From Oscillospiraceae bacterium (GTDB lineage Bacteria; Bacillota; Clostridia; Oscillospirales; Oscillospiraceae): DNA of 32,925 bases. Numbering within the stretch: position 1 is the stretch's first letter; each line of letters starts with the position of its first letter. The DNA lies in the NCBI GenBank assembly GCA_017619535.1, contig JAFZSD010000083.1:1-32925 (forward strand), in the 5' to 3' direction. Below the pieces are notes generated by a model that made no database searches, was not told the DNA's origin, and saw only the letters and a list, made by a program, of their open reading frames with translations. Positions 1 to 32,925 of this stretch are shown piece after piece. The translations under genes were made by a program, and so were the position numbers.

Positions 1-117
1 AAAGGCAAGACCGAGATTGCCGCCTCGCTGATGCGGAACGGGAAACGGGTCGGCCTGACCAAGGCTACGGTGAATGTGCTGCGTGCGGTGAACAAGGTGA
101 CGCTGAACACCAGCAAA

Positions 118-258
118 CTATCCGTATATGATCCGGACGATCTTGCTGATGATGCCGGCCGCGACGCCTATGACAAGGTATATGACGATCGCGGTAAGGA
201 AACTTTTGGTGTCGTTAGCGGTAAAGGAGAGCGGGAAAAGGTTCTTTAAAGTGTTCAT
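118..258 (-). CDS. Possible 46-residue small membrane protein downstream of htpG
   Basis: A short reading frame follows htpG by 29 bases on the same strand. A strong ribosome binding site (GGAGGT) sits six bases before its ATG, which is the main support for translation. The product starts MNTLKNLFPL and has one hydrophobic segment (about residues 20-44, FLTAIVIYLVIGVAAG and onward), so it is predicted to sit in the membrane. No terminator is visible between htpG and this gene, so it probably shares the CIRCE-controlled transcript. It resembles, from memory, the N-terminal half of small two-helix membrane proteins common in Clostridia, but the frame stops after one helix. It could therefore be a genuine single-helix peptide or a truncated copy. 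Function is unknown. Bases 1-117 beyond it show no gene I can support. Confidence 0.5.
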   Translation of the reverse strand: MNTLKNLFPLSFTANDTKSFLTAIVIYLVIGVAAGIISKIVRIIYG

Positions 259-287
259 TTCAGTACCTCCGTTTGATTTTCCTGCTG

Positions 288-2198
288 TCATACCATGAGT
301 TCGCAGATGAGTTCCGAGAAACGCGCGGTGTCCTGAAGCTGCAGGCCTGCTATGAGCTGGGCCTGACCGTACAGGAGCTCCGCGTATTTTTTCGCCTTGT
401 CCTTGTCCGAGGAATAGGCGTCCCTGAGAGCGGCGAAGATCGGATGATCGGCGTTGAGTTCGAGGACGCGTTCTGCTTTGGGCTTCTGGCCGACTCCGTC
501 GGGCATCGCGGCAAAATACTTTTCCATCTCGAATGTAACGGGCCCCTGGGTCGTCAGACATACGGGGCGGGAGACGAGCTTATGCGACAGCCGGACGGCA
601 GCCACGGCGCCTCCGAGAGATTCTTTCACGAAATCGAGCACCTCGCGGTTCTCGGCCTCTTTCCGCTCGGTCTCGGCCTTCTCTTCTGCGGACTCGAGCT
701 CGAGGTCGTCGGAGTCGACGAGACGGAACTGCTTGTCGGCGTATGAGCCGAGCATGCGTATGAGCGTCTCGTCCATCTCATTCGTGAGGAAGAGGATGTC
801 ATAGCCCTTTGCAAGCACGGGTTCGGCCTGAGGAAGGGCTTTGAGGTCTTCGACGCTTTTGCCGCAGACGGCGTAGATGTACTTCTGGGCGTCGGGCATG
901 GCGTCGGCATACTTCTTGAGGGTGATGTTCTTTTCCACGTTGGCTGAATAGAACATCAGCAGATCGCGCAGAGACTCGTTCTTGGAGCCGTATGCGTTGA
1001 GGATGCCGTACTTCAGCTGCGGCGAGAAAGCCGCATAGAACTTCTCGTATTTTTCGGGCTCGTGCTCCTGCAGACGCAGCAGTTCGGCGCGGACCTTCTT
1101 CTCGATGTTCTGGGAGATGACCTTCAGCTGACGGTCGTGCTGGAGCAGTTCTCTCGAGATGTTGAGGGAAAGATCGGGCGAGTCGACTACGCCCCGCACG
1201 AAGCGGAAGTACTCCGGCAGGATCTCGTCGCAGTGCTCCATTATCATGACGCCGGAGGAATAGAGCTGCAGGCCGGCCTTGTAATCGCGGGAGTAGTAAC
1301 CGTAGGGCGCGACCGACGGTATGAACAGCAGAGCCTTGAAGCTCACCGTGCCCTCTGCGGCGATGCGGATGACGGCCGCCGGAGCCTCCGGATCCATGAA
1401 TTTCTCCCGATAGAAGTTTTCGCAGTCCTCGTCCGAGACCTCGCTTTTCGGCCGCTGCCAGATCGGGACGCGGCTGTTCACCGTTTCGGTCTCCTTGTAA
1501 TCCTCCCAGTCCTTCTTTTTCGCGCCTTTTTCGTCGACCTCGCCTGTTTCGACGAGGCGGCTTCTGGTGACTTCCATCATGATCGGCCAGCGAACGTAGT
1601 CGGAGTATTTTTTGATGAGCTCGTGGAGAGTGTACTCTTCCAGATAGAGGCTGTAGTTCTCCTCGGGGGTGTCGTCCTTGAGTTCGATGATGACGTCGGT
1701 GCCGGCAGCATCCCTGCTGCAGGGAGCGATCTTATAGCCGTCCGCGCCTTCGGAGACCCACTCGTTGGCGTCTTCTTCGCCGAACGCGCGGGAGATGACG
1801 GTAACGCGCTTCGCCACCATGAAAGCGGAATAGAAGCCAACGCCGAACTGGCCAATGATGTCTATATCCTCAGACGGCTCGTTTTCGCTCTTGAAACGGA
1901 AAGAACCGCTGCTGGCGATCACGCCGAGGTTGTCTTCGAGCTCCTTTGCAGTCATGCCGATGCCGTTATCGGATACTGTGAGCGTGCGCTTTTCCTTGTC
2001 TGCCTGGACGGTGATCTTGAAATCATCCCGCGTGAGGCCGACGGAATCATCGGTAAGGGAGCGGTAGCAGAGCTTGTCTATCGCGTCTGACGCGTTGGAT
2101 ATTATTTCACGGAGAAATATCTCCTTGTGGGTGTATATGGAGTTGACCATAAGGTCGAGCAGGCGTTTGGATTCCGCCTTGAACTGTTTTTTAGCCAT
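288..2198 (-). CDS. htpG: Molecular chaperone HtpG (bacterial Hsp90)
   Basis: This 636-residue protein is a full-length bacterial Hsp90, an ATP-driven cytosolic dimeric chaperone. The N-terminal GHKL ATPase shows the expected motifs: FLREIISNASDAIDK (about residues 28-42), SDNGIGM (about 76-82) and GQFGVGFYSAF (about 116-126). The middle domain carries the conserved RGVVDS and SLNISRE stretches, and the C-terminal dimerisation region follows. The ATG is preceded by a CCGGAGGC ribosome binding site. Upstream lie a sigma-A-like promoter and a perfect CIRCE operator, so repression by HrcA is expected. In Bacillus subtilis htpG is not under CIRCE, so this wiring differs from the textbook model. 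A small membrane-protein frame follows 29 bases downstream. Identification is secure. Confidence 0.98.
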   Translation of the reverse strand: MAKKQFKAESKRLLDLMVNSIYTHKEIFLREIISNASDAIDKLCYRSLTDDSVGLTRDDFKITVQADKEKRTLTVSDNGIGMTAKELEDNLGVIASSGSFRFKSENEPSEDIDIIGQFGVGFYSAFMVAKRVTVISRAFGEEDANEWVSEGADGYKIAPCSRDAAGTDVIIELKDDTPEENYSLYLEEYTLHELIKKYSDYVRWPIMMEVTRSRLVETGEVDEKGAKKKDWEDYKETETVNSRVPIWQRPKSEVSDEDCENFYREKFMDPEAPAAVIRIAAEGTVSFKALLFIPSVAPYGYYSRDYKAGLQLYSSGVMIMEHCDEILPEYFRFVRGVVDSPDLSLNISRELLQHDRQLKVISQNIEKKVRAELLRLQEHEPEKYEKFYAAFSPQLKYGILNAYGSKNESLRDLLMFYSANVEKNITLKKYADAMPDAQKYIYAVCGKSVEDLKALPQAEPVLAKGYDILFLTNEMDETLIRMLGSYADKQFRLVDSDDLELESAEEKAETERKEAENREVLDFVKESLGGAVAAVRLSHKLVSRPVCLTTQGPVTFEMEKYFAAMPDGVGQKPKAERVLELNADHPIFAALRDAYSSDKDKAKKYAELLYGQAQLIAGLQLQDTARFSELICELMV

Positions 2199-2244
2199 TG
2201 TAATATGCCTCCGGATGTTGTGATAAACTGCGGTAAACGTAGTT

Positions 2245-2271
2245 TTAGCACTCAGCGCTCCTGAGTGCTAA
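2245..2271 (-). promoter_or_regulatory. CIRCE operator (HrcA binding site) of htpG
   Basis: A perfect inverted repeat, TTAGCACTC, nine bases, GAGTGCTAA, matches the CIRCE consensus at all 18 conserved positions. It starts right after the -10 box and covers the expected transcription start, so bound HrcA would block initiation. It ends 46 bases before the htpG start codon. Confidence 0.96.
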
Positions 2272-2275
2272 ATGA

Positions 2276-2304
2276 AGTGTACCACCCTGCTGCGGAGTTG
2301 TCAA
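2276..2304 (-). promoter_or_regulatory. Sigma-A-type promoter of htpG
   Basis: On the minus strand TTGACA (2304-2299) is separated by exactly 17 bases from TACACT (2281-2276). The expected start near 2270 lies in the CIRCE operator. Confidence 0.88.
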
Positions 2305-2330
2305 CAAAAGCGAAAAAAGTTTACATTTCC

Positions 2331-2370
2331 GAAAGAAAAGCGGCGCGGGACGTCATACGCCCGGCGCCGC
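2331..2370 (-). terminator. Intrinsic terminator after the rluD-family gene
   Basis: A 10-bp GC stem with one bulged base (arms 2340-2349 and 2360-2370) is followed on the minus strand by TTTTCTTTC. It lies 18 bases past the stop codon of the pseudouridine synthase and separates that operon from the htpG promoter. Confidence 0.8.
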
Positions 2371-2388
2371 AGAAAAACATGTCGACGG

Positions 2389-3306
2389 TCAGAGCTCGTT
2401 TCCGAGACGCCGGAGCACGTCGGTGAAATACTCCGGCAGCTCGGTGTCGAGGACGATCTTCTCACCCGTACGGGGGTGGATGAATTTCAGGGTCTTCGCG
2501 TGAAGGCACTGTCCGGACAGTCCCTTTTCCGGCTTCTTGCGCCCGTAGACCAGATCGCCCAGGAGCGGATGGCCTATGTAGGCCATGTGAACGCGTATCT
2601 GATGCGTTCGGCCGGTCTCAAGGATGCAGCGGACGTGAGTATAGCCGTTATAGCGGCCTATCACTTCGTAACGGGTCCTGGCGGGTCGGGAGTTCCTGTC
2701 TGTAACGGCCTGCCGTTTTCTGTCCGTCGGGTGGCGGCCGATAGGGGCGTCGATGACGCCGGAGTCGTCTCTCAGGGAGCCGCAGACAACCGCCTCGTAT
2801 ATACGGGACAGGCTCCGGTCGGACAGCTGCGCCGACAGAGACGCGTGGGCGAAGTCGTTTTTCGCGGCTATGATAAGGCCCGAGGTGTCCTTGTCTATGC
2901 GGTGCACGATCCCGGGACGCAGCTCGCCCCCTATGCCGGAGAGCGAATCTCCGCAGTGATGCAGGAGCGCGTTCACGAGCGTGCCGTCCGCGTGCCCAGG
3001 CGCCGGATGCACTACCATCCCGCGGGGCTTGTTGACGACTATGACGTCGCCGTCTTCATAGACGACGTCCAGCGGTATGTCCTGGGGTACGGCCGCGGTC
3101 GCCTCCGGATCGGGGAGGTCCACGAAAAAGACCTCGCCTTCGCTCACCAGGCGGCTCTTCTGAACGGGGGCGCCGTCGGGAGCGGTCACAAAACCGCCGC
3201 TCAAAAGCTTCTGAGCGGCGCTTCTGCTGATGTCCGGTACGGAGGCCGCAAGAAGAACGTCCAGCCGCATGCCGCCGGAAGCGGCCTCAATCGTCACTCG
3301 GCGCAT
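2389..3306 (-). CDS. RluA/RluD-family 23S rRNA pseudouridine synthase
   Basis: This enzyme isomerises uridine to pseudouridine, most likely in 23S rRNA. The 305-residue protein has an N-terminal S4 RNA-binding domain (about residues 12-65) and a PseudoU_synth_2 domain. The catalytic motif HRIDKDTSGL spans residues 135-144, with Asp138 as the nucleophilic aspartate. I chose the ATG at 3306 because GGAGGA lies seven bases upstream; the frame stays open further upstream without a binding site. The gene overlaps the end of lspA by 20 bases, implying translational coupling. The lspA-then-rluD order matches the lspA/ylyB order in other Bacillota. The exact target uridine (RluD type or other) cannot be decided from sequence. 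Confidence 0.93.
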   Translation of the reverse strand: MRRVTIEAASGGMRLDVLLAASVPDISRSAAQKLLSGGFVTAPDGAPVQKSRLVSEGEVFFVDLPDPEATAAVPQDIPLDVVYEDGDVIVVNKPRGMVVHPAPGHADGTLVNALLHHCGDSLSGIGGELRPGIVHRIDKDTSGLIIAAKNDFAHASLSAQLSDRSLSRIYEAVVCGSLRDDSGVIDAPIGRHPTDRKRQAVTDRNSRPARTRYEVIGRYNGYTHVRCILETGRTHQIRVHMAYIGHPLLGDLVYGRKKPEKGLSGQCLHAKTLKFIHPRTGEKIVLDTELPEYFTDVLRRLGNEL

Positions 3307-3964
3307 CGTCTTCCTCCGGGTCCGCGCTGTCCGGGGACAGTCCGTAATCGTCGTCGGCAAACGGGAGAAAACCTTCGTCCTCCGGGTGTTCCGCTTCTGT
3401 GCCGTCCTCGGAAAGCAGGCGGTTGAGCTCGTATTCCGTCAGGACGTGGGTATCGGTCAGATCCCCGTCTTCCGGTTTGAATATCTCCGCCATCGGGACG
3501 CTTTTCTTTTTGCCGGATCTGTCTTTTCTTGTGGAGTATACGATATAGTAGATACAGAACAGCGCGCCGCACACGGAGATGAACATATCCGCGACGTTGA
3601 ATACGGCGTAGTTCATGAATTCGACCTCGAACATGTCGACGACGTATCCCAGCGCCGCGCGGTCGATGAGATTGCCCACGGCGCCGCCCAGCACGCAGGC
3701 CAGCATGACGCGGCCGAACGTGCCGATCTTCATCTTGACTATAAGGATGATGATGAGCACGGAAGCGAGCGCGGATATTATAGTCAGCAGCCAGGTGTAC
3801 TCCGTAAGGATAGAATGCGCCGCGCCGGTGTTCCTGACGTATGTCAGGTGGATGATCCCGGGGATGAGCGGAAGCTGACCGCCCAGCGCGAGCTTTATCG
3901 TCACGAAGTATTTCATCGCCTGGTCGGCTATGACGATGAGGATCGAAATGATGAAAAACAGCAT
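3287..3964 (-). CDS. lspA: Lipoprotein signal peptidase (signal peptidase II) with acidic C-terminal tail
   Basis: LspA is the inner-membrane aspartyl protease that removes signal peptides from prolipoproteins after lipid attachment. The first 145 residues or so form four membrane helices. The two catalytic aspartates are in GNLIDR (Asp101) and NVADMFI (Asp126), and the conserved VRNTGAA motif is at about residues 43-49. The protein is 225 residues long, whereas the family is usually 150-170. The extra 75 residues or so are cytosolic, basic at first (KDRSGKKK) and then strongly acidic, ending PEEDDAPSDD. The ATG has a GAGGTAA binding site. It lies between ileS and the pseudouridine synthase gene. 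Confidence 0.95.
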   Translation of the reverse strand: MLFFIISILIVIADQAMKYFVTIKLALGGQLPLIPGIIHLTYVRNTGAAHSILTEYTWLLTIISALASVLIIILIVKMKIGTFGRVMLACVLGGAVGNLIDRAALGYVVDMFEVEFMNYAVFNVADMFISVCGALFCIYYIVYSTRKDRSGKKKSVPMAEIFKPEDGDLTDTHVLTEYELNRLLSEDGTEAEHPEDEGFLPFADDDYGLSPDSADPEEDDAPSDD

Positions 3965-3990
3965 CGTATTACCTCGTACAGGGTTTATCC

Positions 3991-4024
3991 AAAGGCTGCT
4001 CTCTTTTTGCGGAGAGCAGCCTTT
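3991..4024 (-). terminator. Perfect 13-bp hairpin between ileS and lspA
   Basis: Arms 3991-4003 and 4012-4024 pair perfectly around an 8-base loop, ten bases past the ileS stop. On the minus strand the stem ends in TTT and continues GGATAAACC, so the U-tract is poor. It may be a weak terminator, or a processing or stability hairpin inside an ileS-lspA transcript. Confidence 0.5.
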
Positions 4025-4033
4025 GTGTTCTTG

Positions 4034-6841
4034 TTATTCGGAAACTGCGGCGGCGCATCGCGGGCAGAGCTCGGGATGTTCCGGATCTTCGCCGACACGC
4101 TCGTCGTGGGTCCAGCAGCGCACGCACTTCGGTGCGGCGCTCGGTGCTACGGCGACGGTCACGCCCGGGAAGTCCGCACCTGCCATACCGTCGACCGGAG
4201 CGTCGGAGACGGTCACCTTCGACACGATGAAGAGCGTCGGGAGGAAATCCCTGTCCATGCCTGCAAAGGCTTTCGCGCCCTCGCCGTCGAAGGAGAGCGT
4301 GACCTCGGCGTCGAGCGGCTTGCCGATCGTTTTCTCGCCGCGGGCCAGCTCCAGAGCCTTGTTGACGTCGGAACGGAGCCTCATGTAGCCGTCCCAGAGC
4401 GCCTCGCGTTCATCGTCGAACTTCCAGGCGGGATCGGCGTTCTTTATGTCGTTGAGCATCACGTGTTCAGGGTCGGCCGACTTGTCATGCGGCATGCAGA
4501 GCCAGATCTCATTCGCGGTAAAAGCGAGGATCGGAGCCAGCAGACGCACGATGGCGTCAAGTATCGTATACATGACGGTCTGGCACGAGCGCCGGAGGAC
4601 GCTGTCGCGTTTTTCGCAGTACAGGCGGTCCTTGACTATATCGAGATAGAAGTTGGACATCTCCACGACGCAGAAATTGTGTATCGCGTAGGTGACGGTG
4701 TGGAACTCGTATCTTTCGTAGGCGGCGATGCATTTCTCGACGAGGACTGCGAGCCTCGAAAGAGCCCACTTGTCTAGTTCGGTCATGTCATCGTATGCCG
4801 TCGGCGCATCCGGATCGAACCCGTCGAGGTTGCCGAGAATGAAGCGCGCCGTGTTGCGTATCTTGAGATACTTGTCGGAGAGCTGCTTGAAGATGGCGTC
4901 GGAGCAGCGCATGTCGACGCGGTAGTCAGAGGACGCGCACCAGAGACGGATGAGGTCGGCGCCGTACTTCGGAATGATGTCGTCGGGAGCGATCCCGTTG
5001 CCGAGAGATTTGTGCATGGCCTTGCCCTCGCCGTCGACGGTCCAGCCGTGGGTCAGGACGGTGCGGTAGGGCGCTCCGCCTTTGACGGCCACTGCGGTCA
5101 GGAGAGAAGACTGGAACCAGCCTCTGTACTGGTCTCCGCCCTCGAGGTAGAGGTCGCTGGGCCAGACGCCCGGGGCGTCGAGTTCCATGGAGCATATATG
5201 TGTCGAGCCGGAATCGAACCAGCCGTCGAGTGTGTCGGTCTCTTTGGTAAAGTGGACGCCGCCGCAGTGCGGGCAGACGAATCCGTCCGGAAGGAGGTCT
5301 TCCGCATCTAGCTCGAACCAGGCGTTAGAGCCGCGCTCGCCGAATATGGCGGACACAGAGGCGATGGTTTCCTTCGTGCAGACGGGCTTTCCGCAGTCTT
5401 CGCAGTAGAACACGGGGATCGGGAGACCCCAGTGGCGCTGGCGGGAGATACACCAGTCGGCGCGCTCGCGGATCATGGAGATGATGCGGTCGTGGCCCCA
5501 GTCGGGGAGCCACTGGACGCCGTCGCAGGCGCTGACCGCTTCGTCGCGGAACGCCTCGACGGAGCAGAACCACTGGTCTGTCGCGCGGAATATAACGGGC
5601 TTCTTGCAGCGCCAGCAGTGCGGGTAGGAGTGGGTGATGTCCTCGCTCGCGAGGATGGCGCCGTTTGCCTTGAGATCGGCGAAGATCGGCTCGTGCGCCT
5701 TGAGGACGCTGAGCCCCTCGTATTTGCCGGCGTCGGCGGTGAAGCGTCCGCTGGCGTCGACGTTCACGACCATGTCGCGTCCGGCCTTTATCTGCGGGTA
5801 TTTCTGGCAGATCACAAAGTCGTCGGCGCCGTAGGCGGGAGCCGTGTGTACGCAGCCGGTACCGGTGTCGAGCGTTACGTGCTCGCCGACTATGACGAGC
5901 GACGTCTGGTCGAAGAGCGGATGGCGTGCGGTCATGAACTCGAGCTCCTCGCCCTTGAAGACGGCGAGAGTCTCGTCTATCGTGAGGCCGGCCTGCTTGA
6001 GGGCGGACTCGGCGAGTTCCTTCGCCATAACGTAGACCTCGCCGTTCGAGGCCTTTATGAGCGAATAGTCATATACCGGATGGAGACAGATGGCGAGGTT
6101 GCCCGGGATGGTCCACGTAGTCGTCGTCCAGATGACGAAGTAGATGTTGTCAAGCGGAGCGTAGGGCGCGAATTTGCCCAGGTCGTCTTCGACGCGGAAT
6201 TTGACGTAGATGGTCGTTACGGGGTCGTCCGCGTACTCGATCTCCGCCTCGGCGAGGGCGGTCTCGTCGTTCGGACACCAGTAGACGGGCTTCTTGCCCT
6301 TGTAGATGTAGCCCTTCTCGAACATCTCGCCGAAGATCTTGACTTCCTCGGCTTCGAACTTCGGGTCCATGGTGAGGTACGGTCTGTCCCAGTCTCCGAG
6401 CACGCCGAGACGCTTGAACTCATCGCGCTGGATGCTGACGAAGTTCTGAGCGAATTCGTGGCAGGCGTTGCGGAATTCAGGTATGGACATGCTCTTCCTG
6501 TTCAGTTTCTGCTGCTTTATGATGGCGGACTCTATCGGCATGCCGTGGTTGTCCCAGCCGGGAGTGTACGGCGCGCGGTAACCCGTCATGTTCTTGTAAC
6601 GGACGATGAAGTCCTTCAGGCACTTGTTGAGAGCATGGCCCATATGTAGATGGCCGTTCGAGAACGGAGGACCGTCGTGGAGTATGAACGCCGGACGTCC
6701 TTCGTTCTTTTTGAGGATCTTCTCGTAGAGACCGATGTCATACCACTCTTTCAGCATGTCGGGTTCCCTTTTCGGGAGGCCTGCACGCATCGGGAAGTCG
6801 GTTTTCGGCAGATTGATCGTGGAGTTGTAATCCTGAGACAT
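4034..6841 (-). CDS. ileS: Isoleucyl-tRNA synthetase
   Basis: IleRS charges tRNA-Ile with isoleucine in the cytosol. At 935 residues it has the usual bacterial length. The class I signature is GHLHMGHAL (about residues 63-71). The KMSKS loop reads MHKSLGN, the form common in this IleRS group. An editing (CP1) domain lies between, with TTTTWTIPGN and GTGCVHTAPAYG. A four-cysteine zinc site at the C-terminus (CVRC then CPRC) marks the IleS1-like bacterial type. AGAGGAATAA precedes the ATG. The gene follows divIVA after a 175-base gap containing strong hairpins but no T-box core that I can find. The divIVA-ileS-lspA order is conserved in Bacillota. Confidence 0.98.
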   Translation of the reverse strand: MSQDYNSTINLPKTDFPMRAGLPKREPDMLKEWYDIGLYEKILKKNEGRPAFILHDGPPFSNGHLHMGHALNKCLKDFIVRYKNMTGYRAPYTPGWDNHGMPIESAIIKQQKLNRKSMSIPEFRNACHEFAQNFVSIQRDEFKRLGVLGDWDRPYLTMDPKFEAEEVKIFGEMFEKGYIYKGKKPVYWCPNDETALAEAEIEYADDPVTTIYVKFRVEDDLGKFAPYAPLDNIYFVIWTTTTWTIPGNLAICLHPVYDYSLIKASNGEVYVMAKELAESALKQAGLTIDETLAVFKGEELEFMTARHPLFDQTSLVIVGEHVTLDTGTGCVHTAPAYGADDFVICQKYPQIKAGRDMVVNVDASGRFTADAGKYEGLSVLKAHEPIFADLKANGAILASEDITHSYPHCWRCKKPVIFRATDQWFCSVEAFRDEAVSACDGVQWLPDWGHDRIISMIRERADWCISRQRHWGLPIPVFYCEDCGKPVCTKETIASVSAIFGERGSNAWFELDAEDLLPDGFVCPHCGGVHFTKETDTLDGWFDSGSTHICSMELDAPGVWPSDLYLEGGDQYRGWFQSSLLTAVAVKGGAPYRTVLTHGWTVDGEGKAMHKSLGNGIAPDDIIPKYGADLIRLWCASSDYRVDMRCSDAIFKQLSDKYLKIRNTARFILGNLDGFDPDAPTAYDDMTELDKWALSRLAVLVEKCIAAYERYEFHTVTYAIHNFCVVEMSNFYLDIVKDRLYCEKRDSVLRRSCQTVMYTILDAIVRLLAPILAFTANEIWLCMPHDKSADPEHVMLNDIKNADPAWKFDDEREALWDGYMRLRSDVNKALELARGEKTIGKPLDAEVTLSFDGEGAKAFAGMDRDFLPTLFIVSKVTVSDAPVDGMAGADFPGVTVAVAPSAAPKCVRCWTHDERVGEDPEHPELCPRCAAAVSE

Positions 6842-7016
6842 AACTTATTCCTCTTTCCGGTTCACTTTATCCTGCGCAGGCGCGTCGCCCTGCGCAATAA
6901 AGGGCAAAACGGGCCGTCATGGAAGGCCTGCTGGAAAACGCGGCGTCCAACGCCTGGGTTTTCCGCAGGAACCTTTCGAAAGGCGACCCGCTGAATAATT
7001 ATTTTGCCGCTGTCAG
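6842..7016 (-). other. Structured intergenic region between divIVA and ileS
   Basis: This 175-base region has a long imperfect hairpin at 6923-6975. Its segments AAGG, CCTGC, GGAAAAC and GGCGT each pair with a matching 3' segment, about 21 bp in all, around a three-base loop. A second hairpin at 6873-6896 pairs TGCGCAGG with CCTGCGCA. An alternative pairing, GCCC (6887-6890) with GGGC (6902-6905), overlaps the second stem. None is followed by a clear U-tract. The region could hold a divIVA terminator, an ileS leader or a small RNA. Confidence 0.55.
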
Positions 7017-7865
7017 TCAGTTGTCATCGGAATAGTTCTTTCCGAATTTGAGATTGTCGAAGTTGAATTTCGGCTTCGGTGAGAGCTCGTCGTCCTTGCC
7101 GTCGTCCGGCCAGCGCATATCGCCGGGTTTGAACGGGAAGACCTTCGTGGGCTCGTCCTCGTCGTTGTATTCCGGTTTTGCCTCCGGTTCGGGCTCGGGC
7201 TCCGGTTCCGGTTCGGGTTCCGGTTCGGGCTCGGGGTCCGGTTCCGGTTCGGGTTCCGGCTCCGGCTCGGGTTCGGGTTCCGGCTCCGGTTCGGGCTCGG
7301 GTTCGGGCTGGTCCTCGACGAGTTTGGCTACCGCGGAGTCGATCTCACGGGCCGTGTCGACGATCTGCTCTTCGCGGGTGGGTTCGGGTTCCGGCTCGGG
7401 CTCGGGAACGGGAAGATTGAGCGCGCCGATGTTGGCGAGGAAACCGGAGATCTTTTCGATCAGGCCGCGCGACTCGCTGACGAAGGAAGCGGTAGCTTCT
7501 TTTGCGGAAGAGAGACGGAACTCCTCTTCGCGGATGCGGTGCTCGGTGTCGGCTAGTTTCGTCTGCGCGTCGGCCTGAGCGCTCTCTACGATCTCAGTAC
7601 TCTTTTTGCGGGCTTCGTCGACGAGTTCGTCTCCCATCTTCTGAGCGGTGAGAAGAGCCATGCGCATGGCGTCCTCGGTAGAACGGTACTCCTCGACTTT
7701 CTCTACGAGTACCTTGATCTTGCTCTTCAGTATGGCGTTTTCCTTGTACAGGAGAGAATAGTCGGCGGTCAGAGACTCGAGAAAGTCATCCACAGCGGAC
7801 ATGTCATATCCGCCGAATACGGCTTTGGTAAATTCTTTTTCAGAGATTTCCTGCGGTGTCAGCAT
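7017..7865 (-). CDS. divIVA: DivIVA-family protein with long Pro-Glu repeat
   Basis: DivIVA proteins bind negatively curved membrane and organise division sites and poles. The N-terminal 60 residues form the lipid-binding DivIVA domain (start [12 protein letters not shown], then [13 protein letters not shown]), followed by a coiled coil to about residue 150. After that come a short (PE)4 run, a helix-like stretch and a tract of 21 consecutive Pro-acidic dipeptides (20 PE and one PD). A final acidic segment ends the 282-residue protein. The Pro-Glu tract should form a stiff extended linker, which is unusual for the family. The gene follows sepF by 51 bases, as in the ylm/div cluster of Bacillota, although ylmG and ylmH are absent between them. 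The ATG is preceded by AGGAAAGGAT. Confidence 0.93.
7182..7307 (-). repeat. Hexanucleotide tandem repeat encoding (Pro-Glu)n in divIVA
   Basis: Twenty-one consecutive 6-base units of the form CCNGAR (one is CCGGAC, giving Asp) fill 126 bases without interruption. Both codon positions vary between synonymous forms (CCC/CCG, GAA/GAG), so the tract is old enough to have diverged or is kept by selection on the protein. A second four-unit run lies at about 7385-7408. Confidence 0.95.
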
Positions 7866-7916
7866 ATACCCAGATCCTTTCCTGTGAATTGTCTGCAGTC
7901 ATAGGCGCGGGAAGCG

Positions 7917-8384
7917 TCAGAAGTACAGACCGTTGTTCTCAAGCTCGTCGATCAGGTCGCCCATAAGATCGACGTTGTAGGGTGTGATTATGTAGGTGTT
8001 GACAGCTACCTTCTTTATCTTGCCCTCCTGGGCGTACGCAACGCCGCTGAGGAAGTCGATGAGACGGCGGGCGATATCCTTGTTGGTCTGTTCGAGATTC
8101 AGAACGACGGTGCGCTTCTCGCGGAGGTGGTCCGCGATCTCCGCGGCGTTCTCAAAACGTTCGGGCTTGACCAGCACGACCTTGAGCTGTGTCGTCGCAT
8201 GGATATTGACGACTTTATTGCTGTCGCGCTTCTCCTCGAAGCCTGCGTAGGTGTTGCGGGCCTGAGCCGGAGTCTTGGGCGTGATCGGGAGCTGTTCGGG
8301 CTCTTTGGCCGTGAAGCCCTCGAACTCCTCCTCGTCGTCGTCATAGGGGCGGGTGAGTTTTTTTATTTCGTCAAATAGTCCCAT
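7917..8384 (-). CDS. sepF: Cell division protein SepF
   Basis: SepF is a membrane-associated, FtsZ-binding protein that forms rings and helps assemble the septum. The 155-residue product has the N-terminal amphipathic start MGLFDEIKKL (membrane anchor), an acidic linker and the C-terminal SepF domain. Conserved stretches include RTVVLNLEQTNKDIARRLID and FLSGVAYAQEGKIKKV. The ATG has a strong AGGAGGACCTCGC binding site. It is first in the sepF-divIVA segment and has its own promoter and a leader hairpin. Identification is secure. Confidence 0.96.
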   Translation of the reverse strand: MGLFDEIKKLTRPYDDDEEEFEGFTAKEPEQLPITPKTPAQARNTYAGFEEKRDSNKVVNIHATTQLKVVLVKPERFENAAEIADHLREKRTVVLNLEQTNKDIARRLIDFLSGVAYAQEGKIKKVAVNTYIITPYNVDLMGDLIDELENNGLYF

Positions 8385-8420
8385 TGCGAGGTCCTCCTGT
8401 CAAAGTATGAACGATATAAA

Positions 8421-8450
8421 CCCTGACGGCAGAAAGGAACTGCCGGAGGG
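8421..8450 (-). promoter_or_regulatory. Hairpin in the sepF leader
   Basis: CCCT/CGGCAG on one side pairs with CTGCCG/AGGG on the other, with a 7-base loop, between the sepF promoter and its ribosome binding site. On the minus strand it is followed by TTTATAT. It could act as an attenuator or stabilise the mRNA; its role is unproven. Confidence 0.45.
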
Positions 8451-8468
8451 CAAAATTACCATGCATAC

Positions 8469-8497
8469 ATTATCTTATTAATTCATCATTATGTCAA
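8469..8497 (-). promoter_or_regulatory. Sigma-A-type promoter of sepF
   Basis: A perfect TTGACA (8497-8492) is separated by 17 bases from GATAAT (8474-8469, five of six consensus bases) in an AT-rich stretch upstream of sepF. Confidence 0.85.
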
Positions 8498-8510
8498 CAT
8501 CAAGCTTGTC

Positions 8511-8539
8511 CAAAAACCGAAAAAACGGTACAATTTCGG
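8511..8539 (-). terminator. Probable terminator after the HlyD-like gene
   Basis: On the minus strand CCGAAA pairs with TTTCGG (8534-8539 with 8517-8522) and is followed by TTTTTGG. It lies just past the HlyD-like stop and upstream of the sepF promoter. The stem is short. Confidence 0.5.
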
Positions 8540-8551
8540 CCCGTCGCCGCG

Positions 8552-9706
8552 TTACTGGACTACTTTCCCGTCAAACAGCCCACGGGCGCTCACGATTACG
8601 GAGGCGTTGGCCGCAAGGGTGCCGTTTTCCGCCGGCCGGATCAGACAGTACTCCTCGTCGTAATCACTGATGACCTCGATATCCGTGCGCATCGCCTGGT
8701 AGCCGGCAAGGATATAGATATACGTGCCGTCGTCATCGTGGACGGCTTCTTTCGGGACCAGCAGGCCGCTCTCCTGCGCGAACACTATATCCGCTGTGAG
8801 ACGGCGGAGCCCGGAGGCTTTTTCGAGATCGCGGTCGGAGGAGAACACGACGAGCCGCATGCCGTTTGCGGCTTCGCTCACGGAAACGACGTCCATGGTC
8901 AGATCCGCGCTGAAGGTCTTGTTGAACTTGACGAGTGCCGTTCCGCCGGGAGAGAGACGCTGCGCGTCGGCGGAATTCATACGCGAGGCGAAATACCAGG
9001 TAGTGCCTGAGATCAGTTTTCCGAAGGCGCCCTGCGGGATTTCGGGACCGGAAAACAGGTCTTCGAGGTCTGACGGCTGAAGGCCTTCGAGATCGGAGGG
9101 AGCGATCCTCTCATAACCGTCAACAGCGGAGGAGAACGTCCCGCTTGAGAACACGCGGACGTCGTCCGCGTCCGAAGTCTGATCCTGGAGCGTGCGGAGC
9201 TGTTCCGTAAGCGCTGCGAGTTCGGCCTCGGGATTGCCGGAGGTGTTTCTGCTGAAGATGTTGGCGCGCACGTCCATCGCAAGCTGGTCGAGACGCTGCA
9301 GGTCGCGGTCCTCGACCGCCCGGGACAGGGATATGACGCTGGTCATAGCGTCGCCGCGGCCCATGATGGAGTTCTCGATCTGACTGATCTGGAGACGCAG
9401 CGAACGTATCTCATCCGCCAGCGCGAGAGCCTCCTCGCTGCCGTACCGCGTGGCGACGGACTGGCCGTAGGAGACATGTTCGCCGTCCGCCAGGTCCGAG
9501 GCGACATAGCCTTCGGCTGTAAGGACCGACTCGGTGCGGACGGCGTAGCCCACGGCCTCGCAGCTGTCCTCTACGGTACAGGAGACGGCGGGCGCCGTGC
9601 GCAGCGGGTCTGTTCCGGACTGGATGAGGTTCAGGCCAATATAGCATATTATCGCTATGAGAAACAGAACGGAAATGACGATGAGCAGAGTGTTGCTGCG
9701 GCGCAT
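8552..9706 (-). CDS. HlyD-like membrane-anchored protein
   Basis: The 384-residue protein has one N-terminal membrane helix (about residues 7-28, LLIVISVLFLIAIICYIGL) and a large extracytoplasmic part. This includes a biotinyl-lipoyl-like segment (about 60-95), a central helical region rich in Leu and Arg heptads, and a C-terminal beta-rich part. The arrangement recalls HlyD/membrane-fusion adaptors, and similar genes sit next to sepF in related Clostridia, as far as I recall. No ABC or MFS transporter gene lies beside it, so an efflux role is not supported by context. Its position before sepF suggests an envelope or division-linked role, which is inference. AAAGGAGC precedes the ATG. It follows miaA by 78 bases. 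Confidence 0.7.
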   Translation of the reverse strand: MRRSNTLLIVISVLFLIAIICYIGLNLIQSGTDPLRTAPAVSCTVEDSCEAVGYAVRTESVLTAEGYVASDLADGEHVSYGQSVATRYGSEEALALADEIRSLRLQISQIENSIMGRGDAMTSVISLSRAVEDRDLQRLDQLAMDVRANIFSRNTSGNPEAELAALTEQLRTLQDQTSDADDVRVFSSGTFSSAVDGYERIAPSDLEGLQPSDLEDLFSGPEIPQGAFGKLISGTTWYFASRMNSADAQRLSPGGTALVKFNKTFSADLTMDVVSVSEAANGMRLVVFSSDRDLEKASGLRRLTADIVFAQESGLLVPKEAVHDDDGTYIYILAGYQAMRTDIEVISDYDEEYCLIRPAENGTLAANASVIVSARGLFDGKVVQ

Positions 9707-9784
9707 TTGGAAAGCTCCTTTTTCGTTTCTAATGACTGGGCCGCCGCCGTCCTGAGCAGACGGCGCGGCGCATGCTGCGGCCGG

Positions 9785-10747
9785 TCAGGAGACGGCGGGG
9801 GCATATCCCGCTTCTTTGAGAAATTCCGACGCGTCGGAGATGCCGGCCGGGATATCCGGTCCTTTGTTCCAGAGGATCCAGTGTACGGAAGGGTCGCGGC
9901 GCAGCCAGGAGAGCTGCCGTTTCGCATATCTCCGGGACTCGCGCTTTATCGTTTCGACGGCCTCGTCCAGGGAACAGGCGCCGGAGATATATGAGCAGAG
10001 TTCCTTGTATCCTATGGCCTGCATCGCCGTATGCTCCGCCGTAAGGCCAGAGGCGAGCAGCGAACGCACCTCGTCCTCCAGACCGCGGCTCATCATCGCG
10101 TCCACCCTGGCGTCTATACGGGCGTAAAGGTCGGACCTGTCCGCAAAGGAGAGCGCTATCCTGAAGGCGCGGTAACGCGGCGGGATCTGTCTTGAGAGTT
10201 CGTCGTGTCGGGATATGGCCTCTCCCGTTGAGAGAAGGACTTCAGACGCGCGGACGATGCGCTTCTTGTCGTTGGGGTGAAGGCGGGCGGCGGTCACGGG
10301 ATCGCGCTCCGACAGCTTCCGCAGCATCTCTTCGCCGCCTATACGGTCGTATTCGGCCGAGAGAGCGGCCCTCAGTTCCGGGTCGGGCTGTTCCGCGAAA
10401 TCGCGCCCGGATATGAGAGAGTCGATGTAAAGGCCCGTGCCGCCGACGATGACCGCCTGCTTTCCGCGGGAAAGAACGTCGTCCACGCATGCGGACGCGT
10501 CCGCGACGTAGCGGGCGGCAGAGTACGGACTGAACGGCGAGACACAGCCGATCATATGATGAGGAACGCCGAGAGTCTCGGCTTCGGTCGGCTTTGCAGT
10601 GCCTATGTCCATGTTTTCATATATCTGCATCGAGTCGGCGGATATGACCTCGCCGCCGAGCTTTTTCGCCAGCGCGGCGCCAAGGGAGGTCTTTCCCGTG
10701 GCGGTCGGGCCGGTTACGACGATGACGTCCCGCTCCAGGGCGGACAC
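9785..10747 (-). CDS. miaA: tRNA dimethylallyltransferase
   Basis: MiaA adds a dimethylallyl group to A37 of tRNAs that read codons starting with U. The 320-residue protein has the P-loop GPTATGKTS near the N-terminus, then SADSMQIYENMDIGTAKP and VGGTGLYIDSLI, all diagnostic. MiaB, encoded nearby on the other strand, methylthiolates the same base. The start is uncertain. The given start is a GTG at 10747, but the only good binding site (AGGAGG, 10752-10747) runs into it. A CTG three codons further in (10738) would have an ideal 8-base spacing. The gene starts four bases past the mutL stop, so coupled translation is likely. Confidence 0.95.
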   Translation of the reverse strand: MSALERDVIVVTGPTATGKTSLGAALAKKLGGEVISADSMQIYENMDIGTAKPTEAETLGVPHHMIGCVSPFSPYSAARYVADASACVDDVLSRGKQAVIVGGTGLYIDSLISGRDFAEQPDPELRAALSAEYDRIGGEEMLRKLSERDPVTAARLHPNDKKRIVRASEVLLSTGEAISRHDELSRQIPPRYRAFRIALSFADRSDLYARIDARVDAMMSRGLEDEVRSLLASGLTAEHTAMQAIGYKELCSYISGACSLDEAVETIKRESRRYAKRQLSWLRRDPSVHWILWNKGPDIPAGISDASEFLKEAGYAPAVS

Positions 10748-10751
10748 CTCC

Positions 10752-12659
10752 TCAGGTTCGTTTGAAAGTCCTGTCGAGCGCAGAATGCGTGAGCTCTACG
10801 GCTACGGGCCGGCCGTGGGGACAGTAGCGGATCTCGCCCGAGAGGACGCGCTCCGCAAGTTCGGAGAGCTCCTCCGGTTCGCTTCGCCTTCCCGCCTTGA
10901 TCGCGGCCTTGCAGGCGACGCTGTGGAGTATCTCGTCGCGCCGGCGGGACGGATCGGCGGTGCCGCCGGATCTGAGCGCGGCGCAGGATTCGCCGAGCAG
11001 CGCCTCCACGTCAGACTCATCGATATACGACGGTATGCTGCGGACTGCGACGGAGGAATCCCCGAGAAGCTCGAGAGATATGCCGAACGTTTCGAACACG
11101 GACGCGTTCTCAGCAAGGAGGGCCGCGTCTTCGGGACCGGGTGAGAAAATGACGGGTGTCAGCAGCTGTTCGACCATGGTCTCGCGCTGCTGGGAACGGA
11201 GCCGGTCGAAACAGACCCTTTCATGCGCGGCGTGTTTGTCGATGAGCCAGAGGCTGTCGCCGGATTCGACGATTATATACGTATCGAGGGCCTCGCCTAT
11301 GAGCCGGGCGCCTGCCGGCGCCTTCGCGGTCTTTGCAGGCCTCTGGGTATCCGGAGCGACGGCCGGGATATCCGGCATATCCAATTCTGTCTGACCGGGG
11401 CGGTACGTACCGCCGGAGACCGGCGACTGCCTGCCGCGTTTCTGAGGCGCTGCGGACCTGCCGGAGACGAAGCTGTTTATGAATTCCTCCGAGGACATCT
11501 CTTTGAAAGACGCTTTCGGTATCTTTACCGAGGCCTCGTGAGGCGGAGCCGCGTACTGCCGGCCGGCGGGGCGCGGAGAAGCTGCGCCTTTTCCTTCCGC
11601 GGCGTCCGGAGGACCGCCGAGCACTTTCATGGTGGACGGCGACACGGCGACGTCTGCGTTCTGGGCCGGACCGCGGTTCTCAAGAGCGCCGAGAGCGGCG
11701 TAGTAAACGCCGTCGAACACCTGACGCTCGTTCAGGAATTTGACCTCGGTCTTTGCGGGATGGACGTTTACGTCCACCGCGGATGGAGAGAGAGATATGT
11801 ACAGGACGCACTGCGGATAGCGGCCGGTGAACAGGGTGTTTCTGTAAGCCTGTTCCAGCGCCGCCTGCAGGGTCTTGGATTTTACGAAACGTCCGTTGAC
11901 GAAAAAGTACTGGCCGGTGCGGTTGCCTTTCGCAGCCGCCGGAGTCGAGACATAGCCGGTGACCGCGACGTCTCCGTCGCTGGTCCCGGCTTCAAGCATG
12001 CCGGCGGCAAAGTCTCTGCCGAAGAGAGTGTATACGCAGGAATCGACGCGGCCGTCGCCTGGAGTGTGGAATTCCTCGGCGCCGTCGCGAATATACCGGA
12101 CGGACACCTCAGGATGGGACAGCGCGCAGCGGAGCGCTGCGGCTGCGACGCCGGAGCTTTCCGCCCGGTCGGTCTTCATGAATTTGAGGCGTGCCGGAGT
12201 GTTGTAGAACAGATCGCGCACGATTATGGTCGTGCCGTCCGGGCAGCCTGCAGGGTTCTTCGAGGTGACGGCGCCGCCTTCGAGAGCAAGACGCAGACCT
12301 TCGGCGCAGCCGCGTTCACGGGTGACGAGCTCCACGCGGGAGACGGAGGCGATGGCGGCCAGGGCTTCGCCGCGGAAGCCGAGCGTGCCGATGGCCTCGA
12401 GACCGCGCTCGTCGCGAAGCTTGCTCGTCGCGTGACGGAGGAAGGCGGTCTCGGCTTCGTCGGCCGGGATACCGCAGCCGTTGTCGCTGACGCGTATGAA
12501 CGTCATGCCCCCGCCTTTGATCTCGACGGTGACGTCGTTCGCGCCGGCGTCTATGGAGTTTTCGATGAGTTCCTTGACCACCGATGCCGGACGCTCCACA
12601 ACCTCGCCTGCGGCGATGAGGTCGGCAACGTGAGGGTCGAGCTGGATAATCTTTGCCAT
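10752..12659 (-). CDS. mutL: DNA mismatch repair protein MutL
   Basis: MutL couples mismatch recognition by MutS to strand incision. The N-terminal GHKL ATPase shows ELIENSIDAGA, SDNGCGIP and GFRGEALAAIASV. A variable Pro-rich linker (about residues 340-440) leads to the C-terminal dimerisation and endonuclease domain. The endonuclease motif reads DKHAAHERVCFD (474-485) and a CPHGRP zinc-site motif is at 613-618, so it is the nicking type of MutL found outside gamma-proteobacteria. The final acidic residue of the first motif is Asp instead of the usual Glu. AAAGGAG precedes the ATG. mutS is not in the window. It is followed by miaA, a common order. Confidence 0.97.
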   Translation of the reverse strand: MAKIIQLDPHVADLIAAGEVVERPASVVKELIENSIDAGANDVTVEIKGGGMTFIRVSDNGCGIPADEAETAFLRHATSKLRDERGLEAIGTLGFRGEALAAIASVSRVELVTRERGCAEGLRLALEGGAVTSKNPAGCPDGTTIIVRDLFYNTPARLKFMKTDRAESSGVAAAALRCALSHPEVSVRYIRDGAEEFHTPGDGRVDSCVYTLFGRDFAAGMLEAGTSDGDVAVTGYVSTPAAAKGNRTGQYFFVNGRFVKSKTLQAALEQAYRNTLFTGRYPQCVLYISLSPSAVDVNVHPAKTEVKFLNERQVFDGVYYAALGALENRGPAQNADVAVSPSTMKVLGGPPDAAEGKGAASPRPAGRQYAAPPHEASVKIPKASFKEMSSEEFINSFVSGRSAAPQKRGRQSPVSGGTYRPGQTELDMPDIPAVAPDTQRPAKTAKAPAGARLIGEALDTYIIVESGDSLWLIDKHAAHERVCFDRLRSQQRETMVEQLLTPVIFSPGPEDAALLAENASVFETFGISLELLGDSSVAVRSIPSYIDESDVEALLGESCAALRSGGTADPSRRRDEILHSVACKAAIKAGRRSEPEELSELAERVLSGEIRYCPHGRPVAVELTHSALDRTFKRT

Positions 12660-12673
12660 ACCGGCTCCTTTGC

Positions 12674-13738
12674 TTATCTGTATTCCCTTGGAAGTCCTTT
12701 GACGTTTACGGGATCGACGTCCAGTATCGCGATGTCGCCGACGGTGCAGTCGATCTTGGTGACGTCTATGAGCGTGTGCATCATGCCGACGCTTCCGATG
12801 ACGCGGGCCCGCTGCCCGTTTACTCTTGCGTAGAGCCTGCGGCGGCCGGCGAACACCCGCTCGAACAGGTTGAGCTCGGAACTGTGCCTGTCCACGCCGA
12901 AGCCGTGGTAGTAGCCCACGGAGAGGACCGCGATCTTTGTGGGTTTTTTGATAGTGACGGCATGCTCCGCTCCGATGCGGTGGCCCTTGCTGAACCAGGC
13001 GACTTCCTCAAGTCCGGCTTCGATATAGCCGACTTTGGTGAGCCCGGGGATCTTCTTCCCCGGGATGCGGCCGCAGATGGCCGTGCCGACGCGCACCGCG
13101 TCCATGTGGCCGAAGTCATACCTGAACAGAGCAGCGGAGTCGCAGGCGTGGGCGAGACCCGTCTCGTATCCGGCGTCGTTGAGTTTGTCCAGCACCTGAT
13201 CGAACAGATCGAGCTGGGCGAGAGTCAGCTTCTGGCTGCGGTCCGAAGCGGAGAACGTGGTAAATATGCCGACAACGGCCAGGCTTGACATGTACTTGTA
13301 GATGGCGGCGACCTTATCGAGCTCCGTCGGGGAGAAACCGTACCGGCCGAGCCCCGTGTCGATCTTTATCTGGATCTCCGCGACGGTCTTTCGCGCCTCG
13401 GCGATGCCGTTTATCGCGACTGCGGCGTCGTATGAACCGGCGGTGCAGATGACGCCGAGGTCGATGAGCTCGGCGAGCTCGTCCGGGTCGGCAGTGGAAC
13501 GGAGCATCATGATGCGCTGCTCCGTGAAGTCGTTCTTTCGGAGGAACGCCGCGTCCTTCGGGTCTGAGACTGCAAAATTGCGTATGCCCTCGTCGCGGAG
13601 GAGCTGCGCCGTCTCCAGAAGACCCATGCCGTACGCGTTCGCGCTGAGGTCGGCGTATATGGCCGCGCCATCCGCGCGCTCCTTGATGGCGCGGATGTTG
13701 CTGCGCATCGCACGGCGGTCTATCACGAGATGTTTCAT
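12674..13738 (-). CDS. Alanine racemase-like protein lacking both catalytic residues
   Basis: The 354-residue protein aligns along its length with fold-type III alanine racemases: an N-terminal TIM barrel (about 1-225) and a C-terminal beta domain. Key positions differ. The PLP lysine in the usual VVKANAYGHG motif is Ser32 (DLSANAYGMG). The catalytic tyrosine of the VSYG motif is Ala257 (RIGAEH). GYxDG reads GYYHG. Other cofactor residues persist, such as Arg132 in KIDTGLGRYGF and Arg216 in AVRVGT. A standard racemase reaction is therefore not expected. It might be a pseudoenzyme, bind PLP non-covalently or do other chemistry. A GGAGGT site precedes the ATG. It is first in an operon with mutL, 14 bases away. 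Confidence 0.85.
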   Translation of the reverse strand: MKHLVIDRRAMRSNIRAIKERADGAAIYADLSANAYGMGLLETAQLLRDEGIRNFAVSDPKDAAFLRKNDFTEQRIMMLRSTADPDELAELIDLGVICTAGSYDAAVAINGIAEARKTVAEIQIKIDTGLGRYGFSPTELDKVAAIYKYMSSLAVVGIFTTFSASDRSQKLTLAQLDLFDQVLDKLNDAGYETGLAHACDSAALFRYDFGHMDAVRVGTAICGRIPGKKIPGLTKVGYIEAGLEEVAWFSKGHRIGAEHAVTIKKPTKIAVLSVGYYHGFGVDRHSSELNLFERVFAGRRRLYARVNGQRARVIGSVGMMHTLIDVTKIDCTVGDIAILDVDPVNVKGLPREYR

Positions 13739-13789
13739 TTTTCAGACCTCCTGCCGGTTTTTCGTCAGATATACATCCGGTATCAAATC

Positions 13790-13795
13790 ATTATA
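13790..13795 (-). promoter_or_regulatory. Likely -10 box for the alr-like/mutL/miaA operon
   Basis: A perfect TATAAT on the minus strand lies about 50 bases before the start codon. No good -35 box is seen at 16-18 bases, so the promoter may need an activator or use other contacts. It is only 12 bases from the divergent miaB promoter. Confidence 0.55.
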
Positions 13796-13806
13796 CAATA
13801 TCCGCA

Positions 13807-13835
13807 TTGATAATTCCACAACTAAATGATAGAAT
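13807..13835 (+). promoter_or_regulatory. Sigma-A-type promoter of the miaB operon
   Basis: TTGATA (13807-13812) and TAGAAT (13830-13835) are separated by 17 bases, each one base off consensus, 34 bases before the miaB start. Confidence 0.82.
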
Positions 13836-13868
13836 TGGCACACAGAACACAGTTCGGGAGAGATACCT

Positions 13869-15275
13869 TTGAGCATGCGAAAAGAGATACCGGAAGCGGA
13901 GCTCGCCCGCCAGAAAGAGATCATGGAGCGGGTGCGGTCGGTGACGGAATCGTCGCCCAGACCGATGCTGGCGTTCGTGGACACCTACGGCTGCCAGCAG
14001 AACGAGTCCGACAGCGAAAAGCTCCGCGGGATGCTTTCGGAGATGGGTTACGGCTTTACCCGGGACGAGTCCGAGGCGGACGTCGTCGTTATAAACACCT
14101 GCGCCGTCAGGGAGCATGCGGAGCAGAGGATACTCGGGAACGTGGGCGCCCTTTCCCACACAAAGCGCGCCAACAGGGAACAGATAATCGCGATGTGCGG
14201 CTGCATGGTGCAGGAACCGGGCATGGCGGAAAGGATAAAGCGATCATACCCGTACGTGGACCTGGTCTTCGGCCCCCATGTGGTGTGGCGGTTCCCGGAA
14301 TACCTGGAGAGGCTCCTGCAGAAAAGAAAACGTATATTCGACACGACAGACGACGGAGGGGCCATAGCGGAGGGGCTGCCCGTCCTGCGGGACGGCAGCG
14401 TCAAGGCCTGGCTCTCGATCATGTACGGCTGCAATTATTTCTGCTCCTACTGCATCGTCCCGTACGTACGCGGCCGCGAACGGAGCCGCAGACCGGAAGA
14501 CGTGCTCCGGGAGGCCCGGAGCCTCGTGGAGGCCGGGTATAAGGACATAACCCTCCTTGGACAGAACGTCAACTCCTACGGGAAAGACCTGGATGACGGA
14601 GTGGATTTCGCGGACATCATCCGCATGGTGAACGGCATCCCGGGGGATTTCCTCATCAGATTCATGACCAGCCATCCGAAGGACGCGGGAGAACGCCTTT
14701 TCGCGGCGATGGCGGAGTGCGAAAAGGCCGCGCACCACATACATCTGCCGTTCCAGGCGGGCAGCGACAGGATCCTGTCCGCTATGAACAGGCGCTATAC
14801 GAAATCGGATTACCTCGAAAAGGTCAGGCTCGCCCGGAGCTACATGCCCGACGTCGTGCTGACCAGCGACGTCATAGTCGGGTTCCCCGGCGAGACGGAG
14901 GAGGATTTCAGGGAGACGATGGACGTCCTCGAACAGGTCAGGTTCGACGCCCTGTTCACGTTCATATACTCGAAACGTCTCGGAACGCCGGCGGCGGAAC
15001 TCGCCGACGGCACGCCGAGGGAAGTCAAACAGGAAAGGTTCGAGCGGCTTCTGGATCTGCAGAACAGGATATCCGGCGAGAAGCACGCGGAATACGTCGG
15101 CAGAACGGTCCGGGTGCTCGTGGACGCCGAGTCGGCGGACGAGCGGGCTGATATGCTGGGCCGCACGAACGGCGGCCGGCTGGTGCATATAACAGGAAAG
15201 GCAGAGCCCGGAAGCTTTGCGGAAGTCGAGATAACTGACAGCAACACATGGGCGCTCTACGGTCACATCGTCTGA
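13869..15275 (+). CDS. miaB: tRNA-2-methylthio-N6-dimethylallyladenosine synthase
   Basis: MiaB is a radical-SAM methylthiotransferase that adds a methylthio group to i6A37 of tRNA, acting on the product of MiaA. The order of domains is the UPF0004 domain (VDTYGCQQNESD, Cys42), the radical-SAM core with the CxxxCxxC cluster (CNYFCSYC) followed by RGRERSR, and a C-terminal TRAM domain. The length of 468 residues is normal. Translation can start at TTG 13869, six bases after GGGAGA, or at the ATG six bases later; spacing favours the TTG. It is the first gene of an operon with the RACo-like and DUF2284 genes, and is divergent from the alr-like/mutL/miaA operon. Confidence 0.96.
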   Translation: MSMRKEIPEAELARQKEIMERVRSVTESSPRPMLAFVDTYGCQQNESDSEKLRGMLSEMGYGFTRDESEADVVVINTCAVREHAEQRILGNVGALSHTKRANREQIIAMCGCMVQEPGMAERIKRSYPYVDLVFGPHVVWRFPEYLERLLQKRKRIFDTTDDGGAIAEGLPVLRDGSVKAWLSIMYGCNYFCSYCIVPYVRGRERSRRPEDVLREARSLVEAGYKDITLLGQNVNSYGKDLDDGVDFADIIRMVNGIPGDFLIRFMTSHPKDAGERLFAAMAECEKAAHHIHLPFQAGSDRILSAMNRRYTKSDYLEKVRLARSYMPDVVLTSDVIVGFPGETEEDFRETMDVLEQVRFDALFTFIYSKRLGTPAAELADGTPREVKQERFERLLDLQNRISGEKHAEYVGRTVRVLVDAESADERADMLGRTNGGRLVHITGKAEPGSFAEVEITDSNTWALYGHIV

Positions 15276-15299
15276 ACGCGCAGAAGGGAATGACGTGAT

Positions 15300-16814
15300 T
15301 TGGCAACGGTAAGGATATACAGAGACGGAGAGCTCCTGCGGGAGACGCAGGCGGATATCGGCGCGACGGTCTATGCCGCGGTCACGGGGGCGGGCGTGTA
15401 TCTGGACGCGCCCTGCGCAGGCACGGGCCGGTGCGGCAAGTGTCTCGTAAGGCTCTCGCCTGACGGCGAAGAGGTAAAGGCGTGTACGACCGAGATCAGC
15501 GGGGACACGGACGTGTATCTGCCCGGCAACGGCGAGATGAAGATCGCCGGCAGCGGCGCGGAAGCGACGGGCCACAGCGGGCCCTACGCTGCGGCGGTGG
15601 ATATAGGCACCACGACGGTCGTCGCGTATATCGTCGACATCCCATCCGGCAGGCCGGTGTCCACGGCGGCCGGAGTGAACGCCCAGCGCACCTACGGCGC
15701 CGACGTCATCAGCCGAATAGTATGCTGCGACAGGGAAGGCCATGAAAAGCTGACCGCGCTCATCCGCGGGCAGATAAGGGATCTGATCGCGCAGGCGGCT
15801 GAAAAAGCCGGCATTGCGTCCGCCGACGTAACGTATCTGTCCATCGCCGGCAATACGGTCATGCTGCACCTGTATAACGGGGATTCTCCCGTGGGCATAG
15901 GCCGCGTTCCCTTCACCCCCGTGAGCCTTTACGGGACCGAGGCCGCAGCCGGGCCCGATCTCGGCATAGCGCCGGGCGCGCCCGAGTATCTTGCGCCCTG
16001 CATACATTCCTATGTGGGCGGCGATATCACCGCGGGCATCCTGGCTTCCGGATTCTCCGGGCTGGAAGGGACATGGCTGTTCATCGACGTAGGCACCAAC
16101 GGCGAGATGGCTCTCCGCAGCGGCGGCAGGATGTTCTGCTGCGCCACGGCCGCGGGGCCGGCCTTCGAGGGCGCGGAGATATCCTGCGGGATGGCGGCGG
16201 TAGAAGGCGCCGTAAACTATATCAGATTCGAGGACGGATGCCTGAAATACGACGTCGTGGGCGGCGGTGAGCCGCGCGGGATATGCGGCTCGGGCCTTCT
16301 GGACGCGCTTGCCCTGCTCCTGGACAACGGAGCGGTGGACGCGGGCGGTATGCTCCTGCCTCCCGACGAGGTCGAGGGCCCGATCGCTCAGTATATAGAC
16401 GAAGACGACGACGGAGTGATATTCCGCATAAGCGGAGACGTCTGCGTCTCGGCGACAGATGTGCGCAAGCTGCAGCTCGCCAAGGCGGCGATCGCCGCCG
16501 GCATACAGACGCTGCTTTCCAAAGCGGGCGTTTCCTCCGCTCAGGGGCTGCTGCTGGCCGGCGGTTTCGGCAGCTATCTGGATCCCCGTTCGGCGGCCCG
16601 CATCGGGCTTTTCCCCGAAGACCTTCTCCCGAACGTGCGCGCTCTCGGAAACACAGCGGGTGCAGGCGCGGTAATCGCGGCGTGTTCTTCAGCGGCGAGA
16701 GCCGGCATGGAAAAGATAAGGGAAGAATGCGAATACGTCGAGCTTTCGACGGACAGGACCTTTAATGATCAGTTCGTCATGCAGATGATGTTCGAGGAGG
16801 ATATGGACATATGA
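15300..16814 (+). CDS. RACo-like [2Fe-2S] ferredoxin / ASKHA-domain protein (DUF4445 family)
   Basis: The 504-residue protein starts with a plant-type [2Fe-2S] ferredoxin domain. Its cysteines 39, 45, 48 and 62 have the pattern C-x5-C-x2-C-x13-C. A short linker and an actin-like ATPase part follow, with AAVDIGTTTVVAYIVD (about 98-113) and FIDVGTNGEM. This is the layout of RACo, the reductive activator of corrinoid/iron-sulfur proteins, which uses ATP to return inactive Co(II) to Co(I). No corrinoid protein or methyltransferase is encoded nearby, so the partner is unknown. It starts at TTG 15300, with AAGGGAA upstream, 24 bases after miaB. Its stop overlaps the next start by four bases (ATGA). 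The length is somewhat short for the family. Confidence 0.88.
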   Translation: MATVRIYRDGELLRETQADIGATVYAAVTGAGVYLDAPCAGTGRCGKCLVRLSPDGEEVKACTTEISGDTDVYLPGNGEMKIAGSGAEATGHSGPYAAAVDIGTTTVVAYIVDIPSGRPVSTAAGVNAQRTYGADVISRIVCCDREGHEKLTALIRGQIRDLIAQAAEKAGIASADVTYLSIAGNTVMLHLYNGDSPVGIGRVPFTPVSLYGTEAAAGPDLGIAPGAPEYLAPCIHSYVGGDITAGILASGFSGLEGTWLFIDVGTNGEMALRSGGRMFCCATAAGPAFEGAEISCGMAAVEGAVNYIRFEDGCLKYDVVGGGEPRGICGSGLLDALALLLDNGAVDAGGMLLPPDEVEGPIAQYIDEDDDGVIFRISGDVCVSATDVRKLQLAKAAIAAGIQTLLSKAGVSSAQGLLLAGGFGSYLDPRSAARIGLFPEDLLPNVRALGNTAGAGAVIAACSSAARAGMEKIREECEYVELSTDRTFNDQFVMQMMFEEDMDI

Positions 16815-17353
16815 CCCCGGATTATGAAGCTCTTATCGCCCTTGCAAAGGAATGTGGCTTCGACTGCGCCGCGCCGTTATACACGAAGGATCTCAAGTTC
16901 CGGCCGGAGGTGCGCGACATGTGCGCCGTCAACACCTGCGGCAGATACAACGCGTCGTGGTCCTGTCCGCCGGCGTGCGGAACGCTGGAGGAACTGTCGG
17001 CCAGAGCAGCCGGATACACGGAAGGGATACTCGTACAGACGGTAGGACAGCTTGAGGACAGTTTCGACTGGGAAGGCATCCAGGACGCGGCGGCCCGCCA
17101 GCGCGACAGTTTCATGAAGATGTGGGATCTGCTCGAAGAACAGTATCCCGGCCTCATGCCCATGGGCATGGGTTCGTGCACTCTGTGCGAGAAATGTTCG
17201 TATCCGGACGCGCCGTGCCGGTTCCCGAAACGCATGACGTCATCAATGGAAGCCTGCGGCCTCGTCGTCAGCGAGGTGTGCTCCAGGTGCGGAGTTCCGT
17301 ACAACCACGGCCCGAACACCATAGCCTACACGGGCTGTTTCCTGCTCGTGTGA
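16811..17353 (+). CDS. DUF2284 cysteine-rich, probable metal-binding protein
   Basis: This 180-residue protein matches the DUF2284 pattern: CAVNTCGRYNASWSCPPACG near residues 38-57, GSCTLCEKC at about 117-125, then a Cys-containing PDAPC segment and EVCSRCGVP near the end. The many paired cysteines suggest iron-sulfur or zinc binding. No membrane segment or signal peptide is seen. Its ATG overlaps the stop of the RACo-like gene (ATGA), with GAGGAGG upstream, so the two are translationally coupled. From memory, DUF2284 genes are often found near corrinoid-dependent methyltransferase genes, which fits the RACo-like neighbour. No precise biochemical function is known to me. Confidence 0.88.
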   Translation: MTPDYEALIALAKECGFDCAAPLYTKDLKFRPEVRDMCAVNTCGRYNASWSCPPACGTLEELSARAAGYTEGILVQTVGQLEDSFDWEGIQDAAARQRDSFMKMWDLLEEQYPGLMPMGMGSCTLCEKCSYPDAPCRFPKRMTSSMEACGLVVSEVCSRCGVPYNHGPNTIAYTGCFLLV

Positions 17354-17369
17354 CGCGGCTGAAATACTG

Positions 17370-17408
17370 AACGCGCCCCGATGTCTCTGTGCATCGGGGC
17401 GCGTTTTT
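17370..17408 (+). terminator. Strong intrinsic terminator of the miaB operon
   Basis: A perfect 14-bp GC-rich stem (17370-17383 with 17392-17405) around an 8-base loop runs into five T residues on the plus strand. It lies between two convergent operons. In the minus direction the U-tract is poor, so it mainly serves the plus operon. Confidence 0.92.
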
Positions 17409-17413
17409 CGCTG

Positions 17414-18796
17414 TCAGTTGCCCGGATCGTATTCGTCGCTATTGAGGAACTCCAGGAAGGAATTGTAGTAAGTGAAGAACCTGTGGCCGCCGTCCACGGA
17501 CAGAGCGTAGTAGTAATAGTCTGTCTCCTGGGGGTACAGCGCGCCGCGTATGGACTGGAGGCCGGGGTTGCATATCGGCCCGGGCGGAAGCCCCGTATGG
17601 GTATAGGTGTTATACGGGGAGTCGTACTCGGTCGAGAAAGCGTCCCTTGAGTCACCGTTGAGAGCCATGCCGTAATAGATGGACGCGTCGATGTTTATGA
17701 AGGGAAAGTCGTCGCTTTCAAGACGGTTGTGGATAACGGACGCTATGGCGTCACGCTCGGCGTCGTATGCGGCTTCGCGCTCGATGAGAGAGGCGATTAT
17801 CAGGATCTCTCTGGTCGAATAGCCCATCTCCTCAGCGCGGACTGCGAATTCGTCCGCGAACTTGTTCTTGAAGTTCGAGAGGAATTTTTCGATGACGCGC
17901 GCCGGCGTGTCGTCGAGGTAGAACCTGTAGGTATCCGGGAACAGGTATCCTTCGAGGCGGAGCTTGTCGCCCAGAGTGGTCCTGTCGAGGAAGTCGTATT
18001 CGAAATCGTAATTTGCGGCGGCTTCCCAGAGGTCGTCCTTGCTGCAGACGCCCTTTTCGTCGAGCAGATCGAAGATCTGTATGAGCGTATAGCCTTCCGG
18101 TATCGCCACATCCACTTCGACGCGTTTTCCGGTGCCCGGTATGAGGCCTATGACGAGGGCACGGTAGTCGTAGTTGGTGTTGAGGGTATAAGTACCTGCG
18201 GCCATCTCCTTGGCGCTGTCAGAGAACTTGCAGTAAAGCTTGAAGAGACGCTTGTACTTGATCATTCCGTTTTCGGAAAGGATATCCGTTATCTCCTCGA
18301 CGTCGGCGCCTTCGGGAACGGTGACCGTGCGTTCGCCCGCCGGCTTGCCGAGAGCGAGCACGTCCGCCGCCGCCATCCACAGGAGCGCGGCGAGCACAAG
18401 GGAGACGCAGATTATGAACACGGCGTAGAGTATTCCGCCCAGGCAGCCGGTGCGGCGCTGGCGGCGTACTTTAAGGGGACGGTCGGTGGGCACGTCGCGG
18501 TATTCGCCGTCGAAATCGAAATCGACCTCAAAATCCGGTTTTCCGGTGTCTGAATTATCCTGGTACTGGAAATCGGACGGGTCTCCGCTCTGCGAAGGGC
18601 CGGTCCCGCCTGCGCTGTTCGGAGCGGAAAAGTTGAATTCCACGAACTGCGGTTCGTCGCTCGGTGCCGGGTCCCGGGCGGGAACGTCAGGCGAAGACGG
18701 GGTTTCCGCAGGAGCGTCAGGCGTCACGGAGTCGTAAAGGCTCTCGTCATAATCCTCGCCGAGCAGATCCTTCCAAAAATCCTTGTTGTCATCCAT
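17414..18796 (-). CDS. mltG: Endolytic murein transglycosylase MltG (YceG-like)
   Basis: MltG cuts nascent peptidoglycan strands and sets glycan length. The 460-residue protein has a long acidic cytosolic N-terminus (about 125 residues), one membrane helix (about 137-160, GGILYAVFIICVSLVLAALLW), a LysM-like region (TVTVPEGADVEEITDIL) and the YceG catalytic domain. The catalytic glutamate lies in ASLIEREAAYDAERD, followed by VIHNRL; the end shows TYTHTGLPPGPICNPG. The extended cytosolic tail is common in Clostridia. AGGAGATAACC precedes the ATG. It is third in an operon with the glycosyltransferase and thymidylate-kinase-like genes, and there are 80 bases between it and the latter. Confidence 0.96.
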   Translation of the reverse strand: MDDNKDFWKDLLGEDYDESLYDSVTPDAPAETPSSPDVPARDPAPSDEPQFVEFNFSAPNSAGGTGPSQSGDPSDFQYQDNSDTGKPDFEVDFDFDGEYRDVPTDRPLKVRRQRRTGCLGGILYAVFIICVSLVLAALLWMAAADVLALGKPAGERTVTVPEGADVEEITDILSENGMIKYKRLFKLYCKFSDSAKEMAAGTYTLNTNYDYRALVIGLIPGTGKRVEVDVAIPEGYTLIQIFDLLDEKGVCSKDDLWEAAANYDFEYDFLDRTTLGDKLRLEGYLFPDTYRFYLDDTPARVIEKFLSNFKNKFADEFAVRAEEMGYSTREILIIASLIEREAAYDAERDAIASVIHNRLESDDFPFINIDASIYYGMALNGDSRDAFSTEYDSPYNTYTHTGLPPGPICNPGLQSIRGALYPQETDYYYYALSVDGGHRFFTYYNSFLEFLNSDEYDPGN

Positions 18797-18876
18797 ATGG
18801 TTATCTCCTGTTATTGGTATCCCCGCGCGCCGGTCCTGCGTACGCGGGAGAACTGCAGCTTTTCGGGCCGGCCGCT

Positions 18877-19545
18877 CTATGCATCCAGAGCGGCGCGGAC
18901 GATCTCGTATATCGAACGGTTCTTTTCTTCGCGTTCGCGCTCAAAGCCGTCTTTTACGCAGGGCACTACGGTCCAGCCGAGGCTCGCCGCAGCCTGCTGG
19001 CCGCACTCGATGCATGTGCGCAGGTATTCGGCGTCGCTTTCATGTATGTCGGCCTCAGTTCCGGTCTTTGCCGCACGCGAACGTATGCGGCGCAGGGCTA
19101 TATCCAGCGTTACCTCCAGATACACGACGGCGTCGGGAGCCGGTATACCCATCAGACCGAATTCAAAGTCGTACAGCCATCTGAAGAATTCGCCGCGCTT
19201 TTCCGGAGGGATCTTAGCGCCCTGATGGATGGCGTTGCTCGTGGTGTACCGGTCCGTGAGGAGCACCCCTCCGTTTTCATAGAAACCGCGCCAGTCCTGC
19301 GCATACGATGCGAAACGGTCAACGGCAAAAAAAGTCGATGCGGCGTAAGGATTGACGTCGGAGGGGTTGCTGCCGAAGGCGCCTCCGAGGTACATCTTTA
19401 TGAGTTCCGAGGAAGGTTCCGAATACCGCGGGAACGTAAGTTTACGGAAGGACAGCCCGTCCGCGGCGAGCTTTTCGCACAGCATTCGGAACTGTGTGGA
19501 TTTTCCGCTGCAATCGACTCCCTCGAGCACAATCAGTTTACCCAT
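18877..19545 (-). CDS. tmk: Thymidylate kinase-like protein
   Basis: The 222-residue protein resembles dTMP kinase, which makes dTDP for DNA and sugar-nucleotide synthesis. It has the P-loop EGVDCSGKST (residues 8-17), the DRYTTSNAIHQG motif and a lid region with two arginines (RRIRSRAAKTG). Some motifs differ slightly from the norm: Cys in place of Gly/Ser in the P-loop, and the end of the DRY motif (usually AYQ) reads IHQ. It may belong to the longer clostridial group. AGAGG lies upstream of the ATG, which starts four bases after the glycosyltransferase stop. Confidence is good for a nucleotide-monophosphate kinase and moderate for dTMP as substrate. Confidence 0.82.
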   Translation of the reverse strand: MGKLIVLEGVDCSGKSTQFRMLCEKLAADGLSFRKLTFPRYSEPSSELIKMYLGGAFGSNPSDVNPYAASTFFAVDRFASYAQDWRGFYENGGVLLTDRYTTSNAIHQGAKIPPEKRGEFFRWLYDFEFGLMGIPAPDAVVYLEVTLDIALRRIRSRAAKTGTEADIHESDAEYLRTCIECGQQAAASLGWTVVPCVKDGFEREREEKNRSIYEIVRAALDA

Positions 19546-19549
19546 ATCG

Positions 19550-20272
19550 TCAGCCTCTGATCCTCTTCATTATTACCGCCAGGACGAACAGCGGCAGTTT
19601 TATCATCCGCTTTATCCTGCGCGGCTCCTTTATGAGCCTGTACAGCCATTCGAGCCCCAGACGCTGCCATGCTTCAGGGGCGCGTTTGACGTTTCCCGCG
19701 AATACGTCCAGAGAACCGCCGAGGCCGGCCATGAGCCGGACGTTCAGCCTGGAGGCGTTCTCCGCCATCCAGAGCTCCTGCTTCGGCGCTCCGAGACATA
19801 CGAGCAGCAGGTCCGGGGACGCGGCGTTTATCTTTTCTATTATCGGGCCGTCGTCGGTGAAATAGCCGTCGCAGGTGCCGGATATGACGATGCCCGGATG
19901 GGCGGCCGAGAGATTCTCGGCTGCGGCCTCCGCAACGCCAGGCTTCGATCCGAAAAGGAAAACGCTCTTTCCGGTCTTCGCCATCCTGGCGAGCAGCGCG
20001 GTGATGAAGTCTATCCCGGGTATGCGGGCTGTGAGAGGAGTTCCCAGTATCCTCGCTCCGTAAATGACCCCGATGCCGTCGGGAAGCACGAGAAAAGCGC
20101 CGTTGACGGCGTCGCGCAGACCTTCGTCGCTGCGGCAGAGCCAGACGATCTCGGGATTCGGGGTGACGGCGTATCCGGCCGGGCCGTCCCCGCATACCGC
20201 GCCGTACGCGGTTGACACGGCCTCATCTGCAGTCATGTTGTCAAATCCGACTCCGAGCACGTCGATGCGCAT
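19550..20272 (-). CDS. WecG/TagA/CpsF-family glycosyltransferase
   Basis: Members of this GT26 family add a sugar, often N-acetylmannosamine, to a lipid-linked precursor of teichoic acid, capsule or enterobacterial common antigen. The 240-residue protein shows the diagnostic TPNPEIVWL (about 36-44), LPDGIGVIYGAR, the FLFGSKPGVAEAAA stretch and CLGAPKQELWM, followed by GLGGSLDVFAG. A basic amphipathic C-terminus (EPRRIKRMIKLP then a hydrophobic run) suggests membrane association. I chose the ATG at 20272 because the conserved family start MRIDVLG is there; the upstream open extension has no binding site. The site itself is weak (GGCGGTGAG). It heads an operon with the kinase and mltG, suggesting cell-wall polymer synthesis. 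Confidence 0.92.
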   Translation of the reverse strand: MRIDVLGVGFDNMTADEAVSTAYGAVCGDGPAGYAVTPNPEIVWLCRSDEGLRDAVNGAFLVLPDGIGVIYGARILGTPLTARIPGIDFITALLARMAKTGKSVFLFGSKPGVAEAAAENLSAAHPGIVISGTCDGYFTDDGPIIEKINAASPDLLLVCLGAPKQELWMAENASRLNVRLMAGLGGSLDVFAGNVKRAPEAWQRLGLEWLYRLIKEPRRIKRMIKLPLFVLAVIMKRIRG

Positions 20273-20301
20273 GGTCTCACCGCCAGACAAGAATTCAGTT
20301 A

Positions 20302-20330
20302 AGTATAACATCAGAGCGGGTTCTTGTCCA
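20302..20330 (-). promoter_or_regulatory. Sigma-A-type promoter of the glycosyltransferase operon
   Basis: TGGACA (20330-20325) and TATACT (20307-20302) are separated by 17 bases, giving a short 5' leader of about 23 bases. Confidence 0.8.
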
Positions 20331-20366
20331 GTTTGCCATAATTATTTAACATTTGCTCCCGGACGG

Positions 20367-20395
20367 AAAAAGCCCCGCGGAAGACTCCGCGGGGC
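20367..20395 (-). terminator. Strong intrinsic terminator after the SPFH gene
   Basis: A perfect 10-bp stem, GCCCCGCGGA with TCCGCGGGGC (20372-20381 and 20386-20395), has a four-base loop and is followed on the minus strand by TTTTT. Confidence 0.95.
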
Positions 20396-20413
20396 CAGGT
20401 TCGGAAAACGTTC

Positions 20414-21382
20414 TCACTGGGTGCCGGATTCCGGCTTTTTGACCGCCGGTTTCTCAGGGTCGGACATGAGTTCCTTGAAGGATGTGGCGAGTCCGGCAAG
20501 TCCCTGGATCTCTGATGGGACGATTATCTTCGTCGCGCGGCCGTTCGCCGCTGCGGTGAAAGCCTCCAGAGCCTTGAGCCTGATGACTTCCTCGGAAGCG
20601 CCGGCAGCCTTGACCAGCTTGATGCCTTCCGCGGTGGCGTGCTGGACCTTGAGGATGGCCTCGGCTTCGCCTTCGGCCTCGAGGATCTGAGCCTGTTTCT
20701 TAGCGTCTGCGCGGAGAACGGCGGATTCGCGCTCGCCTTCCGCGATGAGTATCGCGGATTTCTTTTCGCCTTCCGCGCGGAGTATGGACTCGCGGCGTTC
20801 GCGCTCGGCCTTCATCTGCTTCTCCATGGCGTTCTGGATCTCTTTGGGAGGGAGGATGTTCTTGAGCTCGACGCGGTTTATCTTGATGCCCCAGGGGTCG
20901 GTGGCCTCGTCCAGTATCGTGCGCATCTTGCTGTTTATGATGTCGCGGCTGGTGAGGGTCTGGTCGAGCTCGAGTTCGCCGATGATGTTACGGAGAGTCG
21001 TAGCGGACAGATTCTCGATAGCGGTAAGAGGATACTCGACGCCGTAGGTATAGAGCTTGGGGTCGGTTATCTCGAAATACAGGACGGTGTCGATCTGCAT
21101 GGTGACATTGTCCTTCGTGATAACGGGCTGCGGCGGGAAGTCGACGACCTGCTCCTTGAGCGATACGACCTTTGCGATGCGCTCAAAGAAGGGAAGTTTG
21201 AAATGCAGGCCGACGCCCCATGTGGTGCTGTAGGCGCCGAGGCGTTCTATGACGTACGCCTTGGCCTGCTGGACGATGCGGATGTTCCTGATTATGATCA
21301 GGAGAACGACGATTATTACGATTACAAGGATGACGATCTTTGCAGGGAAAGCGGACGAAGTACTGGGTGCGATAAGATTCAT
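20414..21382 (-). CDS. SPFH/Band-7 domain membrane protein (paraslipin/QmcA type)
   Basis: The 322-residue protein has one N-terminal membrane helix (about 14-36, IVILVIVIIVVLLII) and a Band-7 domain starting near AYVIERLGAYSTTWGVGLHFKLPF. A long Ala/Glu coiled coil with AEGEKKSAILIAEGERE repeats follows, then a flexible charged tail. SPFH proteins form large ring or cage oligomers that organise membrane microdomains and often affect membrane proteases. The ATG at 21382 has a GGAGGAG binding site. The longer upstream frame lacks support and overlaps nfeD. It follows nfeD by 13 bases; nfeD-SPFH pairs are well known. A strong terminator follows the gene. Confidence 0.96.
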   Translation of the reverse strand: MNLIAPSTSSAFPAKIVILVIVIIVVLLIIIRNIRIVQQAKAYVIERLGAYSTTWGVGLHFKLPFFERIAKVVSLKEQVVDFPPQPVITKDNVTMQIDTVLYFEITDPKLYTYGVEYPLTAIENLSATTLRNIIGELELDQTLTSRDIINSKMRTILDEATDPWGIKINRVELKNILPPKEIQNAMEKQMKAERERRESILRAEGEKKSAILIAEGERESAVLRADAKKQAQILEAEGEAEAILKVQHATAEGIKLVKAAGASEEVIRLKALEAFTAAANGRATKIIVPSEIQGLAGLATSFKELMSDPEKPAVKKPESGTQ

Positions 21383-21395
21383 ACGATCTCCTCCT

Positions 21396-21854
21396 TCAGT
21401 TTTCCTCAGCGCCGGTCTCCTCAGGCGGCGCCGGTACCGGTTCAACTATGAGCTTGACGCCCTCGATAGCGAGAGCGCGGGCGTATGAGCCCTTCTTTAT
21501 CGGGAGTCCCGAGCGGCTTCGGGCCGTCCAGGTCTTTCCTTCGGCATTTACTGCTCCCGTGCCGGCTATATTGTCCACATCCTCGGTAACGATGCAGACC
21601 ATGCCCAGCACACGGTCGGCGTTCGTGGCGCTCCTCCGCGAGTTCAGGTACTTCTTGGCGACCGGACGGGTGAAGATGAGCGTGACCACCGAGATGACGA
21701 CGAACCATGCTATCTGGAACCAGAGCTGGCCTCCGAGCAGGGCGCAGATGAGCGCCGCGAGAGCTCCGAGAGCGAACCAGATAGTCGCGAGGCCTGCGGT
21801 AGCCGCCTCGATGATCAGAAAGATCACCATCGCTGCGAGCCAGAAATAGAGCAT
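21396..21854 (-). CDS. NfeD-like membrane protein
   Basis: The 152-residue protein has three or so membrane helices in the first 70 residues (LYFWLAAMVIFLIIEAAT, ALGALAALICALLG, IAWFVVISVVTLIF). An OB-fold NfeD C-terminal domain follows (LGMVCIVTEDVDNIAGTG and onward), ending in an acidic Pro-rich tail. It lacks the ClpP-like protease domain of long NfeD proteins, so it is the short type. These proteins partner the SPFH protein encoded next in the operon. Two ATGs are in frame, at 21860 and 21854. The AAGGAGG site is only three bases from the first and nine from the second, so I prefer the second. Confidence 0.9.
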   Translation of the reverse strand: MLYFWLAAMVIFLIIEAATAGLATIWFALGALAALICALLGGQLWFQIAWFVVISVVTLIFTRPVAKKYLNSRRSATNADRVLGMVCIVTEDVDNIAGTGAVNAEGKTWTARSRSGLPIKKGSYARALAIEGVKLIVEPVPAPPEETGAEEN

Positions 21855-22012
21855 CGGCATATGCCTCCTTTCACAGACGGCGGCCGGTCAGGCCGCCGGA
21901 AAGACAGCGTCCGCCCGGGAAGGCGCGGAACGCAGTTCCAGTAAAAATATTCTATCATATAATCCGCCGCTTGAACAGGGGGCAAATGAGAACACGGCAA
22001 GAGGCGGGGCCG

Positions 22013-22041
22013 TTGCGAAGCGTCCGGATGCGTGATATACT
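22013..22041 (+). promoter_or_regulatory. Promoter of the PHP/deacetylase/ATP-grasp operon
   Basis: TTGCGA (22013-22018) and TATACT (22036-22041) are 17 bases apart. The -10 is preceded by TG and one base, an extended -10 element. It lies about 49 bases before the first start codon. Confidence 0.8.
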
Positions 22042-22089
22042 TTTTCATGTAAATCAGGAAAGCACTTCCGCGTTAAGGAGCAGTTTAAT

Positions 22090-22815
22090 ATGAAGATCTC
22101 CCTTGATCTGCATATTCATTCAGCGGCGTCCTTCGACGGCCGCCTCACACCGGCAGAGATCATATCCGCCGCCAGAGCGGCCGGTCTGGACGGAGCGGCT
22201 GTCTGCGACCACGAAGTCATGGCCGACATAAGCGGGACAGAGATCCCGGAGGGGTTCCTTCTGATCCCCGGGATAGAGATATCCTCCGATCTGGGGCACA
22301 TCCTTGGCCTGTTTCTTGAACGGCAGCCCGAGACCGGCAGCCGGAAAGCGGAAGACGTGATAGACGCGATACATGCCGCGGGCGGGATCGCCGTGCTGGC
22401 CCATCCTTTCCAGCGCAGCAGGGACATCGGCAGACTGGAGCCGATTGTGGGGAAGATAGACGGCGTGGAGGTGTTCAACGGCAGAGCGGCCAGAAAGGAC
22501 CGCGACGCAAACCGCCTCGCTGCGGCTTTCGCCGCAGAGTACGGAATCGCCTGCTTTGCCGGTTCAGACGCCCATGTGGCGAGGGAGATAGGAAACGGAT
22601 ACGTGAGTCTCGAGGTCCCGGAACTCGGGGCGGAGACAGTCCGGGCGGAGCTTCTGGCAGGCGGCGCGGAAGCGGCGGGCACGGACGGACGCCATATCGA
22701 TGTGGCCAGGAGCCAGCACACGAAACTGAAGAAACAGGGAGCGGGCCCCGGGGCGCGGTTCAGATGGATGCTGTTTGCCTGCAAGTGCGCGGCGGAGGAT
22801 ATATTCCGTCTGTGA
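22090..22815 (+). CDS. PHP-domain metal-dependent phosphoesterase
   Basis: The 241-residue protein has all the hallmarks of the PHP family (TrpH/YciV-like), which hydrolyses phosphoester bonds using a tri-metal centre. Visible ligands are in DLHIHSAASFDG (6-17), CDHEVMA (about 39-45), GIEISSD (about 61-67), HPFQ (about 106-109) and GSDAH (about 161-165). Family members include 3'-5' oligoribonuclease/nucleotidase RNase AM and histidinol phosphatase, so the substrate is open. The ATG has an AAGGAGCAG site and a dedicated promoter. It is followed after 19 bases by the deacetylase-like gene. The C-terminal 35 residues are basic and beyond the core fold. Confidence 0.9.
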   Translation: MKISLDLHIHSAASFDGRLTPAEIISAARAAGLDGAAVCDHEVMADISGTEIPEGFLLIPGIEISSDLGHILGLFLERQPETGSRKAEDVIDAIHAAGGIAVLAHPFQRSRDIGRLEPIVGKIDGVEVFNGRAARKDRDANRLAAAFAAEYGIACFAGSDAHVAREIGNGYVSLEVPELGAETVRAELLAGGAEAAGTDGRHIDVARSQHTKLKKQGAGPGARFRWMLFACKCAAEDIFRL

Positions 22816-22834
22816 GACCAAAGGAGAGAAAAAG

Positions 22835-24118
22835 ATGTCCCTGATCGTAAAAATTGGGAAAAAGGGAAAGGCGATAGCCAAACGGGTGCTCTCTCCCGTG
22901 GAGACGCATCATATATCCTACACGCGCAGGATAGAACGCGTGAAGACGGACCGCAGGATCCTCGCCATGACCTTTGACGACGGGCCGATGGATCTTCCCT
23001 GCTCGCCGGATCTGTTCGATGGACGTTCGCTCTCCGACGTGATCCTGGACACATTGGAGGAATTCGGCGCGAAAGGTACTTTTGACGTCATCGGCGACAC
23101 GTCGGACAACTATCCGGACAAGGCCGGCGCGCCGGGTTCTGCCGCATGGGGCGGCATCCGCTACGATCATTATCCCGATTTCGGAAAAGACGCCAGCGGA
23201 GGCGCAGTGCACAACGACAGGCTCATACGGAGGATGCTCGGGGGCGGTCACCAGATCACGAACCACGGTTACCGCCATATAATATTCGGGAAAAAGCCCT
23301 TCGTCTACGGCAAGCGGGTGTTTCTCGGCTCTTTCGACGGAGCGCTTGAAGATCTCACGCGTCTTCACAGGGTATTAAGCGAGAACTACGGTTATGAGAT
23401 GACTATGGGCAGGCCGCCCCACTATGTGGACCGGGTCCAGGGCGGGCTGAGCTCATACGACGTGTACGACGTGATGGGATACCAGTACCTGGCCGCCTCA
23501 TTCGACGGCGCCGGATGGCTGCCCTCAACGGCAGGCGACAGGCAGACCGCCTTCGAGGAGGAAGTCCGCGCAATGGCCGAGCCCGTAAGAGCGGCCCTGG
23601 AAAAGGATCCGGACTTCTTCTGCGGGCAGATCATTTTCCAGAAGGAAGGCTGCAATATGGCCAGACGCACTCCGGTGGCCGTGGGCCTGCGGCGCCAGCT
23701 GGAGATACTGTCCGATTACGGATACCGCGTCGTAACGGTGAACGAACTGATGAAAGAGTCTCCGTTTACGGACGTGGGGCGTGACGATCCGGATTTCGAA
23801 AAGTTCGAGACGCTGCAGCGCAGCCGGGCCGTCGTATTTTCAGACAACCGTCTCAGACCGGACGCACCGATGAAGACCGGGGAACTGGCGATGCTCCTCT
23901 GCCCGAAGAAGCGCCTGCTGGAAAGCCGCAGGAAAGCGGCCGATGACAAAAAAGCGACACTTTACCGCTGCGCGGTGGAGATATGTGCCGAAGAGGGACT
24001 CATACCCGCCGGCGTCCGTGAGGACGCGGCCGTTTCGGCCCTGCCGGAGGGGCTCTTCGACAGTACAGAGGACATGACGAGACGGTCGGTGCTCCGCGCG
24101 TACAGGGCAGACCGCTGA
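22835..24118 (+). CDS. Polysaccharide deacetylase-like (NodB homology) protein
   Basis: The 427-residue protein has a NodB-type domain. Motif 1 is TFDDGP (46-51) and motif 2 reads NHGYRH, giving an H-x3-H metal site. Motif 3 is GRPPHY. An insertion of about 40 residues with many Asp, Gly and Tyr separates motifs 1 and 2. The usual motif 5 histidine is not obvious: the matching strand reads QIIFQKEG. No signal peptide is seen, so the substrate may be cytosolic or membrane-linked. The C-terminal 110 residues have a weak SLH-like pattern (NRLRPDAPMKTGELAMLL). The ATG at 22835 follows AAGGAGAG. Membership is clear; full activity is uncertain. Confidence 0.85.
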   Translation: MSLIVKIGKKGKAIAKRVLSPVETHHISYTRRIERVKTDRRILAMTFDDGPMDLPCSPDLFDGRSLSDVILDTLEEFGAKGTFDVIGDTSDNYPDKAGAPGSAAWGGIRYDHYPDFGKDASGGAVHNDRLIRRMLGGGHQITNHGYRHIIFGKKPFVYGKRVFLGSFDGALEDLTRLHRVLSENYGYEMTMGRPPHYVDRVQGGLSSYDVYDVMGYQYLAASFDGAGWLPSTAGDRQTAFEEEVRAMAEPVRAALEKDPDFFCGQIIFQKEGCNMARRTPVAVGLRRQLEILSDYGYRVVTVNELMKESPFTDVGRDDPDFEKFETLQRSRAVVFSDNRLRPDAPMKTGELAMLLCPKKRLLESRRKAADDKKATLYRCAVEICAEEGLIPAGVREDAAVSALPEGLFDSTEDMTRRSVLRAYRADR

Positions 24119-24144
24119 ATCGGATGCAGGGAGGAGCAGAGGAT

Positions 24145-25245
24145 ATGCGGACCGTGATCATCACCGACGGGAGATATCGGTCGGCGATCGCCGCGGCGCG
24201 GGAGTTCGGCCGCGCGGGATATGACGTGATAGTCACAGAGGCCCGGGCCGACGTAAAGTCCGATCCGCCGGCGTTTTCATCGAGATACGCCAGAGGCGTC
24301 TGGATCGACGGCTCGGTGGGCGACGCCGGATATGCCGAACGCCTGCTGACGCTCATCCGCAGCTGTGACAGGCCCGTGCTGTTCACCACGGGCGCCGCGA
24401 CGCAGAGGACGGTATCCGGATCAAAAGACATATTTGCCGGATCGGCGGATTTCCTGATCGCCGGACCGGAAGTGCTCGACGCTCTGAACGACAAATGCAG
24501 GGTCCGCGAAGCTGCCGAAAAGCTCGGACTCCCGGTTCCGAGGCAGTATGACGGCGAGCCTGACAGGTATCCCGTGATAGTCAAGCCGCGGTGCGGCGAG
24601 GTATACGGCCTTAAGGCCGGAGACCGGTACGCCGTCGCCCGTGGCCCTGAAGAGCTGGCCGCCGCGTTGGAGCGGTTCAGACGCTATGACCCGTCCCCCG
24701 TAATACAGGAGAAGATAGAGGGCGATGGGGAAGGCGTAAGTGTTCTGATGGCGGAGGGATCGCGGCTCGTCCGCGCCATATGTCACAGGAGGGTGCGCGA
24801 ATACCCCGCGTCCGGCGGACCGTCCACCTGCTGCGTGACTGAGTACGACGCGGATAAGATCGCGGCGGCTGAAAAACTCCTTTCGAGTTTCGGGTTCGTC
24901 GGCCTGGCCATGGTCGAATTCAAAGGAGGACGCATCCTGGAAGTCAATCCGAGGGTCTGGGGCACGTTCCCGCTGACGGTGTTCGCAGGCGCCGGGTTCT
25001 GCAAGAGCTATGCAAGCGAGGCGGAGGGTAGGCAAGTCGTCTACGCGCCGGGAAACTATAAGACCGGACTGAAAATGCGGTTCGCCGTCAACGATCTTGC
25101 GGCGTGTGCGGATCTTCTGCGCCGCGGAAAGTTCTCGGCGGCCTTCGGCGGCCTTTTGGACGGTTTCCGCGTACCGGAAGGACTTAAAGACCCGGAAGAC
25201 AGAAAAGCGTACAGGAAATACATTCAAAGCTATCTTCACAGATAG
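24145..25245 (+). CDS. ATP-grasp domain ligase of unknown substrate
   Basis: The 366-residue protein has the three-part ATP-grasp layout. It starts with a pre-ATP-grasp Rossmann-like domain (MRTVIITDGRYRSAIAAARE). The A-domain follows (RYPVIVKPRCGEVYGL, lysine for ATP). The ATP-grasp core has PVIQEKIEGDGEGVSVLM and the Mg-binding MVEFKGGRILEVNPRVWG. It resembles carbamoyl-phosphate-synthase-like and D-aspartate-ligase-like members that join a carboxylate to an amine. The substrate cannot be told from sequence. I chose the ATG at 24145 because it directly precedes the family start and has AGAGGAT and GGAGGAG upstream. It is third in the PHP/deacetylase operon, 26 bases after the deacetylase-like gene. 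Confidence 0.87.
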   Translation: MRTVIITDGRYRSAIAAAREFGRAGYDVIVTEARADVKSDPPAFSSRYARGVWIDGSVGDAGYAERLLTLIRSCDRPVLFTTGAATQRTVSGSKDIFAGSADFLIAGPEVLDALNDKCRVREAAEKLGLPVPRQYDGEPDRYPVIVKPRCGEVYGLKAGDRYAVARGPEELAAALERFRRYDPSPVIQEKIEGDGEGVSVLMAEGSRLVRAICHRRVREYPASGGPSTCCVTEYDADKIAAAEKLLSSFGFVGLAMVEFKGGRILEVNPRVWGTFPLTVFAGAGFCKSYASEAEGRQVVYAPGNYKTGLKMRFAVNDLAACADLLRRGKFSAAFGGLLDGFRVPEGLKDPEDRKAYRKYIQSYLHR

Positions 25246-25260
25246 ATACAGATAGGGCAT

Positions 25261-25298
25261 AAAAAATCATGGCGCCTTCCGGTCGGAAGGCGCCATGA
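25261..25298 (-). terminator. Strong intrinsic terminator after the SleB-type hydrolase gene
   Basis: A perfect 14-bp stem (25267-25280 with 25285-25298) around a four-base loop is followed on the minus strand by six T residues. It lies between two convergent genes. The plus-strand side has no U-tract, so it mainly serves the minus gene, though the stem may also slow the plus operon. Confidence 0.92.
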
Positions 25299-25358
25299 CT
25301 CGTTAAATGGGTCTCTTGCCTGTGTCGAATATACGTGGCCTCTGCTGAGGCTGTGTCA

Positions 25359-26297
25359 TCAATAGTAGAATGCGTGGCCGCCGATGGTGGTGCAGTAGTC
25401 CCTGTTATAGGTCGCCCAGCAGTTGAGATAGGCGGCGGCGAAGAAGAGACATTCCGGGATCACGACCGCGCCCTCGAGAACGAGCTTGGCCGCACGCCAG
25501 GAATCAAAGTTCGGTTCATAATAGATGGAGCCGTCGAAGGCTGGCGAGAACTGGTAGCCGTCGAACACGACGCCGTAGACGGAGTTCGGGTAGTAGTCGG
25601 TCTTCACACGGTTCATTACCACGTTGCCGACGGCAAGCTTGCCCTCAAAGGGTTCGCCGCGGGCCTCTGCGTTTATGATATGTGCCAGCCAGTAGAGATC
25701 GTCCTGATCGTAATACTCATCTCCGGACTTGATGCCGGTTCCGGAACACGTAACGTATACGGTGGCGATCTCGCCGGCCCAGAGAACGTCGGCGCCGAAA
25801 GCGGAGGCGAACGGTCTGATCGGCACCATGAAGACGCCGTTCACGAGACGGTTGCCGGTGGGCGCATAGAAGTGTCTGCCGTTTGCGGTGATCTCAATGT
25901 CGCCGAGGATGGCCTCGACGGTGTATTTGCCGGTATCGATCTCAGCGGAAGCCGTATCGGGGTGCCAGATGACGGACTTGGCGCCGAGCGCCATCGAAAA
26001 TGCCCTCAGAGGCACATAAGTGGTCGAATCGATAAGCATGGCGGGAAGGTCGGTATCGATCCCGTTTACGACGATCCTGAGTCCGCGGGGGGCGGGTTCG
26101 GCGCTCTCTTCCGCTTCTTCAGCCGTTTCAACAGGCTCATCGGCGGTCTCCGCGGCCTCTTCCGGTTCCGCGGTAGCTTCGGCTGCCGCTCCTTCAGCGG
26201 TCATGTCGATATCTTCGTTTGCTGCGGCCGCGGGGAACGACAGTGCCATGGCAAGGACGAGTATAATGACGACCGCTGTGAACAAATGCTTTTTCAT
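25359..26297 (-). CDS. Secreted SleB/CwlJ-type cell-wall hydrolase with stalk domain
   Basis: The 312-residue protein has a signal peptide (MKKHLF then a hydrophobic run, cut near residues 24-26, AAA-N) and an Ala/Glu-rich spacer (about 27-70). A copper-amine-oxidase-N-like 'stalk' domain is present (about 72-185, with IVVNGIDTDLPA, TYVPLRAFSMALGA and MVPIRPFASAFGA). The C-terminal Hydrolase_2 (SleB) domain shows LAHIINAEARGEPFEGK, with the likely catalytic glutamate in NAEARGE, and GNVVMNRV. SleB-family enzymes are lytic transglycosylases, often used in spore germination. The stalk domain suggests general wall or cortex work; sporulation is not proved here. GGAAAGGAG precedes the ATG. Confidence 0.92.
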   Translation of the reverse strand: MKKHLFTAVVIILVLAMALSFPAAAANEDIDMTAEGAAAEATAEPEEAAETADEPVETAEEAEESAEPAPRGLRIVVNGIDTDLPAMLIDSTTYVPLRAFSMALGAKSVIWHPDTASAEIDTGKYTVEAILGDIEITANGRHFYAPTGNRLVNGVFMVPIRPFASAFGADVLWAGEIATVYVTCSGTGIKSGDEYYDQDDLYWLAHIINAEARGEPFEGKLAVGNVVMNRVKTDYYPNSVYGVVFDGYQFSPAFDGSIYYEPNFDSWRAAKLVLEGAVVIPECLFFAAAYLNCWATYNRDYCTTIGGHAFYY

Positions 26298-26443
26298 AAA
26301 AATCTCCTTTCCCGCCGCTTCCGCATGAGCGGAATGCGCCGGGTTTTGTGTTGTTTGTTTCTTACGTATGTATATCGGACCGGACAGCCTTATAAGCGTC
26401 CGTTTTCCGGTATGACCTGGATTTCAGGCGCCGGGAGAGAGGT

Positions 26444-28690
26444 TCAGATCTCATCCGTCCAGCGGATCACGTTCACCTCTGGATCCCCGGCAAAGTGGGC
26501 GGCCTCTCTTCCCTGGCAGGTAAAGAGGAGTATCTGGCGGTCTTTGGCCGTCTCTTTCAGATGATCCAGCGCAAGGCCTGCGCGGTTATCGTCGAAACTG
26601 ACGAGCGCGTCGTCCAGCACGATGGGACAAGGGTCGTCCTGAGGAAGGACCACTTCGCACGCCGCGAGACGGAGAGAGAGATATACCTGATCCGCCGTGC
26701 CCGCGCTCAGCATGAGCACGTTGTGGCTTACCGTGTCGCCGTGGGCCCTGGCAGAAGCGTCGAGCGCCCTGTCGAAGGTGAGCGTATCGTATTTCCCGCC
26801 GGTGAGCTTGCTGAAGACAGCTCCCGCGGCGTGCCCCAGTAGGGGCGAGAACCTGTTCTGTATGTCAGTGTTCGCTTCCCGGAGAGCGCGGACTGCCATA
26901 TCCAGCGCGTCGTACTGGGCCGTCTGTTCGGCCAGTTCCGACTGCAGTTCGTTTATCTCTCCGGAGAGGACTATGGGATCGCCCAGAGCGCGCAGCTCTC
27001 CGAGCGTCAGGTGGTACTGTGTGGACGCGTTATCGAGGGCGGCGTTGACTTTTTCAAGGCGCGTCTCCGTTTCCTCGCGGCCGTAGCGAGGCCTCGCGAA
27101 CTGTGAAAGATCCGCGGAGGGGCCGTCGGGAGCGTCGGTGCTCTCCAGGGCCGAACGGATGTGTTCCTTCATATCCGCGTCTGCGGAGAGCCTTTCATAG
27201 TCGGCTTTCAGCGTTTCAAGAGTCGAGAGCATGCCGGGTATCTCGCTGAGAGAAGTGACCCGGGGGTCTATATCCGCGGCCGCGGCAAGAGCCTCGCCTT
27301 CAGCCTCTGTCAGCAGCTGTTCGGCCTCCGCCTTAGCAGCCGCCGCGCTCAGCTGTGCGGTCTCGGCGTTCTCGGCCGCTTCGGAGAGCTCCGAGAACCT
27401 GTCTGCTTCCGCACGGAATTCGAATACGCTGGACATGCCGTATTCGGACAGGAGCCGCGTCAGGAACTTTTCACGGTCCTTTATCGTGAAGAACGCTGCA
27501 GCCGCAGCGGCGGCGCACAGGGCTGCCGCCACCGAGAGGATCACCGTCACGGCCGTTCCCTTGAGCACGACCGCCAGCACGGCGAGCACTACGCAGAGCG
27601 CCGCGGCGATCTCGGCGGGGACAGTCAGTTTCTTCTTTTTATCCCGCGCCTCGTTATCCAGACGCTCGGCGGACGAGACGGCGTTTTCGACCGCGCCGCG
27701 GTCCTGTCCGGCGAACCGGGAGGCTGTAAGAAGGGCTGCCGCCTTTTCGTAATCGGCGTACGCGGAGTCAAAGCGCCTGCGCCCGGTTTCAGCGATCTCA
27801 CCGTGGGCTTCGGCGGAGGATACCGCGTCGCGAAGGGCGGCTATATGCCCGTCGTCGGTATTGCTGTAGACCAGAAGACGCGCTCTGGCCTCTTCTGCCG
27901 CTGCAGCCGCGCTGCGAGCGTCGGCTTCAGCTTCGGCGATGCGGCGGAGCTTTTCATCCGCTTCTATCGCTCTGTGGGCGCGGAGCTCTTCGGAGAGCAG
28001 TTCGCGCTCGGCCTTCAGCCGCAGTCCCTCGTCGCGGATGCCCGCTGCGTCTTCGCAGGAGGTCTCCACGGTCCGGAGCTTTTTTTCGGCCTCGGCGAGC
28101 TTTGCGCGCAGAACGGGGATAGTGCCCGTTTTGTTGTAGCGCCGCTTGTTCTGCCACGAACGGAGCTTCTTGTCCGCTTCGGAATAGGAGACGGCCTCGT
28201 CGCCGGAGGACACCAGCGAGGAGATCCGTTTCTCCAGTTCGGGGGTCTGACCCACCTTGACGGCGGCCTGTCTTATGAACGCCGTGCGCTCGAAGACGGC
28301 TTTGCCCACGCCGGTGAGTCTTTCGCCTGCGTTATCCGCGGTCAGCCCCGGGACGCTGTCGCCGCTACCGGTGTATACCGCGGAGAAATCGCGCATGGGG
28401 ATATTCCTGGAGGATCTGCGTTCTATAGTGATGTCGCGTCCGTCCAGGACAATGTCGGCGGAACCCTCCATCGGGGCGCCGTTCCACGGGCGGAAACGGG
28501 TCTTGTCTGTCAGATAGCCGGGGCGGTCGCGTTCGGAGGTGTTCACCCCGTAGAGTATCGCCAGGATGAACGCGCACCAGGTGCTCTTGCCGGTCTCATT
28601 CGGCCTCTCGATTATGTTCAGACCGGGAGACAACCGGAGTTCTTCGCCGCAGAGCTGTCCGAAAGAGGCGTGAAGGCGTTTGAATCTCAT
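26444..28690 (-). CDS. SbcC/YhaN-like ATPase with membrane segments in the coiled coil
   Basis: The 748-residue protein is an SMC/Rad50-type ATPase of the YhaN class (AAA_27). The Walker A motif reads ERPNETGKST near residues 28-37. The signature LSAGTADQVYLSLRLA and Walker B CPIVLDDALVSFDD lie near the C-terminus, with long Ala/Glu/Arg coiled coils between. Two hydrophobic segments sit back to back in the middle (about residues 362-377 and 380-400), so the coiled-coil tip is predicted to enter the membrane. This resembles YhaN of other Bacillota. ATG 28690 is chosen over an upstream GTG because AGAGGAG lies eight bases before it. The start overlaps the YhaO-like stop (ATGA), implying a stable partnership. 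Confidence 0.9.
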   Translation of the reverse strand: MRFKRLHASFGQLCGEELRLSPGLNIIERPNETGKSTWCAFILAILYGVNTSERDRPGYLTDKTRFRPWNGAPMEGSADIVLDGRDITIERRSSRNIPMRDFSAVYTGSGDSVPGLTADNAGERLTGVGKAVFERTAFIRQAAVKVGQTPELEKRISSLVSSGDEAVSYSEADKKLRSWQNKRRYNKTGTIPVLRAKLAEAEKKLRTVETSCEDAAGIRDEGLRLKAERELLSEELRAHRAIEADEKLRRIAEAEADARSAAAAAEEARARLLVYSNTDDGHIAALRDAVSSAEAHGEIAETGRRRFDSAYADYEKAAALLTASRFAGQDRGAVENAVSSAERLDNEARDKKKKLTVPAEIAAALCVVLAVLAVVLKGTAVTVILSVAAALCAAAAAAAFFTIKDREKFLTRLLSEYGMSSVFEFRAEADRFSELSEAAENAETAQLSAAAAKAEAEQLLTEAEGEALAAAADIDPRVTSLSEIPGMLSTLETLKADYERLSADADMKEHIRSALESTDAPDGPSADLSQFARPRYGREETETRLEKVNAALDNASTQYHLTLGELRALGDPIVLSGEINELQSELAEQTAQYDALDMAVRALREANTDIQNRFSPLLGHAAGAVFSKLTGGKYDTLTFDRALDASARAHGDTVSHNVLMLSAGTADQVYLSLRLAACEVVLPQDDPCPIVLDDALVSFDDNRAGLALDHLKETAKDRQILLFTCQGREAAHFAGDPEVNVIRWTDEI

Positions 28691-29775
28691 GCGCCCCACT
28701 CCTCTCTGTTGTCGAGAGCGGCGAGACCGTATCTGACCGCCAGCAGGATCCCCGGCTTCTCGTTCTCATCGGCGTTGTCGTATTTCTCCCGGAGTATCCT
28801 GAGAAAACCGCCGCGTAGAGTGTCTTCGCTGACGCCGTCCCAGATGTCCCGGAGAGCATGCGTCTCGTCCCGGACGGTGACATGGTACGCCCTGTCGGCA
28901 AGAGACTCGGCGAGCGCGGCGCAGTCGATATCCTCATCGGTGCCTCCGCAGAGGACGACACGCACCACGTCGTTTTTCATTGATTCGCTGATCGCGGCCT
29001 CCGCCGCGGCAAGAGCGGTCCCTCCCGCGACGTCTGCCTGTACCACACGGTACTGCCGGCCGCGTAGGGGTAAGAACCGGAGATCGGCTCCGCCCTTTGA
29101 AACGGTGCCGGCGATGACGCCCTTTTCACCTGTCTCGTCAAAGCCGCGCCCTTCGGTGCAGCCGGGATAGGCGTATACCGTCGCCCCTGCAGAACAGATA
29201 CCGCTGTAGGCGTGGATATGACCGAGAGCCAGATAATCAAGGCCCGATCTCTCGATATCCTGTCTCGTTATGAGATTGTACCTGTCGTCGGCCAGATCGC
29301 CGTGAAGGACCATGATGTTCACGAGACCGTCGTCCGGGGCCGAGAAACCTCTCAGCAGCGGACGGCTCGAGGACGAGGTGAACGCGGCGCCGCTTACACG
29401 GCAGCCGAGCTCCGGAAGTTCGACGGTGCTTATGACCGGCGACTTGAATATATGTACGTTTTCGGGAAAATCAAGGATCGAATAAGGAGACCTGTCGCAA
29501 TAGAAGTCGTGATTGCCGGGGGAGATGAACACACGGGCCTTTATCGACGAGAGAACGCGCAGAAGCGTCTCGCAGGTCTCGTAGTAGCAAACGGCGCTGT
29601 CGAAAAGATCTCCGGACAGCAGAACGATGTCCGCCTGCTCGCTCTCGGTGAGGTCGGCCAGCGAACCCAGAAGTGCCCGCTGTTCGCGCCGGCGTTCCAG
29701 CGCTTTTGCCTCAGGGAGAGAATCGAACGGAGAGTCGAGATGAAAATCAGCCGAATGTATTATTTTGACCGACAC
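28687..29775 (-). CDS. SbcD/YhaO-like metallophosphoesterase (DNA exonuclease subunit)
   Basis: The 362-residue protein carries the calcineurin-like nuclease motifs in order: SADFHLDSPF (8-17), SGDLFD, SPGNHDFYC, VLHGDLAD and LGHIHAYS. Such subunits cut DNA ends or hairpins when driven by an SbcC/Rad50-type ATPase, here the overlapping YhaN-like gene. It resembles YhaO, the exonuclease partner of YhaN, more than canonical SbcD, because it is short and lacks a long capping region. It starts with GTG at 29775, with GAGGGG nine bases upstream. An AT-rich regulatory stretch with TTGTAAC repeats lies in front. Confidence 0.92.
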   Translation of the reverse strand: MSVKIIHSADFHLDSPFDSLPEAKALERRREQRALLGSLADLTESEQADIVLLSGDLFDSAVCYYETCETLLRVLSSIKARVFISPGNHDFYCDRSPYSILDFPENVHIFKSPVISTVELPELGCRVSGAAFTSSSSRPLLRGFSAPDDGLVNIMVLHGDLADDRYNLITRQDIERSGLDYLALGHIHAYSGICSAGATVYAYPGCTEGRGFDETGEKGVIAGTVSKGGADLRFLPLRGRQYRVVQADVAGGTALAAAEAAISESMKNDVVRVVLCGGTDEDIDCAALAESLADRAYHVTVRDETHALRDIWDGVSEDTLRGGFLRILREKYDNADENEKPGILLAVRYGLAALDNREEWGA

Positions 29776-30133
29776 TTTTTCATCCCCTCAGAAAAATTGC
29801 ACATATAATTCGGTTACAATTAGTTACAAAATGTCCATCTAACGTCGTATTATAAGCCAAAAAGTTACAAATTGAAACTCTTTTTTTGAGGAAGCTTAAA
29901 AAATTTGGTTATTATCACCATATAAATGAGTATTCACAGGTGAATATCACGAAAAAATTGTGCACAATACACATAAACAATTACCATATACTGGAAGCCG
30001 CTATGGGAATGCTTCCCCACTATCACGGTTTTTACCCTAAAAATGGCGGCAAAATATCCCCACAACGGAGAAAACGGCGTATCAGAAGCCGGGAAAGCGT
30101 GAAAGTCCGGCCGCGGCGTCCGGCCGATTATGC
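29776..30133 (-). other. AT-rich intergenic region with palindromes, no gene supported
   Basis: This stretch of about 360 bases is much richer in A and T than its surroundings. It holds a 16-base palindrome, TATTCAC-AG-GTGAATA (29931-29946), and a perfect 12-base palindrome, ATTGTGCACAAT (29957-29968), whose centres are 24 bases apart. A stem GGAAGC/GCTTCC lies at 29993-30016. Three GTTACAA copies lie at 29813-29870. An open frame at 29886-30137 starts at TTG without a binding site and has an implausible composition, so I do not call it. The best explanation is regulatory DNA for the YhaO/YhaN operon, possibly with a small RNA. Confidence 0.6.
29813..29877 (-). promoter_or_regulatory. Probable promoter and TTGTAAC operator repeats of the yhaO-yhaN operon
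   Basis: On the minus strand a perfect TATAAT (29854-29849) lies 17 bases from TTTCAA (29877-29872), a weak -35. TTGTAAC occurs three times: at 29870-29864 inside the promoter spacer, and at 29829-29823 and 29819-29813, ten bases apart and just downstream of the expected start. The first and second copies are 41 bases apart. The near-helical spacing suggests cooperative binding by one regulator. Confidence 0.55.
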
Positions 30134-30171
30134 ATAAAAGAGCGCCCGGCAGGCGTTTGCCTGTCAGGCGC
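30134..30171 (-). terminator. Terminator of the rpiB operon
   Basis: A long GC-rich hairpin (30142-30171, four-base loop, one bulge and a G-U pair) is followed on the minus strand by TCTTTTA. It lies just after the small membrane protein gene. Confidence 0.78.
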
Positions 30172-30194
30172 AGACGATAAGTGCAGGAAGCGTG

Positions 30195-30419
30195 TCAGAC
30201 GGCCGTGCCGCCGCCGTCGGAGTCGTTATGCATATACTCGGCAAGCCATGGGATGTCCAGCCGGAGCTCGCCGTCGTCGGTGTAGACGACGCGATTCCGC
30301 AGACCTATGAACAGCGCGGTGAAAAGTATCACCGCCGCGACAAGTATGCAGATGAGAGCGGTCAGGACGGCCCGGAGCGGCCGGACGCGTACGTATGTGC
30401 GCCGGGATGGACTGCGCAA
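30195..30419 (-). CDS. Small single-pass membrane protein of unknown function
   Basis: The 74-residue frame lies 12 bases after rpiB. It has a basic N-terminus (MRSPSRRTYVRVRPLR), one membrane helix (about 16-40, AVLTALICILVAAVILFTALFIGL) and a short extracytoplasmic tail with RVVYTDDGELRLDIPWL. It starts at TTG, preceded by AGGGGG with eight-base spacing; the start codon is weak but no better one is in frame. The positive-inside pattern and the terminator just after its stop support it as the last gene of the rpiB operon. I do not recognise a named family. Confidence 0.62.
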   Translation of the reverse strand: MRSPSRRTYVRVRPLRAVLTALICILVAAVILFTALFIGLRNRVVYTDDGELRLDIPWLAEYMHNDSDGGGTAV

Positions 30420-30431
30420 GCCGATCGCCCC

Positions 30432-30872
30432 CTATTCGGCGTTCTCTATGGCGGAGATAAGATCGATGCGCCTCTGGTGGCGTCCGCCGTCGAATCCCGT
30501 CGTAAGGAAGGTGTCGACTATTTTGAGAGCGAGACCGTCGCCGAGCACCCGGGCGCCGAGGGCGAGCATGTTCGCGTCGTTGTGACGGCGCGTCATCTCC
30601 GCGGAGAAACAGTCGGAACACAGGGCGGCGCGTATGCCTTTTACCTTGTTGGCCGCCATCGAGATGCCGATACCAGTGCCGCATACAAGGATCCCGCGGT
30701 CGCACTCGCCGGACGCGACCGCTCTGGCCGCCGCCTCGGCGTATACGGGGTAGTCGCAGCTTTCTGCGGAATAGGTGCCGAAGTCCCTGTATTCGAGCCC
30801 CAGTTCTTCGAGATGGGACTTTATAACCTGCATGAGGGCAAAACCTCCGTGGTCACAGCCTAGCGCTATCAT
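30432..30872 (-). CDS. rpiB: Ribose 5-phosphate isomerase B
   Basis: RpiB interconverts ribulose 5-phosphate and ribose 5-phosphate in the pentose phosphate pathway. The 146-residue protein has the family start MIALGCDHGGFALM and the DFGTYSAESCDYP stretch. The phosphate and active-site motif GILVCGTGIGISMAANK follows, then RHNDANMLALGARV. The catalytic cysteine in VCGTG (about 66) is present. AAGGAGCG lies before the ATG. It has its own promoter with a leader of about 130 bases holding a 7-bp hairpin. LacAB-type isomerases belong to the same superfamily, but the motifs fit RpiB. Confidence 0.95.
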   Translation of the reverse strand: MIALGCDHGGFALMQVIKSHLEELGLEYRDFGTYSAESCDYPVYAEAAARAVASGECDRGILVCGTGIGISMAANKVKGIRAALCSDCFSAEMTRRHNDANMLALGARVLGDGLALKIVDTFLTTGFDGGRHQRRIDLISAIENAE

Positions 30873-30938
30873 TCCAGATCGCTCCTTGATTCAAAAGTTA
30901 CGGATAAAATGCTGCTTGTGACGTCCCCCGCAGGGAAC

Positions 30939-30967
30939 CCGTCCCATGGAACTGAACCGAGGGACGG
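30939..30967 (-). promoter_or_regulatory. Hairpin in the rpiB leader
   Basis: Perfect 7-bp arms CCGTCCC and GGGACGG (30939-30945, 30961-30967) with a 15-base loop lie in the long 5' leader of rpiB. It matches no riboswitch I know. Confidence 0.4.
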
Positions 30968-31005
30968 AAAGCCGCGTTGGAAGGGCGTTCCGCGTAACAA
31001 TATAT

Positions 31006-31034
31006 AATATATCAGAGAAAGCCGCCGATGTACA
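31006..31034 (-). promoter_or_regulatory. Promoter of rpiB
   Basis: TGTACA (31034-31029) and TATATT (31011-31006) are 17 bases apart in an AT-rich stretch. The -35 is a four-of-six match. It lies after the dnaJ terminator. Confidence 0.68.
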
Positions 31035-31053
31035 GCGCATTTGAGCGGGTGCG

Positions 31054-31087
31054 AAAAGATCCGGGGACCGAAAGGATTCCCCGGATC
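31054..31087 (-). terminator. Strong intrinsic terminator of the dnaK-dnaJ transcript
   Basis: A perfect 10-bp stem, GATCCGGGGA with TCCCCGGATC (31058-31067 and 31078-31087), is followed on the minus strand by TTTTCGC, 41 bases after the dnaJ stop. Confidence 0.92.
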
Positions 31088-31127
31088 ATTCGTTCTGAGC
31101 GGCGCGCGGCCCGTAAACCGCGACCGG

Positions 31128-32258
31128 TCACAGCTTCTTTTTGCGTTTTTTGCCCCCTGCGGGATTCTCGCCCAGCGTTTCTCCGAACTGCTTGAGAAGT
31201 TCCTTCTGCTCCTTTGTCATTCCTGTCGGAACGGTGACCCTGACGGTCACGTACTGGTCGCCGCGGCCTCCGCCCCGGAGATTCGGGATGCCCTTTCCGC
31301 GAAGACGGAACACGGTGTCCGGCTGCGTGCCCTCGGGTATCTTGTATTTGACCTTGCCGTCGAGAGTCGGGACCTCGACTTCGTCGCCCAGAGCCGCCTG
31401 CACGATGGATATCGGCAGTTCATAGAAAACGGAGTTGCCGTCACGGGTGAAATAGGGATGCGGGATGACCGATACCGTGACGAGCAGATCTCCGGCCGGG
31501 CCGCCGTTTATGCCGCTGTGGCCCTGACCGCGGAGAGATATCGTCTGGTCGTCGTCGATGCCCGCGGGAATGTTGACGTTGAGCTTCTTGTTTTTTCTGA
31601 CAAGACCTCTGCCGCGGCATTTGGAGCAGGGCTGATGTATTATCTTGCCCGTGCCGTGGCAGTTGGGGCACTCCTGGGAGGACTGCATTATGCCGAAAGG
31701 CGTACGCTGCTGCGCGGTAACCGTTCCGGTCCCGTTGCAGCGGGTGCAGCGTTCGGGAGTCGTACCCTCGGCGCAGCCCGTACCGTGGCAGTCTTCGCAT
31801 TCCTCGATCCGCGAGAAGGAGATCTCCTTCTCGCATCCGAACGCGGCCTCTTCGAAGGTGACGATCACGGAGGTGACGATACGCTCGCCCCGGCGCGCGG
31901 CATTCCTGTTGCGGGTGGAATTGCCGAATCCGCCGACAAAGCCGTTCTCGCCGAAGATGGAAGTGAAGAGGTTTCCGAGGTCGAAGTCCATATCGGCCCC
32001 GCCGCCGAATCCGCCCGCCCCGAAGTTCGGATCGACGCCAGCGTGGCCGAACTGGTCGTACCGGGCCTTCTTTTCCGCGTCTGAAAGGACCTCGTAAGCC
32101 TCGTTGACTTCCTTGAAGTGCGCTTCCGCGTCCTTGTCGCCGGGATTCAGGTCGGGATGATATTTCTTTGCCATCTGGCGGAACGCTTTTTTTATCTCAT
32201 CATCGGAGGCGCCCTTCTTCAGGCCGAGCACCTCGTAGTAATCACGTTTTTCTGCCAA
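31128..32258 (-). CDS. dnaJ: Chaperone protein DnaJ
   Basis: DnaJ is the Hsp40 co-chaperone that delivers clients to DnaK and stimulates its ATPase. The 376-residue protein has an N-terminal J domain with the HPD motif ([13 protein letters not shown], about residues 32-44) and a Gly/Phe-rich linker ([12 protein letters not shown]). Four CxxCxGxG zinc repeats follow ([32 protein letters not shown]), then the C-terminal substrate domain. The start is TTG, with GAGGTG about nine bases upstream. It lies 120 bases downstream of dnaK and ends before a strong terminator. Type I DnaJ is certain. Confidence 0.97.
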
Positions 32259-32338
32259 GCGATGTACACCTCACATGCAGGGAAGCGAGCGCACTTTAAC
32301 GTGCGCCCGCGCGGAATGTCGTATCAGTAACAGTTTCT

Positions 32339-32373
32339 GCGCCGCGGACGCCGTAAAGGCGCCCGCGGCGGAA
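32339..32373 (-). promoter_or_regulatory. GC-rich hairpin between dnaK and dnaJ
   Basis: CGCCGCGG and CGCC pair with GGCG and CCGCGGCG around a five-base loop, eight bases past the dnaK stop. No U-tract follows, so it is more likely a processing or stability stem inside a dnaK-dnaJ transcript than a terminator. A smaller stem, GCGCAC/GTGCGC, lies at about 32289-32306. Confidence 0.5.
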
Positions 32374-32379
32374 GAAAGA

Positions 32380-32925
32380 TCATTTGTCCTTGTTGTCGTC
32401 GTCGACTACCTCATAGTCGGCGTCGTAGTAGTCGCCGCTCTGGCCGCCGCCGGGATTCTGGCCGGCGCCGGGGTTCGGGTTGTAGCCGCCCTGAGGTCCC
32501 TGCGGATTTGCCTGCTGGTACATCTTCTCGCTGGCGGCGAAGAAAGCCTTCTGCAGTTCGTCGGTGGCGGACTTGATCGCTCCGACGTCTGTGCCGGAGA
32601 GGGCGTTCCTTACTCTGCCTATTGCGGCTTCGATGTTGTGCTTGTCGGCGGCGTCGAGCTTGTCGCCCATCTCGGAGAGGGCCTTCTCGCTCTGATATAC
32701 CATCTGGTCAGCGGCGTTGCGGGCGTCGACTTCCTCCTTGCGTCTGTTGTCCTCGGCCGCATACTGCTCGGCCTCGCGGACAGCCTTCTCGATATCCTCC
32801 TTGGAGAGGTTGGAAGAGGCGGTGATGGTGATGTGCTGCTCCTTGCCGGTGCCCAGATCCTTGGCGGACACGTTCACGATGCCGTTGGCGTCGATATCGA
32901 AGGTGACCTCGATCTGCGGCACGCC
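32380..32925 (-). CDS. dnaK: Molecular chaperone DnaK, C-terminal part (5' end outside the window)
   Basis: The window holds the last 181 residues of Hsp70; the gene continues past the right edge. The segment starts in the substrate-binding domain ([23 protein letters not shown], read here in two parts) and the helical lid follows ([21 protein letters not shown]). It ends with a disordered Gly/Pro/Gln-rich tail and a short acidic end ([12 protein letters not shown]), typical of bacterial DnaK. There is no start codon in view. It is followed by dnaJ, the usual hrcA-grpE-dnaK-dnaJ order. Confidence 0.98.

Follow-up and report, generated by a model that had tools for sequence, protein, structure and literature searches.

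The alr' locus

The window, that is, the whole stretch of 32,925 nucleotides of contig JAFZSD010000083.1 from an Oscillospiraceae bacterium, was analysed computationally. Its minus strand carries a gene, here called alr', for a protein with the fold of alanine racemase (Alr) that is devoid of the Schiff-base lysine (Table 1). The reading frame starts with an ATG at 13738 and extends over 354 codons with zero internal stops. An intact frame had been claimed in the original prediction, which gave no strand, as had the position of the gene at the head of a mutL operon, and both statements hold.

Table 1. Features of the alr' locus (window coordinates; residue numbers of canonical Alr follow the Geobacillus enzyme)
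Feature	Position	Strand	Basis
alr', 354-aa alanine-racemase-fold protein without Schiff-base lysine (pseudo-racemase)	12674..13738	-	Pfam, AlphaFold2 model and fold matches
Ser32 codon, at the PLP lysine position (K39)	13643..13645	-	alignment
Thr161 codon, replaces active-site His166	13256..13258	-	alignment
Asp200 codon, replaces active-site Asn203	13139..13141	-	alignment
Ala257 codon, replaces second catalytic base Tyr265	12968..12970	-	alignment
Strong Shine-Dalgarno AGGAGG of alr'	13747..13752	-	read directly
TATAAT preceded by TG, candidate extended -10 element of the alr' operon	13790..13795	-	read directly; putative, absent from the scanner's list
mutL, next operon gene, start 14 nt past the alr' stop	10752..12659	-	
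miaA, conserved downstream neighbour	9785..10747	-	
HlyD_2-type membrane protein gene, conserved downstream neighbour	8552..9706	-	
sepF, conserved neighbour	7917..8384	-	
miaB, divergent neighbour, found in both subclades of the lysine-less family	13869..15275	+	

The lysine-less relatives of the window protein described below fall into two subclades, the S-clade and the T-clade. The gene order of the S-clade is divergent miaB / alr' - mutL - miaA - hlyD-like - (yggS) - sepF - divIVA-like, and T-clade copies often retain the divergent miaB. The yggS/ylmE-type gene found in relatives between the hlyD-like gene and sepF is missing from that place in the window (8384-8552). Downstream of miaB (15300-17353, plus strand) lie genes for a 504-aa protein, which to judge from its sequence may be 2Fe-2S/ASKHA activator-like, and for a 180-aa cysteine-rich protein, both syntenic in many relatives. 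The gene neighbourhood indicates no partner for the alr' protein.

Fold and active site of the window protein

In Pfam, the window protein matches Ala_racemase_N with 157 bits and Ala_racemase_C with 43 bits, while its score of 153.3 bits against the NCBIfam alanine racemase model TIGR00492 falls below the cut-off of 168. The AlphaFold2 model (42 sequences; pLDDT 92, pTM 0.87, with a weak loop at ~286-299) predicts both the N-terminal alpha/beta barrel and the C-terminal beta domain of Alr. The best solved matches in Foldseek are VanT, at the top, and alanine racemases (TM about 0.8-0.88), and VIA-align comparisons with solved racemases yielded Z values of 32-37 across ~330 residues at an rmsd of about 2-3. 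The C-terminal tail has been rebuilt; it is without the SYE motif and possesses a conserved DVDPVNVKG instead.

Alignment with canonical Alr places Ser32 opposite K39 and Ala257 opposite Y265, so that the two substitutions on which the original prediction was founded are correctly assigned. Further active-site losses had been overlooked, namely H166 to Thr161, N203 to Asp200 and D313 to Met320, of which D313 is likewise missing from lysine-keeping relatives. The change of GYxDG to GYYHG, by contrast, is real and yet says little about inactivation, because relatives that keep the lysine also show GWYHG or GYYNG; as proof of a dead enzyme it is ruled out. Similarly, the arginines near PLP reported to persist are indeed kept in the window protein (R132 and R216, equivalent to R136 and R219), but one or the other is gone in several relatives. 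K125 (the K129 equivalent) and S201 are also still present. A sister assembly with 97% identity carries identical substitutions which, together with the absence of the lysine from all copies of the lysine-less family, excludes sequencing error or chance.

The chemistry of Alr depends on an aldimine at K39 and on Tyr265 from across the dimer interface. Because both residues are gone, we infer that the window protein would not racemise by the PLP two-base mechanism and would form no Schiff base with PLP; it would act by binding. With R132, R216, S201 and K125 kept, non-covalent binding of PLP or of an amino acid is possible, the old PLP pocket having been assessed here from the alignment rather than from geometry.

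A lysine-less family in Oscillospiraceae

Relatives were surveyed among close relatives, a genome collection, 400 genomes of the family and then the order and class. These searches revealed a racemase-like family that is separate from canonical Alr, of which 99 distinct copies were read with their flanks, 39 with the lysine (lysine form) and 60 without. K39 and Y265 are both present in 39/39 copies of the lysine form. Homologues with Ser at this position, for which a search was suggested in the original prediction, do occur: K39 is replaced by Ser, Thr, Ala or Asn in 60/60 lysine-less copies from dozens of genera, and only five of the 60 retain Tyr265. These 60 copies all derive from the window's family, which is Oscillospiraceae according to the named records, and in the wider order and class scans every copy from outside that family has the lysine, save for one Ala in a second family (f2, see below).

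The erosion is centred on the active site. In the lysine form, 62 columns reach a conservation of at least 85%. For eight of them the value drops below 30% in the copies without the lysine (K39, Y43, H166, N203, Y265, M312 and two loop positions), and active-site residues account for six of the eight (hypergeometric p 1.8e-4). Across each subclade the replacements are for the most part uniform, with Asp200 in 35/36 S-clade copies and, in the T-clade, Gly200 in 23/24, Gln161 in 22/24 and Ala319 in 22/24; R216 and S201 are present in all 24 T-clade copies. Several S-clade relatives that share the gene neighbourhood are devoid of equivalents of K129, R136, R219 or Y43. A different lysine in the PLP position would speak for a live enzyme, and in the alignment of the family copies no conserved lysine able to stand in for K39 was found; the only common pocket-linked lysine, K125, is missing from several relatives and throughout the T-clade and was rejected as a shifted PLP lysine. 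The window protein and the lysine form have several family-specific residues in common that set them apart from canonical Alr (G194, R224, G237, G256, C331 and P343).

Association with FemX

The lysine copies are located directly downstream of a gene for a ~350-aa FemAB (PF02388) protein that is FemX/MurM-like, and the two genes usually overlap or abut. These neighbours were identified via PF02388 genome matches at the same coordinates. A femX gene lies directly upstream of 36/39 copies that have the lysine and of 0/60 that do not (Fisher p 7e-24), and FemAB genes occur in 26/26 genomes with the lysine form versus 3/53 lysine-less genomes (p 7e-18), p-values that overstate the case because related genomes are not independent. 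In the three lysine-less genomes the FemAB genes are situated away from alr'. The window's own genome (an assembly of 1.66 Mb, 79% complete) gave no FemAB match, and alr', flanked by miaB and mutL, has no femX upstream. In the scan of the class Clostridia, every FemX-linked copy read possesses K39 and Y265. The coupling is strong but not absolute, because four lysine-less genomes (L175, L176, L177 and L181) harbour an additional lysine-form copy without adjacent FemX; the two forms can therefore coexist. An indirect test lent no support to a link with sporulation: nearly every genome of the family has spoIVA, with or without alr', so that the two do not correlate.

Phylogeny

In the main tree, built with the trait columns removed and f2 left out, the lysine-less copies form a single clade nested inside the lysine form (UFBoot 99, SH-aLRT 94), and the window protein is placed within the FemX-linked subfamily whether or not f2 is included. 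The family f2 belongs to the same order; its locus has no FemX but still includes several genes typically found downstream in the FemX-racemase locus. Most members of its racemase-like gene (L228-L235) have the lysine, while Tyr265, Asn203 and Met312 are gone, and one (L235) has Ala for the lysine. Judged by these residues, the f2 protein is a putative half-way pseudoenzyme.

When f2 is added, S-clade, T-clade and f2 group together (81/92) with the order among the three not resolved, and only 19% of bootstrap trees unite the lysine-less copies of the window's family. A loss of the lysine exactly once, supported by the tree without f2, is undercut by this value, which leaves one or two events in the window's family; the lysine may thus have been lost once or twice there and once more in f2. 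Owing to its grouping with the lysine-less copies, f2 does not qualify as a clean independent replicate. The tree and the f2 pattern nevertheless imply that separation from FemX and erosion of the active site go together.

Selection and other racemase-fold genes

Compared with the sister species of 97% identity, alr' has a dN/dS of 0.022, the lowest value among the four genes compared in this pair (miaB 0.034, mutL 0.069, miaA 0.096). The gene is not decaying and is under very strong purifying selection.

A second, intact alr, whose presence the original prediction had proposed to check, is found complete on contig C80 of the same assembly, with the motifs VVKADAYGHG, VSYGR and GYADG and the SYE segment, so that the window gene is not the sole functional alr. 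The two proteins are 28% identical. A third fold-type III barrel of the assembly is a YggS-like protein (contig C35).

Discussion

The window protein is very probably a functional but catalytically dead descendant of a racemase, a judgement made irrespective of its specific role, and the origin of the alr' family as a pseudoenzyme branch of the racemase family is well supported. The original proposal of a probable pseudoenzyme kept for another role is supported by the separate intact alr, the absence of a replacement lysine, the strong purifying selection and an active-site-centred loss that is fixed across dozens of genera. The missing active-site residues could also be expected of a decaying gene without function or of an assembly error, but this is hardly credible for a gene under the strongest constraint among four neighbours, with intact frames in 60 copies and the same state in independent assemblies; on the last point and the dN/dS, pseudogene and assembly error are ruled out.

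We propose that the ancestor was a PLP racemase that worked beside a FemX/MurM-type peptidoglycan aminoacyltransferase and subsequently lost this partner. The active site (K39, Y43, H166, N203, Y265, M312) would then have been dismantled and rebuilt with retention of the two-domain fold, and alr', which now lies between the divergent miaB and mutL, would be preserved for a task other than catalysis by strong purifying selection. That this peptidoglycan-linked racemase, parted from FemX, has become an important non-catalytic regulator across Oscillospiraceae, e.g. of Alr or of cell-division or envelope functions encoded around mutL/miaA/sepF, is a possibility that we regard as doubtful in so specific a form.

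The most likely of the conceivable roles, if only tentatively so, is that of a subunit with a partner-binding or regulatory function in the metabolism of the cell envelope or of D-Ala; it is favoured by the conserved fold, the family-specific residues common with the lysine form and the rebuilt C-terminal tail. A special case would be a regulatory heterodimer with the intact Alr that tunes the D-Ala supply. Since each Alr active site is made up across the dimer interface, pairing with a subunit that has neither K39 nor Y265 would leave a mixed dimer with two inactive sites; antizyme inhibitor and prozymes are regulatory partners of this sort in other enzyme families. The joint loss of both bases of the composite active site, the retained and tightly constrained fold and the canonical Alr matches that co-occur with lysine-less copies in most genomes are consistent with such a heterodimer; the low identity to the genome's own Alr and the tail in which DVDPVNVKG stands in place of SYE argue against it and make it rather unlikely.

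Nearly as likely as the partner-binding role is a remodelled ligand-binding (sensor) protein, in which the old PLP/substrate pocket would have acquired a new small-molecule ligand, conceivably an amino acid or a cell-wall precursor. The pocket replacements are largely fixed by subclade rather than random, which points either to a ligand site that has been remodelled or to a core that has been repacked, and Ser201 is invariant. However, repacking of an empty pocket would yield the same pattern, and the equivalents of Y43, K129, R136 and R219 vary or are missing within the S-clade, so that no obvious common ligand-binding set emerges. Sensing of PLP itself, one of the roles suggested in the original prediction, appears less likely, because in relatives with the same neighbourhood the PLP-contact residue Y43 is gone, as is R219 in some. 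It is improbable, finally, that alr' still encodes an enzyme, one that would catalyse a reaction, with or without PLP, through another set of residues. The versatility of racemase-fold proteins speaks for this reading, as do Arg132, Arg216, Lys125 and Ser201, which the window protein has kept; against it stand the lack of any conserved lysine in exchange for K39 and the additional loss of R136, R219 and Y43 among relatives with the same gene neighbourhood.

Among known systems, bacterial Alr has the same fold and domain order as the window protein (TIGR00492, EC 5.1.1.1; Geobacillus 1sft, C. difficile 4lus), and equivalents of Arg136, Arg219 and Ser204 are present, whereas K39, H166, N203, Y265, C311, D313 and the C-terminal SYE segment are absent. 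The nearest members of the FemX-linked clostridial subfamily (lysine form) are ~38-46% identical to the window protein and have the rebuilt C-terminal tail in common with it, but keep K39/Y43/H166/N203/Y265 directly downstream of femX, while the window protein is without K39, H166, N203 and Y265 and its gene lies by miaB/mutL. The serine racemase VanT (cytoplasmic domain, 4ecl), the top Foldseek match, differs by its membrane domain, catalytic lysine and van gene cluster, none of which accompanies the two racemase domains of the window protein (152.8 bits versus a cut-off of 460). The nearest functional precedent is antizyme inhibitor, the eukaryotic ornithine decarboxylase homologue (PMC3084279), a PLP-barrel protein acting as a non-catalytic regulator; enzyme, kingdom and partner differ, and the likeness would be one of functional analogy only.

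Neither a bacterial racemase pseudoenzyme nor a FemX-racemase operon was found described in the open-access literature searched. Homology-based annotation would label the alr' protein as Alr, a textbook enzyme and drug target; a dead, highly constrained relative of Alr in dozens of genera of common gut bacteria is a warning against such annotation. In addition, the natural series from intact racemase through f2, with the lysine mostly kept and the tyrosine lost, to the remodelled pocket makes the route from enzyme to pseudoenzyme directly testable.

The pairing of a FemX/MurM-like gene with the lysine-form racemase recurs, abutting or overlapping, in many families of Clostridia (e.g. L063:4841-5932 and L072:4832-5941). 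It is probably a peptidoglycan-related operon and may define a cross-bridge pathway. At one locus (L221, G656:C1:799541-800398), two FemX-like frames are found directly upstream, and the racemase frame is seemingly split in two.
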